Assembly (NCBI GenBank): GCA_021808315.1
Contig: JAKBBY010000003.1
Span: forward strand, 1 to 62,104
DNA: 62,104 nucleotides
Reading direction: 5' to 3'
Source of the DNA: Pseudomonadota bacterium
GTDB lineage: Bacteria > Pseudomonadota > Alphaproteobacteria > Acetobacterales > Acetobacteraceae
Shown: piece after piece, positions 1 to 62,104 of the stretch
Position numbering within the stretch: position 1 is the first letter of the stretch
How the letters are laid out: every line of letters begins with the position of its first letter
Notes under the pieces: model-generated
The model's input: only the letters and a program-made list of their open reading frames with translations
The model's database searches: none
What the model was told of the DNA's origin: nothing
Made by a program: the position numbers and the translations under genes

Positions 1-519
1 TCGCGCCTCTCCCGCCGTTTCCGTTCTCTCTCCCTGAACCCACACCCCATCCGCGAGCGGAAACCCGGCGCGAAAGCTCAAACCACGCCCGAATCAGCAC
101 AAGCACCAGCACCAACCGCTCCAACCGAAGCAAAAAGGAGAGAATTGCCGGGGCAAAAAGGCTGGCTGCTACAAACCTTCCCCGGCCATCACATCCCCTA
201 TGTGCGTGGTCACCTGATAAGCTTCCTCGAAGACCCCGACCTGTCGCTCCTCTCCAGCGAAAACCCGCGCATAGGCCGCGTGCTGCGCCCACTCTGCCAC
301 ATGCTCGCGATTCCACTCCCCAATTACCTCAAATTGGCGCGCAAACCCCGCCCACCGGCCCCAAAACCAGCGCAAAAACCAGCGCGGCGGCGCGAAAAAC
401 CAGAGCCAACGCTCTATGAATATTTTCTCCAAAAATATCCCGCCCCGCCACCCCGCCCCACGCTGCCGGGCCATATTTACGAACCCACAGCCAGCGCAAA
501 AATCAACTTCGAGCGGTAG
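1..519 (+). CDS. Hypothetical protein, C-terminal part (5' end outside window)
   Basis: Frame 1 is open from base 1 to the stop at 519; the listed 145 TTG start is probably internal. Pro/Lys/Arg-rich tail, no family recognised. Confidence 0.5.
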   Translation, partial: SRLSRRFRSLSLNPHPIRERKPGAKAQTTPESAQAPAPTAPTEAKRRELPGQKGWLLQTFPGHHIPYVRGHLISFLEDPDLSLLSSENPRIGRVLRPLCHMLAIPLPNYLKLARKPRPPAPKPAQKPARRREKPEPTLYEYFLQKYPAPPPRPTLPGHIYEPTASAKINFER

Positions 520-582
520 GAGAGAAAACGTGACATAATCGTTCCGGATTGAAAACAAAATGGCGCGAAAGGAGCGAAAAAA

Positions 583-672
<90 letters not shown>

Positions 673-777
673 GCGTGGGCGCGCTTATAGGGTTGCCTTG
701 CTTGCAAGGCAACTGTGCGGGTCGGGTTGCAGGAATGCGGCTTGTCTGGAATGGTGGAGCATCAATGGGAGTGAGCC

Positions 778-1206
778 ATGTATTCGATTCGGCGGTCCAA
801 AAACCTGATCTGGCGATCCAGTGTCATCGCTCTTGCCTGCCTCGGGTTGGCTGGTTGTGGCACCAGCGCGCCACCGCGTGTTGGCGGTGCGGCGGCGGGT
901 GGGGCGGCAACCGGTGCCACGTTCGGCCTCCTGGGCGGGCCAATCGGCGTGCTGGTTGGCGGGGCGATTGGCGGGGGTATCGGCGCGCTCACCGCAGCCA
1001 ACACCACCCCCAAGCAAGTTAATCTGGGCAATCCGCCTTGGACCGGCGGCAGTTCGCTCGGCAGCGCCAGCGCCCCCGCCCAACCGCTGGCGCCGCCCCA
1101 GCCGATCGCCCCCAATAATGCGCCGAGCGGCTCGGTGCCACCGCCAACCTACAGCCCGGCAGGGCCAGGTGGCGTCCAATCAACGCCCCTGCCGCCGCCC
1201 CAATAG
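778..1206 (+). CDS. Glycine-zipper lipoprotein
   Basis: Signal peptide with lipobox LAGCG, then GGAAAGGAATGATFGLLGGPIGVLVGGAIGGGIGA glycine zipper. Confidence 0.7.
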   Translation: MYSIRRSKNLIWRSSVIALACLGLAGCGTSAPPRVGGAAAGGAATGATFGLLGGPIGVLVGGAIGGGIGALTAANTTPKQVNLGNPPWTGGSSLGSASAPAQPLAPPQPIAPNNAPSGSVPPPTYSPAGPGGVQSTPLPPPQ

Positions 1207-1216
1207 CGGCGTGGGA

Positions 1217-1675
1217 TCAGGCGGCGTGAACCCCCGCAACATAATCGCGCAAATTCCGCACCTGATCCGCTTGCTCATCGATCAGCCGCTTTACCACGTC
1301 GCCGATACTCACGACCCCGATCAGCTTGCCTTCGTGAAGAATCGGCAAATGGCGGAAATGCCCATCGGTCATCAAATTCTCCGCCTCGAATATCGTGGTC
1401 TTCGGCGTCGCGGTAATCGGATGCGCCGTCATCAGCTGCGCCACGGTCATATCCAGCGTTTGCGCGCCATTCGCGGCCAAACTCCGCACCACGTCACGTT
1501 CGGAGAGAATCCCCACCAACTCATTCTCGGCCGAAACCACGACCACCGCGCCAATCCGCTTCTCCGCCAGCAACGCCACCGCCTTGCGGATTGATGTCTC
1601 GGGCGTGATCGTGATCGGTCCATGTTGTTTTTGACGCAAAATCGCATTCAAACTTGTCATCATTCCCTCCAACAA
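1217..1675 (-). CDS. CBS domain-containing protein
   Basis: Two CBS repeats (SIRKAVALLAEKRIGAVVVV..LVGILSERDVVR; ..HFRHLPILHEGKLIGVVSIGDVVK). Confidence 0.9.
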   Translation of the reverse strand: MLEGMMTSLNAILRQKQHGPITITPETSIRKAVALLAEKRIGAVVVVSAENELVGILSERDVVRSLAANGAQTLDMTVAQLMTAHPITATPKTTIFEAENLMTDGHFRHLPILHEGKLIGVVSIGDVVKRLIDEQADQVRNLRDYVAGVHAA

Positions 1676-1785
1676 TTTAATCCGCTAACGACAGCGGTTG
1701 ATCAGCAAAAATGCCATGCTTGTGAACAGACTAATCTGATCAGATATATTAGAGCAAGAGAATAAATTACCGGCTCAGCTAAAGA

Positions 1786-2667
1786 TTATTTTAATCTGCA
1801 TTGTTGCGCCGCAACAAAATTCAAGTCAGCGCCCCAAACTGCCTGACTTTCAAGAATAGCGAGCTGCTCAACGCTGCGTGCCACCGTCGCACCGATCAAG
1901 GCATCACTCGCCGCCGCCGCAAACCCCAGCGCCATGGCAGCCGCCGCGCTAAAAGCCATACGCTGCCGATGGTCCAGCAACGACGCCGCAAAAAACGCGG
2001 CAAACGCGTCACCAGCGCCGGAAATCGCCGCCTCATGGCGCGCCACCCCCACCCGGAAACGCTGCCCTTCCGCCACCATCAAAATATCGAGTTTTGCGCG
2101 CGGCGTATCGGCCCCGGAAAACCCCGTCACCACCGCGCAGCGCCGACCCAGGGCGTCGAGCGCCGCAAACGCCTCCCGCCGATCGCGGGCGACCCTGCCC
2201 GTCAATACGCCGAGTTCAAACGGGTTCGGCGTCACAATATCCGCCTGCGGCACAAGGCGCGCCCGAAATGCATCAATCAACGCCTGACTGACATAAGCGC
2301 GCCCATGATCGCCCATCACCGGATCGCATAAAAACCAACAATCCGGATGGGCCGCTTTCGCCCGCGCCACGGCATCAAGCACGATCGTTGCGCATGGCGC
2401 ATCGCCCAAATACCCGCTCATCACCAGCGAACATTGGGCAAACCGGCCACGGCTCGCCAACCCGTCGATCACCGACATTAATAATCCAGCATCAATCGGC
2501 CCACCTCCGGCTTGGCCGAGAGCCGGATTATGCGACAGCAAAATGCTGGGCAGAGGCCACACCTCATGGCCAAGCCGCGCTAAAATAAATCCCGCCGCTG
2601 AGTTGCCAAGCGCGCCATCGACCAGTTGCGACTGCACCGAGAGAATTGCCATATCTGCTTGAATCAT
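1786..2667 (-). CDS. pdxY: Pyridoxal kinase (PdxY/PdxK family)
   Basis: MAILSVQSQLVDGALGNSAAGFILARLGHEVWPLPSILLSHNP.., LVMSGYLGD, CDPVMGD, TPNPFELGVLTG, GAGDAFAAFF motifs. Confidence 0.88.
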   Translation of the reverse strand: MIQADMAILSVQSQLVDGALGNSAAGFILARLGHEVWPLPSILLSHNPALGQAGGGPIDAGLLMSVIDGLASRGRFAQCSLVMSGYLGDAPCATIVLDAVARAKAAHPDCWFLCDPVMGDHGRAYVSQALIDAFRARLVPQADIVTPNPFELGVLTGRVARDRREAFAALDALGRRCAVVTGFSGADTPRAKLDILMVAEGQRFRVGVARHEAAISGAGDAFAAFFAASLLDHRQRMAFSAAAAMALGFAAAASDALIGATVARSVEQLAILESQAVWGADLNFVAAQQCRLK

Positions 2668-2751
2668 GCAGCACGCCATCTGGCAATCGCGCGCGGGTTG
2701 ACGCGGAAGCCGCTGCGGTGAAAAAAGTCTTGTTCTGATCGGGGAGAGCTG

Positions 2752-3126
2752 ATGCGCACGTTGCTCGCCATTGCTTTATTCGGCACGTTGGGCTGCTGGG
2801 CACGCTATGGTCAAACCATTCTGGTGCAAAACCTGGCTGGCCGGGCCTTCCCTGTCGCCGTGCTCAGCATCAACGTCATGGGCTCATTTCTCATCGGCCT
2901 GCTCTTTTTTGCCTCGTTGGAGCGATTTTCGATTGGCCCTGCGCTGCGCATTGGTATTTTAACGGGCTTTCTCGGCGGCTACACGACGTTCTCGACCTTT
3001 GAGCTGGAAACCTTGTTGCTGATCGAGAATGGCCAATGGCTCCGCGCGGGCCTTTATCTCTTCTCATCGGTTGGGCTTGGGTTAATCGCGGTTCTGGCCG
3101 GTGCGGCCTTGGCAAGGAGCTTGTGA
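2752..3126 (+). CDS. crcB: Fluoride efflux transporter CrcB/FluC
   Basis: GCWARYGQ, NVMGSFLIGLL, GFLGGYTTFSTFELET motifs; 4-TM small protein. Confidence 0.93.
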   Translation: MRTLLAIALFGTLGCWARYGQTILVQNLAGRAFPVAVLSINVMGSFLIGLLFFASLERFSIGPALRIGILTGFLGGYTTFSTFELETLLLIENGQWLRAGLYLFSSVGLGLIAVLAGAALARSL

Positions 3127-3127
3127 C

Positions 3128-3457
3128 ATGAATGCAGCAACCGAAGGCAAACCCGCTTTAATGGTCCGGCTCGATTTGCATCACGCCGATCACGGCCAGC
3201 GCCGCGCTTTGATGGATGCGGTGCTGAACGCGCTGCGCGACGCGCCGGGAATCGACAGTGTTTCGGTCATGCGTGGTGTCGCTGGCCTTAATGGGGGCCA
3301 TGTGATCCATGCCGCCGATATTCTCCACTACGATATCGACTTGCCACTCCTCGTTGAGTTTTGCGCAGCGCCCGATCCGGCGGAGGCCGCAATTGCGCGC
3401 CTGCGCGCCTTGGTGCCTGCGGGCGCGATCATGACGTGGCCGGTGATGATGCGTTAG
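3128..3457 (+). CDS. DUF190 family protein
   Basis: Follows crcB; DALRDAPGIDSVSVMRGVAGLNGG..IHAADILHYDIDLPLLVEF typical of DUF190. Confidence 0.8.
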   Translation: MNAATEGKPALMVRLDLHHADHGQRRALMDAVLNALRDAPGIDSVSVMRGVAGLNGGHVIHAADILHYDIDLPLLVEFCAAPDPAEAAIARLRALVPAGAIMTWPVMMR

Positions 3458-4917
3458 CTTGGGCGCAGCGACCGGTAGAGTGCAGCGTAATGCCGCGCTG
3501 GCCCCGCCCATGATACGTCCAATCGCATGGCATTGCGCTGGATCATTTGCCATGTCGGCGGGTCGTGAAACAACCGGGCACTGCGGTGCAAGGCGCGGCG
3601 CAGCCCGTCTTCCGTGGCGGGCTGAAATTGAATGCCCGTTGCGGCCTGGGTGCTTAAAGCCGCGTCATTGGCATCAATCACAGTATCGGCCAAACCACCG
3701 ACCCGCGTGACAATCGGCACCGCTCCATAGCGCTGAGCGGCTAACTGGGTCAGGCCGCATGGCTCGAAACGCGACGGCACTAACAAGGCATCGGCCCCGC
3801 CTTGGATCAGATGGGCGAGGCCCTCGTCAAATCCAATAATCGCCTTGATGGCCCCCGGATGGGCGCTTGAAGCCTCGCGCAGGGCGTTTTCTAACGCGGG
3901 CTCGCCGGTGCCGAGCACCACCAATTGGCCGTTGATGGTGATGATGGTCTCAATCGCCGCCAAGATCAGATCAATACCTTTCTGCCAGGTAAAACGCGAG
4001 ATCAGCCCGAACAGCAAAGCGTCGGATCGCTCATCCAGGCCAGTGGCGCGCGCTAGCATCGATTTATTGGCGGCGCGCAACGCCAAATGCTCGGCATCGA
4101 ACGGCGCGGCTAAGGCCTGGTCGGTGGCGGGGTTCCAAATATCGGTGTCGAGACCGTTGAGAATCCCCAATACCCGGTCCGCGCGCGCACGAAACAGCCC
4201 ATCCAGCCCCATGCCGCCTTCGGGTGTCGCGATCTCTGCGGCGTAGCTTGGGGAGACCGTGGTAATCGCATCGGCATGCTGCAATCCGGCTTTGAGAAAT
4301 CCGATGGCACCATAATGTTCCACCCCTGCTATCGAAAACGAACTTGGTGGCAGGCCCAATAATCCCAGTAAATCAGCTGGAAATTGGCCTTGATAGGCCA
4401 AATTATGCACAGTCATAACTATTTTCGGTGCAGGCTTGCTCGCTTGGTGCAGATAAACCGGCACCAAACCTGCCTGCCAATCATGCGCGTGGATGATATC
4501 GGGGGTGAGAGACGGCACTAACCCTAAACCAAGATCGGCAGCAACACGCGAAAGGGCGGCGAAGCGTTGGGCGTTGTCGGGCCAATCCTGACCCGTCGGG
4601 TCGAGATAGGGATTGCCTGGCCGCGCGAACAGATGCGGTGCGTCCAAGACCAGCAAATCAAGACGATCCACCCGCCCAGCGCGTAGCGTCGCTTCGGCCC
4701 CAAACAAATTCGGATAATGATGGACAATATCGCTGCGTGCCAGCGCCGCCAGCACGGCGGGATAGCCGGGGATCAGGGTCGTGACTTTTAGACCAATCGC
4801 TGACAAGGCGGCGGGCAGAGCGCCCATGACATCGGCCAAGCCGCCGGTTTTAATCAGGGGGAAAATTTCTGACCCGACCATCAGAATTTTCATGGGCTTC
4901 AGGCGCGGCTTAGCCAT
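3454..4917 (-). CDS. glgA: Glycogen synthase (ADP-glucose)
   Basis: [32 protein letters not shown] motif; [13 protein letters not shown]5 motif. Confidence 0.96.
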
Positions 4918-6205
4918 TGTGCAAACGATCAATCATCGACTGGGTGATCAGGGTGATCCCGTTTGAGGTGCGGCGAAATCGCCTCGTATCATCAATGGGG
5001 TCTTCGCCGACCACGAGCCCTGGCGGGATTCGCACCCCGCGATCAATGACCACATTAGTGAGTCGGGCATGGCGGCCAATATCCACCTCTGGCAAAACCA
5101 CGGCGCCCGCGATTTGCGAAAAGGAATTGACCTTGACGCCGGTAAATAACAAGGAGCGTCGCAAGGTAGCACCAGAAACGATGCAGCCACCACAAATCAG
5201 CGAGGAAATGGCTTGGCCGCGCCGGCCCTCTTGGTCATGGATGAATTTTGCGGGCGGCGTGCCTTCGGTATGAGTCCAAATCGGCCAGTTGCGGTCATAA
5301 ATATCAAGAGCGGGTTCGAAATCGGTGAGGTCGATATTGGCCTCCCAATACGCATCAATCGTGCCAACATCGCGCCAATATGGATGGCGTTCGCCGCTTG
5401 AGCGCACACAAGATTGGCCAAAATGATGGGCGAAGGCGCGCCCCTCGCGCACCAACGCAGGAATGATATCTTGACCGAAATCATGGTTGGAATGGGCGCG
5501 TGCAGCGTCGCGCCGTAATTCCTCGATCAGAAATTTGGTGTTAAAGACATAAACACCCATGCTGGCGAGTGCGACATCGGTGCGTCCAGGCATGGCGGGC
5601 GGATTGGCGGGTTTTTCAAGAAACTCCAGAATCCGCCCCGATTGATCGACATGCATCACGCCAAACGCACTCGCTTCGGCAAGTGGCACGTCCACGCACG
5701 CAATGGTGACATCGGCTTGTGCGCTCACATGCTCCTGCAATAATAACTCATAATCCATTTTATAAACATGATCGCCAGCGAGGATCAGCATGTAATCAGG
5801 ATCGATGCTTTCGATGATTTCGATATTTTGAAACACCGCATCCGCTGTACCAAGATACCATTTTTCTTCCGAAACACGCTGACTGGCGGGCAGAATATCG
5901 AAGCTTTCTTTGCGTTCGCGGCGCAGAAAATTCCAGCCTAATTGCATATGGCGGATTAGACTATGCGCTTTATATTGGGTTGCGACGCCGATATTGCGAA
6001 TTCCAGAATTAATCGCGTTGGACAAGGCGAAATCGATAATGCGCCATTTGCCGCCAAAATAAACCGCTGGCTTGGCGCGTTTGTCGGTCAGGTCAAACAA
6101 GCGAGAGCCGCGCCCCCCGGCGAGCACATAGGCCATGGTGCGCCGTGACAGCGGGGTGATCGATCCGGCGGGCGCTGCTCCCGGTGTCGCTTTGCCAAAA
6201 TCCAT
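4910..6205 (-). CDS. glgC: Glucose-1-phosphate adenylyltransferase
   Basis: [57 protein letters not shown]. Confidence 0.96.
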
Positions 6206-6324
6206 TTCTCGCTCCTCCCGCACCGATACATCGCCGATGCCTCCGGTTATTTGGTGTTCAACCCGCGGCCCTCAATAGTAATTTCCAGTTTTTCATCATT
6301 CTGGCGTGGCATGACGCGGTGGCC

Positions 6325-8847
6325 TCAATCAATGGCGGAGATTGACCGCGCGCGCCAAATGCGTGCGGCATATTCACCTATCGCCCGATCAGAGGCGAAA
6401 TAGCCCATTTTTGCGGTATTGATGACGCTGGCGCGCCACCACGCGGCGGGGTCTTGCCACCGTTCCGAAATGCGCTGTTGGGCTGCGGCATAAGCGTCGA
6501 AATCAGCCGTCACGAAAAATCGGTCATCATGGCGTAGGGCTCGGGTGATTGGATGAAACCGATCCGGCTCGTCCGGCGAAAAGACACCAGATTCGACGGC
6601 GTCCAGCACTTCAGTTAATGCAGGAGAAGCGTTAATCGCGGCTTCGGATGACCAGCCATGACGCCAGTGATCGGCGATGTCTTCAGCGGTGAGGCCGAAA
6701 ATTTCGATATTATCCGCGCCAACCCGGTCACGGATTTCGACATTGGCACCATCGAGCGTGCCGATTGTCAGTGCGCCATTCAAGGCGAGTTTCATATTGC
6801 CGGTGCCCGAGGCTTCCATGCCGGCAGTGGAAATTTGCTCAGAGACATCGGCAGCCGGGATGATAATTTCTGCGAGGCTAACATTGTAATTTGGCATGAA
6901 CACCACGCGCAATTTGCCACGCACAGTGGGATCAGCATTGATGGTGCGGGCAACATCATTGATCAGCTTGATGATCAATTTCGCTTGATGGTAGCTCGCC
7001 GCCGCTTTGCCCGCGAATATTTTGACGCGTGGCGCGTATGTTTCGGTCGGACGCGTGCGCATCGATTGATACAGCGCAATCGTTTCCAGAATATTGAGTA
7101 ACTGGCGTTTATATTCGTGAATTCGCTTGATATGGACGTCAAAAATCGCTGCAGGATCAAGCTTGATCCGCAACGTGTCGCGCACATAGCGGGCGAGGGA
7201 TAATTTATTGGCACGACGACACGCGATCAGACGATCGCGAAAGCCAGTATCATCCGCGAGTGCGATCAAGCCTTCCAACTCAGCAGGATCATCGCAAACA
7301 TGCTCGCCAAGCGCTTCAACGAGCAGCCGGGTCAGGCCAGGATTGGCCTCGAACAACCAGCGGCGGAAGGTGATGCCGTTGGTGACATTGGTGATCCGGT
7401 CTGGAAACATGCGATTAAGGTCGGCGAATACCGTCTCCTGCATCAACCGGCTATGCAGTGCCGACACGCCATTGACCCGGCGCGAGCCGATAAAGGCGAG
7501 GGTGCCCATCCGCACCCGCCGCCCATGGCTTTCATCGATCACCGAAACCGACGCGAGATTGACCGATTGTGCTTCAGCGCGGGCGCGCTCCAAATGCTCA
7601 GCATTGATCATATAGATGATTTGCATGTGCCGGGGCAGGAGCCGTTCTAACAGCGGCACCGGCCAGGTTTCCAGCGCTTCAGGCAGCAGCGTATGGTTGG
7701 TGTAGGAAAACACCGCGCGGGTAATTTCCCAGGCCTCGTCCCAGAGTAGGTCATGCGCATCAACCAGCAGGCGCATCATTTCCGGGATCGCGATTGCGGG
7801 ATGGGTATCGTTCAGTTGAATAGCAACTTTCTGAGGTAAATTCTGGAAATTATCATATTGGCGCTGATGGCGGCGCAGTAAATCTTGTAAGGAGGCGGAG
7901 GCGAAAAAATATTCCTGGCGCAGCCGCAATTCCTGCCCGGCGGGTGTCGCATCGCTCGGGTAGAGCACGCGCGAAATGGATTGCGCCCGCACATCGGCGG
8001 CTAAAGCGCCGTGATAATCGCCCGCATTGAAGCTTTCCAGATGAATCGGATCAATCGCCCGGGCGGACCATAGCCGGAGCGCATTCACATGTTGCCCGCG
8101 CCAACCCACCACCGGTGTGTCATAGGCCACGGCCTGTAGTTTTTCGGCAGGATGCCAATGATGAGTGGTTTCGCCATCCTCATTGGTGATTGCTTCAACA
8201 TGGCCGCCAAAGCCGATGTCAAAGGCAAGTTCTGGACGCTCAAACTCCCAAGGATTGCCAAAGGATAGCCAATCTTCGGGAAATTCAAGCTGGCGGCCAT
8301 CGCGGATCGATTGTTGAAACAATCCGTTATCATAGCGAATACCATAGCCATATCCGGGAATGCCCAGGCTCGCCATGCTTTCCATGAAGCAGGCGGCCAG
8401 CCGACCCAGCCCGCCATTGCCCAAGGCGGCGTCCGGCTCGGCGGTGCGCACCGCATCCAAATCAACGCCGAGCCGTTGGAAGGCGGCGCGGGTGATTTCG
8501 GTGAGGCCAAGATTGGTCAGCGTGTCGAACAGCAGGCGGCCAATCAAAAATTCGAGCGATAAATAATAAACCCGCTTATGCCCGCCGCTATAAACCGCGT
8601 TGCTGGTCTGAATCCAGCGCTCAACCACCCGATCGCGCAGGGCCAGGGCGAGTGCCACGAACCAATCGCGTTCGGTGGCCGCGTAGATATTTTTGCCAAC
8701 CCCATAGACCAGTTTGGCGAGAATAACCTCGCTCCAGCCCGCCGCATCGCGGATCGGCGGCAATTTGGGCGGTTGCGCACCAAGCGGCCCCGGCTCGGCG
8801 GCGCCGGTTCGAACCGTGTCTCGTCCATCATCCATGTCAACCCTCAT
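6325..8847 (-). CDS. glgP: Glycogen/maltodextrin phosphorylase
   Basis: YYLSLEFLIGR, ALGNGGLGRLAACFMESMA, PLP motif EASGTGNMKLALNGALTIGTLDGANVEI. Confidence 0.96.
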   Translation of the reverse strand: MRVDMDDGRDTVRTGAAEPGPLGAQPPKLPPIRDAAGWSEVILAKLVYGVGKNIYAATERDWFVALALALRDRVVERWIQTSNAVYSGGHKRVYYLSLEFLIGRLLFDTLTNLGLTEITRAAFQRLGVDLDAVRTAEPDAALGNGGLGRLAACFMESMASLGIPGYGYGIRYDNGLFQQSIRDGRQLEFPEDWLSFGNPWEFERPELAFDIGFGGHVEAITNEDGETTHHWHPAEKLQAVAYDTPVVGWRGQHVNALRLWSARAIDPIHLESFNAGDYHGALAADVRAQSISRVLYPSDATPAGQELRLRQEYFFASASLQDLLRRHQRQYDNFQNLPQKVAIQLNDTHPAIAIPEMMRLLVDAHDLLWDEAWEITRAVFSYTNHTLLPEALETWPVPLLERLLPRHMQIIYMINAEHLERARAEAQSVNLASVSVIDESHGRRVRMGTLAFIGSRRVNGVSALHSRLMQETVFADLNRMFPDRITNVTNGITFRRWLFEANPGLTRLLVEALGEHVCDDPAELEGLIALADDTGFRDRLIACRRANKLSLARYVRDTLRIKLDPAAIFDVHIKRIHEYKRQLLNILETIALYQSMRTRPTETYAPRVKIFAGKAAASYHQAKLIIKLINDVARTINADPTVRGKLRVVFMPNYNVSLAEIIIPAADVSEQISTAGMEASGTGNMKLALNGALTIGTLDGANVEIRDRVGADNIEIFGLTAEDIADHWRHGWSSEAAINASPALTEVLDAVESGVFSPDEPDRFHPITRALRHDDRFFVTADFDAYAAAQQRISERWQDPAAWWRASVINTAKMGYFASDRAIGEYAARIWRARSISAID

Positions 8848-8990
8848 CGGCGCAATAACGCTTGATCCGCAGCAGGCCCGATTGGACCGCTCTCGCATGA
8901 GCGTTGCACAGATTGCCGCTCAGCCGCAATGATTATTCGAAATCCCCCCGATGATCGCCAGAGATTTGCCGATCCGCCATACCCTTAGCG

Positions 8991-10058
8991 TCAGGACGCC
9001 GGACCCAGGGCGGTGAGCGGCCAGCGCGGTCGGCAGGGTGCATCGAGCGGATCAGGGCCGAGGGATGCGCGGCGCCGTTCCTGCGCGGCCCAAGCGACCA
9101 TCACGGCATTATCCGTGCAAAGCCGCAGTGGCGGGGCAATCAACTGCGCCCCGTGCGCCGTGGCGATGGTGCTGAGGGCGGCGCGGATGGCGCGGTTGGC
9201 GGCAACCCCGCCCGCGACGATGACATGGGCCACGGGCGTTTGGCGTAGTGCGTGATCGAGCCGATCGGCAAAAATATCAACCATCGCCGCCTGGAACGAC
9301 GCCGCGCAGTCAGCGGCCATCGGGCGTGGTAAGGGGGCGTTGCTCGCGAGCGCGCTGGCGGATTGAAATAGTTTTTGCGCGACGGCGGTTTTCAGCCCGG
9401 AGAATGAGAAATCGCACCCCGCGCGGCCACGCATCGGGCGCGGCAGGCTCAGGGCGGTTGGATCACCCTCACGGGCGAGGCGTTCCAGCGCCGGGCCGCC
9501 CGGATAAGCGAGGCCGAGCAGCTTGGCCACCTTATCGAACGCCTCGCCGGCGGCATCATCGATGGTGGTGCCGAGGTGCCGATAGCGCCCCACGCCTTGC
9601 ACGTCGAGCAGCAAGGTATGGCCGCCGGAAACCAGCAGACAAATATAGGGGAATTCGGGCTGCAGCGGGGTGATGCCGGGCAGGCGCGCGGTTAAAGCAT
9701 GGGCTTCGAGATGGTTGATGGCATAAAACGGTTTGCCCGCCGCCAGCGCCATGGCCTTGGCGAAATTGCTGCCCACGATCAGCCCGCCGATCAAGCCGGG
9801 TCCGGTGGTCGCGGCAATCGCGCTCAGATCGGCTGGGGTTAGCCCGGCGCGATCAAGGGCCTCGGTGACCATGCCGGGCAGGATGGCGAGATGAGCGCGT
9901 GCGGCGATTTCGGGCACCACGCCGCCGAACTGAGCATGGTCGGCGATTTGGCTCGCAACCAGATCGGCGCGCACCGTGCCATCCGCGTCCAGAATGGCGC
10001 AGGCGGTTTCATCACAGGAGGATTCGATTGCCAGAATCGGGGCCGCTTTCTTTTCCAT
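8991..10058 (-). CDS. tsaD: tRNA N6-adenosine threonylcarbamoyltransferase TsaD
   Basis: ILAIESSCDETACAIL, GGVVPEIAARAHL, INHLEAHALTA metal-binding His motif. Confidence 0.96.
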   Translation of the reverse strand: MEKKAAPILAIESSCDETACAILDADGTVRADLVASQIADHAQFGGVVPEIAARAHLAILPGMVTEALDRAGLTPADLSAIAATTGPGLIGGLIVGSNFAKAMALAAGKPFYAINHLEAHALTARLPGITPLQPEFPYICLLVSGGHTLLLDVQGVGRYRHLGTTIDDAAGEAFDKVAKLLGLAYPGGPALERLAREGDPTALSLPRPMRGRAGCDFSFSGLKTAVAQKLFQSASALASNAPLPRPMAADCAASFQAAMVDIFADRLDHALRQTPVAHVIVAGGVAANRAIRAALSTIATAHGAQLIAPPLRLCTDNAVMVAWAAQERRRASLGPDPLDAPCRPRWPLTALGPAS

Positions 10059-10075
10059 CCGGAGCACATTAGTCT

Positions 10076-11095
10076 TTGCCCATGGGTCAGGAAACCGCCA
10101 CGCACCACGCCTCTGCCACCACGGATCGCACGAACCATCGCCGCGTGCGCATCGGCACGCGCGGCTCGCCGCTGGCGCGCTGGCAAACCGAAACATTTTT
10201 GCAGGCGGTGCAGGCGCATTTGCGGCAAGCCGGGCCGCATTTCGGCTTCGCGCCGGATGATTTCACCATCGAGGTCATCGCCGTGATGGGCGATCAGATC
10301 CAGGATCGGCGCTTGGCCGAGATTGGCGGCAAGGGCATGTTCGCCAAAGAGATTCATGAAGCCTTGCTGGATCGGCGCATTGATTGTGCCGTGCATAGTC
10401 TCAAGGATTTAGAAACCAGCTTCCCGGATAGCATTGTCCTCGCGGGCACCATGGCGCGCGAGGATGCACGCGATGCGCTGATTGTGCGCCCCGGCATCGA
10501 TGCCGGCACGGCGGATTTTCGCAGCCTTCTGCCGAAAGGCGCACAGATTGGCACCGCCTCGCTGCGTCGGCAGGCGCAATTGCTGCATGCGCGGCCCGAT
10601 TTGGCGGTCTCGCTGCTGCGCGGCAATGTGCGCACCCGGCTGGATCGGGTGCAGGCGGGCGGCATCGATGCGACCTTGCTGGCGCTGGCCGGGGTCAAGC
10701 GGCTCGGCTTTGCCGATGAGGTCAGTTTGGTGCTTGATCCGGAGCACATGTTGCCCGCCGCCGGGCAGGGCATTGTGGGTATCACGGCGCGCGCTGATGA
10801 TCCGGATTTGCTATCGCTGCTGGCCAGCATCGAAGATCGGGCGGCGCGCGTGGTTTCAACCGCTGAGCGGAGCCTGCTGGCCGCTCTGGATGGATCATGC
10901 CGGACGCCGATTGGTGCCTATGCACAGTTGGATGCGGATGATCAGGTGCAGCTCACCGGCCTCGCCGCACGGGGCGATGGGACATTTTTGCTGCGCCGCA
11001 GCCTGACGGGGGCCGCGCGTGATGCGGCACGCCTCGGCGCGACGCTCGGAGCAGAACTGCGCCGCGATTCGCCGGCTGATATTTTTCTCGATTAG
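10076..11095 (+). CDS. hemC: Hydroxymethylbilane synthase
   Basis: RIGTRGSPLARWQT, HSLKDLETSFPDSIVLA, ALDGSCRTPIGAYA with cofactor Cys. Confidence 0.96.
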   Translation: MPMGQETATHHASATTDRTNHRRVRIGTRGSPLARWQTETFLQAVQAHLRQAGPHFGFAPDDFTIEVIAVMGDQIQDRRLAEIGGKGMFAKEIHEALLDRRIDCAVHSLKDLETSFPDSIVLAGTMAREDARDALIVRPGIDAGTADFRSLLPKGAQIGTASLRRQAQLLHARPDLAVSLLRGNVRTRLDRVQAGGIDATLLALAGVKRLGFADEVSLVLDPEHMLPAAGQGIVGITARADDPDLLSLLASIEDRAARVVSTAERSLLAALDGSCRTPIGAYAQLDADDQVQLTGLAARGDGTFLLRRSLTGAARDAARLGATLGAELRRDSPADIFLD

Positions 11096-11106
11096 GTCAG
11101 CGCCCG

Positions 11107-11811
11107 ATGATCGTTCGGCGCAGCGCGATGGTGCTGGTCACGAGGCCGGAGCCAGGGGCGGGCGAAACGGCGGCAGCACTGCGCGCCCGCGGGCATGTGC
11201 CGATATTGGCGCCGGTGCTGCGTATTGAACCACAGATCGTGGCGGCACCGCGCAATGTGGCGGCGATTGCGGTGACCAGCGGTCAGGCTGTGGCGGGTTT
11301 GCCAGCCGCCTTGCGGGCCTTGCCCTTATTTGCGGTGGGCGATGCGAGTGCGGCGCGTGCTCGTGCGGCGGGGTTTCGCCATGTGGAAAGTGCGGCCGGC
11401 ACGGCGCGGGATTTGGCGCGGCTGATGGTGGATCGACTAGCACCAGGGGCGGCGGTGCTGCTGGCCAGCGGTGCGGGCAACGGCCTTGATCTGGCCCATG
11501 ATTTGCGGTCGGCGGGATTGCGGGTCAGCCGCCGGGTTGCCTATCGGAGCATGCCGACGGAGACGCTGGAGATAGCGGCGGTTGCGGCGCTGGAGGCGAA
11601 TGAGGTTGATTTTGTGCTGGTTTTTTCGCCAGCGAGTGCGCGGCGATTCGTTGCCTTGGTGCGGGCGGCGCGGGTTGAGCCGGGCTTGCGGCGGGTTGTT
11701 GCGATTGCGATCAGCCCCGCTGCCGCCGCACCGCTCGCGGGCTTGCCGTTGTGTGCGGTGCGAATCGCCATGGCGCCAGACCAGAAACATATGCTAGCGC
11801 TTTTGTCATGA
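11107..11811 (+). CDS. hemD: Uroporphyrinogen-III synthase
   Basis: VLVTRPEPGAGETAAALRARGHVPILAPVL; follows hemC; FSPASARRFVALV. Confidence 0.85.
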   Translation: MIVRRSAMVLVTRPEPGAGETAAALRARGHVPILAPVLRIEPQIVAAPRNVAAIAVTSGQAVAGLPAALRALPLFAVGDASAARARAAGFRHVESAAGTARDLARLMVDRLAPGAAVLLASGAGNGLDLAHDLRSAGLRVSRRVAYRSMPTETLEIAAVAALEANEVDFVLVFSPASARRFVALVRAARVEPGLRRVVAIAISPAAAAPLAGLPLCAVRIAMAPDQKHMLALLS

Positions 11812-12818
11812 CCGATCCTGATTCTGCTGTCCGTTCTGCGACATCCCCTGCCGATCCTGCGGGCGCAGCCCCGCCGATGAAACCCAAGCGCCGTGGGCGC
11901 GGGATTTTGCGCCTGCTGGTTTTGGTGGTGATCATCGCGGCGGGCGGCGCGATTATTTATAAAATCAGGCCGTTACTGACGAGGCGGCCTGCGCCGATAC
12001 ACGCCAGCGCCCCTCCGCCAATGCCGACACCGACAGCAACGCCGAGCGCAATGCCGAGTGCGCCGCCCGCGTCGGCACCGGCGACTTCACCAGCGCCGCA
12101 CCCGGCAGCATCGGCGACTTCACCGACGTCTTCGTCTTCTGGGCCTTCACCTTCTGGGCCGTCGTCTCAGGCCAATGCGTCGTCGCAACATGGGTCGTCA
12201 CAATCCGGGTCATCCGCACCCTCGGACCCGGACGCGGCGAAAATGGCGGCGATGCAGGCGCAAATTGCCCAGCTTTCCGCGACGGTGCTGGCCGATCACG
12301 CAGAAATGGTCCGCCTGCAAGCGAGCGCTGCCCGGCTGCCGCAGTTGGCGGCGCAGGCGCAGACCATGGCGATGCTGGCCACCGCATCGATGGCGCTGGA
12401 ATCGGGCCAGACGCTTGGCACCATCCCGAACGCGCCCGAGGCTTTGGTGCGCTATGCGACCGTGGCGCCGCCCACCGAAGCGCAACTGCGCGCCGAATTT
12501 GCAACGCTCGCGCCGCGCGCGGCCCAGCGTGCGGGCATGACGAATAGTGGTGTGACCGGTTTGTGGGCGCGGCTGCGCGCGCATGTGGTCGATTTGATTT
12601 CGCTGCGCCGGGGCGATCAGGTGCTGATCGGCAGCCGGGCAAATGGCACGTTGGCGATGGCGCGCCGTGATCTGGCGCTGGGCGATTTATCGGGGGCGGT
12701 GGCGGCGGTGAAAACCCTCCCCGCACCCGCGCTAGCCGTCATGCAGCCTTGGCTAACCCGAGCGGATCATTTGCTGGCGGCGCGCGCGGCGCTGGCGCAG
12801 ATGGCGGAGCAACATTGA
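11808..12818 (+). CDS. Mitofilin/Mic60-like membrane protein
   Basis: Single N-terminal TM (ILRLLVLVVIIAAGGAIIY), long Pro/Ser/Ala linker, helical C-terminal region; lies between hemD and hemY as in other alphaproteobacteria. Confidence 0.7.
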   Translation: MTDPDSAVRSATSPADPAGAAPPMKPKRRGRGILRLLVLVVIIAAGGAIIYKIRPLLTRRPAPIHASAPPPMPTPTATPSAMPSAPPASAPATSPAPHPAASATSPTSSSSGPSPSGPSSQANASSQHGSSQSGSSAPSDPDAAKMAAMQAQIAQLSATVLADHAEMVRLQASAARLPQLAAQAQTMAMLATASMALESGQTLGTIPNAPEALVRYATVAPPTEAQLRAEFATLAPRAAQRAGMTNSGVTGLWARLRAHVVDLISLRRGDQVLIGSRANGTLAMARRDLALGDLSGAVAAVKTLPAPALAVMQPWLTRADHLLAARAALAQMAEQH

Positions 12819-14020
12819 TGCTCCGCGCTTTTCGGTTTGGCCTGATCGCCATTATGGCGCTGGCGGTGATTTGGGGCATTGCGACGCTGCCCGGCACAAT
12901 GCGGGTTGATGCCGGGTCGTATCATTTTGCGGCGGGCGTGCCGGTCGCGATTTTGCTGCTGTTGCTGCTTGCTGTTGTGGTGATCGTGCTGATCAATGGG
13001 CTGCGGGCGCTGTTGCGCGCCCCGCGCCATTTGGCGGATCGGCGGGCGGCGGCGCGCCGTGACACCGGGGAGATGGCGGCGGTGCGCGCTTTATCGGCCC
13101 TGGCATCGGGCGATACGGCGGCGGCGCGGGGTCATGCCAAAACCGCCCAGCGCCATGCGCCGGATTCGCCGATCAGCCTGTATGTGGCGGGTGAGGCCGC
13201 GCGTCAGGCGGGTGATCATGCGGCGGCGGATCAGCATTTTGCGACGCTGGCCCAGCATAAGCATGCTGGCTTCCTCGGCTGGCGCGGGCTGGTGCAGCAT
13301 CATGCGAGCCAGAACGATGCGGGTTCGCAATCGCTGGCGCAAGCGCATGTGCGCTTGGCGGCGCAGGCGCATCCGGGATCGCCTTGGTTGCGGGAGACGC
13401 GGGTGCGTCTTGCCACCACGCGCGGCGATTATGCTGAGGCGGCGCGGTTGGCGACCACAAAGACCGAGATTGGCGCGCTGGCGGTGATGGCGTCGCGGCA
13501 AGCCTCTGACCCGACTTTGGCGATTGATTGGGCGCGCGAGGCAATTCGAGCCACGCCGAGCCTTTCGGCCTCGTATCTGGCGTTGGCGGCGGCGCATCAG
13601 CGCGCCGGTTTTCCGCGCGCTTGGCATCAGGCCCGCGCCCGCGCCGCTTTGCGTGCCGGTTGGCGGGCGGCACCGCACCCGGATATCGCCAAAGCGTTTC
13701 TCCAGGATATCGAGGCTCCGTTGGAACGCGCCCGGGCCGCGCAAACGCTGGCCGAGCTTAATCCCAAGCATCCGGAGTCAGAAAAATTACTGGCTGAGAC
13801 TGCGCGCGGAGCCCGTCTTGAAGGGGAGGCACAGCGTCATCGGGCGGGAGCGGATCAGGCGGGCACGCGTTTTGTCTGCAGCCAATGCCAAGCCGAGACG
13901 CCGGAATGGCGTCATGATTGCCCGCGTTGCGGCGTGGTTGGCAGTCTGGTCTGGACCGGCCCGGCAGACGTTACGACGCCGACGCCGCCATTCGCGCCGG
14001 TGGTTGGCGCGTCCGCGTGA
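12818..14020 (+). CDS. hemY: HemY-like TPR membrane protein with C-terminal zinc-ribbon
   Basis: Two N-terminal TMs (IAIMALAVIWGIATL; VAILLLLLLAVVVIVLI), TPR-like region, C-terminal CSQCQAETPEWRHDCPRCG. Confidence 0.82.
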   Translation: MLRAFRFGLIAIMALAVIWGIATLPGTMRVDAGSYHFAAGVPVAILLLLLLAVVVIVLINGLRALLRAPRHLADRRAAARRDTGEMAAVRALSALASGDTAAARGHAKTAQRHAPDSPISLYVAGEAARQAGDHAAADQHFATLAQHKHAGFLGWRGLVQHHASQNDAGSQSLAQAHVRLAAQAHPGSPWLRETRVRLATTRGDYAEAARLATTKTEIGALAVMASRQASDPTLAIDWAREAIRATPSLSASYLALAAAHQRAGFPRAWHQARARAALRAGWRAAPHPDIAKAFLQDIEAPLERARAAQTLAELNPKHPESEKLLAETARGARLEGEAQRHRAGADQAGTRFVCSQCQAETPEWRHDCPRCGVVGSLVWTGPADVTTPTPPFAPVVGASA

Positions 14021-15143
14021 AGCGGCGCTCGACTTGATAATGCAACAGGGCGGCAAGGCTGATCGATAGGCCAAGGCTGAGCGGCAGCCAAAGCAAGGTG
14101 AACCAGAGCCGGTTCTGGCCGGTCGCGGTTGCGATGATCAGCGCGAGGGCGCGGCTGACCGGCTCGTTGAGCAGGTAAAGCGGATACGAGATCGCGCCCA
14201 ACCACTGCACCGCCTTGTGGCTGAGCAGGGCCGCGACCGGCTGATAAAAGCGGTGATCGGGCGTGCGCTGGGCGTTGACCACCATCGCCCAAATCAACGG
14301 CGGCAGAGCCTTGGCCAGCATGGTTGGGGCGTCCGCGCCGTGACTCGCGCCAAGGAGGGTGGTGATCAGTAAGGTGGCGAGAAAGAGCTTAAGCGCATGC
14401 CCCCCGCGCCAGAACCCGGCGGCGGCGATGCCAAGGGCGAAATACCCCGCCTCGTTGGGCAGGAACGCGCGATGAAATTGCCAATCGAACGGGGCCAAGG
14501 CGGCATAGGCCCGACCCGCCAATGCCAGTGCGAGAAAAATCCAAACCAAGGGCGCCAAGCCGGTGCCGGTGGGGCGAAATTTGAGCGAGAGCACGGCAAT
14601 CAGGGCGTAGAATTGCCATTCTGTGGACAGGCTCCAGGACGGGCCGAGGAGGGAAAATTGCGCATCGGTCAGGCTATGGCGCAGCAGCATCCCTTGGGCG
14701 AGGAACAGATGCACCAAAATATGGGTGCCGAGTTTGGCGGGCAGGCTCAATTCCCAGATTTGATGGGCGACATCACCCGGATGCAGCCACGGCATCACTG
14801 AAAATGGCGTCGGTAATGCAAGGCCCAGGATCGCGACGCTGAGCACCAGATAATAAACCGGTAGCAAGCGCCGCGCGCGGGCCCGCCAAAACGCGGCAAT
14901 CCGCCCCTCGAACCGCGCCAAAGATTGCACGATCACCAAGCCGGACAGCGCAAAGAACAAATTAACCGCCGCGAATCCGTGGCCGAAGAGCAGGCCCAGC
15001 AGATGCGCCCAAGGCGCGGGCAAGGGCAGCATCGGCGTCAGATGGCCGAGCATCACATAAACAGCGAGCACACCGCGCAGCCCATCAAACAGATGCAGAC
15101 GGGGGGGGGAGGCACGCTGCGGCGGGCGCGGTTCAGCGGACAT
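13971..15143 (-). CDS. Acyltransferase family 3 (OafA-like)
   Basis: LHLFDGLRGVLAVYVMLGHL, FFALSGLVIVQSLAR, multiple TMs. Confidence 0.88.
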   Translation of the reverse strand: MSAEPRPPQRASPPRLHLFDGLRGVLAVYVMLGHLTPMLPLPAPWAHLLGLLFGHGFAAVNLFFALSGLVIVQSLARFEGRIAAFWRARARRLLPVYYLVLSVAILGLALPTPFSVMPWLHPGDVAHQIWELSLPAKLGTHILVHLFLAQGMLLRHSLTDAQFSLLGPSWSLSTEWQFYALIAVLSLKFRPTGTGLAPLVWIFLALALAGRAYAALAPFDWQFHRAFLPNEAGYFALGIAAAGFWRGGHALKLFLATLLITTLLGASHGADAPTMLAKALPPLIWAMVVNAQRTPDHRFYQPVAALLSHKAVQWLGAISYPLYLLNEPVSRALALIIATATGQNRLWFTLLWLPLSLGLSISLAALLHYQVERRFTRTRQPPARMAASAS

Positions 15144-15172
15144 GGCCTGACCGTGACACAACTTCAAGTTGC

Positions 15173-16078
15173 TTGCCAGCGATTAGTCTCCCCGACATTG
15201 ATAATGGGATGAGCCCTTGGTCCAGCATGCCTGATCGTATCACTCGACAACCGTTGGGGGCGCGCCCGTTTGGCCCGCGTCAGGGCTGGGTTTTGATGAT
15301 CGGGTTTTTTCTGGTGCAGCTTTTGGTGGGCATTGTCGCGATGTTGGCGCGCAGTGTTATTTTCGGGATTATGGTCGGCATGCATCGCGGCTTGCAGGCG
15401 GCGGCCCAGCATCAAACCATCAATCCATTTCACCTGGGCAACGTGCCGATGCCACCGCCGCCGAATGCGCAATTCATCACGGCTTTGGGCATTGGTGCCT
15501 ATGTGATCGCGGCGATTTGGTCAGCCAAATATATCACCGACCGGGTTGGCCCCCGGCTCTATCAGGCGTCATCGGCGGGTGTGGCTTGGTGTGCGGCGCA
15601 GGCGCGATTTTATGGGGTCGCGGTTTTGCTCGCGCTCGCGATTGTGGCAGTGGCCAGCGGTTTGACCGTGCTGTTTCCGTTCGCGCACTATGGCGATGGG
15701 CATTTGGGCGCGCTCAAGCAAATGCTGGCACCCGGATGGCCGCGCGTGGCCTCGTTGATTTTGTTCATCTTGATCGCCCCACCGGCGGAGGAGTTTATTT
15801 TTCGTGGCGGTGCATTTGCCGCCTTGGCCTCGCGCCATGGGGTTTGGGTGAGCGGTGCGATTGTGACGGCTTGTTTTGTCGCACTGCACGCGCCGGAAAA
15901 AATTCATTATCCGCCGGGCTTTATCGATATTACGCTGCTTGCGGTCGCGGCGCTCTGGCTCAGATTGCGCAGCGGCTCGATCAAACCCGCCATGGTGCTG
16001 CATGTTTTGTATAATGGCGGGGTGATTGTCGCGGCGGTCATGATTGGCGCGCTGCATGGTCACGCGCCGAATCGCTGA
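15173..16078 (+). CDS. CPBP family intramembrane glutamic endopeptidase
   Basis: APPAEEFIFRGGAFAAL (EExxxR) and FVALHAPEKIHYPPGF motifs in a multi-TM protein. Confidence 0.85.
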   Translation: MPAISLPDIDNGMSPWSSMPDRITRQPLGARPFGPRQGWVLMIGFFLVQLLVGIVAMLARSVIFGIMVGMHRGLQAAAQHQTINPFHLGNVPMPPPPNAQFITALGIGAYVIAAIWSAKYITDRVGPRLYQASSAGVAWCAAQARFYGVAVLLALAIVAVASGLTVLFPFAHYGDGHLGALKQMLAPGWPRVASLILFILIAPPAEEFIFRGGAFAALASRHGVWVSGAIVTACFVALHAPEKIHYPPGFIDITLLAVAALWLRLRSGSIKPAMVLHVLYNGGVIVAAVMIGALHGHAPNR

Positions 16079-16136
16079 CCCTTTCTCTCGCGCCCCCGTC
16101 TTGCCCCGCCGCGCCGTGCGGCCTATTTCTCGCCCT

Positions 16137-16655
16137 ATGAAAAAACGAATTCTCATTGGACTGGGTGGTGCGGCGCTGCTGGTCTGCACGGCCACCGCCT
16201 TGGCGGCACCGGCGGCGGATGCCCCTAAGCCGCTTGGCGTGTTTTCGTCCTGGACGGCGGCGACCTATGGCGTTGGCGCGCATAAAGCCTGCTACGCCTT
16301 CACCCTGAGCCAGTTGCCCAAGGGCAGCAAGGCCGCACCGGCGATGTTGACGGTAACCGAGCGCCATGATCAGCGCGATGAAATTTCGCTGGCGCAGGGC
16401 ATTACCTACAGCAAAGGCGCGAAAATCGTGCTGACTGTTGGCAAAACCGCGCTCAAATTTTTTTACAAAGACAATATGGCCTATGCGCTGCACAAAACGC
16501 CGACGATCAAAGCGTTTCTGGCCGGCAATAAAGTGACCGCGACCGCCTCGGCCCCCAAAGCGTCCGATGTCGTCGATCATTTCGGGCTTGATGGGTTTTC
16601 CAGTGCATATAAGGCGATTGTGAAAGCTTGCCCGGCTGATCCCGGCGCGAAATAA
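16137..16655 (+). CDS. Invasion-associated locus B (IalB)-like periplasmic protein
   Basis: Signal peptide, then [21 protein letters not shown]..; weak family resemblance. Confidence 0.55.
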
Positions 16656-16657
16656 CC

Positions 16658-17821
16658 ATGAACGCCATCCCGTTGGCGCTGAACGAGGCTGAACGCGCCC
16701 GCATTTTGGCGAAGACGGCGTTGTTCGCCCCGCCCTCCGCGCAACTCCCCGATGGTCGGCGTGATTTGGTTGGCCTCTCGCGCGCCGAACTCGCGGCGGC
16801 GGTCGCCTCAATCGGCGAGGCGCCGTTTCGTGCCAAGCAGCTTTGGCATTGGATTTATCACCAAGGGGTGACCGATTTTGCGCTGATGGCCAATATTGCC
16901 AAGCCGTTGCGCGAAACTTTGGCCACGCATTTCGTGATTTCGCGGCCTGAGGTGGCGCTCGATCAGCGCAGCGCCGATGAAACCCGGAAAATGCTGTTCC
17001 GGTTTCGCGATCAGGAAGCGGTCGAGACGGTCTATATCCCAGATGTCACTGAGGATCGCGGGGCGGTGTGTATTTCCTCGCAAGTGGGCTGCACCTTGTC
17101 CTGCCGGTTCTGCCATACCGGCACCCAGCGGCTGACGCGCAACCTGTCCGCCGGGGAAATCGTCGGTCAATTCATGGCGATGCGCGATGCCTATGGCGAA
17201 TGGCCCAGCCCCAAAGGCGAAACGCCGCGTTTGCTCTCGACCATTGTGCTGATGGGCATGGGCGAGCCGCTCTATAATTACGAGAACGTCGCAACGGCGA
17301 TGAAAATCATCATGGATGGCGAGGGGATCGGCCTGTCGCGGCGGCGCATTACGCTCTCAACCTCCGGCGTGGTGCCGATGATGGATCAGTGCGGCGCGGA
17401 GCTTGGGGTTAATCTGGCCGTGTCATTGCATGCAGTGCGCGATGATGTGCGTGATGTGATCGTGCCGCTGAACCGCAAATATAATATCGCCGAGCTGATT
17501 GCTGCCTGTCGGCGCTACCCGGCGGCATCGAATGCGCGGCGGATCACGTTTGAATATGTCATGCTCAAAGGCATTAATGACAGCGAGGCGGATGCGCATG
17601 AATTGGTCCGGTTGATCGCGGGAATACCCGCCAAGGTCAATCTGATCCCGTTCAATCCCTGGCCCGGCTCGACCTATGAAACATCAAGCGGCAATGCGAT
17701 TCGCCGTTTTGCTGATATCGTGATGAATGCCGGCTATGCCTCACCGGTGCGCACGCCGCGCGGGCGCGATATTTTGGCGGCCTGCGGCCAGCTCAAATCC
17801 TCCATGGCCGATCCTCAGTGA
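16658..17821 (+). CDS. rlmN: 23S rRNA (adenine2503-C2)-methyltransferase RlmN
   Basis: [11 protein letters not shown] radical SAM motif, [23 protein letters not shown]. Confidence 0.97.
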
Positions 17822-18528
17822 TCGACGCCGCGCAGAGCGTTGGCGATTAAGCGTCCCAGCCGCAGCGAGAGCAGCAAGGTGGCCATGATCGCCACGCCAA
17901 CGAGCACCAGATGGATCGGCGCATGGCCGTGCAACGCCGCGAGGCCGGACCGGCTGAGCGTGCCAATCGCGACATAGAGCAGCAAAGCGGGCAGGGCGGC
18001 CAGGGTGCCGAGCGCGTAATCGCGCGGGCTGATGGCAGACAGGCCGAGCGCGTAGGAGGTCAGGGAGAACGGCATGACCGGCGAGACCCGCATCAGCAGC
18101 ACCAAGCGCCAGCCATCGCGCCCAACGGCGTGATCGAGCCGGGCCAAGCGCTGATTGGCCGCGAGTTTATGGGCAATCGCGGGGCGCAAGGCTGAGCGGG
18201 TGAGCGCGAAGGCGATGGCCGCGCCGAGCATGATGCCGATGGCTGACAAGCCAAAGCCCAGCGCCACGCCATAGACCGCACCGGCGGCAAGGCCCAGCAG
18301 CGAAGCGGGCAGGATGCCGATCAGGGCGACCAGGGTTTGCAATAAGGCGAAAATCAGCCAGCCGATCCAACCGAGATGGCGCAAGCGCTCCAGCACGGTG
18401 AGCACGGCACCGCTCCATTGTTCGCCAAACAGGCTGCCGACCGCGACGGCGGCCAGCAGCGCGGCGCCACCGATCACGCTTGTCATCACGGGGCGATCAC
18501 GCCGCAGCGATGCCGGCCAGGAGGGCAT
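17815..18528 (-). CDS. TVP38/TMEM64 (VTT domain) family membrane protein
   Basis: [31 protein letters not shown] motifs; TAATG coupling to upstream GT2 gene. Confidence 0.85.
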
Positions 18529-19268
18529 TACGGGCCGAGCACCGGCCACGCGATCAAACCCGCCCGCGCCAGGCGAAACCGGGCGGCGGTGTCGAGCACG
18601 CCGAAGCCATAGTGCACCGAGCGGCGGAAATTGATCGAGGAGGCGTCTTCGAAATAGCGCGTGGGGCATGAGATTTCGCCGATTTGAAACTGAGCATGCA
18701 CCGCTTGGGCGATCATTTGATTATCGAAGACGAAATCATCTGAGCAGCGCTCCAACGGCAATCGCTCCAGCACCCGGCGCGACCACGCGCGGTAGCCGGT
18801 ATGGTATTCGGAGAGTTTTTGCCCGAGCAGGATATTCTCAACGAAGGTCAGCCCGCGATTGGCGATATATTTCCAAAGCGGCATGCCGCCTTTGAGTGCG
18901 CCGCCGCCGAGAATCCGTGACCCCAGCACGGCGTCATAATGACCTGAGACAATCATCGCCGCCATCGCGGGGATTAATTTCGGCGAATATTGATAATCAG
19001 GATGCAACATCACCACGATGTCAGCCCCGCGCCCGAGGGCGGCCTGGTAGCAGGTTTTTTGATTGCCGCCATAGCCACGATTGCGCTCATGCACGATGGT
19101 ATGAAGGCCGAGCGCCCGAGCGAGCGACACGGTATCATCATGGCTCGCATCATCGGTCAGGATCAGATCATCGACGATATCACGATCAATATCCTCAATC
19201 GTGCGGGCCAGAGTTTTGGCGGCATTATAGGCAGGGAGCACCACGGCGATGCGCTGACCCCCGAGCAT
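18528..19268 (-). CDS. Glycosyltransferase family 2
   Basis: [58 protein letters not shown]. Confidence 0.92.
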
Positions 19269-19274
19269 AGCAGA

Positions 19275-19907
19275 TCAGGCAGCCCGGCTCAGTCGCTTGA
19301 AAAAGGCGGAAACCCGATGGCGCCGCATTTCATATTTCGCGTGGGCGTCATCGGTCATGTAATTCATTTGCACGGTGACGCGCTTGCCAATGAAGGTTTT
19401 ATGGCCGTGCCACGTGTTGGGGCCGTTGGGAAACACCAGCAAGGTGCCATTGACCGGCGGCACTTCGACGGCGAAATCCTCAAGATGATCCGGGCCGCGC
19501 AACAGCCGCAGGCAGCCTTCCTGCCGGTCCCAAGCGGCATCCGCCGGATTGAGATAGAGCAGGATCGTCACCCGCTTGGCCGCCGAGTCGCAATGGATTT
19601 GGCCATCGCGAGCGCCGGTTTGCCCGCGCACCGTGACCATCACCGGCGCCTCATGCAAATCGAGGGCGAATTTTTCGGCAATCGCCTCGCGCACGGCGCT
19701 CCCCGCCATGGCGGCCATCAGATCCGCAGCAGCCGGGCCGAGGCGCAAGGCTTCGACCGGCACGGAACCACGCGCGCCAATCGGCGGGATGGCGCTGACG
19801 ACCGCTGCGAGCCATTCGGGGCGCACGAAATTGGGCACCACCACATGCGGGAACGGGTCGGTGGCAACGGGCGTGGATTTAAAGCGATCGAGATCGAGCA
19901 TATCCAT
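19275..19907 (-). CDS. 2OG-Fe(II) oxygenase-like protein
   Basis: DPFPHVVVPNF, IHCDSAAKRVTILLYLN (HxD), GTLLVFPNGPNTWHGH distal His. Confidence 0.75.
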   Translation of the reverse strand: MDMLDLDRFKSTPVATDPFPHVVVPNFVRPEWLAAVVSAIPPIGARGSVPVEALRLGPAAADLMAAMAGSAVREAIAEKFALDLHEAPVMVTVRGQTGARDGQIHCDSAAKRVTILLYLNPADAAWDRQEGCLRLLRGPDHLEDFAVEVPPVNGTLLVFPNGPNTWHGHKTFIGKRVTVQMNYMTDDAHAKYEMRRHRVSAFFKRLSRAA

Positions 19908-19939
19908 GATCGAAACCCTCAATGGCGGCGTCGTGCGGC

Positions 19940-20143
19940 TCAGAATCCTTCGCGTTCGACGCGCTTGCGCTCCATTTTACGCGCCCGGCGGACGGCCTCG
20001 GCGGCTTCGCGGGCGCGGCGCTCAGACGGTTTTTCGTAATGACGCCGCAGCTTCATTTCCCGAAACACGCCTTCGCGTTGCAGTTTCTTTTTGAGCGCCT
20101 TCAGCGCTTGGTCGACATTGTTGTCACGAACGAGAACTTGCAC
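19940..20143 (-). CDS. rpsU: 30S ribosomal protein S21
   Basis: [43 protein letters not shown]. Confidence 0.97.
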
Positions 20144-20374
20144 TTGGCTGAATACTCCTTGCTAGCCAGTTGAGATGAACATCGATAGTCGGCACGCACG
20201 CGACGGCTCTGCTGGGTGAGCGAAACCGTTAAAACCACACAACAAACGGCGCGACACAGCCGGAGGCGGCATCGCGACCTAATTCTTGCTTCGCTCTATA
20301 GCAAGATTTTGCGCCGTGCAAATGGTTAAGGCTGAACAGCGCGGCAGCTTTTGCCGGGCTGTGGGATTTTTTCC

Positions 20375-21412
20375 TCACTGGATAAAGCCACCGCCAAGCA
20401 CGCGGGTACCATCATAGACCACGCAGGCCTGCCCGGGCGCGGCGAGGGCGGGCTGCGCAAGCGTGACGCTGCCCGCAGCAAAATCGATCAAGGCTGGGTG
20501 CGGCGCTTCGCGGGCGCGCAATTTCACCATCGCCGGGTGCGGCTCGGCGGGGCTGTCGATCAGCCAATTACAGTCGCGGAGCAGAATTTTTTGCGAACCC
20601 GTATGGCGCGGGCCAACTTCGATCCGCCGCGTCGCCGGATCGATGCGGGTGACGATCTGCCCGGTCGCCGCGCCCAGCCGCTTGGCCTGACCCACGGTGT
20701 AGCGACCAATACCCTGATGCCGATCGAGCACGCGGCCCTCGGCATCGACAATGTCGCCCGGCGCCGCCGCATCCGGACGCAGCCGGGCGACGATATCGGC
20801 ATAAGAGCCAGAGGGGACAAAGCAAATATCCTGGCTGTCGGCCTTATCGGCCACCGGCAGACCCATGCGGGCCGCTTCTGCGCGCACCTCGGCTTTGCTG
20901 GCCATGGCGCCGAGCGGAAACCGGGCGAAGGCCAGTTGCGACCGGGTGGTGGCGAACAGGAACCAGGATTGATCGCGCGCATCATCAACGGCGCGATGCA
21001 GCTCCGGCCCGGCGGGCCCGTCTTCGCGGCGCACGTAATGGCCGGTCGCTAAGGCCTCGGCGCCCAGATCGTGGGCGAGGCCGAGCAGGTCGCCGAATTT
21101 CAAATGCTGGTTGCAGGCGACACAGGGCACCGGCGTTTGCCCGGCGGCGTATGAATCGGCAAAAGCCTGGATCACGTTACGGCGAAACGCCTGTTCGGAA
21201 TCGATCACATAGTGGGCAATGCCCAGCCGGTCCGCGACGTTGCGGGCGTCATGAATATCCTGTCCGGCGCAGCAGGCCCCTTTTCGGCCCGCAGCGGCAC
21301 CGTGATCATAGAGCTGCAGCGTCACGCCGATCACCTCATGGCCCGCTTCATGCAGCAGACCGGCGACCACCGAGCTATCCACGCCGCCGGACATGGCAAC
21401 CACCACTCTCAT
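20375..21412 (-). CDS. mnmA: tRNA-specific 2-thiouridylase MnmA
   Basis: RVVVAMSGGVDSSVVAGLL, PVPCVACNQHLKFG, DSQDICFVPSG. Confidence 0.96.
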   Translation of the reverse strand: MRVVVAMSGGVDSSVVAGLLHEAGHEVIGVTLQLYDHGAAAGRKGACCAGQDIHDARNVADRLGIAHYVIDSEQAFRRNVIQAFADSYAAGQTPVPCVACNQHLKFGDLLGLAHDLGAEALATGHYVRREDGPAGPELHRAVDDARDQSWFLFATTRSQLAFARFPLGAMASKAEVRAEAARMGLPVADKADSQDICFVPSGSYADIVARLRPDAAAPGDIVDAEGRVLDRHQGIGRYTVGQAKRLGAATGQIVTRIDPATRRIEVGPRHTGSQKILLRDCNWLIDSPAEPHPAMVKLRAREAPHPALIDFAAGSVTLAQPALAAPGQACVVYDGTRVLGGGFIQ

Positions 21413-21436
21413 TGCAATAATCCTGGCAAGGCGATC

Positions 21437-21769
21437 TCAGCCGGACTGGGCGTTGCGCACGCCGGAGGGCAAGCGCACCACCAATCCATCGAGCGCCTCA
21501 CTCATGACGATTTGGCAGCCCAGCCGTGAGGTTTTTTCGAGGCCGAAAGCAAGATCAAGCATGTCTTCCTCATCTTCAGAGGCGCGCTCAAGCTTGGCGA
21601 ACCATGCCGGATCGACGATGACATGGCAGGTCGAGCAGGCCAGCGACCCCTCGCACGCGCCTTCGATGTCCACGCCGTGTTTATGGGCGATTTCCAGCAC
21701 GGACAGGCCAATGGGGGCGTCAACGGTGCGGTGCGCGCCATCGCGCTCGACAAAAATCATCTGTGGCAT
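21437..21769 (-). CDS. [2Fe-2S] adrenodoxin-type ferredoxin
   Basis: [15 protein letters not shown]...RLGCQI cysteine pattern. Confidence 0.93.
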
Positions 21770-21838
21770 GGTCGATATCCTGTGGGTGGGTGCCGGTTGC
21801 ACGGCGATCAACGGTGGCAACAAACGCGACCGGGCGCG

Positions 21839-22993
21839 TCAAACGACCGGTTCTGCTGAGGCAATATGAGACCGATCCGCTTTGTGCAAGGCGCGCGTGA
21901 TTGAATTTTGATAGGCATCAAGAAAACGCATCGGCGCGTCATCAGGACAGTTCCATGGCAGCGAGACGCGAATGGCGCAGTCGGCCAGCGCATCGAGACC
22001 CATGGCATCCAGCACCGGACTGCGAGCGACCTTGCCTGAGGAGCAGGCGGAACCGGCGGAGACCGCGATTCCGGCTAAATCGAGCGCGATCACTTGGGTT
22101 TGCGCGGGGAGTGACCTTACCGCGAGACAGGTGGTGTTGGGCAGGCGCGGTGCGTCTTGCCCGATAATCTCAGCGCCGAGGGCGCGCGCACCATCGTCGA
22201 TCTGGTCGCGGAGCCTTTGCAGCCGAGGGGCTTCCTCAGGCCCGATCACGGCGATCGCGGCGGCAAATCCGGCGATCGCGGGCAAATCGGGCGTGCCGCC
22301 CCGCCGACCGCGCTCCTGCCCGCCGCCAATGATCAGCGGGGTCAGCCGATCGGCGATGGCTGGGGCTAGCACCAGCGCGCCGGCGCCCTTCGGGCCGCCG
22401 AGTTTGTGGCTCGATAGCGCGAGGCTCGCGGCCCCTGCGCCGAGCGGATCGGTGCGCAGGCGGCCCGCCGATTGTGCGGCATCAACATGCAAGATCGCCT
22501 GATGTGCCGCGCAGAGTGTGGCGATTGCGGGGATCGGGTGGATCACGCCGGTTTCGTTGTTGGCTTCCATCAGGCACACCAAGGCACCTTGATGGGCAGC
22601 GAGCAAACGCTCCAAGGCGGCAAGATCGATCACACCGGATCGGGTAACCGGCACCGTGACTGCCCGGCCCGCGGCCTGGGCAGGGGCGCGGATGGCGTCA
22701 TGCTCGGTGGCACCGATCAAGAGGGGTCGGTTGGCGCCGAGCGCGTGGATCGCGAGGGCGTTGGCCTCGGTGGCACCGGAGGTGAACACCAGATCCTGTG
22801 GGCGGGCGTGGCAATGCAGGGCGATGGTTTCGCGCGATTTTTCCAAAATATGCCGCGCCGCACGGCCTAGCCGATGGATCGAGGCCGGGTTGGCGGCATC
22901 AAGGGCGGCAAGGATGGCGGCGCGAGCGGCGGGGCGCAGCGTTTCGCTGGCGTTGGCGTCGAGATAGAGCGGGTCAGTCGCGGGCAAAACCAT
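21839..22993 (-). CDS. Cysteine desulfurase (NifS/IscS-like)
   Basis: [41 protein letters not shown] (PLP Lys), [11 protein letters not shown] catalytic Cys loop. Confidence 0.93.
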
Positions 22994-23714
22994 CTCGCGG
23001 GCTGGACGTAACCGGATCGCGCGGCGCGGTTCGCGCGGCAATGCGCGCGTCAGACCGGGCGACGCGCTGCTCCAGATCGGTCAATTCGGCGCGCAGGGTC
23101 TCAATCTCGCTCAGCAGCGGGTCGATGCACGGGTCACAAGGGGTGCCATACGGATCAAACCGGACTGTTTCGCGCTCATGAGCAACGCGCGGCTCATCGC
23201 GCCGTTCAACCGGGCGGGCCGGAATCCCGACCACGGTGGTTCCGGCTGGCACCTCAGCCACCACCACGGCATTGGCGCCGATCCGCGCATTTTCGCCGAT
23301 CAAAATTGCGCCCAATACTTTCGCCCCGGCGCCGATAATCACATTATTGCCAATGGTTGGGTGGCGCTTGCCATGGTCGGTTGCGGTGCCGCCGAGCGTC
23401 ACTTGATGGTATAAATACACATCATCGCCCAGTTCCGCCGTTTCGCCGATGACCACACCCATGCCGTGATCGATGATGCAGCGCCGACCAATTTTGGCGC
23501 CCGGATGGATTTCGATGCCGGTCATCATCCGCCCAAAATGCGACACGAGGCGACCGAGTAGCCGCAAATGATGGCCCCAGAGATAATGAGCGACCCGATG
23601 GATCAGCACCGCATGCAATCCGGGATAGCAGAGAATAACTTCCAAATTGGAGCGGGCGGCGGGGTCGCGCTGCCGGTAGGCTCGGATCGTCTCGCCAAAA
23701 AACATAGGGGTCAT
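22974..23714 (-). CDS. cysE: Serine O-acetyltransferase
   Basis: Hexapeptide repeat enzyme: [41 protein letters not shown]. Confidence 0.93.
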
Positions 23715-23924
23715 GCGACATTTCCGTAGGAATGGAGCGGTCAATAGGGTATAAAGGCAGACCCCGAGGGATGGATCCGCTCGATAACTATTGAGTGTGG
23801 TGTCTGTTGGGGTGAAGGTCAACCCAAGACGGCGGGTGAAACGATGCGGATTTTGCGGTGCCGGGCGCGATTTTTCGGGGGCCTGGCATTATCCGGCGGC
23901 GTCTCCTGCATTGTGAATATATTT

Positions 23925-23954
23925 TATATAGATTGCCGGAGACGGTCCTATATA
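23925..23954. repeat. AT-rich inverted repeat with GAGA tetraloop upper stem
   Basis: TATATAG-ATTG-CCG-GAGA-CGG-TC-CTATATA in the cysE/hydrolase intergenic region. Confidence 0.55.
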
Positions 23955-24144
23955 TAAGTCAGGTTTATGACGGTGGAGCGGGGTGTGCTGAGGCGCGCGA
24001 GCTTTGCCGGGTGTGGTCAACAAAGTGAAGGGGCTGTGGGGACAGTGCCAGGGTAAGTTTCGCTGATGTTGGACGGGGTGCGGGGCCGCCAACGGTGCCG
24101 CCCGCAAGGCTTAGATGAAGCAGAACGAGAGAGTGTAGAGAACA

Positions 24145-24810
24145 ATGCCTGAAGTTATGTTTGCGGGGCCGGATGGTCGGCTCGAGGGTCGTTATCATCA
24201 TGCAAAAGAGCGCGGTGCGCCGTTGGCGCTGGTGCTGCACCCGCACCCGCTGCATGGCGGGACGATGAATAACCGCATTACCTATTCGATGTATCAGGTT
24301 TTTCAGCGCTTGGGCTTTTCGACCATGCGGTTCAATTTCCGTGGGGTTGGGCGCAGCCAGGGCAAATTCGACGGCGGCATGGGCGAAATTAATGATGCGG
24401 CGGCGGCGCTGGATTGGATGCAATCGCTCAATCCGGGCCATGGCGGCCTCTGGATTGCCGGCTATTCGTTCGGCGCGTTTGTGGGCATGCAGCTATTGAT
24501 GCGGCGTCCGGAAGTGTCGGGCTGGATCAGCATCGCACCGCCCGCTGCGCATTATGATTTCGGGTTCTTAGCGCCGTGCCCGTGCGGTGGATTGATGATC
24601 CATGGCGAGGCCGATGAGTTGGTGCCGGAAAATTCGGTGCGTAAGCTCGTCGATAAGCTGAACACCCAAAAGGGCGTTGCGGTTGATTATCGGGTGGTGC
24701 CGGGTGCTGATCACGTGTTCGCCCAGCAGGCCGATTTGATCACCGAGGCGGTAGAATCGTATGTCAGCGCCGAGATTGCGCGCAAGCACATGGCGCTCGC
24801 TGCCGATTAA
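24145..24810 (+). CDS. Alpha/beta hydrolase (KANL3/Tex30-like family)
   Basis: LVLHPHPLHGGTMNN, AGYSFGAFVGMQLLMR nucleophile elbow, IHGEADELVP. Confidence 0.9.
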   Translation: MPEVMFAGPDGRLEGRYHHAKERGAPLALVLHPHPLHGGTMNNRITYSMYQVFQRLGFSTMRFNFRGVGRSQGKFDGGMGEINDAAAALDWMQSLNPGHGGLWIAGYSFGAFVGMQLLMRRPEVSGWISIAPPAAHYDFGFLAPCPCGGLMIHGEADELVPENSVRKLVDKLNTQKGVAVDYRVVPGADHVFAQQADLITEAVESYVSAEIARKHMALAAD

Positions 24811-24831
24811 GCGGATTTTCGCTGATTATGT

Positions 24832-24869
24832 GCCCCACAGATCAGATTATGCCGTCTGATCTGTGGGGC
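24832..24869. terminator. Bidirectional intrinsic-terminator-like hairpin between convergent genes
   Basis: GCCCCACAGATCAGA / TCTGATCTGTGGGGC: 15-bp perfect stem, 8-nt loop TTATGCCG; followed on + by TTTCG. Confidence 0.8.
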
Positions 24870-25542
24870 TTTCGTCGGTGTCATCGGTGAGAAACAGCCT
24901 CTGAACATAGAGGCCGGGTGTGACGATATGTTCCGGATCGAGCGCGCCGAGTTCAGCGCGCTGATGAATTTGGGCAATCGTGATGGTGGCGGCGGTTGCC
25001 ATGATCGGGTTGAAATTGCGCCCGGTTGCGCGATAGGTCAGGTTGCCCCAGCGATCCGCTGACCAAGCCTCGATCAGCGCGAAATCAGCACTCAGGGCCG
25101 ATTCCAGCACGCAAAGACGATGATCAATGATCCGGGTTTCCTTGCCCTCGGCCAGTGCGGTGTCTGCTCCGGTTGGGGTGAAAAATGCGGGAACACCGGC
25201 TCCGGCGGCGCGAATCCGCTCGGCCAGCGTGCCCTGCGGCACCAATTCAAGCTCAATTTCGCCCGCCGCATAGAGGCGATCAAACGCGGTTTTGGTCGGG
25301 GCGCGGGGATAAGAGCAAATGACTTTGCTCACCGCCCCTTCGGCGATCAAGGCGGGCAGACCGCCGAAATCACCCCCGGCATTATTGGCAATCAGCGTCA
25401 GGTTGCGCAGCCCGCGACCACTCAGCGCATCGACCAGACGATGCGGCTGGCCAATGGCACCAAAGCCGCCGACCATGATGCTGGCACCATCGGTAATCCC
25501 CGCTAAGGCGGCTTCCAGCGAGGGGACGAATTTATCGATCAT
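24847..25542 (-). CDS. CoA transferase subunit A (3-oxoacid CoA-transferase-like)
   Basis: ITDGASIMVGGFGAIGQPHRLVDAL, LTLIANNAGGDFGGL; full-length A subunit. Confidence 0.9.
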   Translation of the reverse strand: MIDKFVPSLEAALAGITDGASIMVGGFGAIGQPHRLVDALSGRGLRNLTLIANNAGGDFGGLPALIAEGAVSKVICSYPRAPTKTAFDRLYAAGEIELELVPQGTLAERIRAAGAGVPAFFTPTGADTALAEGKETRIIDHRLCVLESALSADFALIEAWSADRWGNLTYRATGRNFNPIMATAATITIAQIHQRAELGALDPEHIVTPGLYVQRLFLTDDTDESPTDQTA

Positions 25543-25577
25543 CGGGGCTTGGCATCAGGATCGGGCGGGTGGGGGCG

Positions 25578-27569
25578 TCAGATATCGATGTCGCTGACAT
25601 TGCCAGCATTCTCCTGGATAAAGCGGAAGCGTAATTCGGGTTTGCGCCCCATCAGACTTTCCACCATCTCCTCGGTCTGCGCGCGCCGCTCGGGCAGGGC
25701 GACAACGCGCAGCAGCACGCGTTTGGCCGGGTCCATGGTGGTTTCCTTCAGCATCGCGGGTGGCATTTCACCCAAGCCTTTGAACCGGCTGATATCAACT
25801 TTGGCGCTGCCTTTGAAGGTGGTTTTTAGTAGGCGGTCTCGGGCCTGATCGTCCATCGCATAGACCGATTTGCTGCCCTGGGTCAGCCGATAGAGCGGCG
25901 GCTGGGCCAGATAGACATGGCCGCCGCGAATCAAGTCCGGCAGTTCGCGATAGAAAAACGTCATCAGCAGCGAGGCGATATGCGCGCCATCGACGTCGGC
26001 ATCGGTCATGATGATGATCCGGCCATAGCGCAGCTGATCGAGGCGAAACCGATCACCAACGCCACAGCCCAGCGCCTCAATCAGGTCTTTGAGTTCCTGA
26101 TTTTGCCGTAGTTTTTCGGTGGATGCCGAAGCCACGTTCAGGATTTTGCCACGCAAGGGCAGCACCGCCTGGGTTTCGCGGTTGCGCGCCTGCTTGGCCG
26201 ACCCCCCGGCGGAATCGCCTTCGACCAGGAAAATCTCGGTGTCCTCGCGCGATTCACGGGTGCAATCGGTCAATTTGCCGGGCAGGCGCAGGCGGCGCGT
26301 TGCCGATTTGCGCGGGGTGTCTTTGGCTTCGCGGCGGCGGATCCGCTCCTCCGCCCGTTCGATGACGAAGGCGAGTAGATTATCCGCATTCGCCGGATCG
26401 CCGGTCAGGAAATGTTCGAACCGATCACGCAGCGCAAATTCAGTCAGGCGCTGGGCGGCGGGCGAGGTGAGTTTTTCTTTGGTCTGGCCTTGAAATTGCG
26501 GGTCGCGGATGAACAGCGAGAGTTTGGCGGCGAGGGTTGCGGTAACATCTTCAGACGTGATGATGGCGGCCCGTTTATTGCCGCGCGCATCGCCAAAGCC
26601 GCGCAACGCTTTGAGCAGGCCGGCGCGAAACCCCGCTTCGTGGGTGCCGCCCTGCGGTGTTGGGATGGTGTTGCAATAGGTGGCGAGGCTGGCCTCGCCG
26701 CTCTCCTGCCACGCGCAAGCCCATTCCAGCTTGCCAACTTGCTCCGGCAGATCCGCCGATCCGGCCCAGACCGGCACCACCAAGGCCGGGTTGGCGCCGA
26801 GCTCCTCGGCCAGCGAATCGGCCAAACCGCCAGGGAAATGCAGTTCGGCTTGGGCGGGAATATCTGAGCCGGCGGGCAGGATCGCCGGATCGCAGCTCCA
26901 GCGGATCCGCACGCCGCGAAATAAATAGGCTTTCGAGCGGCAGAGCTTGTAGAGCAAAGCGGGGCTGAAGCGCAGCGGCCCAAAAATTTCAGGGTCGGGC
27001 ACGAAGCGAAACAAGGTGCCGCGCCGATTGGCCACGGCGCCCGCATTGACCAGCGGGCCGAGTGGTTTGCCGCGCGCATAGTCTTGGCGCCACAGCACGC
27101 GGTCACGCGCCACCTCGACCTCGAGTCGCTCGGCCAGCGCATTGACCACCGAACTGCCAACGCCATGCAACCCGCCTGAGGTTTCGTAGGCTTTGCCGGA
27201 AAATTTGCCGCCCGAATGCAAGGTGGTGAGAATCACTTCGAGCGCCGATTTGTCTTTGAATTTGGGGTGGGCATCAACCGGGATACCGCGCCCATTATCG
27301 CGAACGGTCAGCCAATTATCCGCGCTCAGGCCCATTTCGATCAGCGAGGCGTGGCCCGCCACCGCCTCATCCATCGCATTATCGAGCAATTCGGCGGCCA
27401 AATGATGCAAGGCGGACTGATCGGTGCCGCCAATATACATGCCCGGGCGCCGCCGCACCGGCTCGAGCCCCTCCAAAACCTCGATATCGCGCGCGGAATA
27501 GCTTTGGTCCGGCCCGGTTTTCGCAAATAAATCGCTCACCCTATCCTCGATTTCATCTATCCAACCCAC
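25578..27569 (-). CDS. parE: DNA topoisomerase IV subunit B
   Basis: RRRPGMYIGGTDQSALHHLAAELLDNAMDEA, LVEGDSAGGSAKQARNRETQAVLPLRGKILNV, DADVDGAHI. Confidence 0.96.
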   Translation of the reverse strand: MGWIDEIEDRVSDLFAKTGPDQSYSARDIEVLEGLEPVRRRPGMYIGGTDQSALHHLAAELLDNAMDEAVAGHASLIEMGLSADNWLTVRDNGRGIPVDAHPKFKDKSALEVILTTLHSGGKFSGKAYETSGGLHGVGSSVVNALAERLEVEVARDRVLWRQDYARGKPLGPLVNAGAVANRRGTLFRFVPDPEIFGPLRFSPALLYKLCRSKAYLFRGVRIRWSCDPAILPAGSDIPAQAELHFPGGLADSLAEELGANPALVVPVWAGSADLPEQVGKLEWACAWQESGEASLATYCNTIPTPQGGTHEAGFRAGLLKALRGFGDARGNKRAAIITSEDVTATLAAKLSLFIRDPQFQGQTKEKLTSPAAQRLTEFALRDRFEHFLTGDPANADNLLAFVIERAEERIRRREAKDTPRKSATRRLRLPGKLTDCTRESREDTEIFLVEGDSAGGSAKQARNRETQAVLPLRGKILNVASASTEKLRQNQELKDLIEALGCGVGDRFRLDQLRYGRIIIMTDADVDGAHIASLLMTFFYRELPDLIRGGHVYLAQPPLYRLTQGSKSVYAMDDQARDRLLKTTFKGSAKVDISRFKGLGEMPPAMLKETTMDPAKRVLLRVVALPERRAQTEEMVESLMGRKPELRFRFIQENAGNVSDIDI

Positions 27570-27608
27570 CAGCTCAGCAACCCCATCCGCGGGCCGACGG
27601 CATCGTGG

Positions 27609-28253
27609 TTATAAATGCGCGAGGGTGCGATTCACAATCGCCGCCGCTGCCTCAAACGCATGATCGGCGTCCATCGCGGTGGTGTCCAGCCGGTGCGCGT
27701 CTGGCGCGGGCTTCAGCGGCGCTGCGCTGCGGGTGCGATCCGCCTCGTCGCGCGCGGCGAGATCATCGCGCACCGCCTCCAGCGTGGTCGCGATGCCGGT
27801 GGCGGCCCGTTCGGCATAGCGCCGGGCCGCCCGGACATCGAGCGAGGCGGTGACATAGAGCTTCACCGGCGCGTCGGGAAATACGATGGTGCCGATATCG
27901 CGCCCATCCAGCACCGCCCCGGAGGCGGTCGCGAAATCACGCTGAAAATCGAGCAAAATGGCGCGCACCGCAGCGATGGAGGCAACGGCGCTGGCCATGC
28001 GGTCAACATCCGGGGTGCGCAGGTCATCGCGCGTCAGATCAACCCGATTGAGCGATTTTGCCTGGGTGATGGCATCCTGCGCCGCCGTGCCGCCCGTATC
28101 CAATACCCGGCGGGCGACGGCGCGATAGAGCAAGCCCGTGTCCAAATAGGGCAGGTTGAACGCCCCGGCGAGGCGGCGTGCGAGCGTGCCTTTGCCGGAG
28201 GCGGCGGGGCCATCAATGGCGATCACCAGTTTTTGCCGGGCGCTGCGCATCAT
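27609..28253 (-). CDS. cmk: Cytidylate kinase
   Basis: IAIDGPAASGKGTLARRLA, LDTGLLYRAVA, LDGRDIGTIVFPDA. Confidence 0.96.
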   Translation of the reverse strand: MMRSARQKLVIAIDGPAASGKGTLARRLAGAFNLPYLDTGLLYRAVARRVLDTGGTAAQDAITQAKSLNRVDLTRDDLRTPDVDRMASAVASIAAVRAILLDFQRDFATASGAVLDGRDIGTIVFPDAPVKLYVTASLDVRAARRYAERAATGIATTLEAVRDDLAARDEADRTRSAAPLKPAPDAHRLDTTAMDADHAFEAAAAIVNRTLAHL

Positions 28254-29599
28254 GCCGCCTCGTCAGCCAGCGTAATCGTTGCACCCAAGCTGCGCATGAG
28301 CGGCACGAAACCGGGGAAGCTAGTGTCGATAAAGCGTGCATCATCAATCTGCACCGGGTCATCCGCCGCGAGGCCGAGCACCAACGCGCTCATGGCCAAG
28401 CGATGATCCATCCGGGTCTCGACCATGCCACCCCCCAGCTTATTAACCGCTCCCGCGATGATCAGATCATCACCCTCCAAACTGACCGCTGCGCCATTGG
28501 CTTGCAGCAGCGCGAGCGTTGCTGACAGGCGGTCGCTCTCCTTCACCCGCAATTCACCAAGGCCGCGCAACCGCGAGGGGCCGGCGGCACAAGCGCAGGC
28601 GATGGCGAGGATCGGATATTCATCGATCATCGACGGCGCACGGTCCGCCGACACATCCACGCCGCGCAGGGCTGAAGCGGTGACCGTGATGTCGCCCACC
28701 GGCTCGCCGCCTTCGATCCGATGATGGCTGAACGACAGGTCTGCGCCCATTTCCTGGAGCGTGGTGAACAGGCCGGTGCGCAGCGGGTTAAGGCCAACGG
28801 CCTCGATGGTGATGCGCGATCCCGCGATCAATAACGCGGCAACGATGGGAAACGCTGCCGAGGATGGATCACCAGGAACCGCGATGTCGGCGGCGGTCAG
28901 CTCGGGCTGGCCGGTCAGGCGGATCAGGCGGCCATCGCCGCAAGGCTCGATGGTCAGATGCGCGCCGAAATGGCGGAGCATGTGCTCCGAGTGATCGCGC
29001 GTAGGTTCTGGCTCCTCGATGCTGGTGATGCCGCGGGCATTCAGCCCGGCAAGCAGCAAAGCCGATTTGACCTGGGCGGATGCGACCGGCAGGCGATAGG
29101 TGAGCGGCATCGCCTCGGCGGCACCTTTGACCGACAGCGGCAAAAAATCGCCAGGGCGCGCGGCAAACATGGCGCCACTGGCGGCCAAGGGCTCAATCAC
29201 CCGGCGCATCGGGCGGCGCCGGAGTGAGGCATCGCCGGTCATCACCGCGAACAGATCATGACTGGCCAGCACACCGCAGAGCAGGCGCGCCGCCGTGCCG
29301 GAATTACCCATGTCGAGCACATCATCAGGCGTTTGCAAGGCACCGAGGCCAAGCCCGGTCACGCTCCAGACGCCAGCCCCATGATTGGTCACGCTGGCAC
29401 CTAAAGCGCGCATGGCGGCGGCCGTGCGCAACACATCCTCCCCCTCCAACAGCCCGGTGATCCGGCTGGTGCCGACCGCGAGGGCGGCAAACATCAGTGC
29501 GCGGTGCGAAATTGATTTGTCGCCGGGCACGCGGATTTTGCCGGTCAAACCGGTGGTTGCGGGGCGGGCTTGAGCGAGGATTGGAGCACGTTGGGTCAT
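28250..29599 (-). CDS. aroA: 3-phosphoshikimate 1-carboxyvinyltransferase
   Basis: GKIRVPGDKSISHRALMFAALA, NSGTAARLL, RVKESDRLSA. Confidence 0.96.
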   Translation of the reverse strand: MTQRAPILAQARPATTGLTGKIRVPGDKSISHRALMFAALAVGTSRITGLLEGEDVLRTAAAMRALGASVTNHGAGVWSVTGLGLGALQTPDDVLDMGNSGTAARLLCGVLASHDLFAVMTGDASLRRRPMRRVIEPLAASGAMFAARPGDFLPLSVKGAAEAMPLTYRLPVASAQVKSALLLAGLNARGITSIEEPEPTRDHSEHMLRHFGAHLTIEPCGDGRLIRLTGQPELTAADIAVPGDPSSAAFPIVAALLIAGSRITIEAVGLNPLRTGLFTTLQEMGADLSFSHHRIEGGEPVGDITVTASALRGVDVSADRAPSMIDEYPILAIACACAAGPSRLRGLGELRVKESDRLSATLALLQANGAAVSLEGDDLIIAGAVNKLGGGMVETRMDHRLAMSALVLGLAADDPVQIDDARFIDTSFPGFVPLMRSLGATITLADEAA

Positions 29600-29700
29600 T
29601 GCCGCGCGATTAGCACGTTGGGTCGGGTTTGACATAGTCATGGATGGGTGGCATGGCGCCCGGCCTGAAGCGATCTGTTCCAAATTTCCACGAGGCAAGC

Positions 29701-30027
29701 ATGGTCAAGCCGGAGCTGGGCGACAAACATACCTGCACCAACTGCGGTGCACGGTTTTTCGATTTCGGAAAGCAACCGGCGGTGTGCCCAAAATGCAGCA
29801 CCGAGCAGCCGATTGAGCTGCCGAAGCTGAAGCGGGCCGCGCCGATCCAAGAGGATGTGAAAAAGCCGATCAAAGCGGCGGTCGCACCGGGCGATGACGT
29901 GGAAATCGATGATGATGTCGATGCCGATGACGCGGATTTGCTCGAAGACGCGGAAGACATCGATGATGATGCGGTGATCGACGCCGATATTGAGGTTGAA
30001 CGCGACGGCGAAGACGCCGAACGCTAA
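29701..30027 (+). CDS. TIGR02300 family (FYDLN-acid-type) protein
   Basis: MVKPELGDKHTCTNCGARFFDFGKQPAVCPKCSTEQP, then Asp/Glu-rich C-terminus. Confidence 0.88.
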   Translation: MVKPELGDKHTCTNCGARFFDFGKQPAVCPKCSTEQPIELPKLKRAAPIQEDVKKPIKAAVAPGDDVEIDDDVDADDADLLEDAEDIDDDAVIDADIEVERDGEDAER

Positions 30028-30204
30028 TTGCGAACGCGCTCTGCGGTTCGGCGACTCGATGCTTGACGGAGCGGCGTGGCCTGAGCGTCGCTCCCCAACA
30101 TATCGCCAAAAATTTCGAAATTTTTTGGGAATGTTAACTAAATCCTCATGAATGTTGCCCATGGTCGGTCTTGGCCAAAATGGCCGAACCGAAAGGGGCA
30201 TATC

Positions 30205-30468
30205 ATGACAATTAATTTTGCAATCGAATCACGTCACGATGAAAACAACCTGCCATCGCGCCGCGTGGTCAGCCCATTGATGTTGAGCGATCAGCTTATG
30301 ACGCTGGCGCAGGACGCCGATCAGGCGGGATTGCGCCCGGTCGCCGGTGATTTATTGCGCTTGGCGTTACGTATTTGCGAGAACCGGCCAACGCGGCGGC
30401 CCGCGCGGCGGTCCATGCGACGGTCGATTGGGGCGTGTTTGGCGACACCTATGGGCGGTGCGGCTTGA
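30205..30468 (+). CDS. Hypothetical protein
   Basis: Good SD (GAAAGGGG) 5' of ATG; no family recognised; Arg-rich tail. Confidence 0.5.
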   Translation: MTINFAIESRHDENNLPSRRVVSPLMLSDQLMTLAQDADQAGLRPVAGDLLRLALRICENRPTRRPARRSMRRSIGACLATPMGGAA

Positions 30469-30557
30469 CGGCTTGTGTGTTCGCGATCCAACTGGAACCA
30501 TAGATCGGGTGGCTGCAATGGGCGGCACATCCAGTCCGCGGACCAGACGGGAGCGAC

Positions 30558-31856
30558 ATGCAGCAATACGATACCGGACATTCGGCCAACCTTGAGCAAA
30601 CCACCGCGATCCGGGGCGGTGACCAACGACGTGCGGACGCGGATTCGGGACCGCAGGCGCCAGCCAGCGGGCCGCTCGCCGGCGTGCGGGTGCTGGACCT
30701 GACCCGCGTTCTGGCGGGGCCCACCTGCACGCAGATGCTGGGTGATCTGGGGGCCGAGGTGATCAAGATCGAAAAGCCCGGCGCGGGTGATGACACACGA
30801 GGTTTCGCGCCGCCGACTTTGGGCGATACCGGGCTTTCAGCCTATTTTGCTGGCACGAACCGCAATAAATTATCGGTCACGGTGGATATCGCGAGTGCGG
30901 CGGGTCAAAATTTGATCCATGATTTGCTGGGCCAATGCGATATTCTGGTCGAGAATTTCAAGGTGGGGGCGCTGGCGCGCTACGGGTTGGGTTATGAGCA
31001 GCTGCGGATTGCGCATCCCGGCTTGATTTACGCCTCGATCACCGGCTTTGGCCAAACCGGGCCTTATGCGGCGCGCCCTGGTTATGACAGTTTGGTGCAG
31101 GGCATGGGCGGCATCATGTCGCTGACCGGCGTGCCTGATGGCGAGCCGATGAAGGTTGGCGTGCCGATCGCGGATTTATTCGCCGGCCTCTATGGCGCGA
31201 TTGGCGTGCTGGCGGCATTGCGGCATCGCGATGCAACGGGTGAGGGGCAGCATATCGATATTGGCATGCTGGATGCTAATTTGGCTTGGCTCGCCAATCA
31301 GGCGATGAATTTTCTGGCCACCGGCAAGAATCCGCAGCGGCTCGGCAATCAACATCCGAATATCGTGCCCTATCAGGTATTTGCAACGGCGGATGGGCAT
31401 ATCGTGCTTTCAATTGGCAACGACCCGACTTTTGCCCGGTTTTGCCGGGCTTTTGGGCTGGAGTCTTTGCTCGATGACGAACGATTCGCGACCAATGCGG
31501 CCCGCGTGGCGCATCGCGATCTGGTCACCGCAACCTTGGCGCCAGTTCTCGCCGCGCACCCGAGTGCCTGGTGGCTCGCGCAGTTGGAGATCCAAAAAAT
31601 TGGCTGCGGGCCGATCAACACGCTGAGCGAGGTTTTCGCCGATCCGCATGTGGCGGCGCGCGGCGGGGTGATCCACATGGAGGCTGGTGGCGAACAGGTG
31701 CCGTTGATCGCCAATCCCGTGCGCTTATCCGCCTCCCCCGTATCATATCGGCGCGCGCCGCCCCGGCTGGGCGCGGATACCGACGAGGTTTTGACCCGCT
31801 TGCTCGATCTCGATGCCGCACAGCAAGCGGATTTACGGGCGCAGGGTGTGATCTGA
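30558..31856 (+). CDS. CaiB/BaiF family CoA-transferase
   Basis: GVRVLDLTRVLAGPTCTQMLGDLGAEVIKIEKPGAGDDTR; LVENFKVG. Confidence 0.95.
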   Translation: MQQYDTGHSANLEQTTAIRGGDQRRADADSGPQAPASGPLAGVRVLDLTRVLAGPTCTQMLGDLGAEVIKIEKPGAGDDTRGFAPPTLGDTGLSAYFAGTNRNKLSVTVDIASAAGQNLIHDLLGQCDILVENFKVGALARYGLGYEQLRIAHPGLIYASITGFGQTGPYAARPGYDSLVQGMGGIMSLTGVPDGEPMKVGVPIADLFAGLYGAIGVLAALRHRDATGEGQHIDIGMLDANLAWLANQAMNFLATGKNPQRLGNQHPNIVPYQVFATADGHIVLSIGNDPTFARFCRAFGLESLLDDERFATNAARVAHRDLVTATLAPVLAAHPSAWWLAQLEIQKIGCGPINTLSEVFADPHVAARGGVIHMEAGGEQVPLIANPVRLSASPVSYRRAPPRLGADTDEVLTRLLDLDAAQQADLRAQGVI

Positions 31857-31857
31857 G

Positions 31858-32697
31858 ATGGCGAGGCCAGGAGCCATTTCTTATTTGCTGGGCACCCAGT
31901 TTCATCGGCTGGCTTTTGTCGAATTCGGCAACCCCGCCGCGCCGGCAGTGCTGTGCGTGCATGGATTGACCCGCAATGGCCGTGATTTTGATCCGTTAGC
32001 GGACGCACTAGCGGATCGCTATCATGTGATTTGCCCGGATCTGCCAGGGCGCGGCGCCTCGGAATGGTTGCCCGATGCGGCCTTGTATCAGCCGGTAAGT
32101 TATGTCGCCGCACTCAGCCATTTATTGGCCTATATCAACAAGAACGTGGCCTGGGTCGGCACGTCGCTGGGCGGTATTTGCGGCATGATGGTCGCGGCAG
32201 CTTCGCACACGCCGATCACCAAACTGGTGCTCAATGATATTGGCCCGTTGATCCCAGCCGCGGCCTTGGCGCGGATTCGCGATTATATCGGCGAGGGGCC
32301 TGAGCTGTTTGCCGATCTTGGCGCGCTGGAGGCGCATTTGCGCGTGATCCATGCGCCCTTTGGCCGATTGAGCGATGCGCAATGGCGACATTTGGCCCGC
32401 TTTTCGGCGCGCAAGCTGCCGAATGGCGGCTTCGCACTGCATTATGATCCGGCGATTGCGACGCCGATCAAGGCGAGCGTGCCGGTGGACGCCGATTTGA
32501 GCGTGTTTTGGGATCGGGTGCGCGCGCCCGTGCTGGCCATTCGCGGCGCATCCAGCGATCTACTCACGGAGGCAAGTTTTGCGCAAATGGCGCAGGCGGG
32601 CGCGCAAACGCTGACAGTGGCTGATTGCGGGCATGCGCCCGCCTTGATGGATGCGCCGACCATTGCGGCGATCCGTCGGTTTCTGGATGATGAATGA
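31858..32697 (+). CDS. Alpha/beta hydrolase
   Basis: VHGLTRNGRDFDPLA, WVGTSLGGICGMM nucleophile elbow. Confidence 0.92.
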   Translation: MARPGAISYLLGTQFHRLAFVEFGNPAAPAVLCVHGLTRNGRDFDPLADALADRYHVICPDLPGRGASEWLPDAALYQPVSYVAALSHLLAYINKNVAWVGTSLGGICGMMVAAASHTPITKLVLNDIGPLIPAAALARIRDYIGEGPELFADLGALEAHLRVIHAPFGRLSDAQWRHLARFSARKLPNGGFALHYDPAIATPIKASVPVDADLSVFWDRVRAPVLAIRGASSDLLTEASFAQMAQAGAQTLTVADCGHAPALMDAPTIAAIRRFLDDE

Positions 32698-33602
32698 GCG
32701 CGAAACCGCCGCGCCGTCTCGGTGTCACAGAGCTGCGTTGGCGCCGGGTTGTGATGGGGGCGGTCATGGCGCTGATGTCGGGCGATATGTCCCTGGCGGC
32801 AGCCGGTTGCGCCTTTTATGCGACGCTCGCGTTGTTTCCGGCGCTGACTACGGTGATTTCGCTCTACGGGCTGGTGTTCGATCCGCAATCGGTCGCTCCG
32901 CAATTGCATTATTTGCAGCAATTCATGCCCGCCACCGCCTACGCGCTGATCGCCGGGCGGATCAAGCATTTAGTGTCGGCAGGTAATACCAGCCTTGGCA
33001 TCGGCCTTGCGGTATCGCTGGCCTTTACGTTGTACTCGTCGTCATCAGGCACCAAGTCGCTGATTTACGCCTTGAACCTGATCCATCGGCGTGAGGAGAC
33101 GCGCGGGTTCGTGCGGTTTCAGGCCACGGCTTTGGGCATGACGTTGCTCGCCATGGTCGGTGCGATCTTGGCAATTGGCGTGCTGGTGGTGCTGCCGCTC
33201 TTGTTCAATTTGCTGGGTCTCGGGGCCGATTCGGGCAATCTGGTTGTGCTGCTCGGCTTTATCATGTTGACCTTGTTCATGGCGCTGGCGTTGAGTCTGC
33301 TCTATCGCTTCGGCCCTTCATTCCGGCTCGCCCGGGGCCATGCGGTGGTGCCCGGCGCCATGGTCGCGATCATGCTGTGGATGGTGATGTCCTACCTGTT
33401 TGCGCTTTATGTCGGGCGGTTCGCCGCCTACAGCCAAACCTATGGACCGCTCGCAACGATTATTGGGTTGATGATGTGGTTTTATTTGACCGCCTATGCC
33501 TTACTCTTCGGCGCGCAGCTCAATGCAGCGGTCGAGCGTGCTCGGCTCGTTACCGGCGTTCAATTGGACGGAACGGATGACAGCGGGGCACCGCTCAGTT
33601 AG
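32694..33602 (+). CDS. YihY/virulence factor BrkB family membrane protein
   Basis: AAAGCAFYATLALFPALTTVISLYGL; multi-TM; FRLARGHAVVPGAMVAIMLW. Confidence 0.92.
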   Translation: MSAKPPRRLGVTELRWRRVVMGAVMALMSGDMSLAAAGCAFYATLALFPALTTVISLYGLVFDPQSVAPQLHYLQQFMPATAYALIAGRIKHLVSAGNTSLGIGLAVSLAFTLYSSSSGTKSLIYALNLIHRREETRGFVRFQATALGMTLLAMVGAILAIGVLVVLPLLFNLLGLGADSGNLVVLLGFIMLTLFMALALSLLYRFGPSFRLARGHAVVPGAMVAIMLWMVMSYLFALYVGRFAAYSQTYGPLATIIGLMMWFYLTAYALLFGAQLNAAVERARLVTGVQLDGTDDSGAPLS

Positions 33603-33611
33603 GTTGATGTC

Positions 33612-35003
33612 ATGCTCCATGATCAGACGATCCAGGCCCTCACTCAGCGCTTCGGTGATCGGTTCAGCCAGCACCCCGCCCATTGTGCCACCCATGCTCA
33701 TGGCGAGGCCAATCCGGCGGCGCATCAACCGGATGCCGTGGTATTCGCGCACGCGACCGAGGAGGTGGCAGCACTGCTCAACCATTGCCACACTCACCAT
33801 ATCCCGGTGACGGCGTTTGGTGCCGGCACATCGCTCGAAGGGCATGTCACGCCGGTGCAAGGTGGCATCAGCCTCGATTTGAGCCAGATGAACCAGATTC
33901 TGGCGGTAAATGATGCCGATTTAGATGTCCGCGTGCAGGCCGGCGTGACCCGTCGGCAGCTCAATAGCACATTGCGCGATCATGGTTTGTTTTTTCCGGT
34001 CGATCCGGGTGCTGATTCCACCATTGGCGGCATGTGCGCCACGCGCGCTTCCGGTACCAATGCGGTGCGCTACGGCACGATGCGCGAAAATGTGCTCGGG
34101 CTGCGCGCGGTGCTTGCCGATGGCACCATTGTCGATACCGGCGGGCGGGTGCGCAAATCCTCGACCGGCTACGATTTGACCCGGCTGCTGATCGGCTCGG
34201 AGGGCACGCTTGGGATTATTACTGAAATTCAACTCCGTCTGTTCGGGATTCCTGAGGCAACCGGGGCGGCTATTTGCCAGTTCGCAGGCGTCGCGGCAGC
34301 GGTGTCCAGCGTCATTGAGATTATTCAATCGGGTATTCCGGTCGCGCGGATCGAATTCGTCGATGCCGCGCAAATGGCGGCCTCGATTGCCTATTCCAAA
34401 CTGATCGGCCTGCAAGCGTTGCCGACATTGTTATTCGAATTCCACGGCAGCGCCGCGAGTGTCGCAGAGCAGGCGCAGCAGGCCGAGGCGATTACCACCG
34501 AGCATGGCGGTGCGGCTTTCGCCTTTGCGACGGCAGCGGAGGATCGCAACCGGCTTTGGCAGGCCAGGCATGACGCGTTTTGGGCGGCGCGGGCATCGCG
34601 CCCCGGCTATGCCGTGTTCACCACCGACACGATCGTGCCCATCTCGCGCCTCGCCGAGGCGATTGCGCAGGCTGACGCGGCGGTTGCCCGCTCCGGGTTG
34701 GATGCTTGTGTGGTCGGTCATGTTGGAGATGGCAATTTTCATGTGATGATTTTATTTCCCGACACGCCAGAGGCCGCGGCACGGGCCTGGGCGCTGGATC
34801 GTGAGATCGTTGCGCAGGCATTGGATCTCGGAGGCGCGTCGAGCGGTGAGCATGGTGTAGGTTTGGGCAAGCGCGAATTTTTGCAGCGCGAACATGGCGC
34901 GCCTGCCCTCGCGATGATGCGGGCGATCAAGACGGCACTCGATCCGCGCGGCATTCTCAATCCGGGCAAAATTTTGCTCGATCCACTGGTCAGCGATTGT
35001 TGA
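33612..35003 (+). CDS. FAD-binding D-lactate dehydrogenase/glycolate oxidase (GlcD-like)
   Basis: PVTAFGAGTSLEGH, GADSTIGGMCATRASGTNAVRYGTMRENVLGL, SGEHGVGLGKREF. Confidence 0.93.
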   Translation: MLHDQTIQALTQRFGDRFSQHPAHCATHAHGEANPAAHQPDAVVFAHATEEVAALLNHCHTHHIPVTAFGAGTSLEGHVTPVQGGISLDLSQMNQILAVNDADLDVRVQAGVTRRQLNSTLRDHGLFFPVDPGADSTIGGMCATRASGTNAVRYGTMRENVLGLRAVLADGTIVDTGGRVRKSSTGYDLTRLLIGSEGTLGIITEIQLRLFGIPEATGAAICQFAGVAAAVSSVIEIIQSGIPVARIEFVDAAQMAASIAYSKLIGLQALPTLLFEFHGSAASVAEQAQQAEAITTEHGGAAFAFATAAEDRNRLWQARHDAFWAARASRPGYAVFTTDTIVPISRLAEAIAQADAAVARSGLDACVVGHVGDGNFHVMILFPDTPEAAARAWALDREIVAQALDLGGASSGEHGVGLGKREFLQREHGAPALAMMRAIKTALDPRGILNPGKILLDPLVSDC

Positions 35004-35047
35004 ACGAAAACATTTGCATTCCCGCGCTGCGCGCCCATAATGCAGTC

Positions 35048-35593
35048 ATGTCAATCCTGAAACTCACCAAACTGGGTCATCCCGTGCTGGCGCGCCGCGC
35101 CGCGCCGATTGCCGATGCCACTGATCCGGTAATCCAACGGTTGATCGCCGATATGATCGAGACGCTCGATGACGCGGGCGGTGTTGGACTGGCTGCGCCG
35201 CAGGTGCATCAAGCGCTGCGCCTGTTCATTTATCGGGTGCCTGAGCACCGGGCGGGCGGCACACCGGAGGATCAAGCGCGATCACTGAGCGTCGTGATTA
35301 ATCCTGAAATTATTGAAACCTCGGCGGAGATGGCGGATGATTGGGAAGGATGCCTCTCGATCCCCGGTCTTACTGGCAAAGTGCGCAGACCTGCGCGCAT
35401 CGTGCTGCGCGGGCAGGATGAGACCGGCGCTTATTTCACCCGCCCGGCCACCGGGTTTCATGCGCGGGTCATCCAGCATGAGGCGGATCATTTGGATGGT
35501 ATTGTGTATCTTGCCCGCTTGGCCGACCCACGGGCGTTGGGCTTTAACGAGGAGATTAGCCGGCACCGCCCGGCGATCGAGGAGCTGTTATGA
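35048..35593 (+). CDS. def: Peptide deformylase
   Basis: GVGLAAPQVH, EGCLSIPG, VIQHEADHLDGIVYL. Confidence 0.95.
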   Translation: MSILKLTKLGHPVLARRAAPIADATDPVIQRLIADMIETLDDAGGVGLAAPQVHQALRLFIYRVPEHRAGGTPEDQARSLSVVINPEIIETSAEMADDWEGCLSIPGLTGKVRRPARIVLRGQDETGAYFTRPATGFHARVIQHEADHLDGIVYLARLADPRALGFNEEISRHRPAIEELL

Positions 35594-36288
35594 CCGTAAC
35601 CGATCCCATGTCTGCACCGTTTGTTGATCCCGTGGCTGATACGGATCGCGAAATGATTGTTGCCGCCATGCTCGATCATGTCGCCTTTGACGGCTGGACC
35701 CTGCGGGCGGTGCGTCGGGCCTTGACTGATATGGGGCGTGATCCGGCGGATGCCCCCATTTTATTTCCCGGCGGCGCCGCGGAAATGATCGAGCTATGGT
35801 CCGCCATGACCGACCGGGCGATGTTGACCGAGGCAACGGCGGCGGACCTCGCCGCCTATCGCACGCCAGGGCGGGTGCGCGCGATTATCACGATAAGGTT
35901 TGACTTGGTGCGCCCGCACAAAGAGGCGCTGCGCCGCGCCTTGGCGCTTTTGGCCCTGCCGCAGCATGCACGGCTCGCCGCCAAACTCACGGCTCGCACG
36001 GTCGATCAAATATGGTTTGCTGCCGGTGATCGTTCCGCCGATTTCGCGTGGTATACCAAACGCGCTTTGCTGGCCGGGGTCTATTCCAGCACCGTGCTGT
36101 TTTGGCTGCGCGATGGGTCAGAGGATGATCAGGACACGGTTGCGTTTCTTGATCGCCGCCTCAACAATGTCGCGCAAATCGGCAAGCTGCGCAAACGGAT
36201 CGAAGGGTTCGCGCCGCGCCTGCCAGGCCGGTTTTCGGGACGGTTTGCGGACCGGGTTGCCGGGGCTAACCCATCGCCGCCCGCATAA
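35590..36288 (+). CDS. COQ9 family protein
   Basis: DREMIVAAMLDHVAFDGWTLRAVRRA..; C-terminal helices; ATGA overlap with def. Confidence 0.8.
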   Translation: MTVTDPMSAPFVDPVADTDREMIVAAMLDHVAFDGWTLRAVRRALTDMGRDPADAPILFPGGAAEMIELWSAMTDRAMLTEATAADLAAYRTPGRVRAIITIRFDLVRPHKEALRRALALLALPQHARLAAKLTARTVDQIWFAAGDRSADFAWYTKRALLAGVYSSTVLFWLRDGSEDDQDTVAFLDRRLNNVAQIGKLRKRIEGFAPRLPGRFSGRFADRVAGANPSPPA

Positions 36289-37453
36289 AAGCGCGCTTCA
36301 GGCGCGGCATCCGATTAACCGCCGCGAGGCCCAAATCCCGCGCGAGCCGCACCGGGGGCAAATCGGTGGAGAATAGCCGGTCTAGCCCATCGGTTGCGGC
36401 GAGCATCAGCAAATTATCGGGCCGCCGCGCGCGCTGATAACGTTGCAACAAATCCGGTGTGCCGGGATCATCGCTCTGATCGATCAAGGCCGCCAGCGCC
36501 ATCGCATCGCGCAGCCCCAAATTCAAACCCTGCCCGGCAATCGGGTGAATGCCGTGCGCGGCATCGCCCACCAGAGCGAGGCGCGGCGCGGTGTAGCGAT
36601 GTGCATGCAACGCGCTGAGCCGATAGGTCCAGCGTTTGCCAATCAGCCGCACCGCCCCGAGATGCGGGCCTAACCGGCGAGCCACCTCGGCGGTAAAGCG
36701 CGCATCATCCATCACCGCCAACCGATCAGCGATGGCGTGTCCTTCGGTGAACACGATGGCGGAAACGTGCGGCGCGCCCTCAATCCCGGTCATCGGTAAT
36801 TGGGCGAACGGGCCGCCGGGCAAAAAATGTTCGAGTGCGACATTCTGATGCCCCCGCTCATGCGCCAAGGCGCACACAACCGCACTTTGCCGATAGGCGA
36901 AGCGGGTGACGGCGATGCCCGCTTGGGTGCGTAACTGGCTGCCCCGGCCATCGGCGGCCACCACCAGCCGCGCCCGATAGGTCGTATCACCGGCGATGGT
37001 AATGATCGCCTCCTCGGCGCTGCGGGTGACCACCGCATCCGCCGGGGCGCGCAGGATGACGCGGGGTTCGGCGCGCAACTGCGCATTGATCGCAACGCGC
37101 AAGGCCCGCGCTTCGACAATCCAGCCAAACGGGTTCTCGCCGACCGCGCGATGATCGAAATGCAAATGCAAAGGCGAAGCTGGTTGCCCTGGTTTGCCAT
37201 CCGAGACCCGAATTTGCTCAATCGGGCAGGGGGTGAATGCGAGCCGATCCCATAGCCCCGCCATATCCAGCAAGGGGCGCGAGCCATAGGCGATGGCGTA
37301 GGCGCGGCCATCGAAATCTGGATGCTCCATCGGCGGCAACGCGGCCCGATCGACCAACAGCACCGAGCGGCCCTGATTGGCCAGGCGGCATGCCAGTGCT
37401 GCTCCCACCGGCCCCGCACCGATTACCGCAACGTCCACCGTTTCCTTGTTCAT
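36266..37453 (-). CDS. UbiH/UbiF-family FAD-dependent monooxygenase
   Basis: DVAVIGAGPVGAALACRLANQGRSVLLVD, LALVGDAAHGIHPIAGQGLNLGLRDAMAL. Confidence 0.92.
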   Translation of the reverse strand: MNKETVDVAVIGAGPVGAALACRLANQGRSVLLVDRAALPPMEHPDFDGRAYAIAYGSRPLLDMAGLWDRLAFTPCPIEQIRVSDGKPGQPASPLHLHFDHRAVGENPFGWIVEARALRVAINAQLRAEPRVILRAPADAVVTRSAEEAIITIAGDTTYRARLVVAADGRGSQLRTQAGIAVTRFAYRQSAVVCALAHERGHQNVALEHFLPGGPFAQLPMTGIEGAPHVSAIVFTEGHAIADRLAVMDDARFTAEVARRLGPHLGAVRLIGKRWTYRLSALHAHRYTAPRLALVGDAAHGIHPIAGQGLNLGLRDAMALAALIDQSDDPGTPDLLQRYQRARRPDNLLMLAATDGLDRLFSTDLPPVRLARDLGLAAVNRMPRLKRAFMRAAMG

Positions 37454-37568
37454 GCCATTATGCCCTTTTTGCCACTCGGCTAGGATGATAGCGCCGATTT
37501 TGGCCTTGCCCAAGGCATGTTGGGTTCAGCCCGTGATGCGCAATCCGCGATGCCGGATTTGATCAGGC

Positions 37569-37781
37569 TCAATGATGCGAATTTTGCGGATCGGCAGGTT
37601 GGGAGGGGACCGCTTTTGGCGCGTGCGGCGCTTCGGAGCGCTGCGCGATTGCGTCGCGCGCGCGATCCTGCCGCAGGCTGCGCCGCACCGAGATAATTTG
37701 CCAAATCCCAAAGCCGAGGACCAACACATCGCCCATCGCCCATTCCAGGAACGTGGCGTAATGGCCGATCAGGGCCAACAT
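37569..37781 (-). CDS. Small uncharacterised membrane protein
   Basis: 70 aa, one TM (GDVLVLGFGIWQIISVRR); ATG within 1 bp of preceding ORF stop. Confidence 0.55.
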   Translation of the reverse strand: MLALIGHYATFLEWAMGDVLVLGFGIWQIISVRRSLRQDRARDAIAQRSEAPHAPKAVPSQPADPQNSHH

Positions 37782-37782
37782 G

Positions 37783-38235
37783 CTAATCGGTTAATTCAAG
37801 CGAGCGCACCGGGTCAAGCGAGCGCACCGGGGTCATGGTTTGCGGGATAAGTTCGGGAGGCAGTGCCGGGCGCGGTGTGGGTGCGGGCGCATCCCGATCC
37901 GATTTTGGCTCGGCCAACGGCTTCAGTTTCAAGGTCAGCCAAATGCCGTAGGCCGCCAGAAAAACCGGCAAGCCAAGGAAATCATAAAGCGGCATCAGCT
38001 TTGGGCCGCCCAGCATATAATACATCAATCCGGTTTTGATGGCGGCGTAGCCCAGGCAGATTTGCAAAATTGGCCGCATGATCTCGCCGGCAGCAAACAT
38101 CATCGGGCTCATCGGTTCGTAATCGGGGGCAAGCATTTCAATCCGGCGCAACCGGCGTGCGCGCAGACCATGAAACAGCAGCGCGGCACTGGCGATATAC
38201 AGCGCGGCGCCAATCGCATCATCAACAGGGTGCAT
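37783..38235 (-). CDS. Uncharacterised membrane protein next to crtB
   Basis: 150 aa, three predicted hydrophobic segments, AGGAGG-type SD (AAAGGAGGTTAACATG) on minus strand. Confidence 0.7.
   Translation of the reverse strand: MHPVDDAIGAALYIASAALLFHGLRARRLRRIEMLAPDYEPMSPMMFAAGEIMRPILQICLGYAAIKTGLMYYMLGGPKLMPLYDFLGLPVFLAAYGIWLTLKLKPLAEPKSDRDAPAPTPRPALPPELIPQTMTPVRSLDPVRSLELTD
37796..37831. repeat. 18-bp perfect tandem duplication
   Basis: TCAAGCGAGCGCACCGGG x2, in frame in the 150-aa ORF tail (PVRSLDPVRSLE). Confidence 0.9.
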
Positions 38236-38256
38236 GTTAACCTCCTTTGGCGATGT

Positions 38257-39285
38257 TCACGCGAAATTGCCCGATATGCAAGCAGATTCGCCGCGTTTAC
38301 GCCGGTCTTCGCGCTCCAGCTTTTCGATCAGCAGCAAGAGCCGCACGCCCGGCCCTGCCATTTCGGTGCGGGGCAGCGCCACCGCATCGACCAAAAACGC
38401 GGTCTCGGGCAAGGGGGCGCCGTCCGTCGCGGGCTGACGCCACAGCGCCAATCCGAGGCCGCCTAACGCCAAAGCAGCCTTGCGCCGCCCCGAGACGCGC
38501 GCCCGCCGGGTTACTGAATCATACCCCGATTTGGCAAGTTCGCGGCCAATTTCGCGATAAATCAGCCCAGCCGCCGCAATGGCGGGCCGACAACGCAGCG
38601 GCAAGGCCGCGATACCGGCAAAGCCGCGCTGGTATAAAAACTCCGCCTCGTCCAACAAATCAGCAATCACCGAGGCAAGGACCGGGCTGAATTCCGGCGC
38701 TGCCAAAAACTGCTCAGGATCAAGCCGAGCGGCGATCAACGCATCCAACGGCACATAGAGCCGTCCCGCGCGCGCATCCTCGCCGATGTCGCGCGCGATG
38801 TTGGTCAATTGCATCGCAACACCCAAATCGCACGCCGCCGCCAAGGCCTGCGCGTCGCGCACCCCCATCAGCAAGGCCATCATGGCGCCAACGGCACCCG
38901 CCACGCGCGCGGCATAGGCGCGCAACGCAGAACGATCCTGGTAGCGCCGCGCCTCGGAATCCCACACCAACCCCTCAATCAACGCATCGGGCAGGGCGCG
39001 CGGAATCGCATGCCGCGCAACCAGGGCCGCAAATTCACGATCCACCGGATCATCGATCGGCGATCCGGCATAAGTGCGATCCAGCCGTGCGGAGAGCTGT
39101 TTCACCGCTTCTGCCTTATTGGCGCTGAAATCCACTGCATCATCAGCAACCCGGCAAAATGCATACAGGGCCACCACATCGCGCCGCAACGTCGCCGGCA
39201 ATAAACGGCAGGCGGCGTGAAAACTGAGCGAGCCGCCGCGCAGCAACGCCGCACAGGCTAAATGATCGTGATTAGGCTCGAACAT
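38257..39285 (-). CDS. crtB: Phytoene synthase
   Basis: YAFCRVADDAVD, QLTNIARDIGEDARAGRLYVP. Confidence 0.94.
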   Translation of the reverse strand: MFEPNHDHLACAALLRGGSLSFHAACRLLPATLRRDVVALYAFCRVADDAVDFSANKAEAVKQLSARLDRTYAGSPIDDPVDREFAALVARHAIPRALPDALIEGLVWDSEARRYQDRSALRAYAARVAGAVGAMMALLMGVRDAQALAAACDLGVAMQLTNIARDIGEDARAGRLYVPLDALIAARLDPEQFLAAPEFSPVLASVIADLLDEAEFLYQRGFAGIAALPLRCRPAIAAAGLIYREIGRELAKSGYDSVTRRARVSGRRKAALALGGLGLALWRQPATDGAPLPETAFLVDAVALPRTEMAGPGVRLLLLIEKLEREDRRKRGESACISGNFA

Positions 39286-40795
39286 AATGCGCCGCCTCCG
39301 GAATCAACTGATCCAACACCCTCGCTGTCGATAACACGCCCGGCACCCCGGCACCGGGATGGGTGCCAGCCCCCACCAAAAACAAATTTTTCACTTCCTC
39401 GCTGCGATTATGCGGGCGGAACCAGGCGCTTTGGGTCAAGACCGGCTCCAGCCCGAAACCGGCCCCGAGCACCGAGCGATAGCGGCTCGCGAAATCTGCC
39501 GGCGTCATCGCCAGCGAGGTCACAAGATGATCGCGCAGGCCCGGGAGCATGGTTGCCTCCAACCGCTCAGCGATCAAGGTTTGATAGGCTTGCGCCCGCT
39601 CCGCCCAATCGATCGCCGCACCCAAATGCGGCACGGGTGATAAGGCATAAAACGCATCGCATCCGGCAGGCGCCAAGGTAGGATCAGTCGCCGTCGGGCG
39701 ATGCAAATACAGGCTCATGTCATCGGCCAGTATTTTTCGCTCGAAAATATCCTCAAGCAATCCCCGATAACGCGGACCCATGATAATCGCATGATGGGGC
39801 ACTGTTTGATATTGAATGTTAGTTCCGAAATACCAAACGAACAGCCCCATCGAATAGCGTGATCGCGTTAGTTTCCGATCAGTCCAGCGTTTGCGTGGAT
39901 GCTCGGATAGCAAGGTTTGATAGGTGTAGGCAGCATCAGCATCCGACACCACCAAATCGGCGTCGATAACGCTGCCATCGGTCAACTCAACCCCGCACGC
40001 CGCCCCGTTTATCACGCAAATTCGGCGTGCCTCGGCATTCAGCCGCAGCGCATTGCCTTGATGCGCAATCAGCCGTGCTAAACCATCAACCAAGGCGCCG
40101 GTGCCCCCCATGGCGAAATGCACGCCATGACGCCGCTCCAGATGCAAAATTAGAGCATAAATCGCACTCACTTTGAACGGGTTGCCGCCTACTAACAACG
40201 GATGAAAGCTCAACGCTTGGCGCACCCGTTCATCGCGCACATAGCGCGAGACCAGCGCATAGACACTGCGATGGCCTGATAGCCGCAGCAGATCAGGCAG
40301 AATTTTCGCCATGTCGCTGATGGACCCAAAGGGCACATGGCCCAATTTCTCGAAGCCAATTTGATAAATTTCCTCAGTGAGCGTGAGGAACCGATGATAC
40401 CCCGCCACATCGCTCGGCGCGATCCGGCCAATTTCGGCGGCCATGGCGGGAGGGTTTGATGAGCAATCGAGATGGCTGCCATCATGGAAGCGAATCCGGT
40501 AAAACGGCGATATTTCGCGCAATGTCACGTCATCGGCCATACGCTTGCCAGCGAGTTGCCATAATTCTTCGAGCAAAAACGGCGCGGTGATAATGGTTGG
40601 TCCGGCATCGAAGGTAAAACCATCTTGCCGAAACACGCTGGCGCGGCCACCGGGTTGATCGAGTTTTTCTAACACCGTAACCTGGTAGCCGCGCGCGCCC
40701 AGCCGAATGGCGGCGGCAAGGCCGCCAAATCCGGCGCCAATCACCAGCGCGTGGGGGCGAGGATCGGCAAAGCCGGGCGGGTTAATTGCGTTCAT
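39272..40795 (-). CDS. crtI: Phytoene desaturase
   Basis: LVIGAGFGGLAAAIRLGARGYQVTVLEKLDQPGGRASVFRQDGFTFDAGPTIIT; C-terminal GAGTHPGAGVPGVLSTARVL. Confidence 0.95.
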   Translation of the reverse strand: MNAINPPGFADPRPHALVIGAGFGGLAAAIRLGARGYQVTVLEKLDQPGGRASVFRQDGFTFDAGPTIITAPFLLEELWQLAGKRMADDVTLREISPFYRIRFHDGSHLDCSSNPPAMAAEIGRIAPSDVAGYHRFLTLTEEIYQIGFEKLGHVPFGSISDMAKILPDLLRLSGHRSVYALVSRYVRDERVRQALSFHPLLVGGNPFKVSAIYALILHLERRHGVHFAMGGTGALVDGLARLIAHQGNALRLNAEARRICVINGAACGVELTDGSVIDADLVVSDADAAYTYQTLLSEHPRKRWTDRKLTRSRYSMGLFVWYFGTNIQYQTVPHHAIIMGPRYRGLLEDIFERKILADDMSLYLHRPTATDPTLAPAGCDAFYALSPVPHLGAAIDWAERAQAYQTLIAERLEATMLPGLRDHLVTSLAMTPADFASRYRSVLGAGFGLEPVLTQSAWFRPHNRSEEVKNLFLVGAGTHPGAGVPGVLSTARVLDQLIPEAAHYVRA

Positions 40796-41726
40796 CGTGA
40801 CTTGCTTTCAGCACACCGAGCTTTTGGGCGAATTCAACAATCATGGCGGCAATCATCGCCGGTTGTTCCTCATGGGCGAGATGGCCAAGCCCTGGCAAGC
40901 GCACATGCTTCGCTGTTGCCACCCGGCGCGCTAACAAAGCGGCGTCCGATGGCGGTATCGAGCGATCCTCAGCGCCGGTGACCAACAATAAACGTGGCGT
41001 GACGCGGGGCAAATCGGCTTCAACGCGGTCGAGATCCCAATTGGCCATCATTGAGAGTGCGGCCCCGGCATGGCCACTGCGCCGGGCCAAGCGCCCATAG
41101 AGTTCAGCCCCCCGCTGATCAATGCGTGAGCCGGTGCCGTTTAATAACCGCCCAATCACCAGCGGGTCCGCCGCATGCCAGGCGAACAGGCGCGGCACCA
41201 GCGGGTTTAGCGACATGAGTTTCGCCAGTGGTGAGAAAATCTGCCCAGCAACGCCTTTGAACCGGCGCAAGGCGCCGTTGAGCGACACGATGCCAAGCGG
41301 TGCGATCATGCCATCCAACGCCATTTCCACGGCGATGGCCGCACCCGCCGAATGACCGATGCCCAAGGCGGGTGGATCTTGCCCCAGCGCGCCTAACAAG
41401 GATGCGACCGAAGCCGCCATGCCTGGCAACGACATGCGCGACCAAGGCAACGGTTCGGTAAAACCATGACCTGGCAAATCAGGTGCAATCACGGTGAAAT
41501 CGGCGGCCAGCAAGGGTGCCAGGTCACGCCAGGAATGGGTCGCGGCACCGGTGCCGTGGAGCAGCAAAATGGTGGGGCCCTGGCCCATGATTTGCACGTG
41601 AAACCGGATCGATCCTGCTTTGATGAACCGGCTCGCGCTGCGATTGGGCCAATCAGCACCATCATGGTCCCAATCGGGAAAGGCCGGGTCCGGCGCGACC
41701 GAGCGTGATGCGGTTGTTGCACTCAT
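40782..41726 (-). CDS. bchO: Magnesium chelatase-associated alpha/beta hydrolase BchO
   Basis: Alpha/beta hydrolase (LLLHGTGAATHSWRDL, GHSAGAAIAVEMAL) directly after bchD. Confidence 0.92.
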   Translation of the reverse strand: MSATTASRSVAPDPAFPDWDHDGADWPNRSASRFIKAGSIRFHVQIMGQGPTILLLHGTGAATHSWRDLAPLLAADFTVIAPDLPGHGFTEPLPWSRMSLPGMAASVASLLGALGQDPPALGIGHSAGAAIAVEMALDGMIAPLGIVSLNGALRRFKGVAGQIFSPLAKLMSLNPLVPRLFAWHAADPLVIGRLLNGTGSRIDQRGAELYGRLARRSGHAGAALSMMANWDLDRVEADLPRVTPRLLLVTGAEDRSIPPSDAALLARRVATAKHVRLPGLGHLAHEEQPAMIAAMIVEFAQKLGVLKASHDERN

Positions 41727-43420
41727 GACGCACGCTGCTCAGCACGGATGATTTCGCTCAACGCGCCTGAATGGGCAAAAGGCAGCGGGAAATGCCGTGC
41801 ATGCAGCCGACCCGCCAAGTCCGCGGCCAAGGCCGAGGGGCGCGGTGCGGTATCAATCACCAATGCGGTCAGTCGATCGGTCGCACATGCGCTTGCTGCA
41901 GCCAGGGCATCGTCCATGGCTTGTTTGCGTCCTTGCCGGCCCTCCCGGTCGATATTCGCGCCGCCATCGGTGAGCAGCACGATCATTGGCCGTTTGCCGC
42001 GCCGCCGTTCGGCCAGTGCCATCTGCCGTGCGGCATCGATACCGGCGGCGAGCGGCGTCGCACCACCGCCCGGTAATCCGGCGAGACTGCGCCGGGCGCG
42101 CGCGAGCGCACTCGTTGGGGGGAGGAGAATCTCGGCGGCGCGGTTGCGAAAGGCGATCAACGCGATTTGATCACGCCGGACATAACATTCGGCTAACAAT
42201 AATTGCACCGCCCCTTTGGCCTCGGCCAGCCGGTTCAGGGCTGAGGAGCCGGAAGCATCGACGGTTACAATCGCAACAGAACGAGTGGGTTCCTTGAATT
42301 TGCGGATCCGAAAATCGCTCACCCGCACAATCGGGCCGGGTCGCGCATCGGGATCGTTGCGGCGGCGCAGGCTCTGCCACGGAGCGGCGGCGCGCAGCGT
42401 ATCCAGCACGGCCAGCCGAACGCCGGTTCGCGGCTTGCCGGGCCGCACCCCAACCGGGCGACCGCGCGTACCCATGAATTGCCCGGATGCCGCGCCACCC
42501 CCTTGCCGAGCGGGCAATGTTGCCTTCGCCGCGAGGCGTGCCAGCAAATCGGTTGGAATCGCAGCGATCGCCGCCTCTAAAATCAGCTCCTCCAACGGCT
42601 TGGACGATGAGGGTTGCGGGGCGCTCTGGTCATTTGGCGGTTGATCATCGCGGCTATTGGCGGGTTCCGGCCCTGCTTGCTGCGGTTCTGGCGGTGGGGC
42701 GGGTTGCGGATCCGTGGCGGGAAGGCGGGTGGCGCGCGGTGCCAGCACCAATTGTGCAGCGCGCTGTGCATCCGCAGCGGACACAGTGCCGCGCGCCGCG
42801 AGTGCCGCCAACGCGCGCGCAACGCGGGCCGCCAAAATCGGCGCCCGCAGCGAAGCGATCCCTAACGCCAAGGCGGTAACCGTGAGTTGATCGAGCAGGG
42901 CCGCATCGATCATCACATCGGGCAAGCGCGAGCGCGCCGCTGCTATCCGTGGGCGGCTTGACGAACATCCCGTCAAATCATCGCTTAAATCGAGCCAGAA
43001 TGCCAACCGGTCCGCAAGCCCGGCGGATAAGGGCGAGGTATCATCGTGGGACTGATCGCAGGCAATGATCGCGAAGCGCGACGTGCCCCGGTCAAATTCA
43101 CCGAGCAATTTAGCCACGCGGTCCGCCGGTAAATTTTCGGCCATGGGGAGTATAATCGCGCCCCCATCCGCCTGCGCTAACACGCCCGGCGCATGAATGC
43201 GGCGCCCGCTTTGCAGGCTCATCGCAAGATCAAGCCCGCCAAGCAACCGATCATCGGTGATCGACACGGGCAGTCGGCGCCAGGGCGCATCAGCGGGAAG
43301 CATCGCCCGTATCTGATCGAACACTGCTTCGCAGCCGAGCGACGATGAACCACGGAGCAGCAATCCGCCCAACCCGTGGGGATCAACCGCCAATAATGCG
43401 AGGGGCGAGGGGGTTTTCAT
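41723..43420 (-). CDS. bchD: Magnesium chelatase subunit D
   Basis: N-terminal AAA-like part, Pro-rich linker, C-terminal VWA with MIDAS (VDASGSSALNRL) and LLTDGGAN. Confidence 0.94.
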   Translation of the reverse strand: MKTPSPLALLAVDPHGLGGLLLRGSSSLGCEAVFDQIRAMLPADAPWRRLPVSITDDRLLGGLDLAMSLQSGRRIHAPGVLAQADGGAIILPMAENLPADRVAKLLGEFDRGTSRFAIIACDQSHDDTSPLSAGLADRLAFWLDLSDDLTGCSSSRPRIAAARSRLPDVMIDAALLDQLTVTALALGIASLRAPILAARVARALAALAARGTVSAADAQRAAQLVLAPRATRLPATDPQPAPPPEPQQAGPEPANSRDDQPPNDQSAPQPSSSKPLEELILEAAIAAIPTDLLARLAAKATLPARQGGGAASGQFMGTRGRPVGVRPGKPRTGVRLAVLDTLRAAAPWQSLRRRNDPDARPGPIVRVSDFRIRKFKEPTRSVAIVTVDASGSSALNRLAEAKGAVQLLLAECYVRRDQIALIAFRNRAAEILLPPTSALARARRSLAGLPGGGATPLAAGIDAARQMALAERRRGKRPMIVLLTDGGANIDREGRQGRKQAMDDALAAASACATDRLTALVIDTAPRPSALAADLAGRLHARHFPLPFAHSGALSEIIRAEQRAS

Positions 43421-43430
43421 GAGTGTGGCC

Positions 43431-44465
43431 TTAGGCGGCCTCACGGGCGGGTGCGAAAACCTCATCCATGGCCCGCAAGACCCGCGTGCTCGCGAGGCTT
43501 TCATCCAACGGATCACGCCGGAGCCGATGGCGCAAGGCAGCCGGGGCTATTTCGCGAAGATGCGCCTCGGTAACGCAGTCAACGCCATCGAGCGCCGCTT
43601 TCGCGCGTGCGGCGCGCGTCAGCGTGAGTTCACCACGCAGCCCATCGGTGCCCAGTGCGATGCATAGGGTGGTCGCTCGCCGTAAAATCGACTCAGGCAC
43701 GTCAACCTTGGGCAATAACGCCCGCCCGCGCTTGATGCGCGCCCGCACAACCCGTTCGGCCTCGGCAAAGCGCCGGGCAAAGGCTACTGGATTATGCTCA
43801 AAGGCATCGCGCCGCCGCACCACCTCCAGCCGTTGCTCAATGTCCGTTGGCGTGCGAACTTCAACGCACAGGCCAAACCGATCCAAAAGCTGCGGGCGCA
43901 ACTCGCCCTCTTCGGGGTTGCCGCTGCCAATCAGCACAAAGCGCGCGGGATGGCGCAGACTCAACCCCTCGCGCTCAACGACGTTTTCACCCGAAGCCGC
44001 GACATCCAATAACAGATCAACCAAATGATCTTCGAGCAGATTGATTTCATCGATATATAAAAATCCGCGATTGGCGCCCGCTAACAATCCCGGCTCGAAA
44101 TGTTTAGACCCATCCGCCAAGGCGCGTTCCAGATCAAGCGCGCCGATCACTCGATCTTCCGTCGCACCCAGCGGCAAATCAACAACAGGTGCGGCAATCC
44201 GGGTCACGGGCAGCTTGCCTTGCGTCAAGCGGGCTTGGCAATCGGTGCAAAGCCGCTTCCGATCAGCGGGATCGCAGCGATAGCGGCAACCAGCCACAGC
44301 GCGCATCGTGGGCAGCAAGGCGGCGAGCGCTCGGATCGCAGTGGATTTGCCGGTGCCACGATCACCAAATGCCAAGACGCCGCCAAGGGCGGGCTCAATC
44401 GCTGCAATTAGCAGCGCGTTGGTCATATCCTGCTGCCCGACAATGGCGGAGAATGGATAGATCAT
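43431..44465 (-). CDS. bchI: Magnesium chelatase subunit I
   Basis: MIYPFSAIVGQQDMTNALLIAAIEP, Walker A GDRGTGKST, LYIDEINLLEDHLVDLLLDVAASGENVVEREGLS. Confidence 0.96.
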   Translation of the reverse strand: MIYPFSAIVGQQDMTNALLIAAIEPALGGVLAFGDRGTGKSTAIRALAALLPTMRAVAGCRYRCDPADRKRLCTDCQARLTQGKLPVTRIAAPVVDLPLGATEDRVIGALDLERALADGSKHFEPGLLAGANRGFLYIDEINLLEDHLVDLLLDVAASGENVVEREGLSLRHPARFVLIGSGNPEEGELRPQLLDRFGLCVEVRTPTDIEQRLEVVRRRDAFEHNPVAFARRFAEAERVVRARIKRGRALLPKVDVPESILRRATTLCIALGTDGLRGELTLTRAARAKAALDGVDCVTEAHLREIAPAALRHRLRRDPLDESLASTRVLRAMDEVFAPAREAA

Positions 44466-44466
44466 G

Positions 44467-44997
44467 TTATCGCCCCTCCGTGCTGGCGCCAAAAGGCGCA
44501 TTGAGACGAACAATCACGTAGTTCAAATAGCCAGCAAAACTAACCCACATCAAATAAGGCAGCATCAGCAACGCTGCAATTTTCGCTAAAAAAGCCAAGG
44601 TCACAATCAAGGCTAGAATGCTGAGCCAGAGCGGTGCAATATCAAGCAATGCCCAATCGGGGCGGCGGCGTGAAAAAAATAAATAGCTCCAGGCGAAATT
44701 CGCGATTGCGTTGATACCAAACAAGCTGAGCAACCAGGCGGCACTTGCGGCATTGGGCGTCGCTTCCCAGCCGATGACGCCGGAGGCGGTGATCAAGGCA
44801 AATATTAGGGTCCAGGCAGGGCCGAACAGCCAGTTGGGTGGCTGCCATGTTGGTTTGCGCAGGCTCTTATACCACGGGCCGATGGTGCTCACCGCGCCAC
44901 CGGCGCCAGCAACGAGGGTCGCGCAGCCGGCGGCGATTAAAATCGGTTCCCAATGGCCTCCAAATATTGTCATCTGCCTGCGCGCTCCAGCCGCCAT
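44467..44997 (-). CDS. tspO: TspO/MBR family tryptophan-rich sensory protein
   Basis: PWYKSLRKPTWQPPNWLFGPAWTLIFALI, FAWSYLFFSRRRP. Confidence 0.94.
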   Translation of the reverse strand: MAAGARRQMTIFGGHWEPILIAAGCATLVAGAGGAVSTIGPWYKSLRKPTWQPPNWLFGPAWTLIFALITASGVIGWEATPNAASAAWLLSLFGINAIANFAWSYLFFSRRRPDWALLDIAPLWLSILALIVTLAFLAKIAALLMLPYLMWVSFAGYLNYVIVRLNAPFGASTEGR

Positions 44998-45004
44998 CGC
45001 GCCC

Positions 45005-46201
45005 TCACGCGTGGATCAGTCGGGTCAGACGGACCATGTTTTTGGCAAAAATGCGCGCATGCACCATTGGTTTGGCCTTGACCAAAGCCTTGTTCATATA
45101 AGCCTGCCACGTCATCGCTTGCACATCGGCATCGCCGCAAATCGCCACGAATAATTCCCGGCGCTTGTCGCTGGAATACCAAAAATTCTGCATGAAACCC
45201 AACATCGCAAATACCGTTCCATGCGCTGCCATGAAGCGCTGGCGGGCTTGTTTGAGTGCGCGCACATCGCCGGTGGCGCAGAATTCATCCATCGCCTCGC
45301 CCGCTAATTGGCCGCCCAACATGGCATAGTAAATACCCTCGCCCGAGGCGGGCGCAACGACGCCCGCCGCATCACCGGCGAGCAGCACGTTAATGCCGTC
45401 ATCCCAGCGCGGCAGTGGTTTGAGCGGTAAAGGTGCGCCTTCTGAGCGAATCGTTTGCGCAGCATCCAGCCCGGCATGGGCGCGCAAATCGCCCACCGCG
45501 TGGCGCAGCGAAAACCCTTTGACCGCACTGCCCGTGCCAATGCTCGCGGTCTCGCCGTGGGGAAAAATCCAAGCGTAAAAATCAGGAGACATTTTTGCAT
45601 CGTAATAGATTTTGCACTGCGCGCCGTCCCAGCCGGGCGTGCCTGCGGGCGGTGATTTGATAACTTCGTGATAGGCAAACACCCGTTTATGCTTGTCTGC
45701 ATCCTTGATGCATTGCCGCGCCACAGCGGACACCGCGCCATCGGCCCCGATCACCGCACGGGCGCTCACCGATCCCGTGCCATCGGGGGTTTTGTAATGG
45801 ATCAATGTGCGGCCTTTGTTGTCACGCTCTAACCGCTCAAAGCGACCGGTTCGGCGCTCCGCACCGGCTTGGGCCGCACGATTGCGCAGAAATTCATCGA
45901 AAACATCACGATCAACCATACCGACATAGCCGCCGTCATCAATCGGCATTGCCACTTTTTTGGCGCTGGGCGAGACGATGTTAGCGCCACGCGCCTTCGC
46001 GACAATCAAGTGATCGGGGATGGCATAATCGCGCACCAACCGGGGTGGCACGGCGCCGCCACAGGGTTTGATCCGCCCGGCACGGTCGAGCAGCAAAACC
46101 GTGCGCCCTGCGCGGGCCAAGGTTTCGGCAGCGGTTGCCCCCGCAGGGCCACCACCCACCACCACCACGTCATATTCGATTGCCGCATGGGTCATGATCA
46201 A
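45005..46201 (-). CDS. bchP: Geranylgeranyl diphosphate/bacteriochlorophyll reductase
   Basis: YDVVVVGGGPAGATAAETLARAGRTVLLLDR, KPCGGAVPPRL, GDAAGVVAPASGEGIYYAM. Confidence 0.95.
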   Translation of the reverse strand: MIMTHAAIEYDVVVVGGGPAGATAAETLARAGRTVLLLDRAGRIKPCGGAVPPRLVRDYAIPDHLIVAKARGANIVSPSAKKVAMPIDDGGYVGMVDRDVFDEFLRNRAAQAGAERRTGRFERLERDNKGRTLIHYKTPDGTGSVSARAVIGADGAVSAVARQCIKDADKHKRVFAYHEVIKSPPAGTPGWDGAQCKIYYDAKMSPDFYAWIFPHGETASIGTGSAVKGFSLRHAVGDLRAHAGLDAAQTIRSEGAPLPLKPLPRWDDGINVLLAGDAAGVVAPASGEGIYYAMLGGQLAGEAMDEFCATGDVRALKQARQRFMAAHGTVFAMLGFMQNFWYSSDKRRELFVAICGDADVQAMTWQAYMNKALVKAKPMVHARIFAKNMVRLTRLIHA

Positions 46202-47136
46202 ACTCCTCCGGCGGCGAGTGCAAAGGCGCTCACCAGCATGCCGATGACGTAAAGCGTGGTGCCCGTTCCGTTATACCAGGGGGCGCGCTCGCGGGGCTGT
46301 TCCAGCAGGCGGCGCATTAGAAAGAGCTGAGCGATCAACAGGCCCAAAATGATGAAGGCGACGCCGTCATGCCGCCAGCCGAGAAACAGGAAAATCACCG
46401 CAATCTGGGCAAAGGCCATCACATAACAGGCAAGCCGTGCCGCCGCCGGGACGCCGAGTTGGGCGGGCAGCGAGCGGATGCCAATGCGCAAATCCCCCTC
46501 GACCGATTTGAAATCATTGAGCGTCATAATGCCGTGCGCACCCGCACTATAAAGCAACGCCACGATCAAAATCGGCGCGCTGGGTAGCGCATCGCGCATC
46601 ACCGCCGCTCCGGTAAACCACGGCACACCCTCATAACACAGCGCAACGGCGGCATTACCCCACCAGCCATTCATTTTCAGGCGCAATGGCGGCGCGCTAT
46701 AGGCCCAAGCCGCGATGAGCGCGAAGCAGGCCGCGCCAAATCCCCACGACCCGAGCGGTATGGCAACGCCCAACGAGGCCAGCGACCAGATGATGGCCAG
46801 ATACAGCCCCCAACGCCCCGGCATGCGCCCGGAGGGAATGGGCCGGTTCGGCTCATTGATGGCATCGACATGCCGATCATACCAATCATTGACCGCCTGG
46901 CTGGTGCCGCACACCATCGGCCCGGCGAGCAGCACGCCGAGCAGAATTTCCGGCCAGCGCCGCTCAAGCGGCACGCCGGTCGAAACCACGCCGCACATAA
47001 AAGCCCAAATCGCCGCAAACCAAGTGACGGGCTTGAGCAATTCGAGGCATGTCTTCAGCGACGGCAGGCGCACGGCATGCGCGGGAGCGAGAGTGACGGC
47101 TTCGAAAGTAACGCTGGTCTTTTCTGAAACCGCCAT
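46198..47136 (-). CDS. bchG: Bacteriochlorophyll synthase
   Basis: UbiA family: VNDWYDRHVDAINEPNRPIPSGRMPG; TLNDFKSVEGD. Confidence 0.95.
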   Translation of the reverse strand: MAVSEKTSVTFEAVTLAPAHAVRLPSLKTCLELLKPVTWFAAIWAFMCGVVSTGVPLERRWPEILLGVLLAGPMVCGTSQAVNDWYDRHVDAINEPNRPIPSGRMPGRWGLYLAIIWSLASLGVAIPLGSWGFGAACFALIAAWAYSAPPLRLKMNGWWGNAAVALCYEGVPWFTGAAVMRDALPSAPILIVALLYSAGAHGIMTLNDFKSVEGDLRIGIRSLPAQLGVPAAARLACYVMAFAQIAVIFLFLGWRHDGVAFIILGLLIAQLFLMRRLLEQPRERAPWYNGTGTTLYVIGMLVSAFALAAGGV

Positions 47137-47147
47137 CCAAACTCCTC

Positions 47148-48599
47148 TTAATCCGCGCCGAGCGGGTCGGCGTCCATCATGCCATAGCGCCGCAATTTGA
47201 CGTAAAGGCTCTGGCGCGACAGGCCGAGCACTTCCGCCGCCGAAGCCCGATTATCGCCGGTCAGGTTCAAGGCCGCTTCAATCGATAGCCGCTCGATCAC
47301 TTCGGTGGTTTCGCGCACAATATCCTTGAGCGAGAGCCGCCCGATCAACTCGCCAATTTGTTCCAGCGAGCGCGGCAACGCCCGGCTGCCGGCGGGCGGT
47401 AGTAATTCTTGTGCGGGGCGGCGGCTGACATTGCGAATCGCAAACCCGAATGATGGCTTGCCTGCATTCATCACATTGACCGCCGAAATCTCCACGTCGG
47501 TTTCGCCGCCAAATGCATCGCGCAGCGCCGTTGGATACAGGCGCACCGAGCCATGTTCGCGCAAATTCGCGATCAGCACACCCAAATCGACCCCGGGCCG
47601 CCCGAGCCACCGATCGAGCGACTCGCCCAGCGCTTGTTCCTCATTGACGATCTGCGCCATATCCAGAAACGCGGCATTGGCCGAAATCACCCGCCCATCC
47701 GGCCCGGTCACGACAAAGCCATCCGGCGCACTCTCGATCAATTTCAGCAATTTCGCCTTGCTATCGGAAAGCAAATGCCGTGGGTCGAGCGCGTTGACCG
47801 GCGCCAGCCGCAGCAAGACGCTTTGTTGATCGCCTTGGCGAAATAAAAATCCAACGACGTGCAATTCATCGCTCGCCTCGCCGCGCGCGAGCTTGATGCG
47901 CACATCATCCGCCCGGCCACCGGCGCGCAAGGCGTTGAGCAAACCATCAAAGGCCGCGTCGCTGTCTGGCTCCAGCAAATCGCCAAAAGCCGCACCGACC
48001 AAGCGTTCGCCACCACCAAACAAGGCCTGCGCCGCCGCATTGGCTTCGGTCACCCGCCGCGAGGGGGCATCCAGGATCAGGACCGGCTCGGTCGACATCT
48101 GGAACAAAATCCGATAGCGCGTCTCGATCTGGCGCAGCCGCGCGTAATCGCGCTCAAGCGATTGCTGCACATCGACCAGTCGCTGTTGCAATGCCGCCAG
48201 CGGGCGTAAATCCCGGCCAAACGCAATGGTTTCGCCGCTTCGCCCCAGCGGCACGAGCGAGAATAAAATTGGAATATCGGTGCCGTCGGCGCCTGGATAA
48301 TTGACGTGGCGAGAAAGATTGGCCGACCCGGCATGGCCATCACGATCCGCAGCAATGGCGATGAGACTGTCGATTTTCTGACGACTTTCGATCGTCACGG
48401 TCGAGCCCCATGGCTTGCCCAACCAAGTGTCGATCTGGACGAATTCGGCTGCGAAACCATCGTTCTGAAACGCGATGTCGCGGATAATGCCCTTGCGGTC
48501 GATAATCAACGCGATATCGGCTGCCGCTGCGATCAACGCGGCTGCGGAGTCGGCGCTCACATCGGTCAGCCATTTGGCGGGAGCCCGAAAGGCTTTCAT
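47148..48599 (-). CDS. ppsR: Transcriptional regulator PpsR/CrtJ
   Basis: PAS domains (RYRILFQMSTEPVLILDAPSRRVTEANAAAQALFG; LLKLIESAPDGFVVTGPDGRVISANAAFLDMAQ) and Fis-type HTH ALNLTGDNRASAAEVLGLSRQSLYVKLRRYGM. Confidence 0.95.
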   Translation of the reverse strand: MKAFRAPAKWLTDVSADSAAALIAAAADIALIIDRKGIIRDIAFQNDGFAAEFVQIDTWLGKPWGSTVTIESRQKIDSLIAIAADRDGHAGSANLSRHVNYPGADGTDIPILFSLVPLGRSGETIAFGRDLRPLAALQQRLVDVQQSLERDYARLRQIETRYRILFQMSTEPVLILDAPSRRVTEANAAAQALFGGGERLVGAAFGDLLEPDSDAAFDGLLNALRAGGRADDVRIKLARGEASDELHVVGFLFRQGDQQSVLLRLAPVNALDPRHLLSDSKAKLLKLIESAPDGFVVTGPDGRVISANAAFLDMAQIVNEEQALGESLDRWLGRPGVDLGVLIANLREHGSVRLYPTALRDAFGGETDVEISAVNVMNAGKPSFGFAIRNVSRRPAQELLPPAGSRALPRSLEQIGELIGRLSLKDIVRETTEVIERLSIEAALNLTGDNRASAAEVLGLSRQSLYVKLRRYGMMDADPLGAD

Positions 48600-48613
48600 C
48601 AGGTGTCACACTT

Positions 48614-48628
48614 TCAGTCCCGGACTGA
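48614..48628. promoter_or_regulatory. Perfect inverted repeat just upstream of the ppsR start codon
   Basis: TCAGTC-CCG-GACTGA, ending 14 nt before the ppsR ATG. Confidence 0.45.
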
Positions 48629-48712
48629 CCCATATTTCGGATGAGGGCTGGGACATTTCGGGACATGTGGCATCGGCCTGCCGCCGTCAACCTGCCGAAC
48701 CATTGATATATG

Positions 48713-49606
48713 TCAATTTTTGGCAACTTTGACTCCTTGCGTCATTTTTGCGCAAAGTTTATGGGCAATCATCAAGGCTGTTTCGGCATCCGGCGCAAAT
48801 CCATCGGCCCCGATGAATTGGGCGCGCTCAGGATGGGCGTTGAAGGCTTGGCCGCCCACCAACACCACCAGAGCCGGGTTGCATGCCGCCCGCCGCAACG
48901 AGCGAATTGTCGCGGGCAGGCTGCGTAAAAACCGCTCGGCACTCACCGAAATCCCGACCAGATCGTACCAATTGCGCTTGGCGAGCACCAATAATCCTGC
49001 ACTCGTCACTCGCGATGGCGTATCAACCTGCCAACCGGCCCGGGTGAATAAATCATCCAGCACCACCACGCCGAAATTATGGGTCTCGCCCGGTGCCGGC
49101 GTGATCAGGGCGCTGCGCCCGAAATCGCGCATCAAGGGCGCCTCAACCGCATGATCAGCGGTATCGCGCAGAATTTGATTGAGCCGGATCATTCCAAGGC
49201 TGACCACGGCAATGTCACAGCGATCCTGATCCCATAATTCGCCGAGTCGCTTCGCCGCCGCGCCCAACAAATTATGCAAGAGATCGTGCCGACTCACCCC
49301 GCGGACGGTCAGCCCGTCGGCCAAGGCGCGGGCATGGTCGAGATCATCCTCAAGAATAAAGCCAACAAATAAGGTCAAATCGGTTTCGCTCGGTTGCGAC
49401 CGATCAATGCTGTGTGCTGCCGGGCGCGACCAAGTGCCGCACAGCCGGGGCAGAACCTCGTTCTCAATTGCGGCCTCCAACAAAGCCGTCCAAGGCCGCA
49501 CCTTGGTGGCCTGCGCGGCCTCACCGGTCGACGTGCCGGATGCGGGCGTCGGATCGGACGGTGTCGGGTTGGTTGGATCGTCGTTTGTCTGACTTGCGTT
49601 ACGCAT
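48713..49606 (-). CDS. ppaA: PpaA/AerR-type cobalamin-binding photosynthesis regulator
   Basis: Position next to ppsR; PAPGETHNFGVVVLDDLFTRAGW (HxxG B12-binding-type motif), YDLVGISVSAERFL, LVVLVGGQAFNAHPERAQFIGADGFAPDAETAL. Confidence 0.9.
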   Translation of the reverse strand: MRNASQTNDDPTNPTPSDPTPASGTSTGEAAQATKVRPWTALLEAAIENEVLPRLCGTWSRPAAHSIDRSQPSETDLTLFVGFILEDDLDHARALADGLTVRGVSRHDLLHNLLGAAAKRLGELWDQDRCDIAVVSLGMIRLNQILRDTADHAVEAPLMRDFGRSALITPAPGETHNFGVVVLDDLFTRAGWQVDTPSRVTSAGLLVLAKRNWYDLVGISVSAERFLRSLPATIRSLRRAACNPALVVLVGGQAFNAHPERAQFIGADGFAPDAETALMIAHKLCAKMTQGVKVAKN

Positions 49607-49655
49607 CGGCCCTCTCCTGCGCCTGAAATGAATGGTGCGCCAAGACGGCCAGAAG

Positions 49656-49673
49656 TGTCAAGCAAAATTGACG
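49656..49673. promoter_or_regulatory. Candidate PpsR operator (TGT-N12-ACg)
   Basis: TGTCAAGCAAAATTGACG: 5 of 6 outer positions symmetric, AT-rich core. Confidence 0.5.
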
Positions 49674-49689
49674 TAAATAAAGATTGACA
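49672..49689. promoter_or_regulatory. Candidate PpsR operator (cGT-N12-ACA)
   Basis: CGTAAATAAAGATTGACA, abutting the previous site. Confidence 0.4.
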
Positions 49690-49748
49690 GTTGGGGCGAT
49701 GGCGCAGTAGCCTTCCCTGGTCGCCATCGTGCGACCGAGGAAACTCTG

Positions 49749-49894
49749 ATGGATGCAAGTGAAGCTTGGACTTTTTGGCATTTTAGCCTCCCCGACGCTC
49801 GATGCTGTGTGGTCCAGCGATATAGCTGGCTTGGCGCGCGGCATCCGGCACGTCGAAATCGTAGCGAACACCGCGATGCGAAGGATGTCAAGTG

Positions 49895-49895
<1 letters not shown>
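49749..49895 (+). CDS. Small ORF / possible leader peptide upstream of bchF (48 aa)
   Basis: ATG preceded by GAGGAA SD; MDASEAWTFWHFSLPDARCCVVQRYSWLGARHPARRNRSEHRDAKDVK; stop overlaps a bchF start (TGATG). Confidence 0.35.
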
Positions 49896-51750
<1,855 letters not shown>

Positions 51751-51753
51751 ATC

Positions 51754-53227
51754 ATGCAATTGACACTCTGGACCTATGAAGGCCCGCCCCATGTCGGCGC
51801 GATGCGAATCGCCACGGCAATGCGCGGTGTGCATTACGTGCTGCACGCCCCGCAAGGCGACACCTATGCCGATTTGCTGTTCACCATGATTGAACGGCGT
51901 GATCGCCGCCCGCCGGTCACCTACACCACCTTCCAGGCCCGCGATTTGGGTGCTGACACCGCGACCTTGTTCAAAAACGCCGTGCGCGAGGCGTATGATC
52001 GGTTTCGCCCGGAAGCGATGATCGTTGGCGCGTCTTGCACCGCCGAACTGATCCAGGATGATCCGGGCGGCCTCGCCGAGTCGCTCGGCCTGCCCATCCC
52101 GGTGATCGCGCTTGAGCTTCCTGCCTATCAGCGCAAGGAAAATTGGGGTGCGGCGGAAACGCTCTATCGCTTGGTTCGCGCCGCGACCCTGGGTGCGAAG
52201 CCGCAACGCGGCGCATTTTCGGTCAATATTCTCGGCCCCACCGCGCTGGGCTTTCGCCACCGCGATGATCTCGCCGAAATCACCGCGTTGATCCGCGCGC
52301 TGGGCATCAGCATCAACGTGATTGCGCCATGGAATGCGCGCTTTGCCGATTTACAGCGCCTGCCCTTGGCCCATGCCAATATCGTGCTGTACCCCGAAAT
52401 CGCGGGCACCGCGGCGGCATATCTCGCCCGCACCTTCGGTCAAAAAACGATAAGCACGGTGCCTATCGGCCTGAATGCCACGCGCGAATTCATCGCCGAA
52501 CTCACCACGCTCGCGGACGTGGCATGCCCAGATGACATCGAGGCCGACCAACGCTCCTCCTGGTATACGCGCTCGGTCGACTCGACCTACCTTACCGGCA
52601 AGCGCGCCTTTATTTTTGGCGATGCCAGCCACGCCATCGCACTGGCGCGCGTTGCCGCGGAGGAAATGGGCTTCACCGTGGTCGGGCTTGGCACCTATAG
52701 CCGGGAATTTGGCCGCGAACTGCGCGAGGCTGCGGCCCAATATGGCGTCACGCCGCTGATCAGCGATGATTATCTGGAAATCGAAGCCGCCATTGGTGCC
52801 GCCGTTCCGGAAATTGTGCTCGGCACGCAAATGGAGCGCCATATCGCCAAACGTCTCGGCATCCCCTGCGCGGTGATTTCTGCGCCAATGCATGTGCAGG
52901 ATTTTCCCGCCCGCCGCGCGCCGGTGATGGGGTTTGAAGGATCAAATGTGCTGTTTGATACGTTAACTCATCCGCTGATGATGGGGCTGGAAGAGCATCT
53001 GATTGGCATGTTCCGGGAGGATTTCGAATTTCACGCCGATGCAGCCCCCTCGCATCTGGGCGGTGATGTTGCGGTACGCCCCGAAACCCTGGTCTCCGGC
53101 TGGGATCAAGCGGCGGAAGCGGAGCTGAAAAAAATCCCGTTCTTTGTGCGCGGCAAAGCGCGCCGGAACACCGAGAGTTTTGCTGCCGAACACGGCGTCA
53201 GCTTGATCACCATTGAGACTTTATATG

Positions 53228-53253
<26 letters not shown>
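51754..53253 (+). CDS. bchB: Dark-operative protochlorophyllide reductase subunit B
   Basis: [23 protein letters not shown]; Asp36 and Cys95 present by counting. Confidence 0.96.
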
Positions 53254-57782
<4,529 letters not shown>

Positions 57783-57783
<1 letters not shown>

Positions 57784-58481
57784 TGAGCACCTCCACTTAC
57801 GAGCGTCGCCGCAGCGAGATCGAAACCTACTTTGATCGCACCGCTCTGGCGGCCTGGGCGCGGATGACCTCGGATGCGCCGTTAGGCCGGATTCGCGCGA
57901 CGGTCCGTGCCGGCCGCGAAGCGATGCGCGCAAGCCTACTCGCCATGCTGCCAGCGGATTTGACCGGCGCCCGCCTGCTTGATGCTGGATGCGGCACCGG
58001 CGCCCTTGCGCTGGAAGCCGCGCGGCGCGGCGCGCAGGTCGTGGGCATCGATATCTCACCCCAACTGATCGGCATCGCCCGTGAACGCGCAGCCAACGAT
58101 GCGGCGATGGCGCAGATCGAATTTAGCGCGGGTGACATGCTCGATCCGGCTTATGGTCGTTTCGATTATGTTATCGCTATGGATTCACTGATCCATTACG
58201 CCCAACCCATGGTCATCGCCGCCTTAGCGAGCCTTGCCCCTCGGGTCGATCAGGCGATCTTGTTCACCTTCGCGCCGCGCACGCCGTTACTGGCAACCAT
58301 GCATCTCGTGGGTCGGCAATTCCCCCGCAGCGATCGCGCACCGATGATTGAGCCACTGGGCGAACGCGCCTTGCATCGAGCGATCCGCAGCACGCCAAGC
58401 CTCCGTGCGTTCTCAATCGGGCGCAGCGAAAAAATCACGAGCGGATTTTACGTCTCCAAAGCCCTGGAGTTGCGCCGGTGA
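57783..58481 (+). CDS. bchM: Magnesium protoporphyrin IX methyltransferase
   Basis: SAM motif LLDAGCGTGALALEAARRGAQVVGIDIS; position bchL-bchM-lhaA. Confidence 0.95.
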
Positions 58482-59938
58482 AACTCAAAGGCCCCAGCAA
58501 AATAGCGCCATTTTGGATGCGGCTCGATACGAGCTGGCTGCCTTTTGCTGACGCGGCCACCCCGGAACTGCCGATGCGCCGGTTGTTACGGTTATCGTTA
58601 TTCCAAGTCACCGTGGGCCTCGCTTTGGCGCTGATGATCGGCACGCTCAACCGCGTGATGATCGTCGAGTTGCGTGTCTCGGCGGCCTTGGTCTCGTTCA
58701 TGATCGCCGTGCCGCTTTTGTTAGCACCCGCCCGCGCGATCATTGGTTTTCGCTCTGATCATCACCGCTCGGCTTTTGGTTGGCGCCGCGTGCCCTTTAT
58801 CTGGTTTGGCACGTTGGGTCAGTTTGGCGGCTTCGCGATCATGCCGTTCGCACTTATCGTGCTGTCGGGCCATGTGCGCACGCATATCGGCCCCACCATC
58901 GGGCATATTGGCGCTGCTCTCGCATTTTTGATGGTGGGGCTTGGCATGCACACGGTGCAAACGGCGGGCCTCGCCCTCGCGACCGATTTGGCTCCGGAAG
59001 CGGCACGCCCCAAAGTGGTCGCTATGCTGTCATCGGGTCTGCTCGTGGGCATGATCGGCGGCGCGCTCATCTATGGCGTCTTGCTCACCCCGTTCAGCTT
59101 GGTTCGGTTGATTCAGGTTCTACAAGGCACCGCCGCAATCACCATGATTTTGAACGGTGTGGCAATGTGGAAGCAAGAGCCACGCCGCAGCGATGCCGAG
59201 GTCGCAGCCCTCACCGCGACCGCCGGTGAACGAACCTTGCGCCATGCGTGGATGGTGTTCCGCACCCAGCCGCGCGCGATCCGCCGCCTCATCGCTATCG
59301 GCCTCGGCACGCTCGCTTTCTCAATGCAAGATATTTTGTTGGAGCCGTATGGCGGGCAAATTTTACATCTCGCCGTGGGGCAAACCACGGCGCTGACTGC
59401 AATGCTTGCGGCGGGCGCTGGCATCGCCTTCGTGCTGGGCGGCAAGCGTCTTGCGTGCGGTGCGGACCCGTATCGGCTGGCGGCATTTGGCACAATCATC
59501 GGGCTGTTTGCCTTTTGTGCGGTCATTTTCTCAAGCCCGTTGAATTTGGCGCCGTTATTTGCCGCAGGGGTGTTCCTCGTCGGGCTTGGCGGCGGCCTAT
59601 TTTTACTCGGCACCCTGTCGGACGCGATGGGAAGGGTGGTGGGCGGCATGAGTGGCCTCGCGCTCGGGGCCTGGGGAGCGGTTCAAGCGCTCGCCGCTGG
59701 CTGCGCTATCGCCACAGCCGGTCTCCTGCGTCACTTTGTTGGCGCGCTCGCACAATCCGGCGCATTAGGCCCCGCGATCCATAGTCCTGCCGCGGGTTAT
59801 CTCGCGGTCTATGAAGTCGAAATCGTGCTCCTGTTTATTTCGCTCATTGCCATTGGCCCATTGGTTCGCCGTGACGAACCAAACCCGATGATCGCTAAGA
59901 CCAGCCGACCCACTCGCTCTTTAACAGCACAACTCTAA
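58478..59938 (+). CDS. lhaA: LhaA/PucC-family light-harvesting assembly protein (BCD MFS)
   Basis: 12-TM MFS; LNRVMIVELRVSAALVSFMIAVPLLLAPARAIIGFRSDHHRSAFGWRRVPFIW. Confidence 0.94.
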   Translation: MKLKGPSKIAPFWMRLDTSWLPFADAATPELPMRRLLRLSLFQVTVGLALALMIGTLNRVMIVELRVSAALVSFMIAVPLLLAPARAIIGFRSDHHRSAFGWRRVPFIWFGTLGQFGGFAIMPFALIVLSGHVRTHIGPTIGHIGAALAFLMVGLGMHTVQTAGLALATDLAPEAARPKVVAMLSSGLLVGMIGGALIYGVLLTPFSLVRLIQVLQGTAAITMILNGVAMWKQEPRRSDAEVAALTATAGERTLRHAWMVFRTQPRAIRRLIAIGLGTLAFSMQDILLEPYGGQILHLAVGQTTALTAMLAAGAGIAFVLGGKRLACGADPYRLAAFGTIIGLFAFCAVIFSSPLNLAPLFAAGVFLVGLGGGLFLLGTLSDAMGRVVGGMSGLALGAWGAVQALAAGCAIATAGLLRHFVGALAQSGALGPAIHSPAAGYLAVYEVEIVLLFISLIAIGPLVRRDEPNPMIAKTSRPTRSLTAQL

Positions 59939-59951
59939 CACGAGGTCCGTC

Positions 59952-60725
59952 ATGCAAACCGGTGCCATAACCCCTTATATCGATGTCGCCCAGCTGGTGC
60001 TTTATGCGTTCTGGATTTTCTTTGCGGCTTTGATTTGGTATCTGATCAAGGAAAATAAACGCGAAGGTTATCCGCTTGTGACGAACCGCCCCGGCGAGCG
60101 CCCGAGCGGTTTGGTGCCGGTTCCTGCGCCCAAAACATTCCTGCTGCCGAACGGCAAAACCAAATCAGTGCCCTGGAACGAGCCGCTGGAAGTGCTCAAC
60201 GCGCGCCAGTCGGCGCCGTGGGAAGGCGCGCCGATCATACCGCTTGGCAACCCGATGCAAGACGGGCTTGGCCCCGCCGCTTACACCCAGCGCGATGATG
60301 AGCCTGAGAAAATGCCAGAAGGCGAAGATCGCATCGTGCCGATCCGGGTTGCTCATGGCTATAGTGTGGCGAGCGAAGACCCTGATCCACGCGGCGCGCC
60401 GGTTATCACGCTCGATGGCAAAATTGCCGGCACTGTGGTTGATTTGTGGGTCGACCTCGCTGATCAGCAATTGGTTTGGTATGAGGCGGATGCTGCCACC
60501 ACGCCAACCCGCCGCGTGATGTTTCCCGCGACTTTGGTTTGTGTGCAAGGCTCAGGCAGTGCGATCAAAGTCAAAGTTGCTTCGGTAACCGCGCAACAAT
60601 TCGCTGAAGCGCCGTCCCTCGCTGAACCGGATCGGATCACTCCGCGCGAGGAGGATCGCTTGATGGCCTATTTCGCCTCCGGTCATCTCTACGCCACCCC
60701 GCAACGCTCGGAGCCTTACCTATGA
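59952..60725 (+). CDS. puhA: Photosynthetic reaction center subunit H
   Basis: One N-terminal TM, IKENKREGYPL, KIAGTVVDLWVDLADQQLVWYE. Confidence 0.95.
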   Translation: MQTGAITPYIDVAQLVLYAFWIFFAALIWYLIKENKREGYPLVTNRPGERPSGLVPVPAPKTFLLPNGKTKSVPWNEPLEVLNARQSAPWEGAPIIPLGNPMQDGLGPAAYTQRDDEPEKMPEGEDRIVPIRVAHGYSVASEDPDPRGAPVITLDGKIAGTVVDLWVDLADQQLVWYEADAATTPTRRVMFPATLVCVQGSGSAIKVKVASVTAQQFAEAPSLAEPDRITPREEDRLMAYFASGHLYATPQRSEPYL

Positions 60726-61381
60726 GCAATTCTTCAGTCACGCCCGATGGCTTGCCGCATGGCCTGCCCGTTGGCGAAACGCTGCTTTGGCAGGGCAAGC
60801 CCGATTTTCGTCGCCTGCTGATGGATGCGTTTCGTCTGCGGATGCTCAGCGTCTATGTCGGTGCCATCGTGGTCTGGAGCGTGGTGAGTGCGGCCTTTGC
60901 CGGGTATGATCCGCGCGAGATACTGGCTTCAGCCGTCTGGGCGATGAGTCTGGGCACACTCGCCCTCGCCTTGATAACTTTAATGGCTTGGCTGACGGCG
61001 CGCAGCACAATTTATACCATCACGTCGCGCCGCGTCGTCATCGCGCACGGGGCGAGCATTCGCAAACATCTGAACTTACCCTTTGCCAAAATCGAAGCGG
61101 CTGGAATTCGGATCAACGAGCAAGGCGTTGGTGATATCCCGCTGACGCTCGACGGGCAGACCCGCCTTTCCTACATTTTACTCTGGCCGCATGTTAAAGC
61201 GGGGAAAAAGGCTGGCGTGGAGCCGATGATGCGTGCGGTTCCTGATGCGGGATCGGTGGCCAAACTTCTGGCGGATGCCTGGGCCGCGCATCAAGGCGAG
61301 ACCGCCAACTTCGTGCTGCGCGACCAAGCCACCCCGGCACGCGCCAAGCAACCGGCCTTAGGCCAAGCGCACGCCGCATGA
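60722..61381 (+). CDS. puhB: Photosynthetic complex assembly protein PuhB
   Basis: GLPVGETLLWQGKPDFRRLLMDAFRLR..; PH-like TTYTITSRRVVI pattern (TIYTITSRRVVIAHG). Confidence 0.92.
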   Translation: MSNSSVTPDGLPHGLPVGETLLWQGKPDFRRLLMDAFRLRMLSVYVGAIVVWSVVSAAFAGYDPREILASAVWAMSLGTLALALITLMAWLTARSTIYTITSRRVVIAHGASIRKHLNLPFAKIEAAGIRINEQGVGDIPLTLDGQTRLSYILLWPHVKAGKKAGVEPMMRAVPDAGSVAKLLADAWAAHQGETANFVLRDQATPARAKQPALGQAHAA

Positions 61382-61851
61382 GTGGCATCCAAGCCCAGCG
61401 CGGCGCACCGTCCATGCGCGATGAGGCACCCCGAGTGCCGCGTTGGGCATTGGTGGCTGCTGGATTATTGATGACCGGCACAATCGGCCTCGCCGCCGTC
61501 GCCCGGATCAATCATACGGGCGGGCACCCGGTTGATTGGAAAGCGGGCGCTGTCGCTGTGGTATTTCGCCAACAAGCACATGACGCGATCACCGTGACAA
61601 CCCGCACCGGTGCGGCCATCGCGACGATTGCACCGACGCAGGACGCATTCTTGCGCACGACCATGCGCACCATGCTGCAAGCGCGCGCCCGCGAAGGCAA
61701 ATCACGCACCGCGCCGTTTCTGCTGATCCCCGGGCGCGGCGGTGCCTTGCTGTTGGATGATCCGCAGACCGGGCGGAAAATTTTCCTGCAAGCCTTCGGC
61801 CCAGCGAACCAAGCGCAATTCGCCGCTCTCCTCCTACCAAAAAGGAATTGA
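61378..61851 (+). CDS. puhC: Photosynthetic complex assembly protein PuhC
   Basis: N-terminal TM, FLRTTMRTMLQARAREGKSRTAPFLLIPGRGGALLLDDPQTGRKIFLQAFGPANQAQFAALL. Confidence 0.9.
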   Translation: MSGIQAQRGAPSMRDEAPRVPRWALVAAGLLMTGTIGLAAVARINHTGGHPVDWKAGAVAVVFRQQAHDAITVTTRTGAAIATIAPTQDAFLRTTMRTMLQARAREGKSRTAPFLLIPGRGGALLLDDPQTGRKIFLQAFGPANQAQFAALLLPKRN

Positions 61852-61853
61852 TT

Positions 61854-62104
61854 ATGGCTGGCGAACATATTCCACTCCGTTGTTCCATTGACATCGAACA
61901 AACCGCGGCCAGCTTCCATGCTCACGCGATTCCCGAAAATGTTGAAATCCACGCGGGTGATGTGGTGATGGTGCTCGATGCCCCCTATGAAATTTTGTTC
62001 GGCGAGCACGTCATTTGCGAACGCCCCGGCGTGTTGATCCGCGCAGGCCTGCTCACCCGGCTTTGGACGCGCATAAGCTCGCTCGCTGAAATTTCGGAAC
62101 TGTA
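61854..62104 (+). CDS. Conserved uncharacterised ORF downstream of puhC (3' end outside window)
   Basis: ATG overlap region with puhC stop; MAGEHIPLRCSIDIEQTAASFHAHAIPENVEIHAGDVVMVLDAPYEILFGEHVICERPGVLIRAGLLTRLWTRISSLAEISEL. Confidence 0.8.
   Translation, partial: MAGEHIPLRCSIDIEQTAASFHAHAIPENVEIHAGDVVMVLDAPYEILFGEHVICERPGVLIRAGLLTRLWTRISSLAEISEL

Follow-up and report, generated by a model that had tools for sequence, protein, structure and literature searches.

Introduction

The role of the cysteines in the repressor CrtJ/PpsR is disputed, and they have been viewed as partners in a disulfide, as sites of sulfenate formation, as heme ligands or as residues of minor importance. According to PMC9144470, which cites Cheng 2012, the CrtJ variant C420S, a sulfenate mimic, binds DNA about 4-fold more tightly, whereas C420A binds about 60-fold more weakly. 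In vivo, CrtJ was found on most of its targets both with and without air (PMC5362033), and further work on the CrtJ/PpsR cysteines is given in PMC4452267 and PMC3949515. In Rubrivivax the PpsR variant C436A differs hardly at all from the wild type in vivo, and the wild type itself shows only a 1.3-fold redox effect, while the PpsR2 of R. palustris carries a natural C439R difference that affects pigmentation. PpsR proteins without the HTH cysteine are thus already known (the PpsR2 of Bradyrhizobium and of R. palustris). For an AerR-like protein of R. rubrum, a single Cys has been proposed to act as a redox relay (PMC10734443).

Here we describe a PpsR that lacks cysteine altogether. It is encoded in a 62-kb contig (the whole stretch of DNA analysed, hereafter the window) of a 2.78-Mb, 89%-complete MAG, and what we state on the whole MAG comes from targeted searches of this 89%-complete assembly. 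A genome of the same genus (G008) has plasmid contigs that are 100% identical to plasmids of Acidiphilium multivorum AIU301, which places the MAG in the genus Acidiphilium.

Results

A PpsR1 without cysteine in the photosynthesis gene cluster

The ppsR gene occupies the positions given for it in the first-pass annotation and lies on the minus strand, where an intact frame runs from an ATG at 48599 to 47148; the opposite, plus strand has many stops. The 483-residue product had been described as carrying PAS domains and a PpsR HTH with no Cys anywhere, and translation, Pfam and NCBIfam agree on this. Pfam finds two PAS domains and HTH_8 (Fis-type HTH), and residues 22-474 match positions 1-442 of the PpsR-CrtJ equivalog model TIGR02040 with 465.9 bits, the curated equivalog cut-off being 275.4 bits. 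The protein shows the architecture of PpsR/CrtJ (N-domain, PAS1, PAS2 and Fis-type HTH), its residues 13-393 could be aligned with the R. sphaeroides PpsR structure 4hh2, and in the tree it groups within a clade of 192 rows (PpsR1) and outside the PpsR2 clade. A structure prediction (mean pLDDT 72, pTM 0.37) was too weak for a detailed placement of S439. That ppsR might be a pseudogene is ruled out by the intact frame, the conserved HTH and the conserved operator.

The gene lies in a photosynthesis gene cluster of standard make-up: tspO, bchP, bchG, ppsR and aerR are on the minus strand, whereas the plus strand carries bchF, bchN and the genes that follow them; a PucC-family transporter and puhA lie farther along (Table 1). 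The gene order in the window is bchP-bchG-ppsR-aerR-bchF, and Novosphingobium and Roseobacter share its aerR-ppsR-chlG order. Between aerR and bchF the operator TGTCAAGYGATGTTTACA is retained in Acidiphilium: seven other loci from Acidiphilium and its sister genus have an exact TGT-N12-ACA of closely similar sequence there, and in three Acidocella-type loci (L054, L055, L056) no exact TGT-N12-ACA was found between these two genes. Over 76 divergent aerR-bchF loci we counted 32 exact TGT-N12-ACA sites against 3.8 in shuffled sequences; for the window as a whole the excess was weak (9 against 4.7), and no tandem operators were found within it. The retention of the operator in Acidiphilium, together with the excess over shuffled sequences at aerR-bchF loci, indicates that DNA recognition by PpsR is still in use.

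Table 1. Features discussed in the text (window positions, except for ppsR2, which lies on another contig of the MAG)
Feature	Position	Strand	Remarks	Basis
tspO homolog	44467..44997	-	may offer the PpsR regulon another oxygen/tetrapyrrole input
bchG-like UbiA prenyltransferase	46198..47136	-	downstream of ppsR; standard PGC neighbour
ppsR (PpsR1/CrtJ type)	47148..48599	-	483 aa, zero Cys	translation, domains, tree position
ppsR codon 439	47283..47285	-	TCG, Ser; conserved HTH Cys site (equivalent of CrtJ C420 / PpsR C424)	alignment
ppsR codon 383	47451..47453	-	TCA, Ser; PAS2 Cys site	alignment
aerR/ppaA homolog	48713..49606	-	same orientation as ppsR and upstream of it; B12-binding domain with conserved lower-ligand His176
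predicted PpsR-type operator TGTCAAGTGATGTTTACA	49886..49903	+	conserved in Acidiphilium; 64 bp ahead of the bchF start codon
bchF	49967..50479	+	divergent from aerR
ppsR2	G000:C124:8469-9785	-	438 aa; 368 bits to TIGR02040	profile match, tree

The HTH and PAS2 cysteines are lost

The ORFs of the window have a mean Cys content of 1.05%, from which about 5 would be expected in 483 residues. Outside the HTH and PAS2 sites, PpsR1 proteins average 0.83 Cys and 77 of the 192 have none there, so a total absence is unremarkable once both conserved cysteines are gone, and the real observation is the loss of these two rather than the zero count. In the HTH, the window protein reads ERLSIEAALN where the PpsR consensus is [RK]LCIE[AT]AL, and the redox-active cysteine of CrtJ (C420) is replaced by Ser439 (the codon position in Table 1 was counted from the ORF start, 48599). 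The Cys-to-Ser replacement reported in the first-pass annotation ('RLSIEAAL') is therefore confirmed by alignment, and its claim that the repressor cannot sense by thiol chemistry also stands, there being no Cys anywhere in the protein. The same annotation attached importance to the missing PAS-region cysteine (C249/C251), and here we disagree. The site of the Rhodobacter PAS1 cysteine C251, aligned with Leu263 of the window protein, holds Cys in just 2 of the 192 PpsR1 proteins, one of them from Roseobacter litoralis, so that its absence is normal and was rejected as meaningful. A commoner partner of the HTH cysteine lies in the final PAS2 strand (window column 383) and is present in 105 of the 192. 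This PAS2 cysteine spans the alpha-, beta- and gammaproteobacteria and is far more widespread than the Rhodobacter PAS1 cysteine that is usually discussed. A sequencing error, which had been raised as a way in which a Cys codon might be hidden, could be excluded: an independent sister genome (G001, 97% identical) likewise encodes a PpsR1 without Cys, and the HTH Ser recurs in genomes of isolates, that of A. multivorum AIU301 among them.

The comparison set of PGC-type (PpsR1-clade) proteins was drawn from alpha-, beta- and gammaproteobacteria, and its 192 members have Cys at the HTH site in 164 cases (85%), Ser in 17, Ala in 7 and Tyr in 3, with one missing. The distribution on the tree points to an HTH cysteine that is ancestral in the PpsR1 clade and, if Cys is assumed never to be regained, to about nine losses. 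This cysteine does not belong to the definition of the family, and the roughly nine losses are all in bona fide PpsR1 proteins. One of the losses comprises Acidiphilium, Acidocella and one related genus (support 100/100 in the careful tree), and all 17 of their 17 PpsR1 proteins have Ser, which answers the question of whether the loss is clade-wide. Within this clade most Acidiphilium retain the PAS2 cysteine, whereas the window species and its sister have lost it, as have several Acidocella; PpsR1 proteins free of any Cys occur in the window species, in its sister G001 and, separately, in a group of Acidocella-like genomes. Lineages outside Acidiphilium and Acidocella that lost the HTH cysteine took Ala or Tyr.

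Other Acetobacteraceae lineages (L195, L256, L010 and L014; L161, L242, L248 and L250) lost the HTH cysteine independently, one having Ser or Ala and one being uniformly Ala. The idea that an acid or aerobic habitat alone caused the loss is unsupported, as the cysteine is present in the rows from Rhodopila, Roseomonas, Belnapia and Elioraea. No PpsR was detected in 5 of the 13 Acidiphilium genomes and in 31 of the 38 genomes of the Acidocella genus, which suggests that the photosynthesis cluster is frequently lost.

Serine codons at position 439

The Ser439 codon is TCG in some species of the clade and AGC or AGT in others. Going from TCN to AGY requires two substitutions, with Cys (TGY) or Thr (ACY) as the intermediate. 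On the careful tree, three such switches were found at S439, against 0 or 1 at each of nine other invariant Ser columns. Three switches by way of Cys or Thr would mean that Cys changed to Ser more than once or that Ser was restored more than once, and either course speaks for selection in favour of Ser. The codon switches thus suggest recurrent selection at this position, in a small sample where recombination is possible. A bolder proposal, which we put forward only tentatively, is that in acidophilic aerobic phototrophs selection may have repeatedly fixed the sulfenate-mimic Ser, giving a permanently 'oxidised' PpsR1 controlled by AerR/B12 and light only.

A second PpsR and other oxygen and light inputs

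A second PpsR with cysteine, named in the first-pass annotation as a threat to its reading, does exist in the genome, but the HTH thiol is not regained through it: the single Cys of the MAG's PpsR2 lies in a linker and Tyr stands at the HTH site, which rules it out as a restorer, and no PpsR found in the MAG carries the redox thiol. In the tree the PpsR2 proteins form a clade of their own with 28 rows, whose HTH site is Tyr in 15, Phe in 6, Cys in 5 and His in 2. Three related genomes (G004, G007 and G008) have a Ser-type PpsR1 and no PpsR2; G007 and G008, at about 100% completeness, encode one PpsR each, with Ser. On its contig ppsR2 adjoins the bacteriophytochrome gene bphP, with a heme oxygenase gene divergent from it, so that this member of Acidiphilium has a bacteriophytochrome-ppsR2-heme oxygenase cassette resembling that of R. 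palustris and Bradyrhizobium (G000:C124:6242-10534, locus L033). The nearest solved relative of its BphP is the bacteriophytochrome 4gw9 (686 bits), which we take to be an R. palustris protein. In the sister genome G001, PpsR2 (L040:7476-8756) stops within the HTH recognition helix (...GLSRP followed by the stop) and may be non-functional or frameshifted.

AerR/B12 had been suggested as a possible control, and the AerR encoded next to ppsR is consistent with this, since it keeps the B12-ligand His. Its B12-binding domain is PF02310, His176 aligns with the ligand His of AerR 7te2, and the lower-ligand position is His in 200 of 201 AerR proteins, the cap Trp being also kept where that column aligned. 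The window AerR further has Cys130, in a W-D-x-D-R-C motif, and 108 of the 201 proteins have Cys there; it is not the cobalamin ligand and may represent a conserved thiol of the antirepressor. TspO, encoded in the same cluster, was reportedly linked by Zeng and Kaplan in 2001, a study cited in PMC8243069, to an oxygen/tetrapyrrole input of the PpsR regulon. A search of ten Acidiphilium/Acidocella genomes detected no RegB, with a model that does match in the control genome, Caulobacter. The MAG encodes an FNR-type regulator with C36, C39, C47 and C135, whose best NCBIfam model is FnrL, with a score below the cut-off, and the cell may still sense O2, though not by PpsR thiols. BLUF/AppA was rejected as a universal input, there being no BLUF match in G000, G004, G008 and G011.

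Discussion

We hypothesise, with a probability of about 0.5, that this PpsR1 binds its operators tightly with or without O2 and that AerR/B12 releases it on light. Ser439 would hold the DNA-binding domain in a state that CrtJ reaches only when its cysteine is oxidised, giving high-affinity, O2-independent operator binding; derepression would then come through the partner AerR, and an FNR-type regulator and, where present, BphP-PpsR2 would act in parallel. Since C420S binds more tightly and C420A more weakly, Ser predicts a constitutively 'oxidised-like' repressor and not a neutral loss. Tight binding by the Acidiphilium PpsR is most likely by analogy with CrtJ C420S, CrtJ being a distant homolog, and we infer AerR as the main releasing signal. 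The first-pass annotation had considered a 'redox-blind' repressor, which is right in that no thiol chemistry is possible, but the analogy with C420S predicts a repressor 'locked on' and not merely blind to redox.

A less probable reading, which we nevertheless take seriously, is that the thiol is of minor importance outside Rhodobacter, that Ser is harmless, and that PpsR of the Rubrivivax type is run mainly by other inputs. The roughly nine independent losses, to Ser, Ala and Tyr, speak for it, as the HTH site may simply tolerate change, and so does the lack of a significant association between the PAS2 and HTH cysteines among PpsR1 rows (p=0.30). By analogy with the mild effects seen in Rubrivivax, and with CrtJ being on most targets whether or not air is present, the HTH cysteine may be of little importance. 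Drift, however, would not be expected to hold Ser in 17 of 17 proteins, with no Ala, Thr, Gly or Tyr in spite of the switches between codon families, and elsewhere the great majority of PpsR1 proteins retain Cys.

It is unlikely, in our view, that redox sensing has moved to a partner, such that AerR Cys130, TspO or a PAS-bound cofactor informs the Cys-free PpsR. Cys130 is present in the window AerR, tspO belongs to the same gene cluster and the redox relay proposed in R. rubrum offers a precedent, but Cys130 is common far beyond this clade and mostly in lineages that keep the PpsR cysteine, and is hence not a clade-specific compensation. We give hardly any credence to a division of labour in which signals from the environment enter through the BphP-linked PpsR2, leaving the window PpsR1 to act as a constant background repressor; the bphP-ppsR2-heme oxygenase arrangement matches that of Bradyrhizobium and R. 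palustris, yet three genomes do with a Ser-type PpsR1 alone, and the G001 PpsR2 ends inside its recognition helix.

The PpsR1 of Acidiphilium has a bearing on how aerobic phototrophs build their photosystems in air. Acidiphilium provides a natural, clade-wide equivalent of C420S with operon, operator and AerR intact and, in some species, a single PpsR, which makes the role of the thiol and switching by AerR alone testable without engineering Rhodobacter. In the literature searched we found no description of a PGC-encoded PpsR1 that is wholly free of Cys and has a sulfenate-mimic Ser shared by its clade.

The closest described systems are CrtJ of Rhodobacter capsulatus and PpsR of R. sphaeroides, which share with the window protein the N-PAS1-PAS2-HTH architecture, the place in the PGC beside aerR and the TGT-N12-ACA operator; CrtJ, however, senses O2 through C420 in the HTH and C249, and the window protein has Cys at neither site nor elsewhere. 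The PpsR2 proteins of Bradyrhizobium ORS278 and R. palustris likewise lack the HTH cysteine and are described as controlled by light and not by redox, but they belong to a separate clade tied to bacteriophytochrome, whereas the window protein is of the PpsR1 type and comes from a genome that encodes a PpsR2 besides it. PpsR C436A of Rubrivivax gelatinosus shows that a PpsR can function when its HTH site contributes little to redox control, although the wild type of that species keeps it. The laboratory mutant CrtJ C420S has Ser at the very same HTH position, and what was engineered there is, in Acidiphilium and Acidocella, the natural allele of a whole clade.
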